A stretch of DNA of 64,000 nucleotides, from positions 62,001 to 126,000 of the forward strand of contig JAFZVB010000013.1 in the NCBI GenBank assembly GCA_017618055.1, read 5' to 3'. Below, one piece after another: positions 1 to 64,000 of the stretch (position 1 is the first letter of the stretch; the number at the start of each line of letters is the position of its first letter). The stretch comes from Clostridia bacterium. GTDB taxonomy: Bacteria > Bacillota > Clostridia > Christensenellales > CAG-917. The notes below the pieces were generated by a model. It was not told the origin of the DNA, ran no database searches, and worked only from the letters and a program-made list of their open reading frames with translations. The position numbers and the translations under genes are program-made.

Positions 1-218
1 ATTTCTTGTAGTAATGTTCTATTATCTTCAATCCATTGTTTTACCTGATTAAGAATTTTTGCAGGAGGATTTTGTTCACCATCTATAATAGAACAATCCT
101 TAATTGTGATTGAAAAATCCCCCTCATTATACACTACATGAACGTGCGGTGGATTATGTTCCTTTGGCAAGAAATACATCCTTATAGCAATTCCAGAAAA
201 ACGTGCTATTGTTGGCAT
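1..218 (-). CDS. DUF4160 domain protein (3' end outside window)
   Basis: This gene runs off the left edge, so only the first 72 codons are seen. The product begins MPTIARFSGIAIRMYF and then shows the DUF4160 signature around EHNPPHVHV, a short His-rich stretch followed by a beta-rich segment and IKDCSIIDGE. It starts at ATG 216-218, with a strong GAAGGAG ribosome site just upstream. DUF4160 proteins are small (about 80-90 residues), of unproven function, and are often followed by a DUF2442 gene in toxin-antitoxin-like pairs. The partner, if present, would lie beyond position 1. The promoter holds a palindrome (see 242..270), which fits self-regulation, but that is inference. Confidence 0.8.
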   Translation of the reverse strand, partial: MPTIARFSGIAIRMYFLPKEHNPPHVHVVYNEGDFSITIKDCSIIDGEQNPPAKILNQVKQWIEDNRTLLQE

Positions 219-241
219 ATTTACTCCTTCTTTGCAATTAA

Positions 242-270
242 ATTATATCACTATATCGTGATAATTGCAA
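242..270 (-). promoter_or_regulatory. Promoter with palindromic operator for the DUF4160 gene
   Basis: On the minus strand there is a -35 TTGCAA (265-270), a 17-nt spacer and a perfect -10 TATAAT (242-247), extended by TG one base upstream. An inverted repeat TATCAC-N6-GTGATA (246-263) fills the spacer and touches the -10, so a bound repressor would block RNA polymerase. The flanks add further symmetry (TTGCAATTA and TAATTGCAA on either side). The promoter elements are seen directly; the operator role is inferred. Confidence 0.6.
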
Positions 271-271
271 A

Positions 272-300
272 TTGTTTTAATCTTTTTCTTACATTATAAA
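272..300 (+). promoter_or_regulatory. Candidate promoter for the RlmI-type methyltransferase gene
   Basis: TTGTTT (272-277), a 17-nt spacer and TATAAA (295-300) face the plus-strand gene at 406. The -10 lies inside a 16-bp perfect palindrome, ACATTAT-AA-ATAATGT (291-306), which could be an operator or simply AT-rich symmetry. The match to consensus is moderate. Confidence 0.35.
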
Positions 301-405
301 TAATGTAATGTACCACAAATTGAACATTGTTACTCTTTATAAAAACTTTCTTGCATAGAAATGGCTCAAAAGTATATAATTTATGCAATAAATGTTGAGG
401 TTAAT

Positions 406-1572
406 ATGGGATACGAAGTCATACTTAAACGTGGAGAAGAAAAACGAATACTCGCTGGACATCCTTGGGTATACGCTAATGAAGTTCAAAGAATAGATGG
501 TAGAGATAGAAATGGTTCTCTAGCGATTGTTAAAGCACAAGATGGAAGATATATAGGCAAAGGTTATATTAACCACCTTTCCAAGATACTTGTTCGTATT
601 TTTATAAGAGATGACAGCATAGATACAGAAGAATATTATCTCAATGCATTGACTGAAGCAAAAAACTTAAGAGAAAGTTTGGGATACAAAAACAATTATA
701 GACTCGTATTCGCAGAAGCAGACAACCTCCCTGGATTAGTTATAGACAAATATGCAGATTACTTTGTAATACAATGCATGTCACTTGGTATAGACCAAAG
801 AAAACAAATGATAGTAGATTGCCTTGTAAAACTTTTTAATCCAAAAGGGATTTATGAAAGAAGTGATGCCCAAGTAAGAACTAAAGAAGGATTACAACCA
901 TTCTCTGGATTACTATCTGGAGAAGTCCCAGATGAAATTATCATAAAAGAAAATGGCATTAAAATGTCTGTGGATGTTAAGAATGGACAAAAAACAGGAT
1001 ATTTCTTAGATCAAAAAGAAAACAGATACGCAATTCGCAGATATGCTAAAGATAAAAGTGTACTAGATTGCTTCTGTAATAGCGGTGGTTTCTCAATGAA
1101 TGCAGCACTAACAGCAAAAAGTGTAAAGGCTGTAGATATTTCAGAGACTGCACTAAATACAGTAAAAAGAAATATTGAACTCAATGGATATAAAAATGTT
1201 GAAACTCTTGAAGGAGATGTTTTTAAAATTCTTCGAGATGAAAAACAAACAGGAACTAAGTATGGAATGGTAATACTAGATCCACCTGCATTTTGCAAGA
1301 GCGTTAATGAAGTAAAGGATGCTTTAAAAGGATATAAAGATATCAATATTCTTGGAATGAAGCTTGTAGAAAAAGGTGGCTTCTTAGTTTCCTCTTCATG
1401 TTCCCATTTTGTAACAATGCAAATGTTTATGCAAATGCTTACAGATGCAAGTAGAGAAAGTGGTAAAAGAATAAGAGTCTTAGAAATAAAAACTCAGGCA
1501 CCTGATCATCCATCTTTATTAGCAGATGAAGAAACAAGTTACCTGAAGTTTGTTATAATGCAAGTTTTATAA
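406..1572 (+). CDS. RlmI-type class I rRNA large-subunit m5C methyltransferase
   Basis: A 388-residue S-adenosylmethionine-dependent methyltransferase of the RlmI/YwbD family, which methylates a cytosine in 23S rRNA. The N-terminus (VILKRGEEKRILAGHPWVY) is the PUA-like RNA-binding domain. The Rossmann catalytic part follows, with the SAM-binding stretch VLDCFCNSGGFS, the acidic loop AVDIS, the DPPAF motif and a conserved cysteine in SSSCSHF. An upstream ATG at 361 is in frame, but I prefer 406: GAGG lies just before it and the family fold begins at MGYEVIL. The gene is alone on the plus strand. Its stop codon abuts that of the convergent DUF1294 gene. The family is clear; the exact nucleotide modified is not. 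Confidence 0.88.
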   Translation: MGYEVILKRGEEKRILAGHPWVYANEVQRIDGRDRNGSLAIVKAQDGRYIGKGYINHLSKILVRIFIRDDSIDTEEYYLNALTEAKNLRESLGYKNNYRLVFAEADNLPGLVIDKYADYFVIQCMSLGIDQRKQMIVDCLVKLFNPKGIYERSDAQVRTKEGLQPFSGLLSGEVPDEIIIKENGIKMSVDVKNGQKTGYFLDQKENRYAIRRYAKDKSVLDCFCNSGGFSMNAALTAKSVKAVDISETALNTVKRNIELNGYKNVETLEGDVFKILRDEKQTGTKYGMVILDPPAFCKSVNEVKDALKGYKDINILGMKLVEKGGFLVSSSCSHFVTMQMFMQMLTDASRESGKRIRVLEIKTQAPDHPSLLADEETSYLKFVIMQVL

Positions 1573-1879
1573 TTAGAATAAATAAATTCCTACAAGCACA
1601 GCACCAGCAATATCTATTAATGCAAATATTGGGAAGAATACTGCGAAATACCAGTGTTTTGTTTTATGTCTAAAAATGTACATCCCAAGACATGTTCCTG
1701 TGTAATCCAGCCGCCAGTAGCAATATAGCGACAGCAAATAAGCCAGCTTCAGGAACTCTCCATTTACCTTTTTCTGCCTTTGTCTTATCTACACGCATAA
1801 TAATTATTCCAACTAATGTCATGAAAGCCATAACTGCCCAAATTGCGATTGCAATAATTCTGTTTAATGTAAAATCCAT
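1573..1879 (-). pseudogene. DUF1294 (YsdA-like) membrane protein, frameshifted
   Basis: DUF1294 proteins are about 90-100 residue inner-membrane proteins of unknown function with the pattern DK-A--G-WR-PE and a later LGMY-FRHKT. Here the first frame gives RVDKTKAEKGKWRVPE and two hydrophobic helices, then runs to a TAG at 1670. The second half (CLGMYIFRHKTKHWYF and a last membrane helix ending VGIYLF) continues in another frame to a TAA at 1573. The switch lies at about 1710-1725. The total length of 307 nt is one more than a multiple of three. The start overlaps the preceding radical SAM gene by 16 nt. It could be a real pseudogene or a sequence error; both halves are well conserved, which argues for recent loss or error. 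Confidence 0.75.
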
Positions 1880-2787
1880 TTCTTATCTCCTTGCTTAATA
1901 TCTTCTTTTTCTAGTTTATCACTAATTGTTTGTAAAATGCTATTCTTATCTTCTTCCCACCTAGGAGCAACAAGTAATGATTCCATACATTCGCCAACCA
2001 ATCTATGTATTACTATATCCTCTCTTAAATGCGAGATTGCATAACAAACTAAATCTATGTATTTTGCAAAATCAATAGTTTTGTATTCATTATTGTTATA
2101 ATAAACTTCGAGTTTTGTGTTTTTCATAACATATAACGAATGTATCTTTATTCCATTAATTGGGAGTGTATTTAGATAGTCTATTGTGTTGACAAAGTCC
2201 CTATCCGTCTCCCCTGGAAGCCCTATTATTATGTGTACAACAACATCAATTCCATTATCTCTTAGTAGTCTTACAGCCCTTTCAAAGACCTCTGTTTTAT
2301 AACCTCTATTGATTCTTATTGCTGTTTCATCCGAGGAGGATTGTAATCCTAATTCAACCCAAACTTTTCTATCTTTATTATATTCTTTTAACAGAGATAC
2401 TATTTCTTCATTAATACAATCTGGTCTTGTTGCAATAGCTAGTGCTTCTATCTCTTTGCTTATTAATGCTTTATCATATATCTCTCTTAGTTCTTGCACA
2501 GGTGCATATGTGTTAGAGAAATTTTGGAAGTATGCAACAAATCCTCCCTTCTCTTTTCTTCTTAAATAATGATTTAATTGAGCGATAGCTTGTTCTGTTA
2601 CGGTTTGCTTTGCATTAACATGTTCTCCAGATCCTCTTTCACCGCAGAATATACAGCCACCCACACCTACTGTTCCATCTCTATTAGGACAAGTAAAACC
2701 TCCATCCAAACATATCTTGTGAATTGGATGTCCAAAGGTATCGTTACACCAATTTGAAAATGTATTATATCTTCTTATTTGGTTCAT
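1864..2787 (-). CDS. TIGR01212-family radical SAM protein (YtqA/YhcC-like)
   Basis: A 307-residue radical SAM enzyme. The N-terminus (RYNTFSNWCNDTFGHPIHKI) and the cysteines that follow (C26, C33, C45, C48 in CLDGGFTCPNRDG and GGCIFCGERGSGE) match the YtqA/YhcC family, where they bind the 4Fe-4S cluster. Other family marks are PDCINEEI, WVELGLQSS (a partial TIM-barrel strand) and HIIIGLPGET. Length is normal for the family (about 300). The precise substrate is not settled in what I know; members are usually linked to RNA modification. It lies upstream of the DUF1294 remnant and overlaps it, so the two were probably co-transcribed. Confidence 0.88.
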   Translation of the reverse strand: MNQIRRYNTFSNWCNDTFGHPIHKICLDGGFTCPNRDGTVGVGGCIFCGERGSGEHVNAKQTVTEQAIAQLNHYLRRKEKGGFVAYFQNFSNTYAPVQELREIYDKALISKEIEALAIATRPDCINEEIVSLLKEYNKDRKVWVELGLQSSSDETAIRINRGYKTEVFERAVRLLRDNGIDVVVHIIIGLPGETDRDFVNTIDYLNTLPINGIKIHSLYVMKNTKLEVYYNNNEYKTIDFAKYIDLVCYAISHLREDIVIHRLVGECMESLLVAPRWEEDKNSILQTISDKLEKEDIKQGDKKWILH

Positions 2788-2816
2788 TTCTCCTCTACAA
2801 TTTTACCTGTCAGATG

Positions 2817-3338
2817 CTAAAGATTTAGTTCAAATAAACTAAACAATGGGATATCGTCAAAGCCTCTATCTAAATCTTCATCTCCAACATACTTAAATCC
2901 ATTCTTTTCATAAAGTTTTTGTGCTGGGATATTCCCTGGAACTATATCTACTCTTAATGCCTTATACCCATCTTCCTTTGCTTTATTTATACAGAACTGA
3001 ACAACCTGAGTTCCAAGTCCTTTCTTTTGGATATCATAATCTATAGCAAGGGTATGAAGTATCATATATTCTCCAAGTGGAACATCTTGAGACCATTTCC
3101 CTTTTGCATAATTGCCCTGTGGATCTGTATTAAGAACAAAGGCCCCTATTATTTTGCCATCTTCCTCACAAATATATTGGCTACCTTCTGCAACTTTTAA
3201 TTTTACAGATGTCTCAGTTGGATATTCTTTGTACTTCCACTTTGGATAATTAATGGTAGAGTCTAACCACACAACGATTTTATCATAGAAAGCCCCAACT
3301 TGTTGTACCATTGAATCATTACACTTTTTAATTACCAT
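2817..3338 (-). CDS. GNAT-family N-acetyltransferase
   Basis: A 173-residue acetyltransferase of the GNAT fold. The acetyl-CoA pyrophosphate loop is in IQKKGLGTQVVQFCI (Q-x-x-G-x-G type), preceded by the beta-4 strand MILHTLAID and followed by ALRVDIVPGNIPAQKLYEKNG, the usual end of the domain. The substrate cannot be told. It starts 2 nt after the stop of the guanine deaminase gene, so both are likely in one transcript with the HAD lipoprotein upstream. Confidence 0.85.
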   Translation of the reverse strand: MVIKKCNDSMVQQVGAFYDKIVVWLDSTINYPKWKYKEYPTETSVKLKVAEGSQYICEEDGKIIGAFVLNTDPQGNYAKGKWSQDVPLGEYMILHTLAIDYDIQKKGLGTQVVQFCINKAKEDGYKALRVDIVPGNIPAQKLYEKNGFKYVGDEDLDRGFDDIPLFSLFELNL

Positions 3339-3340
3339 TA

Positions 3341-4588
3341 TTAGATCTCCTTGCCTCTTAAGAATTTATATTTAATGTTTTTAACTTCTCCTGCATAACA
3401 GAATCTCTCAACCACTTCTACTGGTTTGAGTTCTTGGTATTTATCTTCCAATCCTCCAATGACTAAAGCATCAAAGTAATAACCTTTCTCAAAACTACCT
3501 ACATTACCAAATATAGAACCACCTTGTTTAGTTCCTAGATAGAACGCTTCTGCAAATGATATGACTCTATTTTCTTTTTCATACAAAGATTTAATCTTAG
3601 ACAATCTTATTGCACTTGCAATTTGTATATATATACCTAGGCTTTGCCCAGCTGAGATATCACTACCTATTCCAATATTGATTCCATTATCCAAAAGCAA
3701 ACCTGTTGGCATAATACCAGCAATAACATTTGTTGTTGCATCTGCACATTGGACTGCAATTCCATTATGCTTCTTTAATATATCTATATCTTCTTGAGAT
3801 GGATAAATAAAATGTGCTGCTATAGTCGGACCATATTCTAATAGACCAGCATCTTCATAAATTTGCATATCACATCTGCAACCATCAAAGCACTTCTTTG
3901 CCTCTTCTTTCTCCCATTTAGATTCCACTATATGAGTCTGCAAACCAACCTTATATTTAGCCATCAAGTTGCCCAATTCTTTCAACAGTTCAAAACTACA
4001 CGTTGGTGCAAAACGAGGAGTTAAAATTGGTTTTGAATATACTTTATCTATATGTTTCTGCAAAAATAACTCAGTTTTATCTATGGACTCTTGTGTGTCT
4101 TCTAGAAGGTATTTCGGACTGTTTTTATCCATATTAACCTTGCCAACATAAGACATAATTCCATGCCTTTCTAATTGGTCTATAAGGGTATCCGTTGCCT
4201 TATTATGGATAGTCCCAAAAACAACTGCGTGCATAGTTCCATGGGCTATCATATCATCAACAAAAGCAGTATATACATCCCTTGCATATGTCTCATCTTT
4301 AAACTTTTCTTCCAATGGGAATGTGTATTTATCTAGCCAGTTCGCTAGCACCTCATCCATCGCTAACCCACGATTAGGATATTGTGGTGCATGAGTATGA
4401 AGATCAGTGAAAGCAGGAATAATAACATCTCCACCAAAGTCTATAATTTCTACATTAGAGTATCTCTCTGGAAGGGTTTCATATATTCCTTCCACTATTC
4501 CATCTTGGACAACTATATAGCTGTCCTTATATTCGACTAGATTCTTTATGTCTTTAGAATAAACTATGTCGCCGTGATATATTTCCAT
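3341..4588 (-). CDS. guaD: Guanine deaminase (amidohydrolase family)
   Basis: Hydrolyses guanine to xanthine and ammonia in purine salvage and breakdown, in the cytoplasm. The 415-residue product has the amidohydrolase metal motif PAFTDLHTHAPQY (H64 and H66 bind zinc), followed by RGLAMDEVLANWLDKYTFP, characteristic of guanine deaminases. Later come a metal-ligand His in LQTHIVESKWE, AAHFIYPSQED and the catalytic Asp in GIGSDISAG. Length is close to the bacterial norm (about 430). The start ATG at 4588 is separated from the preceding HAD gene by 1 nt, which indicates an operon. The product xanthine may connect to the transporter leader at 33.4 kb (see findings), but only as a hypothesis. Confidence 0.87.
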   Translation of the reverse strand: MEIYHGDIVYSKDIKNLVEYKDSYIVVQDGIVEGIYETLPERYSNVEIIDFGGDVIIPAFTDLHTHAPQYPNRGLAMDEVLANWLDKYTFPLEEKFKDETYARDVYTAFVDDMIAHGTMHAVVFGTIHNKATDTLIDQLERHGIMSYVGKVNMDKNSPKYLLEDTQESIDKTELFLQKHIDKVYSKPILTPRFAPTCSFELLKELGNLMAKYKVGLQTHIVESKWEKEEAKKCFDGCRCDMQIYEDAGLLEYGPTIAAHFIYPSQEDIDILKKHNGIAVQCADATTNVIAGIMPTGLLLDNGINIGIGSDISAGQSLGIYIQIASAIRLSKIKSLYEKENRVISFAEAFYLGTKQGGSIFGNVGSFEKGYYFDALVIGGLEDKYQELKPVEVVERFCYAGEVKNIKYKFLRGKEI

Positions 4589-4589
4589 A

Positions 4590-5663
4590 CTAAGCTGTCT
4601 TTATTACTCCATCTCCATAAATGGTCTTGAAATCATTTTTCATAGATATGATTGTATATCCATGTTCTTCCCAAGATGCTTTTCTCTTGTTTGTTTCTAT
4701 CATATCTGCATGATCTCTTTCTGTATCATCTGCAATAAGCATAAATGCCATTGCTTTATATTTGTTGTTAGAAATTGTGTATTCATGCATACTTACATCT
4801 CCAGAACTATTACCAAAAGAAAGAACAGGTTGTTTGCCTATCTCTTGTGCAATATTGAATACCTTGTTCATCTTAAGGTTCTTAAGCCAGAGTTCGTCTC
4901 CTCTTACAAGTTTATCTTCTCCATCTGCATTGAATTGATAATCAAGGCTATCCTTATCCCCTTGATTAGATGCAACCATAGTTACATCCATTCCTATAAT
5001 TTGATTTTCTGGAATATTTAATTGTTCACAAGCAACAACTCTACAAAGGATTCTATCTGAACCGCTTACAACGTATGTAGTAAATCCATTCTTTTGTAGG
5101 TATGCAACTACTTCTATCATTGGCTTATATATGGAATTAGAATATTTAAGTCCAGTAAATCCTTTTGCATCTCTATTTAAGAATGTTTTAACATAATCCT
5201 TAAATTCTTTTACAGTTAATCCAGCAAATGCTTTTGCTTGTGCTTCGCCATGAATAACATCAAAATGGTCTACTGCTGGGGTCTTATATTCTACGCCAGA
5301 GTCCCTGATTTGTTGTGCAACAGCTTTTAGTTCATCGCTTGCATTGTAATTAGGATCATCTAAGCAACGATATTCAAGTAATAAATACTCTAAATATTCT
5401 GGAAACAATTCTCCGCACAATGTACCATCCATATCAAATACAGCTATTCTATCTTCAACAGGAATAAAATCTTGTGAATTAGGATTTGTTGTCTTACTTA
5501 CATAATCCTTTAACCCATTTAATGCAACGCAATCATTCCATAATTCAAAATCAGGTTTGCAATCGCAATCTTTTTTCTTATTACATGCAGTTAAACATAA
5601 TACTGAAGTAATAATGACGACTAACACAATGGTTAATGCTAAAACTTTTCTTGTAGTTTTCAT
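4590..5663 (-). CDS. HAD-superfamily phosphatase lipoprotein
   Basis: A 357-residue surface lipoprotein: a hydrophobic signal peptide ends in LTAC, with C27 as the lipidated cysteine. The mature part is a haloacid dehalogenase-type phosphatase: motif I AVFDMDGTL (nucleophile D77, acid D79), motif II VSGSD, and motif IV SFGNSSGDVSM. It resembles phosphoserine-phosphatase-like acid phosphatases displayed outside the cell. The substrate is unknown; a role in scavenging phosphate or nucleosides from phosphorylated compounds is plausible. It sits 10 nt after the TfoX-N gene and 1 nt before guaD. Confidence 0.85.
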   Translation of the reverse strand: MKTTRKVLALTIVLVVIITSVLCLTACNKKKDCDCKPDFELWNDCVALNGLKDYVSKTTNPNSQDFIPVEDRIAVFDMDGTLCGELFPEYLEYLLLEYRCLDDPNYNASDELKAVAQQIRDSGVEYKTPAVDHFDVIHGEAQAKAFAGLTVKEFKDYVKTFLNRDAKGFTGLKYSNSIYKPMIEVVAYLQKNGFTTYVVSGSDRILCRVVACEQLNIPENQIIGMDVTMVASNQGDKDSLDYQFNADGEDKLVRGDELWLKNLKMNKVFNIAQEIGKQPVLSFGNSSGDVSMHEYTISNNKYKAMAFMLIADDTERDHADMIETNKRKASWEEHGYTIISMKNDFKTIYGDGVIKTA

Positions 5664-5673
5664 AGCATTCCTC

Positions 5674-5964
5674 CTATTTTATTAATCCCTTATATGTATC
5701 GATTATAATTTTGTTTAATGTTTCAGAATCTTCTGCATCTACCAAATACATTGGTTTTGCACCTTCATATGGTATTGATTCTTCCATATTATATTGTTTA
5801 TTATTCTCAACTCTTTTTACTAGGAGTCTATCATCATAAATGCCACCAAAGAGAACTCCTTTATAATATAAAAGATATTCTCCCATCATGGGTTTACATG
5901 ATATATCGCCCAACGAATTTAATTGTTCTAATATAAAGTCTTTATAATCTTTTGAACTTGCCAT
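5674..5964 (-). CDS. TfoX/Sxy N-terminal domain protein
   Basis: A 96-residue protein made only of the TfoX_N domain: an N-terminal helix, then KPMMGEYLLYYKGVLFGGIYDDRLLVK, the family core. In gamma-proteobacteria Sxy/TfoX controls competence, but stand-alone TfoX_N proteins in Firmicutes have no proven function. It lies between a GNAT gene (30 nt upstream) and the HAD lipoprotein (10 nt downstream). I would not infer competence from it. Confidence 0.8.
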   Translation of the reverse strand: MASSKDYKDFILEQLNSLGDISCKPMMGEYLLYYKGVLFGGIYDDRLLVKRVENNKQYNMEESIPYEGAKPMYLVDAEDSETLNKIIIDTYKGLIK

Positions 5965-5994
5965 TTTTTTATTATTAAAAAATATCTTTTACCC

Positions 5995-6540
5995 TTATAA
6001 CTCTAAAAGCATATAAACTAATTCTTGATAATCTCCGTTCTTCTTACGGAATCCTTTTGGATTTCTTCCATATTCATTAAATCCATACTTCTTGTACAAA
6101 GCAATTGCACTTGTATTATCTGACACAACTGTCAACTCCAATTGAATATATCCTGCCTTTTTTGCGCATTCAATGCATGCTGATGTTAGTGCAGATCCTA
6201 TTCCTAATCCCCAACAATCTTTGATGATACTAATACCAAAATCTGCACGATGCTTTACTTTATTCTTCTTTCCGATGGATTCAATACCAGCAGTCCCAAC
6301 AATTTGTCCATCAATCAACGCAATTATTTCTATTTCATTTGGACTATTCGTTTTTTCTTCTAAATATGCAGATTCCATTTCTTCGTTAAAAGTATGTTCA
6401 TCGGCATATGATAATAAAAAATCTGTTTCCATGTGACATTTGTTAAAAATATCAAGTACTATTTTACCATCTAATGCGTCTGCATTTCTAAGTAAGGCAC
6501 TTTTTCCATTTTTTAAAACAATTTCCTTATTGTATTTCAT
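5995..6540 (-). CDS. GNAT-family N-acetyltransferase
   Basis: A 181-residue GNAT protein. The acetyl-CoA loop is in DCWGLGIGSALTSACIECA, with the preceding strand ADFGISII and the terminal ELTVVSDNTSAIALYKKYGFNEYGRNPKGF. The layout resembles the RimJ/YhhY subgroup, but the substrate is unknown. It lies 4 nt after the stop of the next GNAT gene, so the two are co-transcribed. Confidence 0.85.
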   Translation of the reverse strand: MKYNKEIVLKNGKSALLRNADALDGKIVLDIFNKCHMETDFLLSYADEHTFNEEMESAYLEEKTNSPNEIEIIALIDGQIVGTAGIESIGKKNKVKHRADFGISIIKDCWGLGIGSALTSACIECAKKAGYIQLELTVVSDNTSAIALYKKYGFNEYGRNPKGFRKKNGDYQELVYMLLEL

Positions 6541-6544
6541 GTTG

Positions 6545-7006
6545 TCATCCTTTTTGTTTTTGGTTTATCATTAGAACTAGTTCAATTTCATCATCGTCTT
6601 CTACTCCGGTTCTTACAAAACCATTTTTTTCATATAATCTTAGAGCTTCTATATTATCTTTGTTGCAAGTTAATGCAACCCTATTCGAGTCTCCGAATGG
6701 TTTGGTCTTGATATAATTAATAACACTTTTCAAGGCTTCACCGCCATATCCGCGTCCTTGCATGGTCTCATCAATCATCATATGCCAAATATCATATTCA
6801 GGGATATCGTAATCATAAATTACCATAACATATCCTACCATTTTGCTACCCACATAAATTCCAAATGGACAACATTGATTTCTATAAACATATGCCTGAG
6901 CTAGACTTCTTATTGGATGAGATACAAATTTATCTTGTCCGGGTGCCAGTTTAAGGTTAAATGCATCGATGAAATTATCCTCAGTTATAGGTTTAAGTTC
7001 TATCAC
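6545..7006 (-). CDS. GNAT-family N-acetyltransferase (spermidine-acetyltransferase-like)
   Basis: A 153-residue GNAT protein. It shows FGIYVGSKMVGYVMVIYDYD, then IWHMMIDETMQGRGYGGEALKSVI (acetyl-CoA loop QGRGYG) and VALTCNKDNIEALRLYEKNGF. The spacing is like the BltD/PaiA-type polyamine acetyltransferases, but this is only a resemblance. The start is 14 nt after the RlmD stop. Confidence 0.82.
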   Translation of the reverse strand: MIELKPITEDNFIDAFNLKLAPGQDKFVSHPIRSLAQAYVYRNQCCPFGIYVGSKMVGYVMVIYDYDIPEYDIWHMMIDETMQGRGYGGEALKSVINYIKTKPFGDSNRVALTCNKDNIEALRLYEKNGFVRTGVEDDDEIELVLMINQKQKG

Positions 7007-7020
7007 TTGTTATCTCCTTT

Positions 7021-8364
7021 TTATCTCTTTGTAAGTACTACCAATGTTTCCACATGCATTGTCTGTGGGAACATATCATATGGTTGTATGTATTCAATTT
7101 TATATATATCTTGCAATGCTTTTAAATCTCTTCCTAGTGTTGCTGGATTGCAAGACACGTAGATTATCTTATCGAAACGTGCTAATAAAGCCTTTTCTAT
7201 GACATTTGAGTCAATCCCCTTTCTAGGTGGATCTACGATTAAAACCTTCTTCTTTTGACTGTCTGAAAGCTCTTCCATATACTTGCCAGCATCCTCGCAA
7301 ATGAATTCTATTCTGTCTCTCAATCCTGCATTCTTGGCAATTACTTTTGCGTCTTCTACTGCCTCTGAAGCTATCTCAACGGCCTTGAATGTAGACCTAG
7401 GCATACGCTTTGCCAATGAAGATGTCAATATCCCCACACCAGAAAATAGTTCTATAATATCTCCATCATATCCATCTAATTGTCTTGCAACATCATCATA
7501 TAATGCCTTCATTACATCTAAGTTTACTTGCAAGAAAGATAATGGCGAGAGTTTAACCTTTAATCCTAATATATCTTGTGCAGATTGATTCCCCGAAATA
7601 AATTCAACAGTATCTCCCAATATCACATTTCCCCTTGCCTTGTTTGGTGAGAAATATAATGCATAATCTCCTAGCTCTTGTTTTAGTTTTAAAATAAGCT
7701 CCGCTCTATTTAAAAGTTCATCTCCGTTTCCAACAATAACTATCTCAAGTCTATCTAGTTTACGTACAACTAAATGCCTTAAAAAGCCATCTAAAGCAAG
7801 TTCATCATATGCGCTGACATTATTCTCGTTTGCCCACTCCGTTATTATTCTAATAACGTTAGAAGCCCAATCCTCGTGAAGTGGACAGAATTTCATAGGA
7901 ACAACTTTATGTGTTTGCTTTTCATAGAAACCTAAAACTACTCTATCTCCCCTCCTTCCAAATGGAAGGGCAAGTTTGTTTCTATATTTCCATTGGTTTT
8001 TAGATATTGGTGTTAGGACCTCTATCTCAATCCCTGCATTCTTCTTTAGTGTCCTTTCTATGTGTAATCTTTTTATTTCAAGTTGTCTTTCATACGAGAT
8101 GTGTTGCATATCACAGCCACCGCATTTGGCATAGTATGGACAAATTGGTTTAACTCTATCTGGAGATGGTTCTATTATTTCCAACAATTCTCCAAAGGCG
8201 TAATCTTTTTTGGTATATGTTAATCTAATCTTAACCTTTTCTCCTTTTATGGCATTGTTAACAAATACAGGATAATTATCTAGTTTTATTATCCCTTCTC
8301 CATTCATTCCAAAGTCTACAACTTCAGCAATATATTCTTCGCCACCACGATGTCTTTCTAACAC
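7021..8364 (-). CDS. rlmD: 23S rRNA (uracil-C5)-methyltransferase, RlmD/RumA family
   Basis: Methylates C5 of a uracil in 23S rRNA with SAM. The 447-residue product has an N-terminal TRAM RNA-binding domain (about residues 5-65) and four cysteines for an iron-sulfur cluster (C75, C81, C84 in CPYYAKCGGCDMQH, and C160 in MKFCPLHE). The SAM domain contains ELFSGVGILTSSLA and VDPPRKGID, and the catalytic nucleophile is C405 in VSCNPATLGRDL. Firmicutes often carry two paralogues (RlmCD type), so the exact position modified is uncertain. The start overlaps the end of the esterase gene by 7 nt. Confidence 0.9.
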   Translation of the reverse strand: MLERHRGGEEYIAEVVDFGMNGEGIIKLDNYPVFVNNAIKGEKVKIRLTYTKKDYAFGELLEIIEPSPDRVKPICPYYAKCGGCDMQHISYERQLEIKRLHIERTLKKNAGIEIEVLTPISKNQWKYRNKLALPFGRRGDRVVLGFYEKQTHKVVPMKFCPLHEDWASNVIRIITEWANENNVSAYDELALDGFLRHLVVRKLDRLEIVIVGNGDELLNRAELILKLKQELGDYALYFSPNKARGNVILGDTVEFISGNQSAQDILGLKVKLSPLSFLQVNLDVMKALYDDVARQLDGYDGDIIELFSGVGILTSSLAKRMPRSTFKAVEIASEAVEDAKVIAKNAGLRDRIEFICEDAGKYMEELSDSQKKKVLIVDPPRKGIDSNVIEKALLARFDKIIYVSCNPATLGRDLKALQDIYKIEYIQPYDMFPQTMHVETLVVLTKR

Positions 8365-9518
8365 TCTATGTCTCCTTTTAATGCTGCTTTGTAATTGTCT
8401 AAGAACTTCTCTATTCTTGCATAATTTGCACTCATATCTAAGCCGTTATCCTTCATGCGTTCCATATACCACTTAAGATATTTCTTTGTATCTTCTCTTG
8501 CTGGTTTAAATGGTGTACGTAGAACATAACAGTGTCCACTATTCCACCACACTTTTCCAACATTAAATTCATTCTTAACGCCAACAGCATCTAGCTTTCC
8601 TGCCATACGCTTTGCTTCGCCAAGGCATAATAGATCTCCAACGCCACCATTGTTATATGATTCTGGGAAGTCCTTATTAAGATAATTATATGGTGTCAAT
8701 TCTTTGTAATAGTCCCATTCTCTACTCTTCTTTCTTGTACTCTTTCTGTTAATGTATCTAACCATTAAAAGATTTGTACATGGAATTCTATACATAATTT
8801 CAGTACTAAATGCACCGGAAATAAATATATTATATTTAGGTTTTGCTTTTAACTCTGGAAGGTTGAGTTTTAATCTATATATCTCATCTGTTGCAGCACA
8901 ACTTAAACATGCTGTTAAATGACCACCACTACTATCTCCAGTGACGGTGATTAAATCTTTATTAACATTATACTTCTCTGCATTATCTACTATGAAATTA
9001 AATGCATCTATACAGTCTTCTAAATTTTCTGGGAACACAATTTTAGGGGAAAGTCTATGGTCTATAACGAAAACCACAGCACCCATTACAGCATATAATC
9101 TAGCATACCCATCTCTTCTATTTCTATTGTGTATCATCCAACCACCACCAGGAATATCTAATATTGCAGGACTCTTTTCTGCAACTGGTCTAGATGGAAG
9201 ATAAATATCTAAAACCAATGTCTCACCATTTACTGTCTTATATGGGACATCTTTTATAACCTTAATTTCATCCACAAAAGGAGATTTCCCATTTGGTCTT
9301 GCACGGCTTTCTTCCACGACATCAAAAATATGTGCCATTAAAGGATCTCTCTTTGCAATATGCTGTTCGCTTCTTTCCTCCTTAACAAGCCATTTGCATC
9401 TTTCTTCGTCTATCTTTTGCTGTTCTTTGTTGTATTTTTCTTGATGCTTTTGGTCTGGATGTTTTTCACGATTTTTGTTTAACTTTTCTTCTTGTTTGTC
9501 AAACTTTGAATAAGCCAT
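8358..9518 (-). CDS. Alpha/beta hydrolase, esterase/lipase type
   Basis: A 386-residue hydrolase of the hormone-sensitive-lipase-like class. The oxyanion motif is PGGGW (in place of HGGG), the nucleophile lies in VTGDSSGGHLTA, and a late NSGHCYV supplies the likely catalytic His. The first 65 residues are highly charged, rich in K, E and Q, and look like an extended or coiled segment. There is no signal peptide, so it should be cytoplasmic. The substrate is unknown. GGAAGGG lies upstream of the ATG. The pfkA terminator hairpin is only about 25 nt upstream, so the gene may depend on read-through. Confidence 0.82.
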   Translation of the reverse strand: MAYSKFDKQEEKLNKNREKHPDQKHQEKYNKEQQKIDEERCKWLVKEERSEQHIAKRDPLMAHIFDVVEESRARPNGKSPFVDEIKVIKDVPYKTVNGETLVLDIYLPSRPVAEKSPAILDIPGGGWMIHNRNRRDGYARLYAVMGAVVFVIDHRLSPKIVFPENLEDCIDAFNFIVDNAEKYNVNKDLITVTGDSSGGHLTACLSCAATDEIYRLKLNLPELKAKPKYNIFISGAFSTEIMYRIPCTNLLMVRYINRKSTRKKSREWDYYKELTPYNYLNKDFPESYNNGGVGDLLCLGEAKRMAGKLDAVGVKNEFNVGKVWWNSGHCYVLRTPFKPAREDTKKYLKWYMERMKDNGLDMSANYARIEKFLDNYKAALKGDIEC

Positions 9519-9541
9519 AATTCCCTTCCTAACATAAAATT

Positions 9542-9566
9542 AATGCAGGTCTATTAAACCTGCATT
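9542..9566 (-). terminator. Hairpin terminator downstream of pfkA
   Basis: AATGCAGGT and ACCTGCATT form a perfect 9-bp stem with a 7-nt loop, about 40 nt after the pfkA stop. The following AATTTTATG is only a short U-rich tract, so termination may be partial. Confidence 0.6.
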
Positions 9567-9603
9567 AAGTATAACATATTTATATTTATTTGTTAATATT
9601 CTA

Positions 9604-10581
9604 TTATTTGGAGATGATATTTGCGATTGAATAAAGTTGATGATTGAATTCTTTATCTTCACCATAAAGTGAATCTGCGATAGGCACATCGATAATCTTT
9701 CTACCATCAATACCAACTGCTCTTCCGCCTTTGCCTTCTTCGATAAGGTCTACAGCATGAATTGCAAAACGAGCAGCAAGAACTCTATCTAACATTGTTG
9801 GGCTACCACCACGTTGTACATAACTTAAGTTAACAAAGTTAACTGTTCTTCCTGTAACTTCTCTTAATCTCTTCATTAAAGGTTCTTCGATTTCCTTGCA
9901 TCCTTCTGCAACAACTACTAATGCTGATTCTCTATGTCTAGAAACGATTATGTTGTTAACTTCGTCTGCGAGTTTGTTTACGTCTGATGTTTCTTCTGGG
10001 CAAACGATTGTTTGTGCACCACCAGCAAGGCCTGACCAAAGAGCGATATCTCCACAGTTACGTCCCATAACTTCTAAGACCATAATACGATCATGAGATG
10101 CAATTGTATCTCTTAATGAAAGTATTGCACTTAAAACTGTGTTACAAGCTGTGTCAAAACCGATTGTATAGTCTGTATAACCCATATCGTTGTCGATTGT
10201 TCCTGGAATACCAACTGCGTTGAATCCAAATACATCATACATTCTTTGTACGCCATGGAAAGAACCGTCTCCACCGATAACGATTAAGTTATTGATACCA
10301 CGTTTCTTGAGGTTTTCAAGAGCTTTACCTGTTCCTTCTACGCAAGCGAATTCCTTGCTTCTTCCTGTACGAATAATTGTACCACCGAGTTGAACGATAT
10401 TTGTAACAGAAGCATGATCCATTGGGAAGATGTCATCTTCTAAAAGACCAACGTAACCACGACCTACGCCATAAACTTCATATCCTTTTGTGAGAGCGTA
10501 TCTAACGCAAGCACGGATACATGCATTCATTCCTGGTGCATCTCCACCAGATGTTAAGATAGCTAATTTCTTGTCTGCCAT
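9604..10581 (-). CDS. pfkA: ATP-dependent 6-phosphofructokinase
   Basis: Catalyses fructose 6-phosphate + ATP to fructose 1,6-bisphosphate, the committed step of glycolysis. The 325-residue product has the ATP loop LTSGGDAPGMNA, then GGDGSFHGVQRM and the catalytic PGTIDNDMGYTDYT, with SHDRIMVLEVMGRNCGDIAL later. Length is typical of bacterial PfkA (about 320). The frame is open to a TTG 15 nt upstream, but that codon lies inside the GGAGG ribosome site; ATG at 10581 has the correct 8-nt spacing. It has its own promoter and a hairpin in the leader, and is followed by a terminator, so it is probably monocistronic. Confidence 0.96.
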   Translation of the reverse strand: MADKKLAILTSGGDAPGMNACIRACVRYALTKGYEVYGVGRGYVGLLEDDIFPMDHASVTNIVQLGGTIIRTGRSKEFACVEGTGKALENLKKRGINNLIVIGGDGSFHGVQRMYDVFGFNAVGIPGTIDNDMGYTDYTIGFDTACNTVLSAILSLRDTIASHDRIMVLEVMGRNCGDIALWSGLAGGAQTIVCPEETSDVNKLADEVNNIIVSRHRESALVVVAEGCKEIEEPLMKRLREVTGRTVNFVNLSYVQRGGSPTMLDRVLAARFAIHAVDLIEEGKGGRAVGIDGRKIIDVPIADSLYGEDKEFNHQLYSIANIISK

Positions 10582-10616
10582 TTTGTTGTCCTCCAAATAA
10601 GTCTTGTTTTATTATT

Positions 10617-10675
10617 GCGTATATATAATACGCTTAGTCGCCCGTATTATAACATTAAGTTATAAAAGTGGTCAA
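10617..10675 (-). promoter_or_regulatory. pfkA promoter and leader hairpin
   Basis: On the minus strand: -35 TTGACC (10670-10675), an 18-nt spacer, and extended -10 TGT-TATAAT (hexamer 10646-10651). Downstream in the leader GCGTAT-N5-ATACGC (10617-10633) forms a perfect 6-bp hairpin, which may stabilise the mRNA 5' end or be a regulator half-site pair. The promoter is convincing; the role of the hairpin is unknown. Confidence 0.7.
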
Positions 10676-10696
10676 CAAATAAATACTACTTATTTT

Positions 10697-10741
10697 AAAG
10701 GACCACCACCAATATTAGATGATAGTCCTTTATTGTTAATT
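10697..10741 (-). terminator. Probable hairpin terminator after the repeat lipoprotein gene
   Basis: AAAGGAC and GTCCTTT form a 7-bp outer stem, and the inner ATCATC and GGTGGT can extend it with G-U pairs. No strong U-tract follows, so it is a weak intrinsic terminator at best. It lies about 28 nt past the stop codon. Confidence 0.4.
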
Positions 10742-10768
10742 ATTTGTAATTTTAATATAAATTACTAA

Positions 10769-12571
10769 TTATAAAGTTGGGTTAGGGCCTGTTGTTTCAT
10801 CATATGCTGAATAGATATACTCATAATCTTCACCATTGTATGTGAATTGGATTTTTTGGAGTAATCCGTAACTAAACCATACTTTGAAGTTTGTAATAGA
10901 ACGTTGTGATTCACCAGGTGGTGTATATCTAAATGAGTTAATATAGTAATAATGACCGACAGAATTATAACTTGCTTTCATGAAATCTGCAGGGATTGTT
11001 CCTGTATATTGATCCCACCAATCAGTTAGATCAAAATCTCCTTTCCCTTGATAAGTCCATCCGCCACTTCCATTTGGATAATAAATATAGAAACTATATT
11101 GACCGTTTTCATCTTTTACATATGTGTCTCTTGCATAAATCATAACATCATCACATTTAAAGAAATCCCCTCCGAAATAAACTAAGAATGTATGTTCTGC
11201 ATCTAAATAGTCTAATGTACTATCAATTGTATAGTTTACTGTAAAGTTGCCGATATCTTCAAATAAGTATTCGCCATTGAAAATGCCATCCCAAATAACT
11301 GGCGTTATTTGATGATAATAGCCATCAAATTCATATCCATTTGGATCAAGTGGGCAAACGGTATCATCATGTGCACTAACATTGCCTACATTTTCCAATA
11401 CCAAACTTGCAGTAAGAGTCGATGATCTCACTGTAGTTTCAAATGAAGTAGTATACTCATTATCATCTACATCATATACCAATTCAAGTTCATCCATAGA
11501 TGAAGCTGTATCATAATCATAAGCGCCATCAACATACATTTTTACTGGATTTAAATATGCTGTATTGTTAATTGCCATCCAAGTACCAAGTAAACAGAGG
11601 TCATTGCTAATGAATTCCCAATTATTATTGGTATAGAGTTGAATATATCCGCCACTCATTAAGATTGGGCTACTATATGAAACTTGTGTATTAGTTACAT
11701 CAAGTTTTTTGCCAGCAAATACACTTGTTTCTCCTTCTCCGCCTTGTTCACCAGAGCCGCCTTGTTGACCACCTTCTCCGGATCCACCTTGTTGACCACC
11801 TTCTCCGGATCCACCTTGTTGACCACCTTCACCAGAGCCACCTTGTTGTCCGCCACCACTTGGTGTGACTGCTTGACCATCTTGTGGTAATGTTGCTGTG
11901 TAACTGGTATCGAATTGTGTACATTCAAATGTTACAGCACCAGAATCGCCTTGATATGAGCCAGCTGCAGCCCACTTCAAGCAAATACCTGTTGCTTTAT
12001 CAATACATACCTCTGAAGATGCTGTTGCACCATATGCAGTTTGTGTGAATGTATACTTATCACAAGAACGTCCTGCAACAGTTGCAGTAGTCTTTACACC
12101 TTCATAACTTGTTAAGTATTGATACATTCCAAAGTAACCATATATCATAGCACTATATGTTGTAACTAAACTCTCTTTTGTAACTTGTTCAGAATAGTTT
12201 GTTCTAACCTTTCTCCAAGTTCCATTATATGGAGTATATACATCATAATATTGGTCACTTGTTAAATCTAAATAAATTTCATTACCATAACTAAGAACGT
12301 AATAAACTTGTCCATGTACACCTAATGCAACGTCATATGTATCTGTTTGACCATTGTTTGTTGATGAAATGTGTAACTTGACAAATAAACCATTTGCATT
12401 TGCAAGCTCAGTTACCTTGCTTGCAATTTGTTGATAATTGTAATCTGCGGTTATGTTTGAACCACCACTTGTGTCGGCATCGTCATCTTTCTTATTACAT
12501 GCTACAAATATCATTGTTAACACAAGAATAAGAGCAACTACGATAGCCAAAAGACTTAACTTTCTCTTCAT
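10769..12571 (-). CDS. Surface lipoprotein with Gly/Gln-rich repeat linker
   Basis: A 600-residue lipoprotein: the signal peptide ends in FVAC followed by NKKDDD. Residues about 30-235 form one beta-rich domain (YDVALGVHGQVYYVLSYGN, then AGRSCDKYTFTQTAYG). Next comes a flexible linker with four tandem GGQQGGSGE-type nonamers, encoded by near-identical 27-nt DNA repeats at about 11740-11860. A second domain of about 320 aromatic-rich residues follows. I do not recognise either domain. It starts 16 nt after the 12588..13352 membrane protein gene, so the two are probably one operon. The DNA repeats invite slippage and length variation between strains. Confidence 0.75.
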   Translation of the reverse strand: MKRKLSLLAIVVALILVLTMIFVACNKKDDDADTSGGSNITADYNYQQIASKVTELANANGLFVKLHISSTNNGQTDTYDVALGVHGQVYYVLSYGNEIYLDLTSDQYYDVYTPYNGTWRKVRTNYSEQVTKESLVTTYSAMIYGYFGMYQYLTSYEGVKTTATVAGRSCDKYTFTQTAYGATASSEVCIDKATGICLKWAAAGSYQGDSGAVTFECTQFDTSYTATLPQDGQAVTPSGGGQQGGSGEGGQQGGSGEGGQQGGSGEGGQQGGSGEQGGEGETSVFAGKKLDVTNTQVSYSSPILMSGGYIQLYTNNNWEFISNDLCLLGTWMAINNTAYLNPVKMYVDGAYDYDTASSMDELELVYDVDDNEYTTSFETTVRSSTLTASLVLENVGNVSAHDDTVCPLDPNGYEFDGYYHQITPVIWDGIFNGEYLFEDIGNFTVNYTIDSTLDYLDAEHTFLVYFGGDFFKCDDVMIYARDTYVKDENGQYSFYIYYPNGSGGWTYQGKGDFDLTDWWDQYTGTIPADFMKASYNSVGHYYYINSFRYTPPGESQRSITNFKVWFSYGLLQKIQFTYNGEDYEYIYSAYDETTGPNPTL

Positions 12572-12587
12572 AATCGGTTTTCTCCTT

Positions 12588-13352
12588 TTAATCCTTTCCG
12601 TCAGTTTCTTCTATATCTTCAGCCTCTGCTTCTACTTCTTCAGCTGGTTCGATATCTTCTTTTGTTTCTTCCTCTTCTGCTGGAACTTCTTCTTTAGACT
12701 CTGCAGGTTCTTCCTCTGCTTTTACTTCTACTGGTTGATCCTTTGTGAATAAAAGAATGTAACCAAACAAATATCCAGGAAGTATTAGTAATTCTGCAAT
12801 GATATCTACATAGAGATACCAAGGCATTTGATAATATTCATATTGGTGTTCAAAATCTGCATAAGCAGCGATTTCTAATATTCTTGCAAGGAATGAGAAG
12901 AAAATAAATGATGCAAGACAAGCATAAACAACTATGTCTATAACCTTATTGCCTTCAAGTTTTTCCATAAAGAGTTTGAGAATAACAATTGCAAGTATTG
13001 CCATAGCACTGATTCTAGCGATGAAATCAAATGAATATGATGCTAAGGAAATGTCTGTACCAAAGTTATCTCCACTTAGCAAATTGTATACTAGTCTAAT
13101 TGCCAAGAATGCAAATAACATACACCCAATATATCTTGCTGCCTTTTCTTTGTTCGTGAGAATTGAATATAAGAGTGCTGCTGCAAGACCACCGAAACAA
13201 ATGAGGAAGAATAATCCTCCAACAACTGCTTCGCCACCACCATTAGCCATTCTGCCAATTGCATACAATATTTCTAGCAATGCATATGCTCCTACTGAGC
13301 CGACTACTATCCATTTTGCTGGTTTGCGTAAAATTGAAATAATCTTTTCCAT
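12588..13352 (-). CDS. Membrane protein with acidic C-terminal tail
   Basis: A 254-residue protein with about six membrane helices in residues 12-205 and then a soluble tail of about 45 residues made almost entirely of E, D, A, P and K (from VKAEEEPAESKEEVPAEEEE to the end). No catalytic motif is seen and I do not recognise the family. AAGGAG lies upstream of the start. It is separated from the LuxR-type gene by about 120 nt that hold an 11-bp tandem repeat, and it is followed closely by the repeat lipoprotein, so the pair may form a regulated envelope operon. Confidence 0.75.
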   Translation of the reverse strand: MEKIISILRKPAKWIVVGSVGAYALLEILYAIGRMANGGGEAVVGGLFFLICFGGLAAALLYSILTNKEKAARYIGCMLFAFLAIRLVYNLLSGDNFGTDISLASYSFDFIARISAMAILAIVILKLFMEKLEGNKVIDIVVYACLASFIFFSFLARILEIAAYADFEHQYEYYQMPWYLYVDIIAELLILPGYLFGYILLFTKDQPVEVKAEEEPAESKEEVPAEEEETKEDIEPAEEVEAEAEDIEETDGKD

Positions 13353-13421
13353 GTTGTCTCCTTAAAAAGTTATAAGATATAAAATCTTATTCTCATTATA
13401 AGAACAACTATTGTAAATATG

Positions 13422-13440
13422 TAGGGTGATTATAGGGTGA
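13422..13440. promoter_or_regulatory. Tandem 11-bp direct repeat, possible operator
   Basis: On the plus strand TAGGGTGA occurs at 13422-13429 and again at 13433-13440, with flanks giving 10 of 11 identical bases in two adjacent 11-bp units. The offset equals one helical turn. On the minus strand the same site reads as TATAAT flanked by CACCC, so it may overlap a -10 box for the downstream membrane protein gene. The regulator is unknown; the adjacent LuxR-type protein is one candidate. Confidence 0.45.
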
Positions 13441-13471
13441 TTTTTAATTTTTTTGAAAAAAAATGAAAAAT

Positions 13472-14860
13472 TTAGTCCTCTCTAACTGTGTTCTTTAATT
13501 TGTCTACCAACTCGTCTCTAGAAGATACCTGCATTTTCTTATATATGGCAGTACGATGGGTTTTGGCCGTGTTTTCACTAATACATAACTTGTTCGCAAT
13601 TTCTATCAGTTTGCATCCTTCAAGCAATAATTCTGCAACCTCAATCTCTTTGTCTGTGAGTCCTACACTCTCATATGCTTGTTCTTTTGTTATTGAGGTA
13701 TCAAAGTGCATATATTCTTCTTGTTTTGCTGTTGTTGAAATTCCTTTATCCCATAGTCCTGCTGTTGCAAGAATGATTACATTGCCAACAAGACAAATAA
13801 ACATACCAATTTCGATAAGTTTTTCATCTGCATAGAAGAAAACCATTGTTGAAATAACAGCAATACACATTCCTGCGAAGTTAGAAACTATTGGTGCAGT
13901 CTTTAACATATGGGAATCTCTAAACTTTCTAATGATATTACATAGAATGTAATAAAGATTCATCATACACATATTAAATGTTGCTCCGGCAAAGAATGCA
14001 GCCATTAAAGGAGCATGTTGCATTATCTTTAATACATAACAGAAAATTGCTCCCACTGCGAATGCAAAACTTGTAACCAAAGATACTGTTGCCGGCTTTG
14101 GTGAGAACCTATAAATAATGTAATAAATAATAGCACCAACTGCTGCACCACCATAGAATAAGAATCTAGAATTTGGCACCGTTGGAGCGAGTTCTTCCAT
14201 AATGATCATAGAACTACAAACTGCCACCAACCCACCTATACAAGCAAGAATTAAAGGTACATATAATTTGTTTTGGAACACCTCTGTAACACTAATCTTC
14301 CACTCCGTATCTTTCTTCTCAAAGAAGCACATTACACAGGCAACTAATGAGAGTGAGAATATTAACCACCAGAACTCTGCTGTGGTACGGTTAAAGAAGA
14401 CACTATATACAGAAACTCCTGCAACTAAAAGGTGGCAAGAAACTATACCAAATAATCTTTCGGAGTTATTCATTTCATAGATATATGTTAAGAGTGAACA
14501 GTCTGCAAGTTGTCCAAGTAATATGGATAGGAATATTAAGTAAATAAGGTTAGACCTTGCCTCTGCAAAAATTGCACCAAACATTAGCATTAAAACTGCT
14601 AATATACATAAGATTCTCTTTGGTATTCTTAGGCTTTGTCTTCTGATGAATATGAATCCAACTATAATACTTCCTAGCAAAGCTATATGTTGATATAGAG
14701 TTGCCATGGAGAAGTCAAAACTTAAAATTCCATCTTCATAAATAAAATATTTAGTAGCAACCATAAAAGTATAGGTGTAGAAAACCATCCAATAGACAAC
14801 ATTTGCCCATTTTGTTTTTCTTACATTAGATATAACACCTGCCTTTTGATTTGCAACCAT
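13472..14860 (-). CDS. Membrane-embedded LuxR-type transcriptional regulator
   Basis: A 462-residue protein. Residues about 15-385 form roughly twelve hydrophobic segments, similar in layout to a major-facilitator fold. The C-terminal 65 residues are a LuxR/GerE helix-turn-helix: VGLTDKEIEVAELLLEGC, then IANKLCISENTAKTHRTAIYKKM. Such 12-helix-plus-HTH proteins are known mainly from Eggerthella-type Actinobacteria and some Clostridia, and presumably sense a membrane or small-molecule signal. The target is unknown; the downstream membrane-protein/lipoprotein pair with the tandem repeat at 13422 is the obvious candidate. The start overlaps the dnaE stop by 1 nt. Confidence 0.85.
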   Translation of the reverse strand: MVANQKAGVISNVRKTKWANVVYWMVFYTYTFMVATKYFIYEDGILSFDFSMATLYQHIALLGSIIVGFIFIRRQSLRIPKRILCILAVLMLMFGAIFAEARSNLIYLIFLSILLGQLADCSLLTYIYEMNNSERLFGIVSCHLLVAGVSVYSVFFNRTTAEFWWLIFSLSLVACVMCFFEKKDTEWKISVTEVFQNKLYVPLILACIGGLVAVCSSMIIMEELAPTVPNSRFLFYGGAAVGAIIYYIIYRFSPKPATVSLVTSFAFAVGAIFCYVLKIMQHAPLMAAFFAGATFNMCMMNLYYILCNIIRKFRDSHMLKTAPIVSNFAGMCIAVISTMVFFYADEKLIEIGMFICLVGNVIILATAGLWDKGISTTAKQEEYMHFDTSITKEQAYESVGLTDKEIEVAELLLEGCKLIEIANKLCISENTAKTHRTAIYKKMQVSSRDELVDKLKNTVRED

Positions 14861-17800
14861 TATTGATTTAAGTCCTTTACTTTTATTTTGCCTTTGCCTA
14901 CAACATTAGCAACTTGTTCTATCATTTCGTTACAAACCCTTACACCATTATTAAATACTCTGAACTTTCTAGTTTGAGGATCTGTACCTATTTGTAATCT
15001 TAAGATGTCATTGCCAGGGAACATTGCTGCAATACTCTTTAGAAGAGCCTGTTCTTCGGAACTTTCTATTAATACAAGCATTAACTTGGAAGGTTGTTCT
15101 TCTGAATCTCCTTCATTGTCTCCATCTTTTTGCCAAATCTTCATATCATCCACTACCATCTTTGCTTCAGCACCACTTAAATCTAGTCTGCCTTCTACAA
15201 TAATAGGTCTTTCTGAGGAAAGAACTGGCAATAATTGCTCATACAACTTGGAGAATACCGTGAACTGGATTGTGCCACCCTTATCCTCTATCTCGCCAAC
15301 AGTAAATACCTGGTTGTTTTTATTCTTTTTCTTTTCCCAATTAGAAACAATACATCCAAATCTTACTTCTTTCTTATCCCAAGACTTATCCAAGGTTACT
15401 CCAGATGTTTCTTCATCATCTGATTCCATATCCATTTCTACTTCTTGGCCTGCTTCTGATTCATCTCCAACAACATTGCTGTTATCTATAATTAAACGAG
15501 AGAGGTCAAAGTTAAAGATAGATGTATCATAGTCATCTAGTGGATGTCCGGAAACATACATGCCCAAGTTGTTCTTTTCTTCTGCAAGTAATTGTTCCTT
15601 TCCATATTCCTTCATTTCAATATAATGTATTGGTTGCTCTCCAATAGCATCCATTTCAAAGAGTGAGATTTGTCCTTCTGCTTCGCTTTGTTGTTCTTTT
15701 AGAGCAAGAGCCATAATTTGTTTATATGAAGCCATTAATGTTGCTCTATTCTTACCAAAGCAATCAAATGCACCGCCAAGAATCATAGACTCTATCATAC
15801 GTGAATTTAAGTTTGCTCCACATCTCTTGAAGAAATCTCTTATATCCTTATATGGACCACCATTAACTCTTTCTGCAAGTACTGATTCAATAGCAGCTTC
15901 ACCAACATTCTTTATTCCCATAAGACCGAAACGAACATTATCTCCATCTATTGAGAAGTTCTTTTTGGACTTGTTAATATCTGGCTTTAATATGTTGATT
16001 CCAATCTTTCTCATGTAGTTGATATAGTGGGATTGTTCCTTGGCATCTCCTATTCTGTTGTTAATGATGGCTGTAAGGAAATGTATCGGATAATAGCACT
16101 TTAAGTATGCAGTTTGATATGTTAAAACTGCGTATGCGGTAGCATGAGACTTATTGAAGCAATACTCTGCGAAGTCTATTAATTGGTCAAATAGCTTGTC
16201 CACAACCTCTGAAGGAACGCCATTTGCAATAGCTCCAGGAACTGGTGTATTGGTCTTATCTCCTTCAACAACACCACCATTTGCAAAGACGGATTTATTT
16301 CTAATAAGAACATCTCCTTTCTTCTTTGAAATAGCACGTCTAAGAATATCTGCACCACCATAACTATATCCTGCAACTTCTCTAGCTATTTGCATAACTT
16401 GTTCTTGGTATACGATACATCCATATGTAACTTCCAAAATTGGTTTTAGTTTTTCATGCAAATATGTAACGCTTTCTGGATTTCTCTTACCCGCAATGAA
16501 TTGGTTCATGAATTGCATTGGACCTGGTCTATAAATTGAGATACCAGCGATAACGTCTTCTAAAGTGGTTGGCTTTAATCTGGACATGAAGTCACACATG
16601 CCGCCAGATTCTAACTGGAATACAGCAACACAGTCTCCAGATGAAATTAATTCATATACTTTTGGATCATCATAGGTATCTTTTTCAAAAGTTACATCTA
16701 CACCCTTATCTTCAAGAATATATTTTTGTGCTTCCTTAACATCGGTCAATGTCTTTAAACCTAGGAAGTCCATCTTTAACATACCAAGTGGCTCAACCTG
16801 TGTCTTATCAAATTGTGTAACGATAAATTCGTGATTTCTAGAAAGAGGAACATAGTCTGTAACTGGCTGAGAACAAATAACAACACCTGCCGCATGCATA
16901 CCGGTTTGTCTTGGCAATCCTTCAATCTTCATTGCCTTGTCGACTATCTTCTTTGCTTCTGGATCTGAATCATATAATTTCTTAAATTCTGGTGAGAAAC
17001 ATTTACTCTTTTCATCCAAGCATCCTTTTAATGTTGCACCTGGATCTTTAGATATAGTTTTTGCCCAGTTATTAGATTTCTCATATGATATGTTATAAAT
17101 TCTCGCAATATCCTTAACAGCTTGCTTTGCCTTCATTGTTCCATATGCAATGATTTGGCTAACTCTATCTCTGCCATACTTCTTTGTTACATAGTCTATA
17201 ACCTCGCCTCTTCTTACATAACAGAAGTCTATATCAAAGTCTGGCATGGAAACTCTTTCTCTTGCTAAGAATCTTTCAAAAATCAAATTAAATCTTAATG
17301 GCTCTACATCTGTAATACCAATTGCATAAGCAACTATTGAGCCAACACCAGAACCTCTACCTGGTCCAACAGGAATACCCATCTTCTTGGAAGCATTTAC
17401 GTAGTCCCAAACAATTAGGAAGTATGTTGCATAACCCATATCAATAATTGTTGCAAGTTCATGCTCTACTCTTTCCCTAATCTCATCTGTAATTACATCA
17501 TATCTCTTATGAATTCCTTCCCAGCAAAGATCTCTTAAATATTGCTCTGCGGTTCTGTTTCCCATATCATCACTTGTATAAGGTGGGATAAGGTTTTCCT
17601 TTGCTCTTAATTGGAATTCAAATGTACATTTATCTGCTATTTCGACAGTAGATGCAAGAGCCTCTGGACACCATCCAAACAACTCCTCCATTTCCTCTGC
17701 TGTTTTAAGATAGAATTCTTGCTTTTCAAAACGGATTGGGTTTGGTGTATCTTTTGTAATACCAAGCTGTACACACATCATATCATCTTGGACATCTGCA

Positions 17801-18462
17801 TCTTCTTTTTCGATATAGTGTACATCATTGGTTGCAACTACCTTAACACCAATCTCTTTAGCAATACGTACTAAATCGTTTCTAACTTTCCTTTCTTCAT
17901 CTATTCCGTGGTCCTGAAGTTCAATATAAAAGTCTCCAGGTTCAAACATGTCACGAAGTTGAATTGCATAGTTTTTTGCATCCTCATATTTGTTGTTTAG
18001 AAGCAATTGTGGGATAGCACCTGCAATACACGCAGATAAACAAATCAGACCTTTAGCATGCTCTTTTAGTATCTTTAAGTCTATTCTTGGTTTATCATAG
18101 AATCCATCCACGAATGAAGCCGAGCTTAATTTTACGAGATTATGATATCCTTCTTCGTTCTTTGCAAGAAGTATTAAATGCCAACGTTGAAATCTTATAT
18201 CTGCAGACTTTTGGTACATATCATCACAGGTATAGAACTCTTCACCAATAATTGGTTTAATACCTGTTCCTTTGAGGGAATCTACAAATGCATACACACC
18301 ATACATATTGCCATGATCCGTTATGGCAACTGCTTTCATATTTCTAGCCTTAAGTGCATCTGCTAAAGGATGAACGTCATGCTTTGCTCCTGTTGTTAAT
18401 CTTACGCATCCATCTAGTAGCGAATACTCTGTGTGTAAATGTAAGTGTACAAAATCTCCCAT
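14860..18462 (-). CDS. dnaE: DNA polymerase III subunit alpha
   Basis: Replicative (or lagging-strand) DNA polymerase of the DnaE class. The 1200-residue product starts with a PHP domain (HLHTEYSLLDG; later AITDHGNMYG). The polymerase palm has GPGRGSGVGS and PDFDIDF with catalytic aspartates, followed by fingers (RQTGMHAAGVVIC; ISIYRPGPMQFM), helix-hairpin-helix and a C-terminal OB-fold (FGCIVSNWEKKK). Length is typical of DnaE1 (about 1150). It is part of the run uvrC - PHP - whiA - dnaE - LuxR gene. The C-terminal region contains an acidic insert (about residues 995-1015) of low complexity. Confidence 0.96.
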   Translation of the reverse strand: MGDFVHLHLHTEYSLLDGCVRLTTGAKHDVHPLADALKARNMKAVAITDHGNMYGVYAFVDSLKGTGIKPIIGEEFYTCDDMYQKSADIRFQRWHLILLAKNEEGYHNLVKLSSASFVDGFYDKPRIDLKILKEHAKGLICLSACIAGAIPQLLLNNKYEDAKNYAIQLRDMFEPGDFYIELQDHGIDEERKVRNDLVRIAKEIGVKVVATNDVHYIEKEDADVQDDMMCVQLGITKDTPNPIRFEKQEFYLKTAEEMEELFGWCPEALASTVEIADKCTFEFQLRAKENLIPPYTSDDMGNRTAEQYLRDLCWEGIHKRYDVITDEIRERVEHELATIIDMGYATYFLIVWDYVNASKKMGIPVGPGRGSGVGSIVAYAIGITDVEPLRFNLIFERFLARERVSMPDFDIDFCYVRRGEVIDYVTKKYGRDRVSQIIAYGTMKAKQAVKDIARIYNISYEKSNNWAKTISKDPGATLKGCLDEKSKCFSPEFKKLYDSDPEAKKIVDKAMKIEGLPRQTGMHAAGVVICSQPVTDYVPLSRNHEFIVTQFDKTQVEPLGMLKMDFLGLKTLTDVKEAQKYILEDKGVDVTFEKDTYDDPKVYELISSGDCVAVFQLESGGMCDFMSRLKPTTLEDVIAGISIYRPGPMQFMNQFIAGKRNPESVTYLHEKLKPILEVTYGCIVYQEQVMQIAREVAGYSYGGADILRRAISKKKGDVLIRNKSVFANGGVVEGDKTNTPVPGAIANGVPSEVVDKLFDQLIDFAEYCFNKSHATAYAVLTYQTAYLKCYYPIHFLTAIINNRIGDAKEQSHYINYMRKIGINILKPDINKSKKNFSIDGDNVRFGLMGIKNVGEAAIESVLAERVNGGPYKDIRDFFKRCGANLNSRMIESMILGGAFDCFGKNRATLMASYKQIMALALKEQQSEAEGQISLFEMDAIGEQPIHYIEMKEYGKEQLLAEEKNNLGMYVSGHPLDDYDTSIFNFDLSRLIIDNSNVVGDESEAGQEVEMDMESDDEETSGVTLDKSWDKKEVRFGCIVSNWEKKKNKNNQVFTVGEIEDKGGTIQFTVFSKLYEQLLPVLSSERPIIVEGRLDLSGAEAKMVVDDMKIWQKDGDNEGDSEEQPSKLMLVLIESSEEQALLKSIAAMFPGNDILRLQIGTDPQTRKFRVFNNGVRVCNEMIEQVANVVGKGKIKVKDLNQ

Positions 18463-18475
18463 CTTCTTTCCCCTA

Positions 18476-19456
18476 TTACTCTATATTTCCCAATTCGCCA
18501 GCAATCTCTAAAATCTTTCTCAATCTATGATTTAAGCAACTCTTACTAACACCCAACATTTCTGCAAGTTCACTTAAAGATGCGGTTTGGGCAGACATTC
18601 TTGCTTGGGCTGTTTCATACAACTCTTTAGACAATGTTTCAAGACCAACTGTTTCTTCTATAATTCCAATTGCAACTAAATGCTTGGAAGAAGCAACAAA
18701 TGTTTTGTCTAAGTTTGCAGCCTCACAAATTGATGTACGATTTATTATATTTGCCGTTTGCCTTTCGTTTATTATTGATTTTAATTGTGCCACACCTTCT
18801 ACAATTCCCATTATTCCTAATATAGAAAGAATCTCATCTTTATCTTTTAGATAAATTAAGAAGTTTTGGCTTCTTTCACTCTTCTTTGCGTTAATTCCAA
18901 ACATTTTAAGAAGGGCCATAATGGAGTCTGCATAATCTTCCGAATTAACTGAGAACTCAAAATGATATCCATCTTTCTTTACATCCGAAGATTCTAAAGA
19001 TGGCACAAAAATACTACCACCTGCAACAAATAATCCCATTAAATATGCCTTAGCATTCTTTTGGTCTTTATATGCAAGAGATGGGACAGTATTAACTATT
19101 GCTTGTGGGACTCCATCCTTAAACAACATTATGCCCAAATCTTCCAATACTTCTAATGTGAACATCTTAGGAACAGATACCGTACAGAATTTACTGCCAG
19201 AGCCTTTATTGTTCTTTGTCTTTGGAAGAAGTAATTCAAACTCTGTTGGGAAGTCTATTTTAAGTGTATTCATTATGTTAAGTGCGATATCGCTATTATC
19301 TACACTAAATACAAAGTTCATTCTACCTTCGGTATACTCCAAAGATCCAGAAACTTTGCCTATTGCAGACAAATATGAAAATCTCTCCTCTTGTGTTGCA
19401 AAAGAAGTTGCTAATATTTCTTTTAAAACTACCTCAAAAAATTCTGACTTCGACAT
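18476..19456 (-). CDS. whiA: DNA-binding protein WhiA
   Basis: A 326-residue WhiA protein, combining a LAGLIDADG-like fold (two copies; for example KAYLMGLFVAGGSIF) with a C-terminal helix-turn-helix (LSELAEMLGVSKSCLNHRLRKI). WhiA controls sporulation genes in Streptomyces and affects cell division and chromosome organisation in Bacillus. Here it does not sit next to yvcJ/yvcK, the usual Firmicutes neighbours, but between a PHP phosphoesterase and dnaE. The ribosome site is weak and the start is 4 nt after the PHP stop, which suggests translational coupling. Confidence 0.93.
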   Translation of the reverse strand: MSKSEFFEVVLKEILATSFATQEERFSYLSAIGKVSGSLEYTEGRMNFVFSVDNSDIALNIMNTLKIDFPTEFELLLPKTKNNKGSGSKFCTVSVPKMFTLEVLEDLGIMLFKDGVPQAIVNTVPSLAYKDQKNAKAYLMGLFVAGGSIFVPSLESSDVKKDGYHFEFSVNSEDYADSIMALLKMFGINAKKSERSQNFLIYLKDKDEILSILGIMGIVEGVAQLKSIINERQTANIINRTSICEAANLDKTFVASSKHLVAIGIIEETVGLETLSKELYETAQARMSAQTASLSELAEMLGVSKSCLNHRLRKILEIAGELGNIE

Positions 19457-19460
19457 GTTG

Positions 19461-20231
19461 TTATTCTTCTACTTTATAATTGGATTTGTCTTTAAATTTT
19501 GGTTCGCATCCTATTCCAGCAATTCTGTCTGTTGGAATGTTATACTTTTCTATTAAAGCGATGGTGTTGTCAAACTTGCCAACTGCTTTCTTTGTATGAG
19601 CATCACTACCAACTATGAGTTTTACTCCAGATTCAATAATGTCTCCGATACAAGGTTCAATATCTTTTATGTGTTTTTCGTTTAGTTCAATATAGATATC
19701 TTTTTCTTTTGCCTTTTCACAAATTGCTTTGATATCTACAAGAGCTCTATGTTGAAGATGTACTAATATGTCTATTGGATATCTTTCCATTGCGGATAAA
19801 TATGCCCAAGTATTAGTTGCTATCATTTTCTCTCTTGCCTTCTTTCCACAGAATCCGTTTACTAAAAGGTACTTCATATTCTTATCCCAACAAACTGCTT
19901 CTAAATATCTATGGAAACCACAAGCAAGCACATCTAAGTGTGGCATAATATCATCTGGAATATCCATATCTCCATTTCTATTTAGAAGATTGCCCTCAAT
20001 TCCATGATATATCTTAATATCTAAATCATTTGCTTGGTGCATCATACCAATTGCTTCCATTTGTGTGGCAAATTTATGGTGTGACATAGAAGATACTAAA
20101 GTGTGCCATGAATGGTCTGTAACTGCTATTTCTTTTAATCCAACTTGGATTGCAATTTTAGTTTGGTCTACCAATGAAGCCATTCCATCTGAAGCTGTTG
20201 TATGAATATGATAGTCTCCAAAAATTTCCAT
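19461..20231 (-). CDS. PHP-domain phosphoesterase (YcdX-like)
   Basis: A 256-residue stand-alone PHP domain protein. Metal-binding motifs: DYHIHTTASDG near the N-terminus, AVTDHSWH, a glutamate in YHGIEGNLLN, HLQHRALVD and the C-terminal VGSDAHTKKAVG. The set matches the YcdX/PolX-type trinuclear metal phosphoesterases. The substrate is unknown; its place before whiA and dnaE is compatible with a role in DNA or nucleotide metabolism, but that is inference. Confidence 0.88.
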   Translation of the reverse strand: MEIFGDYHIHTTASDGMASLVDQTKIAIQVGLKEIAVTDHSWHTLVSSMSHHKFATQMEAIGMMHQANDLDIKIYHGIEGNLLNRNGDMDIPDDIMPHLDVLACGFHRYLEAVCWDKNMKYLLVNGFCGKKAREKMIATNTWAYLSAMERYPIDILVHLQHRALVDIKAICEKAKEKDIYIELNEKHIKDIEPCIGDIIESGVKLIVGSDAHTKKAVGKFDNTIALIEKYNIPTDRIAGIGCEPKFKDKSNYKVEE

Positions 20232-20270
20232 TTTTCTACCCCTTTACGTACACGAATATGTAATAAATAT

Positions 20271-20291
20271 ATTACCACAAGAGGTGGTAAT
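20271..20291 (-). terminator. Hairpin downstream of uvrC
   Basis: ATTACCAC and GTGGTAAT form a perfect 8-bp stem with a 5-nt loop between uvrC and the PHP gene. No run of U follows, so it may be a weak terminator, an mRNA processing or stabilising element, or an operator (as DNA it is a palindrome). Confidence 0.4.
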
Positions 20292-20322
20292 AATTCAAGA
20301 ACTAAACAAGGATTTATACGGG

Positions 20323-22122
20323 TTATTTTTGGGATAAATAATCTAGAATTATTTTGGCTGTTTTCTTGCCAACGCCTGCCTTAATTAGGTCTTCTTCGCT
20401 AGCATTCTTGACGTTTTCTAGGCTTCCAAACTCTTTATATAACAATTGCGCAGTCTTATCTCCTACACCTTTAATTTCTTTAAATACACTCTCAGACATC
20501 CTTTTACTGTGCAAAGAACGATGGTAACTAATTGCAAATCTATGAGACTCATCTCTAAGTCTTTGTAGTAATTGGAGAGCAATATTATCTAGTGGCAACA
20601 TTATAGGATCTACATCATTAAGCATATATATTTCTTCGTCCTTTTTAGTTAGACCAATCATTTCTATATTAGCACCAACTTCTTCCATAGCTTCCTGTGC
20701 ATACTTTAACTGCATGAGACCACCATCTAATAAAATTAAATCTGGTGTTGTCTTGAAAGATTCATCTGTTTCTTTTGGATCCAGCATTCTTTTAAATCTT
20801 CTAGTTAATATCTCTTTCATAGAAGCAAAATCGTTGTTTCCTTCTACTGTCTTTAATCTAAATCTTCTATAATGACTCTTCTTTGGTTCGCCATATTCAA
20901 AAACAACCATACTTGCAACCATATCTGTTCCAGAAATATGAGAGATATCATAACACTCGATTCTATTTGGAGTGTAATTAAGGTTGAGAATGTTTTGTAA
21001 TTGTTGTACAGCGCCAACTGTTCTTATCTTCTTTCTTTCCTCAACATCTCCATATTTATCTAATGCCTCTTTTGCATTAGATGTGGCAAGGTCTAGAAGT
21101 TGTTTTCTAATTCCTTTTTCTGGAATAGATACATTTATCTTTCTTCCTGCGAGTTTAGAGATAGAACTGGATAATGTTTCCTTGTCTTCACAATCTTTCA
21201 TTACTACTTCATCACAGATTGGTTTGTTCTTTTCATAGAAAGCATAAACATATTGTGAAAGTGAGTCTATAATTCCATCTGTTATAAAACTATCACTACC
21301 AACAAACTTGCCACCTCTAATAACCATAAGGTTAACCGAAGTCATAATGCCGTTGGATTCTTGTGCAAATATATCTATGTTGTAGTCCTTTGGTATAGCA
21401 CTAACTTGCTTTCTTATAAGCTTTTCTAAAACCTTGAGCTTATCTCTATATACCATTGCAACTTCATAATTCTCATCTTTAGCAAATGCTTCCATCTTTT
21501 GTTTCAATAAAGACTCAACTTCTTTGTCATTGCCTTTCAAGAATGAGATTACTTTATCAACTTCTGCCTTATATTCTTCTTCGCTTACATCACCTTTACA
21601 TGGAGCAAGACATTTTCCAAGATGGTAATTTAAACATGGCCTCGTTGGCTTGTCTAAAGACCTAGAACAATCTCTTACTCTGAATGCAGTATGGATAAGT
21701 TCAAAGATATCTCTAATGTTTACACTAACCATATAAGGTCCGAAATATTTAGCACCGTCATTTTTAAGTGTTCTTGTGAAAGTGATAGATGGATACTTTT
21801 CCTTAACATTGATTTTTATGTATGGATAAGATTTGTCATCCTTTAAGAGAATGTTGTAATGTGGTTTGTATTGCTTAATTAGATTGTTTTCAGCAACTAG
21901 TGCATCCACTTCACTTTGGCAAATTATGTATCTAAAATCTACAACATGTTCAAGCATTGCCATAACCTTTTCTGGCTTACTTGAGTTGTTAAAATATTGT
22001 CTTAATCTGTTAACTAAAACTTTAGCTTTACCGACATAAATGACATTTGATTGTTCATCTAACATCATATAAACCCCTGGTTTTGCAGGAACATCATTTA
22101 ATTTGGCTTTTAAATCTACCAT
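20323..22122 (-). CDS. uvrC: UvrABC system subunit C
   Basis: The incision nuclease of nucleotide excision repair. The 599-residue product has the GIY-YIG domain (KPGVYMMLDEQSNVIYVGKA, then LRQYF), a cysteine-rich iron-sulfur region (CSRSLDKPTRPCLNYHLGKCLAPC), a UVR/UvrB-binding motif around DENYEVAMVYRDKL, the RNase-H-like 5' nuclease domain (RIECYDISHISGTDMVASMV) and C-terminal helix-hairpin-helix motifs (IKGVGDKTAQLLYKEFGSLE). Length is typical. It starts 3 nt after the stop of the 206-residue membrane protein. Confidence 0.96.
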   Translation of the reverse strand: MVDLKAKLNDVPAKPGVYMMLDEQSNVIYVGKAKVLVNRLRQYFNNSSKPEKVMAMLEHVVDFRYIICQSEVDALVAENNLIKQYKPHYNILLKDDKSYPYIKINVKEKYPSITFTRTLKNDGAKYFGPYMVSVNIRDIFELIHTAFRVRDCSRSLDKPTRPCLNYHLGKCLAPCKGDVSEEEYKAEVDKVISFLKGNDKEVESLLKQKMEAFAKDENYEVAMVYRDKLKVLEKLIRKQVSAIPKDYNIDIFAQESNGIMTSVNLMVIRGGKFVGSDSFITDGIIDSLSQYVYAFYEKNKPICDEVVMKDCEDKETLSSSISKLAGRKINVSIPEKGIRKQLLDLATSNAKEALDKYGDVEERKKIRTVGAVQQLQNILNLNYTPNRIECYDISHISGTDMVASMVVFEYGEPKKSHYRRFRLKTVEGNNDFASMKEILTRRFKRMLDPKETDESFKTTPDLILLDGGLMQLKYAQEAMEEVGANIEMIGLTKKDEEIYMLNDVDPIMLPLDNIALQLLQRLRDESHRFAISYHRSLHSKRMSESVFKEIKGVGDKTAQLLYKEFGSLENVKNASEEDLIKAGVGKKTAKIILDYLSQK

Positions 22123-22125
22123 CTA

Positions 22126-22746
22126 TTATTCCTCCTCAAAAGGGTTTTCTTCGCTATCTTTTTCTTCGTCTATTGGTTGCTCTATTGTCTTAGTATCTTT
22201 ATCTCTAATAACCCTGCAAACCTTAGGTGCAAGGAACTTATATATGAATATCATAGCAATGTCTAATGCTAGCAATATTGGTACTCCAGCTAGCTCTACA
22301 GCCCAGAATGGAATGGCTCCAATAATGTCTGGAGATATCATAATAGTACCTGCTACATAGTACATGAAAGCAATACTGCCAGCCATATATATGAGCTTTA
22401 TAGGATAAATTATATACCACTTTATATTCTTTTCATATAGTATTATCCCAACAATGGTTATAGGTCCGAAGTAGAATATAAATCCCATTACAGACATAAT
22501 ATCATAAGGCATTGCAAGGCACAAAAGTGATGATGCAATATATGCTGAAATAGGTGCGAAATAGTACTTCTTTTTAATTGGCATACAAATAGCAAGTGCA
22601 GCAACAAAGAAGAATCCTATACTTCCATATCTAACCAACATAGAGATAGCTAATAACAAAAATGCCAAAGCAGTTGATATACCTGCTAAGGCAACTTCAT
22701 ATAATCTTTGAGATCTCTTTCTGTTATTAGGCTCTCTTCTTTTCAT
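22126..22746 (-). CDS. Multi-pass membrane protein, unrecognised
   Basis: A 206-residue protein with a basic N-terminus (MKRREPNNRKRSQRLYEVAL), then about five to six hydrophobic helices and a charged acidic tail (EQPIDEEKDSEENPFEEE). The order of helices (LAGISTALAFLLLAISMLV at the start) is faintly like small substrate-capture or DUF2232-type membrane proteins, but I cannot place it. It lies 6 nt after the J-domain gene and 3 nt before uvrC, so it is co-transcribed with both. Confidence 0.65.
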   Translation of the reverse strand: MKRREPNNRKRSQRLYEVALAGISTALAFLLLAISMLVRYGSIGFFFVAALAICMPIKKKYYFAPISAYIASSLLCLAMPYDIMSVMGFIFYFGPITIVGIILYEKNIKWYIIYPIKLIYMAGSIAFMYYVAGTIMISPDIIGAIPFWAVELAGVPILLALDIAMIFIYKFLAPKVCRVIRDKDTKTIEQPIDEEKDSEENPFEEE

Positions 22747-22752
22747 TGTTTA

Positions 22753-23400
22753 TTAGCAACATCTAATCAAGTCTCCACCCATACATTCACAGCATGAATC
22801 TAGACACCATAATGTTGCACAAACACTACAAATTGTTCCACCAACATTGTCATCTGCATCGTTTCTTCTACCATAACTACGTCCTTCTTGGTGTGTTGTG
22901 GTATTGCTTTCATATGTTCTTTGTTGGGTATTTTGTTGTTGAGGTGGGTTCATCTTTTGGCAAACCTTTTCATAAACGCTTTTGAATTTAGCGTTATCTG
23001 GTTCGATTTCCATAGCAACTTCTAGTTGCTTTTTACATTCTTGATACCACATCCTAGCATAATATACTCTTGCTTGATAGAAGTGCCAGTTTCCATCTCT
23101 GTATGACATACTATCCAAGAATCTTTGTGCTTTATCTAAATCATTATTTTTAATGGATTCATTAATAATCTTGTAATTATCTTGATTATCTGCAATAGGA
23201 TTATCCTGTTCTTTTAATTCCATTGCTTTTTGATAAGCATCATCAAGGAGAGTTAATTCACGTGCAGCATCAGCCCCTTCCTCACCTGGAAGAAACCTTT
23301 TTTCTTGCAACTCTTTTCTTTTCGCCTTGTAAGCCTCGAGTATTTCTTGTTGAGATGCATTTCTATCTACACCTATTATTACAAACGGGTCGTATGACAT
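22753..23400 (-). CDS. Degenerate J-domain protein with Cys-rich tail
   Basis: A 215-residue protein. Residues 1-65 have J-domain layout (DPFVIIGVDRNASQQEILEA, then LTLLDDAYQKAM), but the HPD tripeptide needed to stimulate DnaK is absent; the loop reads RFLPGEEGAD. Residues about 85-155 look like a TPR pair (AQRFLDSMSYRDGNWHFYQA and CKKQLEVAMEIEPDNAKF). A Q/N/T-rich linker follows, then a cysteine-rich end (ICSVCATLWCLDSCCECMGG and a final CC) with about eight cysteines, possibly metal-binding. It overlaps the DUF5685 gene by 22 nt. The two families are commonly adjacent in Clostridia, as far as I recall. Confidence 0.78.
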   Translation of the reverse strand: MSYDPFVIIGVDRNASQQEILEAYKAKRKELQEKRFLPGEEGADAARELTLLDDAYQKAMELKEQDNPIADNQDNYKIINESIKNNDLDKAQRFLDSMSYRDGNWHFYQARVYYARMWYQECKKQLEVAMEIEPDNAKFKSVYEKVCQKMNPPQQQNTQQRTYESNTTTHQEGRSYGRRNDADDNVGGTICSVCATLWCLDSCCECMGGDLIRCC

Positions 23401-24254
23401 TTATCTTCTCCTTTTAATAATTTGCTTATTTGCATTGGGATCCCTTTATATACAATATTGGAGAGTACGCCCTCTGCGACTACCACATTCATTCTATCAT
23501 AAGCATCTGCCATATCATTGTATGTTGTATTCAATGTGAAGCTTATTTCTTCCTTGTTTTTCTCTAAGAATTCAATCTTATTTTCACAAGGACCATACTT
23601 AGCAACGAATGGGTTATATCTTTTCTTTTTTGTATCTTCTTCCAAATCGTCTATGGCATCTAGTATATATACTATCTTCCCTAAACAATATGTGAATACT
23701 TCTTCGTCCTCAGTTAGTGGTCTGTACTTAGACATCATATCTTTTGTGACATCTCTCATAAGTACTCCCATGGTATCTGCTACCCTGTCTATACTATCTG
23801 AGTTTTCTTTTTCCAACTTTGCAAGTGCATCGAAGCATTCGTTCATACACTTATCTACGTTAGGCATTCTCTTTTTAGCAGCTCTTTTTCTAGATGCTAG
23901 TCTTGCTTTTACAAAAACTCTTCTCTTTTTACCATCTTGTACATCATCTTGTGCTTTATAATAAATCAATAAAACACTTAAATCTGCAACTGCTTTTGAT
24001 ATCTCATCTACACTAGCAATTGGTCTCTTGGTAAATGGATGAATCATGCAATGAGCATTCTTTACATCTATTTCCTTGTTTGCAAGACAATGTAGAAGCG
24101 CTGAGTAGAATGCTGAATCATAGTTTACACAAAGTCTTGTTGCTGGTGTTCCTGTTCTTCCAAGTGCTACACAGAGTCCGCAGTAGTATGCTCTAAAGGC
24201 CATAAAGTCTTTTACATACATATTTGCTTTATCTGGTATTACATATCCAAACAT
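23379..24254 (-). CDS. DUF5685 family protein
   Basis: A 291-residue protein starting MFGYVIPDKANMYVKDFMAF, then RAYYCGLCVALGRTG, the DUF5685 signature. An acidic motif VYILDAIDDLEEDTKKKRYNPF late in the chain resembles the metal-binding D-D-x-x-E-D of polyprenyl-synthase-like all-alpha folds. The cysteine pair CGLC and a third cysteine in RLCVNYD may bind metal. Function is unknown. It is followed, with a 22-nt overlap, by the J-domain-like protein. Confidence 0.82.
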   Translation of the reverse strand: MFGYVIPDKANMYVKDFMAFRAYYCGLCVALGRTGTPATRLCVNYDSAFYSALLHCLANKEIDVKNAHCMIHPFTKRPIASVDEISKAVADLSVLLIYYKAQDDVQDGKKRRVFVKARLASRKRAAKKRMPNVDKCMNECFDALAKLEKENSDSIDRVADTMGVLMRDVTKDMMSKYRPLTEDEEVFTYCLGKIVYILDAIDDLEEDTKKKRYNPFVAKYGPCENKIEFLEKNKEEISFTLNTTYNDMADAYDRMNVVVAEGVLSNIVYKGIPMQISKLLKGEDKCHTTRL

Positions 24255-24260
24255 ATTCTC

Positions 24261-25271
24261 TTAGAATTGTACAAGCCCTATCTTCTTTTGGACCTTTCTT
24301 AATGTCTTCATTGCAATGTAACGTGCTTTATCTGCACTTTCCTTTGCAACTTGTTGTATATATGCCTTATCTGCAAGATATTTAGCAACCTCACTTCTAA
24401 TTGGAGCAAATTTTGCTGCAACAGCTTCCCCAACTGCTATCTTGAAGTTACCATAACCACTTCCTGCAAATTCTTTTTCTACATCTGCTACAGATTTTCC
24501 TGTTACACAAGAATAGATAGTAATAAGATTACTAATTCCTGGTTTGTCTTCTCTCATAACGATTTCATTACCACTATCTGTTACAGCTCTCTTGAACTTT
24601 CTAAGAATAGTTGGTTCATCATCTATAATAGAAATAGTTGCATTTTCATCTGGATCAGATTTAGACATTTTAGCTGTTGGTTCTTGAAGTGAGAATATCT
24701 TTGCACCTGCTGGAGCAATATATGGTTCTGGAACCTTAAATACATCACCATAAAGATTATTAAATCTTTCTGCAATGTTTCTTGTTAATTCAAGATGTTG
24801 TTTTTGGTCTACTCCAACTGGAACTAAATCACTTTGATAAATAAGGATATCGCAAGCCATTAATACAGGATAATCTAAAAGTCCCATATTAATATTATCT
24901 TGGTGTTTTGCACTCTTGTCTTTAAATTGTGTCATTCTTGTCATCTCACCAACGTAAGCATAACAATTTAATATCCATTGTAATTCGCTAACTTCTGGTA
25001 CATGGGATTGGAAGAATAAAAGTGCATCTGCAGGATTGATACCACAAGCTAATAATTGAGCATAAAAACTCATGCTTGCTTGTCTAAGTTCTGCTGCTTC
25101 ACGTCTAACTGTTAAAGAGTGTAAATCTGCAATAAAGAATATTGAATTATAATCCTTTTGATACTTTACACAGTTTTGTACTGCTCCCAAATAATTACCT
25201 AAGGTAATTACACCTGTTGGTTGGAAGCCTGTTAACATTGTTTTTGGTTTTTGTTCAATAATGTCTGCCAT
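24261..25271 (-). CDS. trpS: Tryptophanyl-tRNA synthetase
   Basis: Charges tRNA-Trp. The 336-residue class I synthetase has the HIGH-equivalent region PTGVITLGNYLGA, the KMSKS loop in AKMSKSDPDENATI, and conserved LACGINPADALLFFQSHVPE and PVGVDQKQHLELTRNIAERFN. Length is typical (about 330). The start ATG at 25271 follows the thrC stop by 9 nt, and no T-box leader is present between them. Confidence 0.96.
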   Translation of the reverse strand: MADIIEQKPKTMLTGFQPTGVITLGNYLGAVQNCVKYQKDYNSIFFIADLHSLTVRREAAELRQASMSFYAQLLACGINPADALLFFQSHVPEVSELQWILNCYAYVGEMTRMTQFKDKSAKHQDNINMGLLDYPVLMACDILIYQSDLVPVGVDQKQHLELTRNIAERFNNLYGDVFKVPEPYIAPAGAKIFSLQEPTAKMSKSDPDENATISIIDDEPTILRKFKRAVTDSGNEIVMREDKPGISNLITIYSCVTGKSVADVEKEFAGSGYGNFKIAVGEAVAAKFAPIRSEVAKYLADKAYIQQVAKESADKARYIAMKTLRKVQKKIGLVQF

Positions 25272-25280
25272 AATATATCC

Positions 25281-26771
25281 TTATTCTTGATTATCGTCTG
25301 AAATAAAGTTCATAACAGCTTTTAGAGTTTCATCTCTTTCTACAACTGTTGTATGACGAATCTTTTTCTCTCTTAAATAATATAAACTCTCTGGGCAAGG
25401 TAATCCGCTTTGGAATTGGATTTTGCTCATACATTTATAATTGTCTCTTTCTGTTCCACCCATTGCAGAATATACATCTCTTGGGAACTTGTATGGACTT
25501 GCTGTTGATAGAACTATCGTCTTTGTCTCATCCTCGGTTTCACCGCAATAATCCGTATAAACACTTGCAGCAACTCCTGTGTGTGGATCCATAACATATC
25601 CGTAATTATCAAAGTAATCTCCAATGATTTCTTTGGTTTCTTCTTCATCTGCCCAACCACTTTCAAATATTCCAGAAGATAGGTCTACTTTATTAAGGTC
25701 TACACTAAATACTCCTGTTTCTTTGAGGTCTGCATATATCTTTGCTATCTGGTCTGAATCTCTTCCAAAGATATCATATAAATATCTTTCAAGGTTGGAA
25801 CTAATCAAAATATCCATACTTGGGGACATTGTCTTATAGAACTTTCTTTCTACATTGTATTCACCAGTATGGAAGAAGTCTGTTAGGATGTTATTTTGGT
25901 TGGATGCAATTATTAGTTTGTTTACTGGCAATCCCATCTTATATGCATAATATCCTGCAAGAATATCTCCAAAGTTTCCTGTTGGAACAACAAAGTTTAC
26001 CTTGTCTCCTAAATCTATTTGCCCAGTTGTTACCATATCTGTGTATGCAGAGAAATAATATACAACTTGTGGTAATAATCTTCCTAAGTTAATAGAATTT
26101 GCAGAAGACATTGTAATATTTAGCTTTGCTAAAGTATCTATTGCAGTCTTGTCGTTGAAGATTGCTTTAACTGCTGTTTGTGCATCATCAAAGTTGCCCT
26201 TAATACCTGCAACGTGTACGTTCTCTCCTTCTTGTGTAATCATTTGGAGTTTCTGCATTTCGGATACACCTTCGGATGGGTAGAAAACAATTATTTCAGT
26301 TCCTTCTACATCTTGGAATCCGGATAATGCAGCTTTGCCTGTATCTCCAGAAGTTGCAACAAGAATTAATGTTTTATCATCTCTTCCAATCTTCTTTTTA
26401 GATGCGACAAGTAAGTATGGCATAAGTGTTAAAGCCATATCCTTAAAAGCACATGTTGGTCCGTGCCATAATTCCATAAAGAATAACATTTCATCAATCT
26501 TTACAACTGGACATGGATCTCCATCAAAACGTGAATATGCTTTTCTTGCATAGTCTAAAAGTTCCTCTTTATCAAATTCATCCATGTATAGTTTCAAAAC
26601 TTCTGCTGCTCTTTCTGGATAATCTAATTCTCCAAGAACATTGATGAAGTCTAATCCTACTTGTGGATACTCTATAGGAACAATAAGACCACCGTCTTCT
26701 GAAATACCTTTGACGATGGCTTCACTTGCTGTGAATATTTTGCTTGAATCTCTAGTGCTTGTGTACTTCAT
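25281..26771 (-). CDS. thrC: Threonine synthase
   Basis: Converts O-phosphohomoserine to threonine with pyridoxal phosphate. The 496-residue product belongs to the long (yeast/E. coli-like) class: RDSSKIFTASEAIVKGISEDGGLIVP at the N-terminus, PLP lysine K110 in HGPTCAFKDMAL, the phosphate-binding ATSGDTGKAALSGF, and the C-terminal VLSTASPYKFPRDV. It starts 1 nt after the stop of the small P-loop gene. No homoserine kinase or dehydrogenase gene is nearby. Confidence 0.95.
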   Translation of the reverse strand: MKYTSTRDSSKIFTASEAIVKGISEDGGLIVPIEYPQVGLDFINVLGELDYPERAAEVLKLYMDEFDKEELLDYARKAYSRFDGDPCPVVKIDEMLFFMELWHGPTCAFKDMALTLMPYLLVASKKKIGRDDKTLILVATSGDTGKAALSGFQDVEGTEIIVFYPSEGVSEMQKLQMITQEGENVHVAGIKGNFDDAQTAVKAIFNDKTAIDTLAKLNITMSSANSINLGRLLPQVVYYFSAYTDMVTTGQIDLGDKVNFVVPTGNFGDILAGYYAYKMGLPVNKLIIASNQNNILTDFFHTGEYNVERKFYKTMSPSMDILISSNLERYLYDIFGRDSDQIAKIYADLKETGVFSVDLNKVDLSSGIFESGWADEEETKEIIGDYFDNYGYVMDPHTGVAASVYTDYCGETEDETKTIVLSTASPYKFPRDVYSAMGGTERDNYKCMSKIQFQSGLPCPESLYYLREKKIRHTTVVERDETLKAVMNFISDDNQE

Positions 26772-26772
26772 A

Positions 26773-27195
26773 TTAAATGTACTGTTTTAACTCCTCTGGG
26801 AAGTCCTCTGGGTCTGCAGAAACAGTGATTACAAATCTTACATTAGACTTCTTTGCAATCTTTCCAAGTTCTGCATAGAATGGCCCCATTTCTGGAACTT
26901 GTTTTTTGAACATACGGTGTGCACCATCTATATAAAGGGTTTCGATATCATAGTTTGCAGATAAGATTCCCTTGATGAATGCAACTAGTTCGGATATTTC
27001 TATTGCTCTATCTTCATCATCCTTAAGAACGGATGCATTTATTATTCTGATTTGATAACGGAGTTGATGTATGAGTTCGTCTGTGTCTGTGATAAAAACT
27101 ATATCACCTTTTGCTGTCTCGACATTGTCATTTGCTTTATCAATAATTATCTTTGTCTTGCCAGTTCCTTTTGATCCATAAATCAATTCTATCAT
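26773..27195 (-). CDS. Small P-loop NTPase
   Basis: A 140-residue protein with Walker A GSKGTGKT at residues 7-14 and a probable Walker B (ETLYIDGAHRMF), then RFVITVSADPEDFPEEL at the end. It is about the size of one minimal RecA-like or thymidine-kinase-like core and lacks any other domain. An in-frame ATG 30 nt upstream exists, but ATG at 27195 has a GGAGG with 8-nt spacing. Members are often annotated vaguely as ATP-binding or twitching-motility proteins; I would not assign a role. It is followed by thrC. Confidence 0.75.
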   Translation of the reverse strand: MIELIYGSKGTGKTKIIIDKANDNVETAKGDIVFITDTDELIHQLRYQIRIINASVLKDDEDRAIEISELVAFIKGILSANYDIETLYIDGAHRMFKKQVPEMGPFYAELGKIAKKSNVRFVITVSADPEDFPEELKQYI

Positions 27196-27294
27196 GTTTC
27201 TTTCCTCCGTACGGATGTTTTCCATCCACTTCTTTTTTCTTTATTTTATAAGAAAAAAATCTTATTTTCAATACCGAAAAAAGTACATTAACAA

Positions 27295-28383
27295 TTATTC
27301 ATCAATATTTTCAAGTAACTTATTTTGAAGTGCTATTTGTAATCCTTGAATCATTTCATCAAGATCGCCAAGCATAAATCTATCCAATGAATATAAAGTT
27401 AAACCTATTCTATGGTCTGTTACTCTGCCTTGTGGGAAGTTATAAGTTCTAATTCTTTCACTTCTATCTCCACTACCAATTTGGTTTCTTCTATTCTCGG
27501 CATACTCTTTGTCGTTCTGAGTTTGAATCATATCATAAACTCTGGATCTTAAAATAGACCAAGCTTTTTCTCTATTCTTCATTTGGCTTCTTTCGTCTTG
27601 GCATTCTACAACTATTCCTGTAGGAATATGTGTCATACGAATAGCAGATTCAGTCTTATTAACATGTTGTCCACCAGCACCAGAACTACGATATGTATCT
27701 ATCTTTACATCCTCTGGTTTAATGTCTACTTGTATATCCTCAACTTCTGGAAGAACTGCTACTGTAGCTGCTGAAGTATGGACTCTACCTTGAGACTCTG
27801 TTTCTGGAACTCTTTGTACTCTATGTACACCACTTTCAAACTTAAGTTTGCCGTATGCGCCATGTCCTGAAATTGTATAAACTGCTTCTTTAATACCACC
27901 AAGTTCTGTCATATTGGAAGAAACTTCTTCCATCTTCCAACGGTTCTTGTCTGCATAGTGCTTATACATATCTCTAAGCTCTGTTGCAAAGAGTGCTGCT
28001 TCTTCTCCGCCAACACCTGCTCTGAATTCAATAATAACGTTGCTGTCTTCGTTAGGATCCTTTGGTATTAAAGCAATACGGATTTCTTCTATATCCTTAT
28101 CCATTTCTTCTAAGAGAGTGTCTATTTCCTCGCTAATCATTTCCTTCATATCTGGATCTGTTTCGCTAGATTGTTGCTTAATGCAATCTTCATAGTTTCT
28201 CTTATGGTCTTGGTATTTATCGAAAACCTCAACAATTGGAGTTAAATCGCTTAATTCCTTTGAGTACTTCTTGAATAACTCTTGGTTAGATACTACTTCG
28301 CCTTTACTAAGTTCTTCACCAAGTTCCAAAGATCTTGCCTTCGTCTTTTGAAGTCTTTCTAATAATTTGTCACTAATTTTCAT
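27295..28383 (-). CDS. prfA: Peptide chain release factor 1
   Basis: Terminates translation at UAA and UAG. The 362-residue product has the codon-recognition tripeptide PET (193-195; the RF1 P-x-T class, not the SPF of RF2) and the peptidyl-hydrolysis motif GGQ at 237-239 within [13 protein letters not shown]. The glutamine is the one methylated by PrmC. The gene directly follows the YqhQ-PrmC fusion, which it overlaps by 1 nt, the usual genetic pairing of prmC with prfA. Confidence 0.97.
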
Positions 28384-30206
28384 TATTTCTTTACTACCAT
28401 AATACGGTCTATGCCGTTGTAATCTTTCTTAATTTCAATCTCTTTTCCAGGGAATAATTCTTTTACCTTTTCAGATTCGTCTATTCCTAATTCAAGAATT
28501 AGGGTTCCGTTATCGTTAAGATAATTTTCATAATCTGCTGCAATCTTTCTATATACATCTAATCCGTCTTTGCCACCATCTAAAGCAAGCATAGGTTCAA
28601 AGTCCTTAACTTTCTTTTCAAGTGTATCGATATCTGCACTTGGGATATATGGTGGGTTGGATACTATGATATCGAACTTCTCGCCTTTAACTGCTTCGTA
28701 TAAGTTTCCTTCTTTGAAGTTAATCTTAAGTCCGAGTAACATTGCATTGTTCTTTGCTATATCGAGTGCTGCTGGAGAAATATCACTTGCAGTAACCTCT
28801 GCACCTTCTTTCTTTGTTGCAACTGCTATAGCAATAGCACCACTACCTGTACATAAATCTAGAACCTTAATACCTTCAGTATTAATTGCAACTTCTGCAA
28901 CAAGTTCTGTCTCTGGTCTTGGAATAAGAACATTCTTGTTAAGATTTAATCTAATGCCATAGAACTCTGTGTAACCTAACGCATATTGAAGTGGCATGCC
29001 ATCTTTCATCTTTTCTGCTATTTCTCTTGCTTTATCGAATTGCTCAGAAGTAAGCATATAGTCATCTACAAGTTCTGTTCTCTTCTTTCCAGTAACCTCA
29101 ACGAGTAACCACTCGATATCGCTGTCATCTGCTTCAGTTGCTATGAACTTTAATCTTTCTTTTGCCATCTTAACTGGTAAACGAATACTAAAGTTTTCTT
29201 CAGGTATAGTTGGATCTGCATCCATTTCTTGTACCTTCTTGAATGCTGCAATAGCTACCTCTGCCATTTCGTCTAATGGTTTTCTTGTTGTTAGTTTTTG
29301 AAGTGCAACACCTGGGGATCTTAAGATTCTAAATAATAAACAGTCTGATTTTGCAAGGAGCTTTAATAGTTCATAACTAATACCTGCAACAACTGGTATA
29401 AATACCAACTTGCATGGGACCTTAATTAAAGCATTAATTGCACTGGAATAATGTAACCAACCTAATGCCGTTAAAGCCCAGTTGATGAATACAAAAACAA
29501 GAATGCTTATAAAGATTACAAAGAATGTAAACGTTGTTCCACAACGAGAGTGGAATGTGCTTTGCTTTTGTACGTTCTCAACTGTTAACTCTAATCCGTG
29601 CTCATAACAGTTTATAGTTCTATGCTCTGCACCATGATACATAAATACCCTACGGATATCTTTCATAATGCTTATAGAAACAACATAGCCTATAAAAATT
29701 AAAAGCATTAGTCCACCTTCAAGCAAACTATAATAAAGTGGATATAGCTTGTCTCCCTCTAAGGTTCTAAGGGATGCTGTGGACACGACATTTGGTACTA
29801 CAACAAATAAAGCTATAGCAAAGACTAATCCTAAGATTAGTGAGAAGAACATAAGTATTTTCATCGGGTCTATCTTTAATTTCTTAGATGCCCATTTCTC
29901 AAATTTAGAAGGCTCTGCATAGTCTCCGTATACTTCGGCTGAACGCATTAATGTACCCATTCCTTGTCCCAATTGAGTTACAAGGTTTACAACGCCACGT
30001 ATAAAAGGAAGTCTAAAGAAAATTTTTTTTTCTTTTGGACTCTTAATACGTCTTGTTTCAAAGGTAATTTCGCCAGCTTCGGTTCTTACAGCTGTTGCCA
30101 TGCTGTGTTCGCCTTTCATCATTACACCTTCGAGAACTGCTTGTCCTCCGATAGATGTACGACATACTGCCTTTGAATTCTTACATTTCTTTTCTTTCTT
30201 TGCCAT
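28383..30206 (-). CDS. prmC: YqhQ (DUF1385) - PrmC fusion: membrane-tethered RF glutamine methyltransferase
   Basis: A single 607-residue reading frame joins two proteins that are usually separate. Residues about 15-315 are DUF1385/YqhQ ([45 protein letters not shown]; about four membrane helices). Residues about 345-607 are PrmC, the N5-glutamine methyltransferase of release factors: its helical N-domain, [18 protein letters not shown] loop [14 protein letters not shown] and catalytic NPPY in [11 protein letters not shown]. Order and content match the rpmE-yqhQ-prmC-prfA cluster of Clostridia, so this is probably a genuine in-frame fusion. No good ribosome site precedes the ATG, and a terminator hairpin ends about 5 nt before it. 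PrmC's substrate, RF1, is encoded immediately downstream. Confidence 0.92.
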
Positions 30207-30210
30207 AATG

Positions 30211-30241
30211 TAAAAAAGGCAGGAAATCTTAAGTTCCCGCC
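30211..30241 (-). terminator. Intrinsic terminator after rpmE
   Basis: GGCGGGAA and TTTCCTGCC form a stem of about 8 bp (one G-U) with an 8-nt loop, followed by TTTTTT. It is a classic rho-independent terminator only about 16 nt past the L31 stop. The U-tract ends 5 nt before the start codon of the YqhQ-PrmC fusion. Confidence 0.85.
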
Positions 30242-30257
30242 CAGTTCATTGTTTCTC

Positions 30258-30467
30258 TTATTTGCCGAGATTGTAACGCTTGTTGAACTTATCTACTCTA
30301 CCACTGGTATCAACAAGTTTTTGCTTTCCTGTGAAGTATGGGTGACACTTGGAACAAATTTCAACACGGATTTCATTTCCTGCAACTGTTGAGCCTGTTT
30401 CGAATGTGTTTCCACAAGCACAGATAACCTTAACTGTGTGGTAATTTGGATGAATACCTTCTTTCAT
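30258..30467 (-). CDS. rpmE: 50S ribosomal protein L31
   Basis: A 69-residue ribosomal protein beginning [14 protein letters not shown]. It keeps the zinc-binding cysteines of the C+ form ([11 protein letters not shown], then [14 protein letters not shown]), so it is the zinc-requiring RpmE rather than the C- paralogue YtiA. The frame stays open for 23 more codons upstream, but that stretch is the structured leader; ATG 30467 has AGGAGG with 6-nt spacing. It has its own strong promoter and terminator. Confidence 0.95.
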
Positions 30468-30487
30468 TGCCGTCCTCCTATATCTTT

Positions 30488-30526
30488 TGTGGGTGTATTC
30501 TCTTGCCCACACGTACCTCCTGTACG
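30488..30526 (-). promoter_or_regulatory. Structured rpmE leader (possible L31 autoregulatory RNA)
   Basis: Between promoter and ribosome site the transcript can fold two adjacent hairpins: CGTAC-AGGAG-GTACG (30512-30526), which places an SD-like AGGAG in its loop, and TGTGGG-N12-CCCACA (30488-30511). The decoy AGGAG and the real AGGAGG near 30475 are about 40 nt apart. L31 leaders that bind L31 and repress translation are known in several phyla, including Firmicutes. This could be one, but I cannot match the consensus by eye. Confidence 0.5.
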
Positions 30527-30547
30527 CATATGACATAAGTGATAACT

Positions 30548-30576
30548 ATAATATATCAAAGAAAAATAAGTGTCAA
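30548..30576 (-). promoter_or_regulatory. rpmE promoter
   Basis: Minus strand: perfect -35 TTGACA (30571-30576), 17-nt spacer, -10 TATTAT (30548-30553). It is a near-consensus sigma-A promoter, as expected for a ribosomal protein gene. Confidence 0.85.
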
Positions 30577-30613
30577 ACGAAATTATATAGAAATTATTTC
30601 TATAAGGATTGTG

Positions 30614-31333
30614 CTATTCCGCATCCTTAGCCACTATGGATAGTAATTCTTTTCTAACTACATCTAGTTCTGGATCTATTAAAGTTCTTACCATAGCATC
30701 TTTCTCAATCTTGGTATTATAAATTATTTCAACTGGATTATTAGCAAACACATAAACATTGTCTGCAGCAAGTAAACACTCATCTATTGCATGTGTTACA
30801 AAGATAACTGTCTTTCTTTCTTCCCTATGTAATTCAATCAATACTTTTATGAGTTTGGATTTTAAAGAAGTATCCAAAGCTTTGAATGGTTCGTCTAGTA
30901 AAATCACATTACTTGGGTATAAGAAAGCCCTAGCAATTGCAGCCCTTTGAATTTGTCCTCCACTCATCTCTGTTGTGTACTTCTTTGCACAGTCCTCGAT
31001 CTCCAAAAGTGAGAGCATTTTTAGTATCTTTTCTTTCCTTTCTTTCTTATCCTTAATTTTGGTCTTTAATATCAAATCAAGGTTTTTATATATCGAAATC
31101 GTAGGGATTAACCTGTCTTTTTGAAAAATATAACTAACTCCATCCTCGTGTCCTTCTATACTTCCATCATATGGTAAAATGCCTGCGATACAGTTCAAAA
31201 TTGTTGTCTTTCCAACACCACTTGAACCCAAGATTACATTGACTTTATTCTCCTCAAATTCAACATTAAAGGAATCAAAAATGACCTTATCTTCATAGCT
31301 AACTTTTAGGTTTTTTATAACAACATTGCTCAT
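30614..31333 (-). CDS. ABC transporter ATP-binding protein (SsuB/TauB-type)
   Basis: A 239-residue ATPase. Walker A is GSSGVGKTT, the Q-loop is in YIFQKDRLIPT, the signature is MSGGQIQRAAIARAF and Walker B is VILLDEPFKALD, with the H-loop His in FVTHAIDECL. It matches the nitrate/sulfonate/taurine importer ATPase class. ATG 31333 is chosen over an in-frame ATG 15 nt upstream, because GGAGG lies 8 nt before it and the ATGA overlaps the permease stop, a standard coupling. It is the last gene of the operon led by the 33383 attenuator. Confidence 0.9.
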   Translation of the reverse strand: MSNVVIKNLKVSYEDKVIFDSFNVEFEENKVNVILGSSGVGKTTILNCIAGILPYDGSIEGHEDGVSYIFQKDRLIPTISIYKNLDLILKTKIKDKKERKEKILKMLSLLEIEDCAKKYTTEMSGGQIQRAAIARAFLYPSNVILLDEPFKALDTSLKSKLIKVLIELHREERKTVIFVTHAIDECLLAADNVYVFANNPVEIIYNTKIEKDAMVRTLIDPELDVVRKELLSIVAKDAE

Positions 31334-32106
31334 CTTGTTTTCCTCCATATGAACTTAGATAAGGACACTATTCCTTCAAGAATAAAGGCTATAACTATGG
31401 ATGCAATAGTCCATGCAAGAAGGTAATCCATATCAAAAATATTCTGTGCTTGTTTGATACTTGTTCCTATACTCATTGGTATTGATGTTAATATTTCAGA
31501 TGCCACTACAACCTTAAATGTTAAGGACAATGTGGACTTACTCATATCAAATAAAGTAGGTGTAACACTTGGAAGATAAATACTTATAATTCTGTCCATT
31601 GGTCTAACTTTATATATTTTTGCCATTTCAATAAGATCCTTATCTACATTCTCTATTGCACTATAGAAAGCAGAGTAAAGAATTGGGAAGGCAATTAAAA
31701 GACCAACAACTATTGCAAGCTTATCATTTGCCATAAATGCATACATAATCAAGATTACAGCCACTGTAGGAGCAGCTCTGAGAATGGTGATGATTGGTGC
31801 CAATACTTTATTGATAGGCTTACAAAGATTTCCTAGGGACGCTAGAATCAACGCCAAAGCAAAAGAAATAACAAAGCATATTAAACTACGCAATATAGAC
31901 CACCCTATATTAACCCAGAAATACTTCTCGCCAAACATTAAGAAGAATGTTTTTAGAGTTATCCCTGGTTCTGGAAGGACTATAGGCTTGTTATATGCCT
32001 TTGCACAAATAGCCCAAACTGCCAGCACTAAAGCTAGTGCTAGCAATGGGTAAAATATATTTGAGCATATCTCTAATGCTTTTTTGTTAATCTTAGGTTT
32101 ATTCAT
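31330..32106 (-). CDS. ABC transporter permease (SsuC/TauC-type)
   Basis: A 258-residue permease with about six membrane helices. The EAA-like coupling loop is around IEMAKIYKVRPMDRIISIYLP, with the preceding AAPTVAVILIMYAF. The family is BPD_transp_1, as in nitrate, sulfonate, taurine and HMP/thiamine-precursor importers. Its start ATG overlaps the stop of the binding-protein gene by 1 nt. Confidence 0.9.
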   Translation of the reverse strand: MNKPKINKKALEICSNIFYPLLALALVLAVWAICAKAYNKPIVLPEPGITLKTFFLMFGEKYFWVNIGWSILRSLICFVISFALALILASLGNLCKPINKVLAPIITILRAAPTVAVILIMYAFMANDKLAIVVGLLIAFPILYSAFYSAIENVDKDLIEMAKIYKVRPMDRIISIYLPSVTPTLFDMSKSTLSLTFKVVVASEILTSIPMSIGTSIKQAQNIFDMDYLLAWTIASIVIAFILEGIVSLSKFIWRKTR

Positions 32107-33089
32107 CAGAATAAAATGTCTTTCTTTTCTGTCCAGTTTACATTTGGCATAATTCTAGATAAGAATGTGATAATCTTTTCTTGGCTTTCATAATTAAGTC
32201 TTTCACAATTGATTGCACATCTCTCTATTGATCCTTCTGGGAATGCTGCTGATTCATATAAATGTTCTTTAGCGTATGCTGTAACTGCATTCTTATTGTT
32301 TAATACCCAGTTTTTACTTTCTGCCAATGCATTGAATAATGCTGTCATGAAAGTTCCATTATTTGCCAAACTTGTTTTTACAAACAAACCTGCTTGTGGA
32401 TATGAATTATTATTACCTACTGCTGTATTATATAATGCTTGAATATCCATTCTTGCATTGTATCCTGCTTTAGCAGAGAGTGCTGTTGCTGCTGGTTCTC
32501 CAACTACTGCATAATCTGCACTGCCACCTTGAACTGCCGCATTTGCTGCTGGTCCATCTGCTGCCCAAACAATCTTTACTTGATCTGTCCCCGGTGTTCC
32601 TTCTGTTACAATGCCAATATTGTTTGCACTAAGGATATAAGAGAATGTTAATCCTGGAACTGCACCTTGTCCGATACATGCAACGGTCTTTCCTTTGATG
32701 TCATCTAATATAATAGTATTGCTTCCATCTTTATTACCAATTAAATAAAGACTTCCATCTACAGCAATACTTACAAGTTTGTATTGAGCACCCTTGTTTG
32801 CAATTAAGTTTGCGCCAGCGTTTATAGGCATAATTACTATGTCTGACTTCTCTGCTGCCATCTCTGTTGCAATGTTTGCAGGAGCAACAACACTATATTC
32901 AATGTTGAGTCCGTCTAACTTCTTGTTTTCTGTAACCATATGGCAGATTGCAAGAGCTGGTGTACCTTCTGGAGCAGCAACTTTAATAGTTACTTCTTCT
33001 CCATCTTTTTTGTTGTTACAAGCAACTAAACTAATGGCTAAAACAGCCACTAATGCTATAATTAAAACAACTGCTAATAACTTTTTCAT
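32106..33089 (-). CDS. NMT1-family ABC substrate-binding lipoprotein
   Basis: A 327-residue lipoprotein; the lipobox is SLVAC. The mature chain is a periplasmic-binding fold of the NMT1/THI5-like, sulfonate/nitrate family: IKVAAPEGTPALAICHMV, then DIVIMPINAGANLIANKG, and a late GGSADYAVVGEPAATAL. Ligands known for this fold include sulfonates, nitrate, pyrimidine thiamine precursors, riboflavin and purine-related compounds, so the substrate cannot be told. It is encoded after the TM1266-like regulator and under the same attenuator, so the regulator and ligand may be linked. Confidence 0.88.
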   Translation of the reverse strand: MKKLLAVVLIIALVAVLAISLVACNNKKDGEEVTIKVAAPEGTPALAICHMVTENKKLDGLNIEYSVVAPANIATEMAAEKSDIVIMPINAGANLIANKGAQYKLVSIAVDGSLYLIGNKDGSNTIILDDIKGKTVACIGQGAVPGLTFSYILSANNIGIVTEGTPGTDQVKIVWAADGPAANAAVQGGSADYAVVGEPAATALSAKAGYNARMDIQALYNTAVGNNNSYPQAGLFVKTSLANNGTFMTALFNALAESKNWVLNNKNAVTAYAKEHLYESAAFPEGSIERCAINCERLNYESQEKIITFLSRIMPNVNWTEKKDILF

Positions 33090-33113
33090 AATGACATATC
33101 TCCTTGTTAATTA

Positions 33114-33362
33114 TTATTCCATTGTAACTGCAAGAGCGGACTTAACTGAGATGTTTTCAAACTTGCCAAGTTTGCCTGTTAAAGCTGAAATTCTCTCTAC
33201 TGTTCCCTCTACTATTAACGCTATTGCATTAACATCTTCTCTTGGTATTCCCATTCTTCCAACGATAATGTCTGAGAACTCACCGAGAACGGCTTGCATT
33301 GCTAAAATTTCTTCCTTGTTCTTTTGGGTAATGACTATCCCAACTACACCTATTTTTTTCAT
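33114..33362 (-). CDS. TM1266-family putative regulator (NikR C-domain-like)
   Basis: An 82-residue ACT/NikR-C-like protein: KKIGVVGIVITQKNKEEILAM, then GEFSDIIVGRMGIP, and GTVERISALTGKLGKFENISVKSA. The pattern matches the TM1266 family, annotated as iron-only hydrogenase system putative regulators, usually beside hydE/hydF/hydG. No hydrogenase gene is in this window, so here it may sense a metal or small molecule for the adjacent transporter. ATG 33362 is supported by AAAGGAG six nt upstream; an in-frame ATG 18 nt earlier lacks a site. It is first in the transporter operon. Confidence 0.8.
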   Translation of the reverse strand: MKKIGVVGIVITQKNKEEILAMQAVLGEFSDIIVGRMGIPREDVNAIALIVEGTVERISALTGKLGKFENISVKSALAVTME

Positions 33363-33382
33363 ATCTTCTCCTTTACCCAAAC

Positions 33383-33452
33383 AAAAAAGCCACCTTTTAC
33401 AAGATGGCTAGAAATATACCTTACAAATAAAGTAACTTATATGCGCCATCTT
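33383..33452 (-). promoter_or_regulatory. Transcription attenuator / candidate riboswitch ahead of TM1266-ABC operon
   Basis: The leader RNA (minus strand) has three matching arms. Arm A AAGATGGC (33445-33452), arm B GCCATCTT (33401-33408) and arm C AAGGTGGC (33389-33396), followed by TTTTTT (33383-33388). B-C makes a rho-independent terminator just before the TM1266 ribosome site. A-B makes an exclusive alternative, a 52-nt hairpin with a perfect 8-bp base, then AUAUA/UAUAU and UUAC/GUAA helices separated by internal loops (GC/UUCUA and AG/GG). This is the layout of a small-molecule riboswitch in which the bound hairpin would be the antiterminator (an ON switch). The NMT1 (xanthine) class is a hypothesis to test; I do not recall its consensus reliably. 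Confidence 0.65.
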
Positions 33453-33489
33453 ACTCTCCGAGAACTCATCGATTGGGATTCGTGTATAT

Positions 33490-33518
33490 AGTTTACTCCT
33501 CCTAATAAGGGGTGTCAA
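33490..33518 (-). promoter_or_regulatory. Promoter of the TM1266-ABC operon
   Basis: Minus strand: perfect -35 TTGACA (33513-33518), 17-nt spacer and -10 TAAACT (33490-33495). Transcription would start near 33483, about 30 nt before arm A of the attenuator. Confidence 0.75.
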
Positions 33519-33529
33519 TCTTTTATAAA

Positions 33530-33565
33530 ATAAAAAGCACCAGTATTAAAACCAGTGCCTTTTGT
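33530..33565 (-). terminator. Intrinsic terminator of the lipoprotein/FtsX operon
   Basis: GCACTGGT and ACTGGTGC pair in an 8-bp stem (two G-U pairs) with a 6-nt loop at 33537-33558, then TTTTTA. It lies about 25 nt after the 33582 stop and separates that operon from the TM1266 operon. Confidence 0.75.
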
Positions 33566-33581
33566 ATTTAGATTAATTTTT

Positions 33582-35468
33582 TTATTTAAATAACTGTGCG
33601 AAGATTGGTATTACTAAGAACATTTTGAAAATACCTAGGTTTTCAACCTTTTCTAAAATTGCTGCCTTATCTGGATCTACTGCGGACTCTGTGTCCTCAT
33701 GTGTTACCCAATTTGAATTTGCTAAATCTTCTAATGCACCTTGAACATATAGTTCATCTATGTACTTAGGCATACATGCATCTGATACACGAATAGCTAA
33801 AGGAATCAATTCATATTGAACAATACCTTCTAGAAGTTTATATACATTAGTGAACCATGGGTCTGTGTTTCCTTCTGGAATAGTTGCAATGTGTTTCATT
33901 TCTTCATCTACTATTCCCATAGATGTTAACATATCAACCACATAATTTACTTTGTAAGTTACATCTTCTCTAGTAACACTATCTAGTGTTAAGAACTCTT
34001 CATATGTCTTTCTGAGACCACCCAAGCCAAGGAATACAGCAAACAATGGGCGGGACAATTTGCTCAACATCTCATCTTTCTCTGCTTGAATTTCTTGCTC
34101 GGTCTTGCCTTCTGTTTCTACTTCAAAGTATTTTCCGCTATTTCCAGAATCCATAACGAATTCCATAAAGATATAAATACAACTTGCATACATATCTCCA
34201 GCGATGTTTTCATCTACTGTACCAATGAAGTTGTAACTATACTCTCTACTTTCTTCAATAGTATCTCCAGTATTCTTCTTATATTCCATAAATGCTCTTG
34301 CCATTAAGATATATGCGTTTTCTTCATATACTTTATCTGCCTTTATGAAATAAGTGATTATATCATCTATGAATGTTGAATCGTTTTCAAATACTGTCCA
34401 GCAATTTAAGATAACATCTGTAAAGATAGGAATTGAATCTACAACTGTATTAACATATCTTACAACATTTAATGCACCGTAAACGATTTTATTCTTTGCA
34501 ATGAAAGTATTTGTAATATCTGCCACTTTATCAAATGTCTCTTTTAGCTTTTCTACATCTTCTTCATTCTCTACAAAGTAGTCATACATATAAACGAGTT
34601 TTAATCTTATAGAATCTAAGAAGTTAAGAATATCATTCTTAGAAAGATTAGACATAGCGCCCTTACCACCATCTACAACGGTTCTTAATTGACCTGTAGC
34701 AAACAAACCACCAAACTCAAATACGATTTGGAATAATGACTCAAATCCAGCTCTACTTTCATTCATAGACTTAAGAAGGTCTGCTTTAACAGGACCAGCA
34801 AAAGCGGTAGTAATATAATCCCTAGATCTTTCCAAGTCTTCGATTTCTTTTTGAATAGAAGTTCTTGCTTTATCTGTAACAGTTAAATCTGTTCTGCTTG
34901 CACTTATTAAATCATTACATTTATTAATAGCTGCAGTATAGACATCTTGAGCATTATCTAACAAACTTGTAATAATTGCATAAGTTAAAGATGCTGTTTC
35001 TTGAGACAATAAACCACTATTAGTTATAAACTCTAATACAAAGTCTGTTGTAGAAATTACTTTCTTTTCATCTGCAGATGTAACTGCATCCGTATTCTCA
35101 TCATCTCTTTTCTTGATTTCACTTGCAAGGAAAGTATTTACAGATTCAAACTTCATAGTTCTTAAATCTGATTTATCTAATGTATCTACAAAGAATTTTG
35201 CCCAGTAATAGTTTGATACATATTCACCTGCATTATCTAAAGAAACGATTTCTTGATCTGTCATATCAGCACGCCAATCCTTAGATGCAATCTTTATAAT
35301 GTTACTTAACATTGTAGAACAAGATTCTGCTCTGGCTTGTGCATCCTTTTGAGTATCTCTACCCATATCTTGCTTGTTCTTGTTACAAGCTGAAAGCATA
35401 GCCAAAGCCAAAACCATTAGGCTAAGAACTAATACTACACAAATAATTTTTCTTACGTTTTTCTTCAT
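33582..35468 (-). CDS. Large surface lipoprotein encoded with an ABC exporter
   Basis: A 628-residue lipoprotein; the signal peptide ends MLSAC followed by NKNKQ. The mature part is almost wholly alpha-helical with long amphipathic helices and charged loops and no recognised catalytic motif. A C-terminal hydrophobic stretch (FKMFLVIPIFAQLF) ends the chain. It is the last gene of an operon with a LolD-type ATPase and an FtsX-type permease, with a 1-nt overlap to the permease. It might be an adaptor or substrate of that transporter. Function is unknown. Confidence 0.75.
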   Translation of the reverse strand: MKKNVRKIICVVLVLSLMVLALAMLSACNKNKQDMGRDTQKDAQARAESCSTMLSNIIKIASKDWRADMTDQEIVSLDNAGEYVSNYYWAKFFVDTLDKSDLRTMKFESVNTFLASEIKKRDDENTDAVTSADEKKVISTTDFVLEFITNSGLLSQETASLTYAIITSLLDNAQDVYTAAINKCNDLISASRTDLTVTDKARTSIQKEIEDLERSRDYITTAFAGPVKADLLKSMNESRAGFESLFQIVFEFGGLFATGQLRTVVDGGKGAMSNLSKNDILNFLDSIRLKLVYMYDYFVENEEDVEKLKETFDKVADITNTFIAKNKIVYGALNVVRYVNTVVDSIPIFTDVILNCWTVFENDSTFIDDIITYFIKADKVYEENAYILMARAFMEYKKNTGDTIEESREYSYNFIGTVDENIAGDMYASCIYIFMEFVMDSGNSGKYFEVETEGKTEQEIQAEKDEMLSKLSRPLFAVFLGLGGLRKTYEEFLTLDSVTREDVTYKVNYVVDMLTSMGIVDEEMKHIATIPEGNTDPWFTNVYKLLEGIVQYELIPLAIRVSDACMPKYIDELYVQGALEDLANSNWVTHEDTESAVDPDKAAILEKVENLGIFKMFLVIPIFAQLFK

Positions 35469-37921
35469 TATCTTGCCCTCAACTTATATCCTTTCTTATA
35501 TGCGAATATTAGTGGTATTAATGCATAATATGCACAAAGTGCAAATCCTACAACCACTACGACCCATAGATTTTGTATGAATGATGTCCATGCTATCTCA
35601 AAGTATAATCCGAATAATGCTATAGCATTAAGTAGTGCTGCGAACAAAGCAAATACTGTTGCAACGGATACAACAAATGCAATTGCTGCAACCAAGAAAT
35701 GTTCTATCAATTCGGACTTAAACAACATCTTCTTAGACATACCTGCACACATAAGCATTTCTCTTTCTGTAATTCTTATACTATGTGCAACCATATCTGA
35801 TGAACTTAATGATACTGCTATCATTATGAGAATAATTCCAGCCAAGATACCAATCATGGCAAATACGTTATTTAAGAAGCTAATATCAAACTTAAACATA
35901 TCTATTAAAGCTGCTGCGTAGTAGTTATGTTCTCCTGCATATTTACTTCTAATAATGTTTACAACATTTTGAGGAGTTGTATCTGATTTTGTTGTAATCA
36001 TAGTATTATTTGTTTTGGCACCGAATGTATCTAATAATGCTTTTGGTCCAATAATAATATAATTACCCGTGAACATTGTGGAAGATAATATGCCTCCAAC
36101 TTTTATGGATTTTTGTTTTCCTTCCACAGTAATCTTAACTTCGTCTCCTTCATGGATGTCATATAATTTCTGCATAGATTTATCTATGAAGACATATCCA
36201 TCTTCTTCTATTCTCTGCATTACAACTTCTCTTGGGGTAATATATTTGAAATCAAATGCATCTAGTATTTCTGTAGAACCAATTAATCTTGTTCCTTTTT
36301 CTTTGGAGTCATCTTTATAACTTATTTTTGCTTCTCCCCAGAAAACCTGGAATACTCTATCTACTCCCTCTGTTTGAGAAAGAACAGGAACATCATCTTG
36401 AGTTGTATTTGTTACAAATACAATATTTTTGAAATCATTCATGTAGCCAACAAAAACCGAGGTTGTCATCTTCCAAATAGCAAACATTAACATAATTGCT
36501 ACTAAACCAACAGATAATAATCTTCCTGCTGAAACTGTTTGCTTATTTCTTGTAACGCCAATAGCAGCCAATCTTAATGGTGCTTTTACGTTCTTATTCT
36601 TTGCAAATGGCTTAACACATAATTTCAATATCATTGGAATTAAACCTGCAAGTAGCAATATGATTAATACCAAAGATAATATGCCCATGATTCCATATAA
36701 TGGTCTTACTGTAAAGCCAAGAATGAATGTTACTGCTGTTAATACTGCCAAACCAATTGGGAATATATATGTAAATGGTGTTTTCTTTGAAGAGTCCACA
36801 ACGTTATCTCTAATAGTTCCCTTGAATGCCTTGAACATAGGATAACTACCAAATACCATTGTAAGAATAAATCCAACAACTAGAGATACTATCATCTTCC
36901 AAGCAACAATCTTAAATGTCTTTAATGTTCCTGCGAGTGCATATAATACAACTGCGTGCAATCCGGATGCAAATCCTACACCAACAATAACACCAAGTAA
37001 ACCCGTTATGGCAAGTTCAATTAAGAATATGCCTGCAATTTGTTTCTTGCTTGCACCTATAATAGACAACTTTGCAATGTAATCTCTCTTTTCATTTGTG
37101 GATAATAGCAATATAATTGCTATGCCAAATACAGCAAGAATCATAACAGCTACACCAACGATTTGTACTGTAGCAGAGAAATTTGTTGCGTTTTGTTCTA
37201 TCTTATCATAGTTAATACTTTCTTCAACTATAAGATTTTCAAACTTAGGATCATCTGCGAGTATTCTTACAAGGTCTCTATTTGAGACACCTGATTTTGC
37301 TTTGATATATAAATTATTATATATTTCTGTTTCTGCTCCGATGATGATTCTTGAAATACCTTTAACATTAGTTAAAACAACAGGTATTCCTCTTCCACCG
37401 AAGTATCCCTCATCCTCTGCGATAACCTTAATTTCAAACATGTATGAAACATTATTTGTACCAACAAAAGTGAAATGATCTCCTAGATGTAAATTAAAGT
37501 ATTGAGCAGTTGAATATGAAATAATGACATCATCAACATTTTTGATATCATCCATGCTACCATACATTGGTTTAACTTCGTTAAGACTATCTAATTTGCC
37601 TTCTTGGAATCCTCTTAAGGAAACATATTCATCATTAAACAACCAATAGAACTCTAGAGATGGAGAAACATCTTCTACCTCTTCATGAGCTCTGGCTGCA
37701 TCTATTGTTATGGTTTTATCCCCGTTTGGAGAATATCTAATATGTACACCATACTCCGTTCCTGTATTTGCAATTGAATTACGGCTTATATAGTCATAAA
37801 TTGCACTCTTAAAAGAAAGGATTAGGAATACTGCTGCTATAGATATAGCAACAGCCACAACAGTAGCTAATGTTCTCCAAATTTTGGATATAACATTTTT
37901 ATACGCTAGTTTCGCTATCAT
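35468..37921 (-). CDS. FtsX/MacB-type ABC transporter permease
   Basis: An 817-residue permease of the FtsX-like superfamily with an N-terminal helix, a large extracytoplasmic (MacB_PCD-like) domain, then two groups of helices, the layout of LolC/E and MacB-type transporters duplicated in one chain. Marks: WRTLATVVAVAISIAAVFLI at the start, NATNFSATVQIVGVAVMILAV, ASKKQIAGIFLIELAI and the C-terminal GMSKKMLFKSELIEHFLVAA. It overlaps the upstream ATPase gene by 23 nt. Such systems usually act mechanically on lipoproteins or peptides rather than importing solutes. Confidence 0.9.
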   Translation of the reverse strand: MIAKLAYKNVISKIWRTLATVVAVAISIAAVFLILSFKSAIYDYISRNSIANTGTEYGVHIRYSPNGDKTITIDAARAHEEVEDVSPSLEFYWLFNDEYVSLRGFQEGKLDSLNEVKPMYGSMDDIKNVDDVIISYSTAQYFNLHLGDHFTFVGTNNVSYMFEIKVIAEDEGYFGGRGIPVVLTNVKGISRIIIGAETEIYNNLYIKAKSGVSNRDLVRILADDPKFENLIVEESINYDKIEQNATNFSATVQIVGVAVMILAVFGIAIILLLSTNEKRDYIAKLSIIGASKKQIAGIFLIELAITGLLGVIVGVGFASGLHAVVLYALAGTLKTFKIVAWKMIVSLVVGFILTMVFGSYPMFKAFKGTIRDNVVDSSKKTPFTYIFPIGLAVLTAVTFILGFTVRPLYGIMGILSLVLIILLLAGLIPMILKLCVKPFAKNKNVKAPLRLAAIGVTRNKQTVSAGRLLSVGLVAIMLMFAIWKMTTSVFVGYMNDFKNIVFVTNTTQDDVPVLSQTEGVDRVFQVFWGEAKISYKDDSKEKGTRLIGSTEILDAFDFKYITPREVVMQRIEEDGYVFIDKSMQKLYDIHEGDEVKITVEGKQKSIKVGGILSSTMFTGNYIIIGPKALLDTFGAKTNNTMITTKSDTTPQNVVNIIRSKYAGEHNYYAAALIDMFKFDISFLNNVFAMIGILAGIILIMIAVSLSSSDMVAHSIRITEREMLMCAGMSKKMLFKSELIEHFLVAAIAFVVSVATVFALFAALLNAIALFGLYFEIAWTSFIQNLWVVVVVGFALCAYYALIPLIFAYKKGYKLRAR

Positions 37922-38606
37922 CTACTTTTCCATCCTTTACTCTTACTATTCTTGTTGCATATTCTGCGTGTGCTGGAGAATGTGTTACCATAACTAATGC
38001 AACTTTTCTTTCTTCGTTGAGTTTCTTTAACATTTCCATAACTTCTTGTCCTCTTTGACTATCCAAAGCTCCTGTTGGTTCATCTAAGAATACAAGTTTA
38101 GGATTACAAACTATTGCTCTTGCAATAGCAACTCTCTGTTGTTCACCACCACTACATTCTCTAGGAAGACTATTTGCTCTCTTAGTAATGTTAAGATAAT
38201 CCATAATTTCTTGAACATATTCTTTATACTGTGATTCTTTTTGTCCATCTAATGCAAGAGGAAGAATAACATTCTCATAACAGGTTAAGTTTGGAACTAG
38301 GTTATGGAATTGATATACAAATGTGAAATAAGTTCTTCTCATCTTTGCCATCTCATCATCTGTCATCTTAGTAATATCCTTACCACAAATCTCTACAGAT
38401 CCTTCTGTTGGAGTTTCCATTCCTGCTAAGCAATAAAGTAAAGTAGACTTACCACTACCACTTTCACCAAGGATAGCAACGAATTCACCTTCGTCTACTC
38501 TAAAATCTATTCCCTTAAGAATTTCTGTTGGAACTGGCTTCTCGAATGTCTTCTTAATGCCTTTTGCTAATAAAATTGTTTTGTTTTCTTGTACGTTGTC
38601 TTCCAT
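37899..38606 (-). CDS. LolD/MacB-type ABC transporter ATP-binding protein
   Basis: A 235-residue ATPase with Walker A GESGSGKST, Q-loop FVYQFHNLVPN, signature CSGGEQQRVAIARAIV, Walker B LVFLDEPTGALDS and H-loop VTHSPAHAEYAT. It matches the lipoprotein-release and bacteriocin-export ATPase subgroup. The AAAGGAGAC site is upstream of the start. It is first in the operon with the FtsX permease and the lipoprotein, under the divergent promoter at 38635..38663. Confidence 0.93.
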   Translation of the reverse strand: MEDNVQENKTILLAKGIKKTFEKPVPTEILKGIDFRVDEGEFVAILGESGSGKSTLLYCLAGMETPTEGSVEICGKDITKMTDDEMAKMRRTYFTFVYQFHNLVPNLTCYENVILPLALDGQKESQYKEYVQEIMDYLNITKRANSLPRECSGGEQQRVAIARAIVCNPKLVFLDEPTGALDSQRGQEVMEMLKKLNEERKVALVMVTHSPAHAEYATRIVRVKDGKVDDSETSV

Positions 38607-38634
38607 TGAATTGTCTCCTTTAATATGTTTTTTA

Positions 38635-38663
38635 ATTTTATCTTAAAAAAATTAAATATTCAA
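38635..38663 (-). promoter_or_regulatory. Promoter of the LolD/FtsX/lipoprotein operon
   Basis: Minus strand: -35 TTGAAT (38658-38663), 17-nt spacer, -10 TAAAAT (38635-38640). The -35 box overlaps that of the divergent plus-strand promoter at 38659..38687, so the two may compete. Confidence 0.6.
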
Positions 38664-38687
38664 GAATTATGTTTTATATGTTATAAT
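38659..38687 (+). promoter_or_regulatory. Extended -10 promoter of yhhN; transcript probably leaderless
   Basis: TATAAT (38682-38687) is preceded by TG at 38679-38680 (extended -10), with a weak -35 TTCAAG (38659-38664) and 17-nt spacer. The expected start of transcription, about seven nt after the -10, coincides with the A of the ATG at 38694, and there is no Shine-Dalgarno. A leaderless mRNA is therefore likely. Confidence 0.6.
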
Positions 38688-38693
38688 TGTTAC

Positions 38694-39404
38694 ATGAACA
38701 TAGCACTTTTAACTATTTCAATGATATTTTTTGCTCTTACAATACCAGCCATAGTTATGACTTGTATTATGGACTATAAGCAAGAAATGATTAAAAAGAC
38801 CATCTTCAAAGGATTGGCCTCTTTATTTGTTGTCATTGGATGTATATTTGGTTTTTGTGCAGATAATATTGGATTCCCAACATTTAGAATTCTCGTTCTA
38901 GTTGCAACAATTGCGGCACTATTTGGAGATGTCCTTCTTAGTGAGTTTGCAAAGGGTAAGATAAGAGATGTATTTAGCGCACTTGGTTTGGTTTGTTTCG
39001 TTGCAACACATATATTATATATATGTGCATTCTTAATTACACCATCATATGTAACTAATTATCTCGTATTTATGCCTGCTCTTGGACTAGTTTTAATTAT
39101 TACATTAATTGTATTAAAAGCTGTAAAATGTCCAAACCTTGTTACATATATTGGAATAGGACTTTATACTAGCATTGCATTCTTAATGGTTGGATGTACA
39201 ATTAACTCACTAGTACATGGCGGTATTCCATATCCACCTGTTGCATTTATTGGTGCACTTATGTTTATGATTAGTGACTTCATACTTTGTTTGGTTAACT
39301 TTAACGAAAAAGCAAAAGCACAAAGAAAAGTTTTATTCCCAATTGTTCTTGTGTTATACTACGTAGCACAAATACTAATAGTTTGCTCAATGGTGAATTT
39401 CTAA
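38694..39404 (+). CDS. YhhN family membrane protein (lysoplasmalogenase-like)
   Basis: A 236-residue integral membrane protein with about eight helices. The YhhN hallmark is ATIAALFGDVLLSEFAKG, with catalytic-like acidic residues as in TMEM86B/YhhN lysoplasmalogenases, which hydrolyse the vinyl-ether bond of lysoplasmalogens. Clostridia make plasmalogens, so this role is plausible but not shown. The translation could start 69 nt earlier, but ATG 38694 lies at the predicted transcription start. The last base of its stop codon is the first base of the queH start codon (TAATG), so the two genes are coupled. Confidence 0.8.
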   Translation: MNIALLTISMIFFALTIPAIVMTCIMDYKQEMIKKTIFKGLASLFVVIGCIFGFCADNIGFPTFRILVLVATIAALFGDVLLSEFAKGKIRDVFSALGLVCFVATHILYICAFLITPSYVTNYLVFMPALGLVLIITLIVLKAVKCPNLVTYIGIGLYTSIAFLMVGCTINSLVHGGIPYPPVAFIGALMFMISDFILCLVNFNEKAKAQRKVLFPIVLVLYYVAQILIVCSMVNF

Positions 39405-39994
39405 TGGATTACGAAATAAAGACAGTTGAAGATGAGATAGAATATTTAAAGGGGTTTGGCACTTTTGTTAAGCCTAAACTTTTACTTCATGCTTGTTGTG
39501 CTCCATGTTCAACATATTGTGTAGACTATCTCTATCCTTATTTTGATATCACTATCTTTTATTACAATCCAAATATTATGCCATATGAAGAATGGGCAAA
39601 ACGTGGAAAAGAATTTGAGAAACTCCTTGCAAAGTATCCAGATGTTAAGATAGTTATTCCAGATCAATCCAACACAGACTTCCTAGAAAGAGTTAAAGGA
39701 TATGAGAAATGTCCTGAAGGTGGAGACAGATGCTCTATATGTTTTAATATGAGATTATCTGAATCTGCAAAGTATGCAAAAAATGGTTTTGATTTCTTCA
39801 CCACTACTCTAACAGTTAGCCCACACAAGAATGCTGCTCTTATTAACGAGATAGGACAACAGGTAGCACTTTTAAATGGTGTTCATTATTTAGACTCTAA
39901 CTTTAAAAAGAAAAATGGATACCTGAGATCCATTCAACTTTGTGCCGAACTTGGCATTTATAGACAAAACTATTGTGGATGTAGATTAGACTAA
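39404..39994 (+). CDS. queH: Epoxyqueuosine reductase QueH
   Basis: Reduces epoxyqueuosine in tRNA to queuosine; QueH is the non-homologous, B12-independent replacement of QueG. The 196-residue product has the cysteine motif LLHACCAPCSTYC, PYEEWAKRGKEFE, a second cysteine cluster CPEGGDRCSICFNMRL and the C-terminal YCGCR. These cysteines bind an iron-sulfur cluster and an adjacent metal. ATG 39404 shares a base with the yhhN stop. The last nine nt overlap the end of the convergent metH gene. Confidence 0.93.
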   Translation: MDYEIKTVEDEIEYLKGFGTFVKPKLLLHACCAPCSTYCVDYLYPYFDITIFYYNPNIMPYEEWAKRGKEFEKLLAKYPDVKIVIPDQSNTDFLERVKGYEKCPEGGDRCSICFNMRLSESAKYAKNGFDFFTTTLTVSPHKNAALINEIGQQVALLNGVHYLDSNFKKKNGYLRSIQLCAELGIYRQNYCGCRLD

Positions 39995-42370
39995 TTTGGA
40001 ATAAATCTCCTCTGCATATCTTACAGTTTCCATTGCATCCTTAGCATATTTATCTGCACCCATCTTTTGGGCATATGATTCATTTAATACTGCCCCACCG
40101 ACAACCACCTTACACCAAGGAGCTTCTTTTTTAAGCATAGCAACAGTTTCTTCCATTGCTGGAACAGTTGTTGTCATAAGAGCAGATAGACCACATAATG
40201 GAGCATGGCGTTTTATAACCTCATCTACTATTGTTCTTTGTGGTACATCTTTGCCTAAATCTATAACATTGAAGCCATAATTTTCAAGGAGAAGTTTTAC
40301 GATATTTTTACCTATATCATGAATGTCTCCGAATACTGTTGCAATCACAAAGTCACACTTTACACTACTATTTTTAACAGATGAACTATCCTTTATTGCA
40401 TCAAACGCTTGTTTTGCAGCTTCTGCACTTATTAATAATTGTGGCAAATAAAACGTCTTATTTTCATACTTTTTACCAACTTCATCTAAGGCTGGAATAA
40501 CCTCTTCATTAATAATATCTAATGCAGATTTAGTAGCTAGCAATTCCTTTGTTTTTTGCTTTGCTTCATCCTTCAAACCAATAATGATTGCATCTGATAA
40601 TGACTTAACATTAGCAACATTTCCGCCCTGATTTGTGGCTTTATTTATAATGTTTGTGATGAACTTCTTATATTCTTCTTCACTCTCTTTCCCTGCCTCA
40701 ACATTGAATGAACATATGCTATCCATAACACCTTTTGAGAAAGGATTAATAATTGCTGCATCTAGCCCATTTTGAAGTGCCATTGTTAAGAAGGCAGCAT
40801 TTACACTCTCTCTATCTGGCAAGCCAAACGAAACATTAGATATACCTAGAGATGTATTGCAACCAGTTTTCTCTTTAATTAATTTTAATGCATTTAATGT
40901 TTTATTACCTGCCTCTGGATCTACACTCATTGTCATACAAAGAGTATCAAATATAATATCTTCTTTCTTTATTCCGTACTTTTTAGCTTCCTCTAAAATC
41001 TTTAGAGCAATTTCATATCTTCCTTGAGGTGTATTTGGTATTCCGTTTTCATCCAAAGTTAAAGCAATTATTGCACCACCATATTTCTTTGCAAGTGGGA
41101 AAATTGCCTCCATGCTTTCCTTCTTGCCATTAACAGAGTTAATGAGGGCTTTACCATTGTATATTCTTAAGCCTTTTTCCATAGCCTCAACATTGGATGT
41201 ATCTAATTGCAATGGAAGATCTATAATTTCTTGTAATTTTTGCACTGTCTTTGGAAGGACTTCTTTTTCATCTATATCTGGAATACCAACGTTAACATCT
41301 AAAACATCTGCACCACATTCACTTTGAGATAATCCTTCGTTAAGAATATATCCTATATCGTTTTCAATTAGTGCTTGTTTAAATCTCTTCTTTCCTGTTG
41401 GGTTAATTCTTTCACCAATAATTAATGGCTTATATCCAAATCTTGCTTCCTTGGAATTGGAACAGATATGAGTAAGTCCTTTATATTCAACCTTTGAAAC
41501 TGGCTTATCTTTTACAAGGTCTACTAGTAACTTTATATACTCTGGAGTTGTACCACAGCATCCACCTGCAACTCTCACACCCTTTCCAACCATATTGGAA
41601 ACACTTTCTGCAAAGTCTTTAGCAGAAACATCATATACTGCCATTCCGTTTTCATTCTTTGGAATTCCTGCATTAGGCATAAAGATAACCGGCAATGATG
41701 AAACTTCTAGTAACTTTTGGATAACGTCTTCTAATTCTTTTGGTCCAAATGAACAGTTTGCACCTATAGCGTCCACGCCTAATCCTTCTAGCATACATGC
41801 CATTGTATATGGTGTGGCACCTGTCATTAGTTTTCCATCTTCGTTATATGCGTTGGATACAAAAATAGGTAAATTGCTATTCTCTTTTGCAGCGAGAACA
41901 CAAGCTTTTGTCTCATATGAATCATTCATTGTTTGTATAAACAAAAGATCTGCTCCATACTTAACAGCAAGTCTAACTGTCTTGGCAAAAACCTCTACTG
42001 CTTCTTCAAATTTTAAATCACCATAAGGTTCTAATAGTTTTCCTGTTGGTCCGATATCTACGGCAATAAACTTCTCTTGATTGCCTGTACTTAATTCTTT
42101 TGCCTTTTTAACATTATTTATAGCACAAGCTATAACTTCCTCTAATTCTTTATCATTATATCTTAATGAGTTGGCACCAAATGTATTTGCAGAAACAATA
42201 TTACTTCCTGCATCATAATATGCCTTGTGAAGGTTTATAAGCACTTCAGGATGTGTGATATTCCATCTTTCAGGCAATTCACCAACTTGTAGACCAGCCT
42301 TCTGTAATTCGGTTCCAGTTGCTCCATCTACTATAACGTTATTATTTTTTAAGAATTCCCTAAAGTCCAT
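39986..42370 (-). CDS. metH: B12-dependent methionine synthase lacking the activation domain
   Basis: Transfers a methyl group from methyl-tetrahydrofolate to homocysteine via cobalamin. The 794-residue product has the homocysteine domain (IVDGATGTELQKAG; zinc cysteines in GANCSFGP and AGGCCGTTP), the pterin-binding domain (IGERINPTGKKRFK), and the cap plus B12-binding domain (DIHDIGKNIVKLLLENYG with the cobalt-ligand His in D-x-H-x-x-G). It ends after the B12 domain; the C-terminal SAM-reactivation domain found in E. coli MetH is absent and encoded by the gene just upstream. ATG 42370 is preceded by AGGAAG; a GTG 18 nt earlier is less likely. Confidence 0.95.
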   Translation of the reverse strand: MDFREFLKNNNVIVDGATGTELQKAGLQVGELPERWNITHPEVLINLHKAYYDAGSNIVSANTFGANSLRYNDKELEEVIACAINNVKKAKELSTGNQEKFIAVDIGPTGKLLEPYGDLKFEEAVEVFAKTVRLAVKYGADLLFIQTMNDSYETKACVLAAKENSNLPIFVSNAYNEDGKLMTGATPYTMACMLEGLGVDAIGANCSFGPKELEDVIQKLLEVSSLPVIFMPNAGIPKNENGMAVYDVSAKDFAESVSNMVGKGVRVAGGCCGTTPEYIKLLVDLVKDKPVSKVEYKGLTHICSNSKEARFGYKPLIIGERINPTGKKRFKQALIENDIGYILNEGLSQSECGADVLDVNVGIPDIDEKEVLPKTVQKLQEIIDLPLQLDTSNVEAMEKGLRIYNGKALINSVNGKKESMEAIFPLAKKYGGAIIALTLDENGIPNTPQGRYEIALKILEEAKKYGIKKEDIIFDTLCMTMSVDPEAGNKTLNALKLIKEKTGCNTSLGISNVSFGLPDRESVNAAFLTMALQNGLDAAIINPFSKGVMDSICSFNVEAGKESEEEYKKFITNIINKATNQGGNVANVKSLSDAIIIGLKDEAKQKTKELLATKSALDIINEEVIPALDEVGKKYENKTFYLPQLLISAEAAKQAFDAIKDSSSVKNSSVKCDFVIATVFGDIHDIGKNIVKLLLENYGFNVIDLGKDVPQRTIVDEVIKRHAPLCGLSALMTTTVPAMEETVAMLKKEAPWCKVVVGGAVLNESYAQKMGADKYAKDAMETVRYAEEIYSKLV

Positions 42371-42371
42371 A

Positions 42372-43025
42372 TTACTTCCTATATTCACAATTTTCTAAAT
42401 TACAATTAGTGCAATCTTCTTTTTTATCACAGCCACCAATTCCTATTATTCCTGTTACGGATTTAGATGGAGACATTAAAAGACTGTCATTAAGCGTTAC
42501 TCCTATATACTTTGGTGGATTCAACAAAGCAAATACTTTCTTTTGGTTCTCTAAACTCAAATCCCCAAATCCAGGAGAATAACGCATTGTTAAAGATACT
42601 CCGTTTTCTTTTTTATATCTCTCACAGAAATAGTCTATAAATGATTCTATTCTCTCTGCTCCAATACCTTGTAAAACAAGAGCTTTGGATGGTTGTATTT
42701 CGGCATATTTTCTTATTAATTTGTCTATACCAACACCGAGCGTACAAGCAAATACAACTGCTTCTTTTGTTCCATTTAAAACCTTTGCCAAATTCTTACT
42801 TTTTAGGCTAAATCCAGCAAAATTAGTTGTATCTTCCCCAACTTCTATGTTTTCTTTTACAAAACATAATGTGAAGTTTAATACACCAATATTATTGGCT
42901 TCATTTAAGCAGGCATCTATAAGATTCTTTAACTCTGAATCTATTGTTTTTGCACCAGCGTACCTAGCGATTTCGTTATAATTAACAGGTGCATCCTTAA
43001 ACTCTGCTCTAAATATCTCGCTCAT
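42372..43025 (-). CDS. Stand-alone MetH activation domain protein
   Basis: A 217-residue protein matching the C-terminal AdoMet-binding reactivation domain of methionine synthase. The key motif is LTMRYSPGFGDLSLENQKK (R-x-S-P-G-F/Y), preceded by LQGIGAERIESFIDYFCERY. A C-terminal cysteine cluster (CDKKEDCTNCNLENC) may bind metal or an iron-sulfur cluster; it is a feature of many stand-alone versions. The gene lies directly before metH (1 nt gap) and after metF (1-nt overlap). Together they restore the function of a full-length MetH. Confidence 0.9.
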   Translation of the reverse strand: MSEIFRAEFKDAPVNYNEIARYAGAKTIDSELKNLIDACLNEANNIGVLNFTLCFVKENIEVGEDTTNFAGFSLKSKNLAKVLNGTKEAVVFACTLGVGIDKLIRKYAEIQPSKALVLQGIGAERIESFIDYFCERYKKENGVSLTMRYSPGFGDLSLENQKKVFALLNPPKYIGVTLNDSLLMSPSKSVTGIIGIGGCDKKEDCTNCNLENCEYRK

Positions 43026-43903
43026 TATTTCCCTATGATATCTGATAAGTTCTTTTGTATCTTTGCTGCAACATCTGGCTTGTTCATGGTATATACGTGA
43101 ACATTGGTTATGCCGTTGGCATATAGGTCTATAATTTGGTCTGTTGCATAAGCAATACCTGCTTGTTTCATAGCATCTGGATCATCTCCAAATCTGTCTA
43201 CCAAACTTCTAAATCTCTTTGGCATAAATGAACCGGATAACTTAATTGCTCTATCTACTTGTTTTGCATTTGTTATAGGCATAATACCAGCAATAATTGG
43301 TACATTTATTCCTGCCTCTCTAATCTTGTATAAGAAGGCATATAAGAGGTCATTATCAAAGAACATTTGTGTTGTTAAGAAATCTACACCAGCATCCACC
43401 TTTTCTTTTAAGTGCGTAATATCATCTTTGCTATTGCTACTTTCTGGATGTCCTTCTGGATAACATGCTGCACCAATGCAGAAGTCTGCTCCACTTGCTT
43501 TAATGTCTCTAATTAACTCAACAGCATATCTATAATCCCACTTGCTTCTATCTTCGTTCATCTTGTCCTCAGGAATATCTCCACGAAGAGCCATAACATT
43601 TTCGATACCTGAATCAATTATGTCCTTTATTTTCTCTTGTATAGACTCTTTACTAGAAGAAACACATGTTAAGTGAGCAAGTGTCTCAACGCCATATTTT
43701 TCTTTTATGTTCTTTGCAATATCCATTGTGTATTTGCTAGTTCCACCACCGGCGCCATATGTAACACTTAAAAATGATGGTTTTAATACTGCTATTTTTT
43801 CAATAGACTCTTCTACTATATCAAAACTATCTTGCGTTTTGGGTGGGAAAACTTCAAAAGATAATGAAAGTTCTTTTCTATTTAAGATATCTATTAATCT
43901 CAC
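43025..43903 (-). CDS. metF: Methylenetetrahydrofolate reductase
   Basis: Reduces 5,10-methylene-THF to 5-methyl-THF, the methyl donor for MetH. The 292-residue product shows SLSFEVFPPKT, LSVTYGAGGG, LTCVSSSKESIQEK, NVMALRGDIPED, and GADFCIGAACYPEGHPES, then TTQMFFDND. It uses a GTG start at 43903 (AGAGG eight nt upstream). It is the first gene of metF - activation protein - metH. Confidence 0.95.
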   Translation of the reverse strand: MRLIDILNRKELSLSFEVFPPKTQDSFDIVEESIEKIAVLKPSFLSVTYGAGGGTSKYTMDIAKNIKEKYGVETLAHLTCVSSSKESIQEKIKDIIDSGIENVMALRGDIPEDKMNEDRSKWDYRYAVELIRDIKASGADFCIGAACYPEGHPESSNSKDDITHLKEKVDAGVDFLTTQMFFDNDLLYAFLYKIREAGINVPIIAGIMPITNAKQVDRAIKLSGSFMPKRFRSLVDRFGDDPDAMKQAGIAYATDQIIDLYANGITNVHVYTMNKPDVAAKIQKNLSDIIGK

Positions 43904-43938
43904 TATAATGCCTCTTTTTTTATAATTTTATTGCAAAA

Positions 43939-43968
43939 ATTATAACATTATATATGTTTATTAGTCAA
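43939..43968 (-). promoter_or_regulatory. metF promoter
   Basis: Minus strand: -35 TTGACT (43963-43968), 18-nt spacer, extended -10 TGT-TATAAT (43939-43944). Only about 35 nt lie between it and the GTG start, so there is no room for a riboswitch on this side. Confidence 0.7.
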
Positions 43969-43985
43969 TGTTACACATTGTAGTG

Positions 43986-44014
43986 TTGACAAGGATCAAT
44001 GTAAATACTATTCT
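43986..44014 (+). promoter_or_regulatory. Promoter of the B12-uptake operon
   Basis: Perfect -35 TTGACA (43986-43991), 17-nt spacer, -10 TATTCT (44009-44014). Transcription would start near 44021, nine nt before the riboswitch P1 stem. It is divergent from the metF promoter, with only 17 nt between the two -35 boxes. Confidence 0.7.
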
Positions 44015-44029
44015 AGATCTAGAATATAA

Positions 44030-44126
44030 AGCGTAACTGAGTCTGAAATATGGAAAGCAGGGAAAGTATGGTGTAATTCCGTCACAACAGCCATTACGGT
44101 AAGAGTCCGATAGCCTGCCTTACGCT
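44030..44126 (+). promoter_or_regulatory. Cobalamin riboswitch aptamer
   Basis: P1 is the perfect AGCGTAA (44030-44036) with TTACGCT (44120-44126). Inside are GGAAAGCAGGGAAAG, the conserved GGTGTAATTCC (B12-box region), CACAACAGCC, ACGGTAAGAGTCCGA and TAGCCTGCC, in the order of the cobalamin riboswitch consensus. It lacks large optional stems, so it is a compact variant. It controls the DUF4430 lipoprotein and ECF S-component genes. Confidence 0.85.
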
Positions 44127-44145
44127 ATAAAAGAGACAGTATCTT

Positions 44146-44217
44146 GGGCAATTGAAGAATGAGCTGTCTTGTTTGTTTAGTATTAAACAAAAAATTGCCC
44201 GTATATCGGGCTTTTTT
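44146..44217 (+). terminator. Riboswitch expression platform: antiterminator and terminator
   Basis: The terminator is GCCCG-N5-CGGGC (44197-44201 / 44207-44211) followed by TTTTTT (44212-44217). The antiterminator is GGGCAATT (44146-44153) pairing with AATTGCCC (44193-44200), which takes over the 5' arm of the terminator. A further AGACAG/CTGTCT hairpin (44134-44139 / 44164-44169) encloses the antiterminator arm. Cobalamin binding presumably frees the terminator and switches off uptake, the usual logic of this class. Confidence 0.8.
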
Positions 44218-44229
44218 AATGAGGTGAAT

Positions 44230-44679
44230 ATGAAAAAATTAATTCCTGTAGTAGTAATTGTTTTAGTATTACTTGTTGCATTTTGCGCATGTAATAAAAA
44301 CGAACCAACAAAAATTGATAATCCAACAACACCAGCTACAGATACATCTGTAATAACTGTATCAGATACAACATTAGTTCTTGCTCCAACTAGTGATTAT
44401 GTTGGCCAAACTTTGCTTTCATTTATGCAAGCATCAACCTTAAAAGGACTAATGGAATTCTCTCTTGCTAATGGTTTGGTTGTTTCAATCAATGGTGTTG
44501 AAAATACTTCAGATTATTCTAAGTGTTGGATGCTATATACAAGTGATGAAAATATGGCTAATACCGCATGGGGTACTGTGGAATATCAAGGAAATATTTA
44601 TGGTTCTGCAATTAAAGGTGTTACCGAATTAACCATCATTGAAAACGGATTATATATTTGGGTATACACAACGTTCTAA
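44230..44679 (+). CDS. DUF4430 lipoprotein (transcobalamin-C-like, probable B12 capture)
   Basis: A 149-residue lipoprotein; the signal peptide ends FCAC followed by NKNEP. The mature part is one DUF4430 domain, the transcobalamin-like C-terminal fold: TLLSFMQASTLKGLMEFSLA, GLVVSINGVENTSDY, CWMLYTSDENMANTAWGTVE, then GVTELTIIENGLYIWVYT. In Firmicutes such proteins commonly accompany ECF cobalamin transporters. ATG 44230 has GAGGTG just upstream. It is the first gene after the cobalamin riboswitch and terminator, which strongly supports a role in B12 capture at the cell surface. Confidence 0.85.
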   Translation: MKKLIPVVVIVLVLLVAFCACNKNEPTKIDNPTTPATDTSVITVSDTTLVLAPTSDYVGQTLLSFMQASTLKGLMEFSLANGLVVSINGVENTSDYSKCWMLYTSDENMANTAWGTVEYQGNIYGSAIKGVTELTIIENGLYIWVYTTF

Positions 44680-44680
44680 A

Positions 44681-45211
44681 ATGTCTAAAGCAAGATTTGT
44701 AACCACAACGGCTCTATTTACTGCCACTTTAATATGTGTTCAGTTAGTCCTTTCTGGAGTAGGAGGTGTAGAATTAGTAACTGTATTCTTTCTAGCCTTC
44801 TGCTTCTTTATGGGCATTAGGGCTGGGGTTGCAGTTGCAATATGCTTTTCTCTTTTAAGATGCTTCCTCTTTGGATTCTATCCTTCCGTAATTATATTAT
44901 ATTTAATATACTACCCACTATTCGCAGTATTCTTTGGATGGTTTGGCAACAGGTTTGGTCATAAGATAACCAATATTAAATTCTTATTTATAATCCTGTT
45001 TGCAGTCTTATTTACTGCATTCTTCTCAATGTTAGATTGTGCCATAACTCCCTTAATCTATGGATTTAATAATAAAGCATGGCTTGCTTACGTTTATTCA
45101 GCTCTTCCATTTATGGCCACACAAATAGCTTGTGTAATGATTTCGGTTGGGGTCTTGTTTATTCCTTTAGTAAAAGGTTTTGAAAAAATCCAACATTATT
45201 CACATACATAA
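44681..45211 (+). CDS. ECF transporter S component, probably for cobalamin
   Basis: A 176-residue membrane protein with six predicted helices. The N-terminus SKARFVTTTALFTATLICVQLVLSG is the usual start of ECF S components, followed by acidic residues and FFLAFCFFMGIRAGVAVAICFSLLR. S components capture a vitamin and need the shared EcfA/EcfA'/EcfT module, which is not in the window. Being two nt after the DUF4430 gene and under the same cobalamin riboswitch, it is very probably a CbrT-like B12 transporter. Its stop lies two nt from the convergent restriction endonuclease stop. Confidence 0.85.
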   Translation: MSKARFVTTTALFTATLICVQLVLSGVGGVELVTVFFLAFCFFMGIRAGVAVAICFSLLRCFLFGFYPSVIILYLIYYPLFAVFFGWFGNRFGHKITNIKFLFIILFAVLFTAFFSMLDCAITPLIYGFNNKAWLAYVYSALPFMATQIACVMISVGVLFIPLVKGFEKIQHYSHT

Positions 45212-45212
45212 C

Positions 45213-46067
45213 TTATAAAGTTAATAATGCACCATTTATTAAATCGTTAATATTGTAGATTGTATCTAAAACATCAAAGGTTTCTTTAAGATTATTCCTT
45301 GCATCATTCCATCCAGTACCATCAGTAAACCATACAAAATGAAAATGTTCTATGCCTCTTGATTCTAATGCTAATGTTTTATAACTACGTGCCGTCTCGT
45401 TGAGTTTTGAACCACTTGAAGCATAGAAATTACACTCACAAGCATATACTTCCTTATCTTTAATGATTACAAAATCAAATCTTTTCTCAGTTGTTCCCTC
45501 ATTTGAAAGTGCTTTTAAATTTAAACCTGTCATTTCTTCGAGCTTAGATAATTTTAGTTCTTTGTAATAATTAAGTTCCTTCTGGAATCCTGCATTCTGA
45601 ATATATTGTTCAACCAAATTCTCCATCAAATGGCCGCCCCTATTTTTTCGCGCATTTGAATCTAGGCCGACCTCTATTCCCAAGATATAATCATATAGAT
45701 TATTTATTATGTGGTTTTCCATCAAATCAAATAATCCAGTTCTTCTCATAAACGTTTTATATTCTTCAATGGTTTGGACCTTTTTATTAAAATTAAAATT
45801 AATTTCTCCCTCTTCATCCATGCAAAAAATGTCATATTCTCTTTTTGCTAGTAAAATAGGAATTACTTTTAAAACTTCAGGATATTTTATTAGAAGTGTT
45901 TCAAAATCTTCTTCTATCTTTTTGCTGCCAATCAAACTATTTAATATATTAATTTCAACTTTTAAAGCGTCAACGTTCTCATATACCTTATCAAAATCAG
46001 TATAATAGTCATAACTTGATATACTGCTTCTCATTGTTTTGAACCATTCATTAAAATCTCTACTCAT
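45213..46067 (-). CDS. DpnII/MboI-family type II restriction endonuclease
   Basis: A 284-residue endonuclease predicted to cut unmethylated GATC. Recognisable family parts are YYTDFDKVYENVDALKVEINILNSLIG, ARKNRGGHLMENLVEQYIQNAGF and the catalytic region KRFDFVIIKDKEVYACECNFYASSGSKL (a PD-(D/E)xK variant with E-C-N), then FVWFTDGTGW. Length matches DpnII (288). It is encoded last, after both methylases, and overlaps the second methylase gene by 4 nt, which delays its appearance until DNA is protected. Confidence 0.93.
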   Translation of the reverse strand: MSRDFNEWFKTMRSSISSYDYYTDFDKVYENVDALKVEINILNSLIGSKKIEEDFETLLIKYPEVLKVIPILLAKREYDIFCMDEEGEINFNFNKKVQTIEEYKTFMRRTGLFDLMENHIINNLYDYILGIEVGLDSNARKNRGGHLMENLVEQYIQNAGFQKELNYYKELKLSKLEEMTGLNLKALSNEGTTEKRFDFVIIKDKEVYACECNFYASSGSKLNETARSYKTLALESRGIEHFHFVWFTDGTGWNDARNNLKETFDVLDTIYNINDLINGALLTL

Positions 46068-46843
46068 AATTTCTCCTTCATATCTAAATATCTTTTTTTA
46101 GATATTTCTAGATATTCTTTAACATTATCTATTCCTATATATTTTCTATTTAATCTAGCTGCTTCTATCCCAGTTGTACCACTTCCATTAAATGGGTCTA
46201 GAATTACATCGCCTTCATTTGTAGATGCTTTTATAATCCTTTCCAGCAATTTTAGTGGCTTCTGAGTTGGATGCTTCCCATTCTTTTTCTCTTCTTTTGT
46301 TACTAGTGGAATTTGCCAAACATCTTTCATTTGTTTCCCACTATTTTCTATCTTCATTAATTCATAATTAAAAGTATGTTTTCCTTTTTTATTTTTTGTT
46401 AATTGTTTTCTTGCCCACAAAACAGTTTCTGTAGAGTGAGTAAAACAACGACATGCCAAATTTGGACTAGGATTAGGTTTTTGCCATGTAATATTGTTAA
46501 TGACAGAGAATCCTTCTAATTCTAATGCAGTACCAACCAAATAAATGTTATGCATCGTTCCACTGATCCATAATGATCCATTATCTTTTAGAATATCTCT
46601 GCATAGTTTTATCCATTTTCTATAATATTTGAGTTTTTTCTCTCCATCCATTCCTTTATCCCAATCTGCCTTATTGACAGAAACTTGTTTGCCCGAATGA
46701 CAAGATACTCCACCATTAGATAAAAAATATGGAGGGTCTGCAAATATCATATCTATGGATTTGGGTTCAATCTCTTTTAATAACTTAAAAGAATCCCCAT
46801 ACCATAATTCAAAGTCTTCATCTTTATAGTATCTCTTTGACAT
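46064..46843 (-). CDS. DpnA-like beta-class DNA adenine methyltransferase
   Basis: A 259-residue adenine-N6 methylase. Motif IV DPPY comes first (MIFADPPYFLSNGG) and the SAM-binding motif I (DPFNGSGTTGIEAARL) near the C-terminus, the beta-class order. It resembles DpnA of the DpnII system, which can methylate single-stranded GATC and helps the system enter a new host. It overlaps the HTH-Dam gene upstream by 20 nt. Confidence 0.93.
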   Translation of the reverse strand: MSKRYYKDEDFELWYGDSFKLLKEIEPKSIDMIFADPPYFLSNGGVSCHSGKQVSVNKADWDKGMDGEKKLKYYRKWIKLCRDILKDNGSLWISGTMHNIYLVGTALELEGFSVINNITWQKPNPSPNLACRCFTHSTETVLWARKQLTKNKKGKHTFNYELMKIENSGKQMKDVWQIPLVTKEEKKNGKHPTQKPLKLLERIIKASTNEGDVILDPFNGSGTTGIEAARLNRKYIGIDNVKEYLEISKKRYLDMKEKL

Positions 46844-47891
46844 AGTTTGTTATTATAACTTCCTCTACAGTGCCTCTTCCTTGTCCATTGGAATTAATAT
46901 TTCGTCTTGCCTCTACCACTTCAATAATATAATCAGAATACAATTCTCTTATAAATTCAGTGTTATGGTTACTTAACATTACAAATGCGCCTTTATTTGC
47001 CAATTCTTTAAACACTTTTGCTAATCTTCTTTGCTCATCTTTTCCAAAAGCATCTTTGTTATAAGATGTGAAACTGTCTTTATCTTCCCATGTATCATAA
47101 GGAGGATCTAGGTAAACAAAATCTCCATATACCACATCTTTGAGTGCATCTTCAAAATCTATAGACGTAATGGTAGCATGCTTTTTATTAAAATATTGTC
47201 TAAGATTCTCAAAATTATCTCTATCAAAACATTTTATCTTCTCTTTTTTCCCAAAAGGAACATTGAAATAACCTTTGCTACTAACTCTATACAATCCATT
47301 AAAACATGCTTTATTTAAATATATCATTCTTGCAGCCTTTTCAACTTGAGACATATTGGCGAAATCAGGACTTCTATCAAGTTCCCTAATTTCATAATAA
47401 TAATCCTCACTATGATTGTTTTCATGTTCAACTAATAATTTTTTCAGTTGCTCAAAAGATTCATCATCTCTAAAACAATTAAAAGCAGCCATCAATTCTG
47501 TATTTGAATCATTGATACTAAAAAATTTAGGTTGCAACTTTAACAATAAAGCTCCGCCACCCACAAAAGGCTCATAATATCTATTATAAATATCTGGAAC
47601 TCTCTTACTTATTACATCTAACAATTGAGTCTTTCCACCTGCCCATTTGACAAATGGATGTAGGTCCTGTATTTTTTTCTCTTCTAATTTTATAGGTTCA
47701 AGAGTTCTGCCCAACGAATTAAATAATCTTTCTATTGTATAATAAGATACACCATTAACTTCTCCTGCCTCTATACGAGAAATTTGTGCCCTTTCTACAC
47801 CACATATCTTTGACAAATCACCTTGAGATAACCCTGCTTCTTGTCTTAATGACTTAATACTGTTTCCTATTTCTAATAATGCACTATTCAT
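46824..47891 (-). CDS. HTH-fused Dam methylase (DpnM-like)
   Basis: A 355-residue fusion. Residues about 7-66 are an XRE helix-turn-helix (IKSLRQEAGLSQGDLSKICG, then ERAQISRIEAGEV). Residues about 75-350 are an alpha-class Dam methylase: FVKWAGGKTQLLD (SAM motif), YYEPFVGGGALLLKL and DFVYLDPPYD. It protects GATC sites by N6-adenine methylation and, through the HTH, probably represses its own operon at the palindrome in its promoter (47913..47945). In known DpnII systems DpnM has no such N-terminal domain; HTH-Dam fusions exist in related systems. The ribosome site is GGAG, eight nt upstream. Confidence 0.93.
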   Translation of the reverse strand: MNSALLEIGNSIKSLRQEAGLSQGDLSKICGVERAQISRIEAGEVNGVSYYTIERLFNSLGRTLEPIKLEEKKIQDLHPFVKWAGGKTQLLDVISKRVPDIYNRYYEPFVGGGALLLKLQPKFFSINDSNTELMAAFNCFRDDESFEQLKKLLVEHENNHSEDYYYEIRELDRSPDFANMSQVEKAARMIYLNKACFNGLYRVSSKGYFNVPFGKKEKIKCFDRDNFENLRQYFNKKHATITSIDFEDALKDVVYGDFVYLDPPYDTWEDKDSFTSYNKDAFGKDEQRRLAKVFKELANKGAFVMLSNHNTEFIRELYSDYIIEVVEARRNINSNGQGRGTVEEVIITNYVKEIL

Positions 47892-47912
47892 ATTAATTTC
47901 TCCACTGGTAAC

Positions 47913-47945
47913 ATTATATCATAATATTGTGTAAATTCATACACA
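47913..47945 (-). promoter_or_regulatory. Promoter and palindromic operator of the restriction-modification operon
   Basis: Minus strand: extended -10 TGA-TATAAT (hexamer 47913-47918). A perfect inverted repeat TGTGTA-N6-TACACA (47928-47945) overlaps the -35 position, where no good TTGACA is present. An 18-bp site of this shape fits a dimeric XRE-type repressor, and the first gene of the operon encodes one fused to the methylase. The link is inferred. Confidence 0.65.
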
Positions 47946-47987
47946 TTTTTTACAAGAATTTATTATGCATCCCAAAAACAGTACATA

Positions 47988-48016
47988 TAAAAAACAGGAT
48001 GTATTTAACACCCTGC
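47988..48016 (-). terminator. Intrinsic terminator of the V-ATPase operon
   Basis: CAGGGTG-N7-CATCCTG (47995-48015), a 7-bp stem with one G-U, followed by TTTTTT. It lies about 26 nt after the ntpD stop and is well formed. Confidence 0.85.
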
Positions 48017-48040
48017 TTAATTATCTTTTTCTAGACTTTA

Positions 48041-48676
48041 TTATTTATCTCTGTTGTTAATCATAGACTTAACTTTCATAAGTCTTATAGTTGCACTTCT
48101 TTCGTTTTCATCAAGTTTCATTGTTATGTACTTAATGGTCTCCTCAAGTTGTGGGATCATAACATACTCAAGTGCATTAACTCTTCTTCTGTTCTTTTCA
48201 ATTTCGTCTGCAAGCATATTACATGTCTTTTCAATCTCTGCAAGCTTTAATAACTTAACAAGCATTGTAGACATAGTAGCAATACTTTCATCTAATTCGG
48301 AACTAACAGAAGCAAATGAGTAAGGATATTTCTCTGTAACATTACCACCAACTATCTCAAACTTAGGACAGTCTACACTCATTACATTATGAACACCAGT
48401 TGTAAGTTCAACCTTTGCAGCTGGCATAGCAATACTCTCTTCAATAACTGCATCTGAAGTTACTGCTCTTGCTAACATGAATGAAGATAATGCTCCTTGA
48501 AGTTCCTTTTCTATCTCTTCTCTTAGCTTCCTATTTTCCTTTACATAAATAAGGAAACGACGGATCATTTCGTCCGATTTATCCTTTAATAATTTATGTC
48601 CACGAACTGCAGTCTTAAGACGTGTTCTTAAACGTCTTAATTCCATTCTCGTAGGATTAACATTCAATCTTGCCAT
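48041..48676 (-). CDS. ntpD: V-type ATPase subunit D
   Basis: The central-stalk (rotor) subunit of the V-type ATPase, a long two-helix coiled coil. The 211-residue product starts ARLNVNPTRMELRRLRTRLKTAVRGHKLLKDK and ends with a matching antiparallel helix (RRVNALEYVMIPQLEETIKYI), the family pattern. Length is typical. It follows ntpB by about 30 nt and is the last gene before the terminator. Confidence 0.95.
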   Translation of the reverse strand: MARLNVNPTRMELRRLRTRLKTAVRGHKLLKDKSDEMIRRFLIYVKENRKLREEIEKELQGALSSFMLARAVTSDAVIEESIAMPAAKVELTTGVHNVMSVDCPKFEIVGGNVTEKYPYSFASVSSELDESIATMSTMLVKLLKLAEIEKTCNMLADEIEKNRRRVNALEYVMIPQLEETIKYITMKLDENERSATIRLMKVKSMINNRDK

Positions 48677-48707
48677 AATAAAGTCCTGTTTTGTGCATTA
48701 ACTGCAA

Positions 48708-50101
48708 TTATTTGTCTTCTTCACTATCTACTTGTTTTGGATAGTATTTATCTAAGAATTGGTCTTTAATTCTCTTTAATTCGTTTCTTGGAATTAAGCC
48801 TAATAATCTCCATCCAATATTCAATGTTTCTTCGATAGATCTATTCTTTGTGAAGCCTTGAGATACATATTGTTTTTCGAACTCTTCTGCAAACTTTGCA
48901 AATTTCTTGTCTAAGTCTGTTAAAGCAGATTCACCAAGAATTGCACTTAATTCTTTTGCTTCTTTACCTTGTGCATAAGCACTAAACAATTGGTTCATTG
49001 TATCTGCATGGTCTTCTCTTGTTTTGCCAACACCAATACCTTTATCCTTTAAACGGCTAAGAGATGGAAGAACATCAATAGGTGGTGTTACACCTCTCTT
49101 ATAAAGGTCTCTAGAAAGAATAATTTGTCCTTCTGTAATATATCCAGTTAAGTCTGGAATTGGGTGTGTCTTATCTTCTTCAGGCATTGTAAGAATTGGA
49201 ATTTGAGTAATTGAACCTGGCTTGCCTTTAATTCTTCCTGCTCTTTCATACATTGTTGCAAGGTCTGTGTAAAGGTATCCTGGATATCCTCTTCTTCCTG
49301 GAACTTCTTTTCTTGCTGCAGATACTTCACGAAGAGCTTCTGCATAGTTTGTAATATCTGTTGTAATAACAAGAACGTGCATTCCTTTTTCAAATGCCAA
49401 ATACTCTGCTGCTGTTAAAGCCATACGTGGAGTTGCAACTCTTTCGATAGCTGGGTCATTAGCAAGGTTAATGAAGATAACTGTTCTTTCAATAGCACCA
49501 GTCTTTCTGAAGTCTTGAATAAAGAAGTCTGCTTCTTCGAATGTAATACCAACTGCTGCGAATACAACAGCGAACTTTTCTCCTTCTTTAAGAACTCTTG
49601 CTTGTCTTGCTATTTGTGCAGCTAGGTCTGCATGTGGTAAACCTGATGCAGAGAAAACTGGAAGCTTTTGTCCTCTAACCAATGTGTTAAGTCCATCGAT
49701 AGCACTTACACCTGTTTGAATGAATTCGTTTGGATAGTCTCTTGAATATGGGTTGATTGGCTTACCATTAATATCCATCTTCATATCTGGAATAATAGGT
49801 GCTCCACCATCTCTTGGATGTCCCATACCATCGAATACTCTACCAAGCATTTCTTCTGATACGGGAAGTTCAAGTGAGTGTCCTAAGAATCTTGCCTTAG
49901 ATGTTGCAATCTCTAAACCTTGGGATGGTTCATATAATTGAACTAGTGCTTTGTCTCTATTGATTTCAAGAACCTTTCCGTGTCTAATTTCACCATTTGC
50001 TTGTCTGATTTAACAAGTTCGTCATACTTAACGCCTTCAACGCCTTCAACAAGCATCAAAGGTCCTACTACTTCTCTAATTGTATTATATTCTTTTAACA
50101 T
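48708..50101 (-). pseudogene. ntpB: V-type ATPase subunit B, with a single-base frameshift
   Basis: The non-catalytic nucleotide-binding subunit of V1. The start [20 protein letters not shown] is encoded at 50101, overlapping the ntpA stop by 1 nt. The frame then breaks at about 50000 (reading GACAAGCAAATGG, one base short of the expected D-K-A-N-G-E), and would stop after about 55 residues. The remaining part, [20 protein letters not shown] onwards, continues in the next frame through [18 protein letters not shown] and ends at KQVDSEEDK. The total span of 1394 nt is one short of a multiple of three. All other subunits are intact, so a base-calling or assembly error is more likely than a real loss. 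If real, V1 could not assemble. Confidence 0.85.
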
Positions 50102-51867
50102 TAGATCTCTCCTTCGTTGGACAATGCAACCATTTCACTCTTGATTTCTTTGAATATATCATCGAACTCTGCAATCTTATTTTCAGGGATATATTTTGCT
50201 CTACCAATCTTTTCTCTTACTGGTAATTCAATGATATCTTCAATGTCTACATTCTTATCTAATTGCTCTCTTCCTCTTGCATCAAATTCAAGAATGAGCT
50301 TGAGCATTAATAATTGTTTCTTTAATGATGAGTATGTATCTATCTCGTGGAATGCGTTTTGGTGTAGATAGTCTTCTCTAATGGACTTTGCAGTTTCCAT
50401 CGTGAGACGATCTTGTGCGCCTAGAGCATCCATACCAACTAACTGAACAATTTCCTTTAAGGATGATTCTTCTTGCAATATACGCATTGCAGAGGCTCTA
50501 CAAGCCATCCAATCATCACCGAGTTCATCTGAATACCATTCACTCATCTTATCTGCATATAATGAGTAACTTTGTAACCAGTCTATTGCTGGGAAGTGAC
50601 GTTGATATGCAAGAGATGCGGAAAGTCCCCAGAATACTTTAACGATTCTAAGTGTTGCTTGAGAAACTGGTTCGGATAAGTCTCCTCCTGGAGGTGATAC
50701 AGCACCAATTGCTGTAATGGATCCTTCAACACCATTTCCGCCTAAAACTTTAACTTGTCCTGCTCTTTCATAGAACTCAGCAAGTCTTGAACCAAGGTAT
50801 GCTGGATATCCTTCTTCACCAGGCATTTCCTCTAAACGTCCACTCATTTCACGAAGTGCTTCTGCCCAACGTGATGTACTATCTGCCATAATAGCTACTG
50901 AATATCCCATATCTCTGAAATATTCTGCTATTGTAATTCCTGTGTAAATGGAAGCTTCTCTAGCTGCAACAGGCATATCTGATGTGTTTGCGATAAGAAC
51001 TGTTCTCTTCATTAATGGCTTGCCACTATGTGGGTCTATTAATTCTGGGAATTCGTTCAAAACGTCTGTCATTTCGTTTCCACGTTCACCGCATCCAATA
51101 TAGACAACTATTTGTGCATCTGCCCATTTTGCTAATTGGTGTTGAACAACTGTTTTACCACTACCGAATGGTCCTGGAATTGCAGCTACACCACCACGTG
51201 CGATTGGGAAGAGTGTGTCTATAACTCTTTGTCCTGTTATAAGTGGAGTCTTTGGAGATAATTTTTCTTGGTATGGTCTACCTCTACGAACTGGCCATTT
51301 TTGTAACATACAAACGTTGTGCTTTTCACCATTAGCATCTTTTACAACTGCTATAGTATCTTCAACTTTGAATGAGCCAGCCTTAATATCTACTATTTCA
51401 CCACTTAATCCAATAGGAACCATAATCTTATGGAGAACAACTTCTGTTTCTTGAACTGTACCAATTACCATACCTTGAGATACTTGATCTCCTTTCTTTG
51501 CTGTTGGTACAAATTCCCAGACTTTGTCTCTATCGATTGCGTTGACTTGAATACCTCTTGAAATTCTGTCCCCACTAACTTCACAAATCTTGTCTAGTGG
51601 ACGTTGAATACCATCATAGATACCTTCTATGATTCCAGGTCCTAATTCAACACTTAATGGCATTCCTGTGGATACTACTTCCTCTCCTGGACCAATTCCA
51701 CTTGTTTCCTCGTAAACTTGGATAGATGCTAAATCTCCTCTTAATTCAATGATTTCACCAATGAGGTTCTTGTCTGATACACGAACAACATCGTACATCT
51801 TTGATTTAGCCATTCCTTCAGCTACGATTAATGGTCCTGAAACTTTTACAATTCTTCCTACTTCCAT
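50101..51867 (-). CDS. ntpA: V-type ATPase catalytic subunit A
   Basis: The catalytic ATP-hydrolysing subunit of V1. The 588-residue product has the Walker A motif [11 protein letters not shown], the family-specific insertion region before it, [31 protein letters not shown] and Walker B-type [18 protein letters not shown]. Length is typical (about 590). It starts 3 nt after the ntpG stop and overlaps the ntpB start by 1 nt. Confidence 0.97.
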
Positions 51868-51870
51868 TTT

Positions 51871-52194
51871 CTATTCCTCTTTACCGAATATAATATCGGA
51901 ACCTATTGCTTTTTCTACATCGTTTTTGATGCCTTGCATGCCAAATCCTGTATTTCCTTCCGCAGATGGGATTGGAACTACTACTGGATATGGACGTGTT
52001 TTATATCTCTTCAATAATGATTCTATTTGTGCTGCTATTGCATCTGTAATAAATATTACAGAATAAGTTCTTGCGAGCTCTCTAACAACACTTCTTGCTT
52101 GCATTTCGCCATCAACAGGATAGGCATCTATTCCTATTGCCTTGAATGCAAGAACTGAATCTTTATCTCCAACTACTGCTATACCATTACGCAT
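51871..52194 (-). CDS. ntpG: V-type ATPase subunit F (NtpG)
   Basis: A 107-residue rotor-stalk subunit with a Rossmann-like fold: NGIAVVGDKDSVLAFKAIGI at the start, and YSVIFITDAIAAQIESLL, then PVVVPIPSAEGNTGFGMQ. The pattern and length are those of the F subunit (NtpG in Enterococcus hirae). It overlaps the end of ntpC by 8 nt. Confidence 0.93.
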   Translation of the reverse strand: MRNGIAVVGDKDSVLAFKAIGIDAYPVDGEMQARSVVRELARTYSVIFITDAIAAQIESLLKRYKTRPYPVVVPIPSAEGNTGFGMQGIKNDVEKAIGSDIIFGKEE

Positions 52195-53155
52195 ATAATT
52201 CCCTCATTCTCTTACGAATCAATTCTGTTGGTACTTTGTTCTTAATTCCTGAAACTATTAATTTCATTAATTTAAGGTCTGATTGTCTTCCAAAGTAATA
52301 TCCAAGAACAGGTGCAGATGTGAACATATCATCTCTTTGTGCTTTGAATATTTGAAGAAGAATATTATCTACCTTTACTTCATATCCAACCAAATCATCT
52401 TCGTTCATATAATCTACTATACTTGCGTAGTCTGTATACTTAATTTGCTTTCTTAAATCCTCTGTACCAAAGGCATAACTCTCAACAAAAAAGTCCAAGC
52501 TTAATGTTGCGCCAGGGATAAATGAATCCTTATAGAATTCAATTGGTAAACCGAGTTTCTTGCAACGCATAAATGTTAGTATGTTTGCATAGTCTACCTT
52601 AGTAATGAAATATTCTCTTAAGAGTTTGTCTCCCTTTTCTAAGAGTTCAAAGATATCCTTGTACATTGCTTTATCTACAATTACATCTATGGATCTTGGG
52701 TTAACATTCTCTTCGCCTATGTTTTTCTCTACGGCTTTAAGAGCTTCTACCATTCCATCTCTAAGTGCTTTACTATCTCCGCTTACACCAGCTTTTATTG
52801 TTTCTACAGATGTTATACCTTCGCCCATTAATCCTACAACATCCTTCTTCATAATGAAGGCTTTTATGCAGGCTTTGAGATTGTGGTAATCATTAATTAA
52901 GAGGATTGCATCAAAATCGTGCGAAATGTTTAACTCACGCATTAAGGACGCTATATTGTTCTCTTCTGCATTAAATAGTGCATCAAAGTCCAAACCCTCT
53001 ACATTAACTCCACCGCCAATGCCAAATTCAACGAGCATTTTAAAGGCATCCTCTTTTGAGGTTGCTTCAAGTAGACGCTGCATTTGTTGCGCCACTATAA
53101 GCTTTGTCTCAAGAGATTTAACCCTTGCATTTTCAAATAGATATGCATCTGACAT
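52187..53155 (-). CDS. ntpC: V-type ATPase subunit C
   Basis: The funnel-shaped adaptor linking the central stalk to the membrane ring. The 322-residue, helix-rich product begins SDAYLFENARVKSLETKLIVAQQMQRLLEA and contains LLINDYHNLKACIKAFI and the C-terminal RQSDLKLMKLIVSGIKNKVPTE, as in NtpC. Length is slightly shorter than in E. hirae (382). It overlaps the ntpE stop by 1 nt. Confidence 0.92.
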   Translation of the reverse strand: MSDAYLFENARVKSLETKLIVAQQMQRLLEATSKEDAFKMLVEFGIGGGVNVEGLDFDALFNAEENNIASLMRELNISHDFDAILLINDYHNLKACIKAFIMKKDVVGLMGEGITSVETIKAGVSGDSKALRDGMVEALKAVEKNIGEENVNPRSIDVIVDKAMYKDIFELLEKGDKLLREYFITKVDYANILTFMRCKKLGLPIEFYKDSFIPGATLSLDFFVESYAFGTEDLRKQIKYTDYASIVDYMNEDDLVGYEVKVDNILLQIFKAQRDDMFTSAPVLGYYFGRQSDLKLMKLIVSGIKNKVPTELIRKRMRELYA

Positions 53156-53730
53156 TATTTAAAAAGCTCCTTAGCAACTTTTGCTTCATACTCATCACGA
53201 ATAGAAGCAATTTCGACTTCTAAAGTCATGTTCTTGTCTATACCATTGTTGGAGAGAATTATGCCACCATCAAAATCGCCAAGCTCTTTATTAAGTGTTA
53301 ACTTAATTTTCTTCTTGGTAGCGAGTTCTTTGACAGATGCTTCTGTAACTATTCCTTCCTCTCTCTTGGAAATTGTAATTACATCTCCATCTTGGGCACT
53401 TTCTAACATACCGAAAATAAGTTTCTTGTATTTCTCTTTTGGAAGGTTTCTTGCTTTTTCAAGGGCTGTTGCGAATACTTCATCAATAACCTTTGCTTTA
53501 GCAACTAAAACCAACTTTCTAGAGTCCAACTGAGCAACTGTATCGGAACGTTGAGCTATATCTTGCTTCAAAACATCTTGTTCGTGTTTTGCATCATAGA
53601 CATATCTATAGCAGTCTGCTGCGGCAGCTGACATAATCTCATCTACCTTTGCATTTGCTTCCTCAATGATTCCGTTTGCTATTATCTCGGCATCCGAAAT
53701 GATTTTGTCTATTATTGCTTGCTTACTCAT
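53155..53730 (-). CDS. ntpE: V-type ATPase subunit E
   Basis: A peripheral-stalk (stator) subunit. The 191-residue product has an N-terminal coiled coil (IDKIISDAEIIANGIIEEANAKVDEIMSA) and a C-terminal globular part (GDVITISKREEG; GGIILSNNGIDKNMTLEVEI). Family and length are typical. It follows ntpK by 15 nt. Confidence 0.92.
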   Translation of the reverse strand: MSKQAIIDKIISDAEIIANGIIEEANAKVDEIMSAAAADCYRYVYDAKHEQDVLKQDIAQRSDTVAQLDSRKLVLVAKAKVIDEVFATALEKARNLPKEKYKKLIFGMLESAQDGDVITISKREEGIVTEASVKELATKKKIKLTLNKELGDFDGGIILSNNGIDKNMTLEVEIASIRDEYEAKVAKELFK

Positions 53731-53745
53731 TTTTGTTATTCCTTA

Positions 53746-56284
<2,539 letters not shown>

Positions 56285-56285
<1 letters not shown>

Positions 56286-56602
56286 TAGTACTTCTCTATT
56301 AAAATAGCTAATACATCATCAGCTGTCTTGTCGATAACTGATGCTTTCTCTTTTATTAATTTGTCTGCTTCATCTTGGCCTTGTTGTAAAACCTTGTTGC
56401 GCTCTTCTAATGCCTTCTGTGTTGCTTCAGCTTCTGTTGCTTTAATGTCCTTTCTAGAGCTTAAAACAGCATCTTTTCTTTGCTCTTGAGCCTTGTTTTC
56501 AGCATCTATAACCATCTCTTTTGCTTTTACATTAGCATCTTTGATGATTTCTTGTGCCCTTGCTTCGGCTTCTTTAATTTCTTTTATGACATCTTCTATC
56601 AT
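56285..56602 (-). CDS. ntpF: V-type ATPase stalk subunit G/H (NtpF)
   Basis: A 105-residue coiled-coil stator subunit pairing with E. It starts IEDVIKEIKEAEARAQEIIKDANVKAKEM and stays heptad-rich to the end (AIDKTADDVL-type VIDKTADDVLAILIEKY). It corresponds to NtpF of E. hirae (subunit G or H elsewhere). It follows rpiB by 12 nt, so rpiB and the ATPase genes are probably one transcript. Confidence 0.9.
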
Positions 56603-56614
56603 GATATATTCCTA

Positions 56615-57064
56615 TTATTTAAAATACTTATCTTCAATTTGAGAGATCTTATCTAATCTATTTTGGTGTCTTCCACCTTCATATTCTGCTGTGAGCCATG
56701 CCTTAACAATTGCTTTTGCTTCGTCTGGAGTAATAACTCTTCCACCAAGTGCAATGATGTTTGCATTATTGTGTCTCTTTGTCATCTCGCCCATAAATGT
56801 GTTTGTACAAACAGCTGCTCTAATACCTTTTACCTTATTAGCTGCAATTGAGATACCAATTCCAGTCCCACACATAATAACACCACAATCAAACTTTCCA
56901 CTTGCAACTGCTTCTGCTACCTTTAATGCATAATCTGGATAATCTACAGATGCCTCTGAATATGTGCCAAAATCTTCTACTTCTGCACCATACTCTTGCA
57001 ATGTTTCAAGAACTGCACTTTTTAAAACGATTCCACCGTGATCACAACCAATAGCTACTCTCAT
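56615..57064 (-). CDS. rpiB: Ribose-5-phosphate isomerase B
   Basis: Interconverts ribose 5-phosphate and ribulose 5-phosphate in the pentose-phosphate pathway. The 149-residue product shows RVAIGCDHGGIVLK, DYPDYALKVAEAVASGKFDCGVIMCGTGIGISIAANK (with the catalytic Cys in MCGTGIG) and NANIIALGGRVI. ATG 57064 gives the family length (about 145-150). The nearest Shine-Dalgarno (AAGGGAG) is 13 nt away, which is rather far. An in-frame upstream extension of 17 codons has no family match. It seems to be the first gene of the V-ATPase transcript. Confidence 0.93.
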   Translation of the reverse strand: MRVAIGCDHGGIVLKSAVLETLQEYGAEVEDFGTYSEASVDYPDYALKVAEAVASGKFDCGVIMCGTGIGISIAANKVKGIRAAVCTNTFMGEMTKRHNNANIIALGGRVITPDEAKAIVKAWLTAEYEGGRHQNRLDKISQIEDKYFK

Positions 57065-57100
57065 AATTAATATTGTACTCCCTTTTATAATTACTAAATT

Positions 57101-57129
57101 ATTATATAATATCACACGCGCGATATCTA
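57101..57129 (-). promoter_or_regulatory. Candidate promoter of rpiB / V-ATPase operon
   Basis: Minus strand: -35 TAGATA (57124-57129, four of six consensus), 17-nt spacer, perfect -10 TATAAT (57101-57106). The spacer is G+C-rich (CGCGCG) in an AT-rich region. No other promoter-like sequence is seen within the V-ATPase genes. Confidence 0.5.
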
Positions 57130-57164
57130 TAGCATTTTTTATTTAGTTCTAAATCTAGCCATAC

Positions 57165-57194
57165 ATCCTGTGCACTTTTTAGGGTGCACAAGAT
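57165..57194 (-). terminator. Hairpin downstream of the giant surface protein gene
   Basis: ATCTTGTGCAC and GTGCACAGGAT pair over 11 bp (one G-U) with an 8-nt loop, 10 nt after the stop. There is no U-tract immediately after it, so it may stop transcription weakly or stabilise the mRNA end. Confidence 0.5.
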
Positions 57195-57204
57195 GATTTA
57201 TGCT

Positions 57205-60200
57205 TTAGTCTTTCTTACCGATTGCTCCTGGAGGTGGTGCCTTCTTAGGTGCTGCAGCTTTCTTTTGTCCTACAGCTCCTGGTGGAGGTGCTTTCTTAGG
57301 TGCTTCGGCTTTCTTTGTGCCAACTGCTCCTGGAGGTGGTGCCTTCTTTGGAGTCTCTGCCTTGGTTCCTACAGCTCCTGGAGGTGGTGCCTTCTTAGGT
57401 ACTTCTGGTTCTTCAGGTGCTGGTGCTGGAGCTGGCTCTTCTGGAACTTCTGGTGCAGGAGCTGGTTCTTCTACAACAGGTGGTTCCTCTACAGTTGGAG
57501 GTGTCTCAACTGGAGGCTCTTCTACTATTGGAGGTTCTTCCATTGGTGGCTCCTCTACTGGAGGTGGTACATCCGCTGGTGGTTCTTCTACAGGAGGTGC
57601 CTCAACAGCTGGTTCCTCAGGTGCTGGAGCTGGAGCTTCTGGTGCTGTGTCTTGAACTGGTGCACTTGTGCTCTCTGTTGGAGCTGCTGCTTCGCCTGCG
57701 CCTGCGCCTTGTGCTGCAAGTGCTGCTTTCTTTGCTGCTCTCTTCTTCTTTCCTGCTATTGCAGATGGTACGATGATGATTACTAAGATGATTAGTAATG
57801 CTGCACCTGCTACTGCAATTAACCACCAGTTAGCAAGTAGCCATTCCATAAATGTGTTAACTCTTACGAATACGATTGTATTTACATAATCTGTCTCATA
57901 AGTGATGTTCTTTCCATTTACGGTATATTCTACTTTCTCGAGTGTTCCCTTGTCTGTTACTCTATAAACAGAAGTTTGTTCATCTATTTCATATGATGTT
58001 GGAACCTGAACAGTAACCTTTACTTTTCCGTTTGGTTGAATCATGTAAGTTGTACCGTCATTGTTGTTCATTCTCATTTGAACCTTTAAGATTCCCTTGA
58101 GTGTTGCTGTTTCATAGAACTTAGTTTCGAGACTTGGGATGTTGCTTTCGATTTGTGTATATAATGTATTGTTTGCTTTAATAGCATTATATTGTGCTGT
58201 TGTTGCTGAAGAACTAATCTTAGATGTATAAACAACATTCTCGTATAACAATTGTGTATCTGCATTAAGGATTGTATTTCCAACAGATGTGATAATTGTT
58301 CTTTGCTTGTTGTTTTGGTTATCTAACTTATTAGTACCAACTGTGAAGGAACCGGATACATCACCGCTTAATACGATGTTTGCGCCATATCCTTCTGTGA
58401 ATACGTAGTTGTATACACCCATTTCTGTGATTTCATCTAAGTAGTCTTCTGTATCTAATGAATCTACATTGAAGTACTTAATAATGATTCCACCATCTTC
58501 AACGATTGCATTGAGATCTTCATAATCCCAACCAGCATTAGAAAGCATATCATAGTACTTTTCATCTACACTTAACTTGTAGTTAAGACCAACGACTTCG
58601 CCTTCAGTCTTAATCATTGTGTTCTTGTCATCTTCATTTACTGTAACTTGGATAACTGCACCATGAATTACGAGAGCTCCGTTTGTGAATGTAGAATTGA
58701 AGTTGTATTGATATTGTCCGCCTGGGAAGTTTTCAAGATTCTCTTCTGCTTCATACTTAGCGATAACTGTATATATACCAACTGCTTGAGGTGTTGATAC
58801 AGTCTCTGTGCCCTTTTGATATGTAATACTAATATCTGATGTGCTTGGAGCAACGTTGCTTAGACGAATTGATGCTGTCTTGCTTAATCCATCATAATCT
58901 ACGTCAATTGCTGGGATTGTGATCTTGAATGATGCTTTCTTAATCTTAAGTGTTGCATATCCATACCAATCTTTGAATCCTTCCTTAACGACTTTAACTT
59001 CTGCATAGTATTCACCAGCATTTGTTACGCTTGTTCCAACGAATGATGTCATTTCTGCGTTGGTGTAGTACTTGTATGTTACTGTTCCACCTTCACCGAT
59101 ATAATCTACATTGATTGGGCTACCATTATATGTCTTAATTGTATTTACAACTGAGTAATTTGTAATGTGTGGATATTCAACTAAGAGTTTAGCGATCTTA
59201 TCTGCATCAAATGCTGCGCCAGCCTTGAGTTCTAACTCATAGTTTCTTGCACTTGCACCAGTTAAGTCTATATAGATGTAATAGAATTGACCTGCTTCAA
59301 GCTTATCTGTAACAACTTGTAAATCAGCCATTGTTAATGCAGCTGTTCCTGGGTTTGTTCCATCAAACAATCTAACTTGTGTTGTTGGAGCAACTAATTC
59401 ACCATTTCTAATAAGTTCAGTTGCTGTTTGTCCATTTACAAATCCAGAAAGTTGTGATGTTGTGCTTTGAGCATATCCTAATGCGAATTGTGGGATAGTC
59501 TTAGTTGCATCATAGTTCATGCTATTTGCATAGTTAACTGTTGCGCCCTCTTCATCAACATATACATCTTCTGCATATACATAAACCTTTAATGGGGTTA
59601 CTTCAATGTTACTATGATCATAATTTGTATGGTCACATTCAAATATATAGTTAGTTGCATTTCCACCTTGAATTGTTGCGGAATATGTTCCAACGTTTGT
59701 AGCATTTGTTACATTAGTAATAACTTTTGGTGTATTTAATGAACCTTGAACTGGTACGAATACATAGTTTGTTCCGCCAAGTTCAAATTCTCTTTCGATA
59801 ATTTCAACAGATGTGCAGATGTAATATGTCTCGCCTGGATCTAATGAAGATACTAGTTGATATTCACCAGCATTTTCAATGTAGAAGTGATAATGTTCTT
59901 CATCCATTATTTGTGCATCTGTTGCTTGTACGAATTCAGCATCATATGTGTAGTACTTAACACCTGTTTCACTTGTGTCTGTATCCTTGAAGTATCCGAG
60001 TACTCCATTGATTACATATAAGTCTAATGTATCTGTATTGTGTCCATTTGTAAGAGGTAATGGTTTAGAGATAGAGAATGAAGCATTTGTACTATATCTA
60101 ATTGTATCTACTCTATCTCTAATCATTGTACCATATGGTACTGAATTATCTTCTAACAATGCATGGATTGTTGCTTTCTTGATTTCACCAACTACTGTAA

Positions 60201-63200
60201 CAGTTGTGCTTACTGAAGAATAGTTTGGATCATCTAATTGGAATTCTGGATAATCATCATCATTCAAAATCTTGAATATAATGTTTTGAACTCCGCAGTT
60301 AGATGTTTGATATTCTGCAAGGAATACTATCTTTGCTTTTTGTGCATCTGAGAGTGGGATATCAAAGTTAATTGTATATCCGCCCCACTTGCCTGTTACT
60401 TCGTTATAAGCAAGACCTTCAACACCAGTCTTTTCTGTTGTTCTACCAACGATTACAGCACCATTAATCTTCTTTGTTCCATCATATTGCTTTGCAAAGT
60501 TGTTGGTTTCTGCACCAATCTTGAATGTCAATGCTGCTGGTCCAACGAAGTGGTCGAATTGTTTTACGATAGGTACTTCTGTATATTGTCTCTCATCATA
60601 AGTTGCTGGAGATGATACTGGGATTGTAATAACTGCATCTTCTCTTGCTGCAACATATCTAATTGTATTAGATACATATTGTCCGATGATCTTAGACTCG
60701 TCATCTATTAAGAGTTTTCCACTTGAATAATCTGTATACTTGAATGTCTTAATAGTTACTACTGGAAGTGTAACATATGCTGTTCTATTATCATTCTCTC
60801 TTGCATAGTAGAACTTAGTTGCTGCATAGTCATTTGCTTTTACATATGCTTGATACTTAGCATCATCAACGATAGTTCCATCTAATGCTAAGATAGATGT
60901 ATCTAATACACCAATTAAGCATGTCTTTACATAAGCAATATATTCTGCTGTGAAGTCACCGCTATCATCAAAGATATCGAAGTCTACTTCCTTCTTTAAG
61001 TATAAGTTATAGTTAACTGCTGTTCTTGAAGATACAAGTTTGACACCATAAATTGTTGCTGTATCACTTGATGCATCTCCACCATCTACTACAACATCTT
61101 TTCCACCTAAGAATCCGAATGAGTAGTTTACAGAATAGTTATTTCTATCTCTATCATATGGAACAGAAATGGATGGTTTGATAGCAGATTGTGCGATAGA
61201 ATTTGTTCCATCGTATGTCTTCTTTGCCAAGTCAAAGTTAATTGTTGCATATGAAGGAGTGATTGAACGGTTTGTATAAACTGCTGTGTTTGTTACTTCA
61301 TAGTTTGCAACGTAGTCCATTTCGGAACCAATCTTATTTGTTAATCTTACGTTGTTGATATCTACTCTGATTTCTGTGCCAACATCTCTTTGTGAATATG
61401 TTGCTGTTAATGAGATATCAATATGGTCTGCATCAATTGCTTCTACACCGATGGATGCTGGGTCTTTAATTTCAGCAGATCCTGTTGTTGTTCCATCGTA
61501 TACCTTATTTTCTACAGAAACGCTAACTGGACGTACAACAATGTTCTTTCTATTAATGAGCATTGTTATTGTACTTTCGTATCCAAGTCCTTCTGCTGCT
61601 GCATCATAAACGCCATCTGCAATGAAGTTGCCTAATAATAATTGTGGCTTATCTGTAGCAACTGCTGTCTTGCCTTCTGCGCTTACATTATAGAATGTTC
61701 CATATAATGTGTAGTTGCTGAGAATTGTATTAACTTCATCTTCTGCTAATGAACCTGCATTTGTAAGGATAAGGTTTTCAAATGATACTGCATGACGTAC
61801 CAATAATCCTGTTTCATCAAATGTTACATATGGATACTTAACACCATCTTTTGTAAGCAATACTTTTAAGTTAGCAAGGTCATAAGAAATGTTTTCGAGT
61901 TCTGCATAGATGTCACCCATAAATTCTTTATTATATGATGATCTTACGATGAACTTAGAACTAATTGTAGAAGTGATTGTTGTTGATTCTCTTATTAATG
62001 AAGCATTTACATCTACACTGCCATTATATTGTCTTGCGGCAATTGTAAGTGTTGGTTCAACTTCTGCTCTGAAAATAGATACCTTTAATGTGTCTTCATT
62101 CTTTGCACAGAATTGAGCCCATTCATCTTCTGTAACATTAATTACGTAATTGGATGATGCTTTAGTTGTTGCGCTTTCGATAAATACGTTAACGTTTTGT
62201 GCATCTGCTACATTCTTTACATACTTGAAGTAACTTGTAACACCTTGATATACTACGCTCTTATCATAATTTCCTGCGCCAGGGAATGTTCTTAAGAATT
62301 GTGCTGCATGTGCTTCAAATTCTAAACCTATATCTTCAATGTAGTCTCCACTAATTAATACTCCATCTTTTAGTGTTACATCTACATCTACGAAGCTTGT
62401 TGTATCGTAGTATTTGTTTACACCAACTGCTCTTGCGAAGCTATCTATTGTTAACTCTCTTCTTGTAATGTAAACTGGCATATCCTTAATTGTTAATGTG
62501 AATACACCTGCACCTGGAGTTAATGTAATATCATCATCTTTAATAATAATTTGAGCAGAGTCACCTGAAGTTACATCATAGTTGAATACGATCTTAACTT
62601 CTGTAATGTAATCATTGGATACTGCAGCTGCTGGATAAGCACTTTGTTGTACTGCACTAATGTATGTATTTAACATACTTGATGCACCCATTGATACATC
62701 TGCTGCTCTCATTGTTGTTGTGCCATCATATTGTTTAGAAATAGTAATATCTGACTTAGAAATGTAAATCTTTACTACAGCCTTAACAATTTGAATATGT
62801 TCTGTTGAACCTGGTGTTAATACTGTAATAGAAATTGTTTGGTCTACATAAGGTGTTGTAGCATTGTCTAAATACAATACATAATTTCCTGCGTCTGCAC
62901 CTGTGAGTGATAATGCGCTGAATGTAATTGTTCTATTACCAATTTCTGCACTGTCGTAAACTGCTGTAAATAAAACTGCTACATCGTCACTTGAACGAGC
63001 AAGTTTATCTGAATAGTTAACGGATAAATCTCCAGCATTATATACAACTGATGTTGTTCCATCATATCCTTTGCTTACGCCATAGAAGTCTGTTGTTTGT
63101 CCAAGAATTAACTTTCTTGGTTCAATAACAAATCTTGCGTCATAGTATTCGTCTGCAAATTCAATAATATAGTTTGTATTATTTAATACAAATTCTGTTC

Positions 63201-64000
63201 CAACTGCGAATCCATAATATGCGGCGACACCATTATATGTTGTATTTCCTTGTGCATCTGATGCCGGGTCAAATCTTGAACCCTTTGCAATTAATGCACC
63301 GGTTGTTGCATTATAAACACCACGAACCAATTCACCAGATTCAATGATATTTGCTATAGATGCTGAATATGTAAATGCTATTCCATTTGTTGCATCTGAA
63401 TCTAAGTAACCATAAGGTCTTGTATTCTTTGTTACACTAGGTGTTACAACCAAAGCCTTTGGATTTACTTTTAAAGCAATTGCTGCAACAGCAACATCAT
63501 AACTTGCATCTGCTTCTCCGGAACCATTCTTAACTACTATGCTTTCAACTTGAGCAAGATAGTTGCCTACTGTTGTTGCATTATTAATTCCTGCTGGAGC
63601 AGTCCATTCAATTGTATATCCATCTGGCAAATCTTCAGTTGTGAAGTGTACATTATCCCAAGCTAATGTTGGTGTTCCAACTTCACCATATGTGAATTCA
63701 AATTCTGCTATTTGTGTAACTTTGATTAATGTATTTGAACCATTGTAAATCTTTACATGATATTCAATACTGCTTGAGCTTAAAGCGATTGTAATATTAT
63801 CTGTATTAACTGGTGCTAATGTACCAAGAGTAATTGTATATCTTTGTACAAGATAATTGCCATCTGTTGTATCTGCAATATATGAAGTTCCCAATTCACC
63901 AGTTACATATTCTGATGTGAAATATTTTGCATCTACTGAACTGAATCCATATCTAATTGTTCCAACTGTATCTAATGATTCTTGACCTGCCTCTGGAATT
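57205..64000 (-). CDS. Giant YDG-repeat surface protein with anchored Pro-rich tail (5' end outside window)
   Basis: The frame is open to the right edge, so more than 2260 residues are seen and the N-terminus is missing. The body is made of tandem beta-sandwich modules with the YDG motif (K-x-YDGT, then a hydrophobic strand), with centres at about 63060, 62730, 62405, 62025, 61495, 61210 and 60480 (YDGTTSVVY, KQYDGTTTMR, KVYDGTTTGS, KTYDGTNSIA and KQYDGTKKIN are clear; YYDTTSF and QYNGSVD are degenerate). More divergent MBG-type modules follow at 58.9-60 kb. Near the C-terminus are one membrane helix (WLLANWWLIAVAGAALL, about 57751-57843), a basic stop (KKKRAAKK), then a 180-residue Pro/Glu-rich tail that ends with four KKAPPPGA repeats (57208-57396). 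The tail should be cytoplasmic. YDG and MBG domains are found in adhesins, but binding partners are unknown. Confidence 0.88.
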   Translation of the reverse strand, partial: IPEAGQESLDTVGTIRYGFSSVDAKYFTSEYVTGELGTSYIADTTDGNYLVQRYTITLGTLAPVNTDNITIALSSSSIEYHVKIYNGSNTLIKVTQIAEFEFTYGEVGTPTLAWDNVHFTTEDLPDGYTIEWTAPAGINNATTVGNYLAQVESIVVKNGSGEADASYDVAVAAIALKVNPKALVVTPSVTKNTRPYGYLDSDATNGIAFTYSASIANIIESGELVRGVYNATTGALIAKGSRFDPASDAQGNTTYNGVAAYYGFAVGTEFVLNNTNYIIEFADEYYDARFVIEPRKLILGQTTDFYGVSKGYDGTTSVVYNAGDLSVNYSDKLARSSDDVAVLFTAVYDSAEIGNRTITFSALSLTGADAGNYVLYLDNATTPYVDQTISITVLTPGSTEHIQIVKAVVKIYISKSDITISKQYDGTTTMRAADVSMGASSMLNTYISAVQQSAYPAAAVSNDYITEVKIVFNYDVTSGDSAQIIIKDDDITLTPGAGVFTLTIKDMPVYITRRELTIDSFARAVGVNKYYDTTSFVDVDVTLKDGVLISGDYIEDIGLEFEAHAAQFLRTFPGAGNYDKSVVYQGVTSYFKYVKNVADAQNVNVFIESATTKASSNYVINVTEDEWAQFCAKNEDTLKVSIFRAEVEPTLTIAARQYNGSVDVNASLIRESTTITSTISSKFIVRSSYNKEFMGDIYAELENISYDLANLKVLLTKDGVKYPYVTFDETGLLVRHAVSFENLILTNAGSLAEDEVNTILSNYTLYGTFYNVSAEGKTAVATDKPQLLLGNFIADGVYDAAAEGLGYESTITMLINRKNIVVRPVSVSVENKVYDGTTTGSAEIKDPASIGVEAIDADHIDISLTATYSQRDVGTEIRVDINNVRLTNKIGSEMDYVANYEVTNTAVYTNRSITPSYATINFDLAKKTYDGTNSIAQSAIKPSISVPYDRDRNNYSVNYSFGFLGGKDVVVDGGDASSDTATIYGVKLVSSRTAVNYNLYLKKEVDFDIFDDSGDFTAEYIAYVKTCLIGVLDTSILALDGTIVDDAKYQAYVKANDYAATKFYYARENDNRTAYVTLPVVTIKTFKYTDYSSGKLLIDDESKIIGQYVSNTIRYVAAREDAVITIPVSSPATYDERQYTEVPIVKQFDHFVGPAALTFKIGAETNNFAKQYDGTKKINGAVIVGRTTEKTGVEGLAYNEVTGKWGGYTINFDIPLSDAQKAKIVFLAEYQTSNCGVQNIIFKILNDDDYPEFQLDDPNYSSVSTTVTVVGEIKKATIHALLEDNSVPYGTMIRDRVDTIRYSTNASFSISKPLPLTNGHNTDTLDLYVINGVLGYFKDTDTSETGVKYYTYDAEFVQATDAQIMDEEHYHFYIENAGEYQLVSSLDPGETYYICTSVEIIEREFELGGTNYVFVPVQGSLNTPKVITNVTNATNVGTYSATIQGGNATNYIFECDHTNYDHSNIEVTPLKVYVYAEDVYVDEEGATVNYANSMNYDATKTIPQFALGYAQSTTSQLSGFVNGQTATELIRNGELVAPTTQVRLFDGTNPGTAALTMADLQVVTDKLEAGQFYYIYIDLTGASARNYELELKAGAAFDADKIAKLLVEYPHITNYSVVNTIKTYNGSPINVDYIGEGGTVTYKYYTNAEMTSFVGTSVTNAGEYYAEVKVVKEGFKDWYGYATLKIKKASFKITIPAIDVDYDGLSKTASIRLSNVAPSTSDISITYQKGTETVSTPQAVGIYTVIAKYEAEENLENFPGGQYQYNFNSTFTNGALVIHGAVIQVTVNEDDKNTMIKTEGEVVGLNYKLSVDEKYYDMLSNAGWDYEDLNAIVEDGGIIIKYFNVDSLDTEDYLDEITEMGVYNYVFTEGYGANIVLSGDVSGSFTVGTNKLDNQNNKQRTIITSVGNTILNADTQLLYENVVYTSKISSSATTAQYNAIKANNTLYTQIESNIPSLETKFYETATLKGILKVQMRMNNNDGTTYMIQPNGKVKVTVQVPTSYEIDEQTSVYRVTDKGTLEKVEYTVNGKNITYETDYVNTIVFVRVNTFMEWLLANWWLIAVAGAALLIILVIIIVPSAIAGKKKRAAKKAALAAQGAGAGEAAAPTESTSAPVQDTAPEAPAPAPEEPAVEAPPVEEPPADVPPPVEEPPMEEPPIVEEPPVETPPTVEEPPVVEEPAPAPEVPEEPAPAPAPEEPEVPKKAPPPGAVGTKAETPKKAPPPGAVGTKKAEAPKKAPPPGAVGQKKAAAPKKAPPPGAIGKKD

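Follow-up and report, generated by a model that had tools for sequence, protein, structure and literature searches.

The TM1266 operon and its leader

The window, the whole stretch of 64,000 nucleotides analysed here, carries a four-gene operon on its minus strand preceded by a structured leader (Table 1). The first gene encodes a TM1266-family protein and is followed by genes for a substrate-binding lipoprotein (SBP) of the SsuA/TauA/NMT1 fold, an ABC permease, and an ABC ATPase. The predicted structure of the SBP (pLDDT 92) is nearest to 3hn0 and then to the TauA, SsuA, and Thi5 folds. No substrate is named for 3hn0, and none of these structural neighbours fixes one. Genes 3' of the operon, named by eye as ruvC, ruvA, and the like, are unrelated and offer no clue to a ligand. 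Thiamine is an unlikely regulatory signal because nearly every related genome has a separate TPP riboswitch, adjoining thiT-, cytX-, or thiC-like genes where the neighbours were read. Elsewhere in the window, an AdoCbl-II riboswitch (44044-44124, plus strand, 46.5 bits) precedes genes that by eye encode a small lipoprotein and an ECF-type membrane component. The open reading frame at 3341-4588 (minus strand) is probably the one taken for guanine deaminase in a preliminary description of this DNA; it lies ~29 kb away in a different operon.

TM1266 proteins are named hydrogenase regulators, a name for which the literature searched offered no supporting data. HydE, whose presence in the same genome would mark an [FeFe]-hydrogenase TM1266 regulator system, is found above the cut-off in none of the f1 genomes searched, and the HydE-positive genomes of the order carry a more distant TM1266 type. 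The absence of HydE from f1 genomes indicates that the window TM1266 acts outside HydE-dependent hydrogenase maturation and does not regulate a hydrogenase here.

Table 1. Operon genes and leader elements in the window
Feature	Position	Strand	Remarks
ABC ATPase	30614..31348	(-)	
ABC permease	31330..32106	(-)	
SsuA/TauA/NMT1-fold substrate-binding lipoprotein	32106..33089	(-)	nearest solved structure 3hn0
TM1266-family protein, 82 aa	33114..33362	(-)	start ATG 33362; PF21699 3.9e-21; TIGR03959 77 bits, above cut-off
Shine-Dalgarno AAAGGAG	33374-33368	(-)	
T6 tract of terminator	33383..33388	(-)	
Arm C, terminator 3' strand, AAGGTGGC	33389..33396	(-)	
Arm B, GCCATCTT	33401..33408	(-)	common to antiterminator and terminator
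Arm A, antiterminator 5' strand, AAGATGGC	33445..33452	(-)	first 5 nt within core (AAG of UAAG plus P1')
Conserved core hairpin (proposed anti-antiterminator), AUCCCAAUCGAUGAGUUCUCGGAGAGUAAGAU	33448..33479	(-)	covariance model R1, 6.6e-12, sole match in genome
P3 hairpin GA-GUUC-UC	33460..33467	(-)	100% paired in 18 homologs, compensatory changes
GA step	33469..33470	(-)	candidate tandem sheared G.A with GA 33458-33457
P2 5' strand UC	33471..33472	(-)	pairs with GA 33456-33455
P1 5' strand AUC	33477..33479	(-)	pairs with GAU 33450-33448
Promoter-like TTGACA-N17-TAAACT	33490..33518	(-)	

The preliminary description had read the leader as a consensus promoter followed by three arms, of which A and C compete for B. 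The promoter element matches the consensus at 10 of 12 positions and is a plausible promoter by its letters, although matches at this level are no commoner in the sequence than in shuffles. The three arms are present letter for letter, and the perfect 8-bp match of A with B is borne out. Arms B and C form an 8-bp stem with one G.U pair and the loop GTAA, which together with the T6 tract is a sound rho-independent terminator. When the 136-nt leader was shuffled 5000 times with its dinucleotides preserved, 2 shuffles contained a terminator and 0 contained a terminator together with a perfect 8-nt antiterminator arm. The terminator lies between the putative promoter and the first gene, as in a transcription attenuator. 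It had been placed right on the first ribosome site; in the window genome, the T tract ends ~8 nt upstream of the Shine-Dalgarno sequence. The constrained minimum energies of the antiterminator fold (-20.2 kcal/mol), the terminator fold (-21.4 kcal/mol), and the core plus terminator (-20.9 kcal/mol) fall within ~1.2 kcal/mol, which matches the expectation for a switch.

Terminators are found in nearly all homologous leaders. In some families (for example, L071, L111, and L115), the 3' half of the stem includes a ribosome site (AAGGAG or AGGAG), with the T-tract and ATG directly after it, and translation may come under joint control with termination.

The conserved core and its exclusion of the antiterminator

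Homologous leaders share a core of ~32 nt that lies just upstream of arm A and overlaps it only at the core 3' end. Its consensus, C-nnA-AWC-GA-U-[GA..UC]-G-GA-GWG-UAA-G, describes a P1 helix, a 3x3 loop (nnA/UAA), a short P2, a GA/GA step, and a P3 hairpin. In the window, the core reads AUC-CCA-A-UC-GA-U-GA-GUUC-UC-G-GA-GA-G-UAA-GAU; the GA that follows GGA pairs with UC to form P2. From the conserved letters, the GA/GA step is proposed to pair as tandem sheared G.A. About 20 nucleotides are nearly invariant and are concentrated in the internal loops of this ~30-nt element.

Compensatory changes, anticipated by the preliminary description for the A-B hairpin, occur in homologous leaders within this core. 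The covariance model R1 was built on 18 homologs (A1), including the window copy. In P1, A-U exchanges with G-C at columns 4-41 and U-A with A-U at columns 5-40, and other families have a longer covarying P1. The P2 pair at columns 11-34 is U-A or A-U in 9:9 of the 18 homologs with zero exceptions. The 57 single-type copies have 47 U-A, 10 A-U, and 0 mismatched pairs at this position. Both sets of counts include related sequences and are not independent events. Across P1, P2, and P3 of the 18 homologs, 72.9% of cells are paired (60.9% in shuffles), 29 cells are changed on both sides (13.2 in shuffles), and the covariation score is 0.247 (0.090 in shuffles). These structure scores exceed all 500 shuffles and every slid register. 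A ligand pocket had been expected in the A-B internal loops. Homologous leaders do not preserve these loops; conservation falls on the core at 33479-33448.

R1 matches occur in 80 of the 396 genomes of the order searched, and the core is seen before TM1266/SBP/permease/ATPase operons in at least four of its families. Of the 54 matches with E ≤ 1e-3, 53 are directly upstream of TM1266 and the remaining one is truncated by the end of its contig. Wherever a locus was read beyond TM1266, the genes after the core were TM1266, SBP, permease, and ATPase. Most weaker matches also precede TM1266, and the remainder look like chance. Wider searches, covering 391 genomes from the class and 398 from the phylum, gave nothing credible outside the order, and a match in another class (genome G836), without TM1266, is due to chance. 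The window genome has one copy, and each carrier has one operon with the core. The SBP alignment was short of conserved stretches for scanning named genomes, and TM1266 was used as the query instead; the named carriers are uncultured Clostridia and Christensenellaceae-like bacteria, and the group lives in the gut.

The core and the antiterminator draw on the same strand. The antiterminator of the window and of the family nearest to it is formed by AAGACGGC/AAGATGGC and overlaps the UAAG and P1' of the core. In other families, the partner of the terminator 5' arm lies within the core, at CGGAGAG and the 3' side of P3. Among 48 dereplicated leaders, the core 3' strand fits its own terminator arm with a mean score of 17.0, compared with 15.0 for swapped and 13.8 for shuffled arms, and 0 of 1000 arm swaps reach the own-pair score (maximum 16.4). 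The better fit of own arms indicates that the terminator arm follows where the core letters vary, for example in the pairs TATCAGAGAGT / GCTCTTTGATA (L112) and TTTCGGAGAGT / ATTTTCCGAAA (L121). Thus, the antiterminator excludes the core and covaries with the terminator arm, as expected of an attenuator. At the level of aligned sequences, the core, its pairing, its mutual exclusion with the antiterminator, and its association with the operon are established.

These features support the earlier view of an attenuator- or riboswitch-like leader before a TM1266 and SsuA/NMT1-fold ABC operon, and the leader is very probably a transcription attenuator, with termination as the predicted outcome. In the proposed mechanism, the core hairpin is an anti-antiterminator. 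When formed, it would occupy its own 3' strand and leave B free to pair with C, so that transcription stops before TM1266 (OFF). When the core is unformed, its 3' strand would pair with B as the antiterminator, and the operon would be read (ON). Since the core and the antiterminator exclude each other in the families examined, a stabilised core probably promotes termination.

A second leader before hydrogenase-type TM1266 genes

Another conserved leader, ending in a terminator, often precedes TM1266 where the gene belongs to a hydrogenase maturation operon (L124-L153 and L246-L285); it occurs in many Clostridia. Its pattern is C-UGA-[CAC/CGCC/CAU]-GA or RA-[hairpin]-GA-[GUG/GGCG/AUG]-RAA-GG. 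In type 1, 89.6% of P2 cells are paired (60.0% in shuffles), and in type 2, 88.5% of the cells of the structure (82.7% in shuffles). The corresponding model, R3, has matches in 22 of 245 genomes, and 22 of 22 lie within ~500 nt upstream of independently located TM1266 genes. The gene after TM1266 is HydE, HydG, or HydF, depending on the genome. A terminator scan within 260 nt found none for ~30 of 70 hydrogenase-type TM1266 genes, which indicates that TM1266 is not always behind such a leader.

The second leader resembles the window core in layout, with C-UGA, a short P2, GA/GA, P3, and AA-G, a 3' strand that feeds the antiterminator, and a constant position before TM1266. However, its P2 is CAC/GUG-like with covariation of its own, and covariance models built for one leader type fail to match the other. 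Kinship between the two, judged by eye, is hypothetical.

Several leaders have additional elements. In twelve f1 leaders (L006, L007, L008, L020-L026, L029, and L030), the core is present twice, the second copy having its two strands in swapped order and lying inside the first. Their pattern, CGGAG..GG ... C[GA]AUG, places two internal loops in mirror order on one hairpin. A central helix of 4-6 bp can be drawn in most of these doubled leaders, where the complementarity of own pairs is not significantly above that of swapped ones (157/2000). In the f5 leaders L073, L078, L082, L088-L090, L110, L114, L202, L217, and L229, an extra conserved hairpin of the CGGUGA..CUUCUCGCCG or GGGAUUUAUUCCC type lies 5' of the core. 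The leader of an f12 TM1266-SBP operon (L037:1830-1990) looks intermediate between both leader types, having a GUG/CAC helix with GA and then GGAGAGAAAA.

Effector, alternatives, and known systems

The favoured candidate for stabilising the core is the TM1266 product, a tentative hypothesis at a little below even odds. Operons with the window-type leader share a single gene, TM1266, with the hydE, hydG, and hydF operons that carry the second leader, and TM1266 is the first gene in every operon bearing either type. Two further points argue for this role: the ABC-type genomes lack HydE, and the TM1266 relative of solved structure, 2nzc, has an ACT/NikR-like fold of a small-molecule-sensing type. 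TM1266 would thus act on the core, probably while carrying a small molecule, in a PyrR-like autogenous feedback on itself and the transporter. The strand-swapped second core of the 12 doubled leaders would suit a symmetric protein dimer. Against TM1266 as effector count the existence of leaderless TM1266 genes and the net charge of the protein, which does not differ between leader-bearing and leaderless operons (1.49 and 1.59).

A broader scheme makes TM1266 an ACT-like metabolite-sensing, RNA-binding repressor of its own operon that acts through the leader hairpin. Two related RNA subclasses would then serve [FeFe]-hydrogenase maturation in many Clostridia and a recruited transporter in Christensenellales-like bacteria without HydE. 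Taken as a whole, this scheme is rather unlikely.

A classical riboswitch, in which the core is a small aptamer, probably for the transported compound or its product, and exerts OFF feedback on uptake, is a serious possibility, though not the favoured one. The core is aptamer-like, with its invariant nucleotides mostly in internal loops and with compensatory changes; it is mutually exclusive with the antiterminator, and feedback on a transporter is typical of riboswitches. Doubled cores are likewise known in established riboswitch classes. However, every credible occurrence of the core precedes an operon that begins with TM1266, and none precedes a different transporter or a biosynthesis gene. 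There is one such operon per genome, and the gene context yields no ligand. The direct riboswitch and TM1266 as effector remain close.

The ON switch of the preliminary description, in which effector binding favours the A-B hairpin, is improbable. In the window, it draws on the perfect A-B helix with its internal loops, but these loops vary among homologs, and since the core itself supplies the antiterminator strand in other families, a stabilised core must weaken the antiterminator. A plain leader with a constitutive terminator, whose conservation has some other source, for instance a protein with no relation to TM1266, is still less probable, as the core covaries with the terminator arm and is conserved across families.

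If TM1266 does bind the core, it would represent a novel type of RNA-binding attenuator and would also account for how hydrogenase maturation operons are controlled. The leader provides a handle on the function of TM1266 proteins and on the cargo of the SsuA/NMT1-fold importer, and the single operon per genome makes it easy to test.

Comparative evidence supports the core leader well as a cis-regulatory RNA, one that neither Rfam 15 nor the literature searched contains. Rfam 15 gives no match to the window leader at the gathering score and chance matches only at E 10, and the second leader likewise has no Rfam match. Literature on TM1266, on the family accessions, and on riboswitch candidates before hydrogenase genes, mostly open-access main texts, describes neither leader.

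Membership in, or relationship to, the NMT1-motif xanthine riboswitches, suggested by the binding-protein family name and nothing else, has a negligible probability: the Rfam models of this class give no match even at E 10, and NMT1 RNAs are described as proteobacterial, almost without terminators, and built on a different junction (PMC7373994). The window leader, also structured, differs from them in taxa, structure, genes, and expression platform, having a terminator where NMT1 RNAs use the ribosome site (PMC7373994). The shared "NMT1" is a coincidence of names.

Two protein-dependent systems offer parallels in design. The window leader resembles the pyr attenuator (RF00515) in having a small putative regulator as the first gene, a conserved purine-rich hairpin that excludes the antiterminator, and a terminator just before the first gene. 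In pyr leaders, PyrR binds the anti-antiterminator. The sequences, however, are unrelated, the window leader scoring 17 bits where the cut-off is 54, and it lacks the PyrR binding-site sequence. In addition, pyr operons carry pyrimidine genes, whereas the window operon encodes TM1266, for which RNA binding is hypothetical, and an ABC importer. RAT antiterminator hairpins of the LicT/SacT type are pseudo-symmetric. The doubled f1 leaders recall them, since the same internal loop is present twice, in mirror order. Unlike RAT systems, the window operon has no PRD protein, its leader is unrelated in sequence, and its core opposes the antiterminator.
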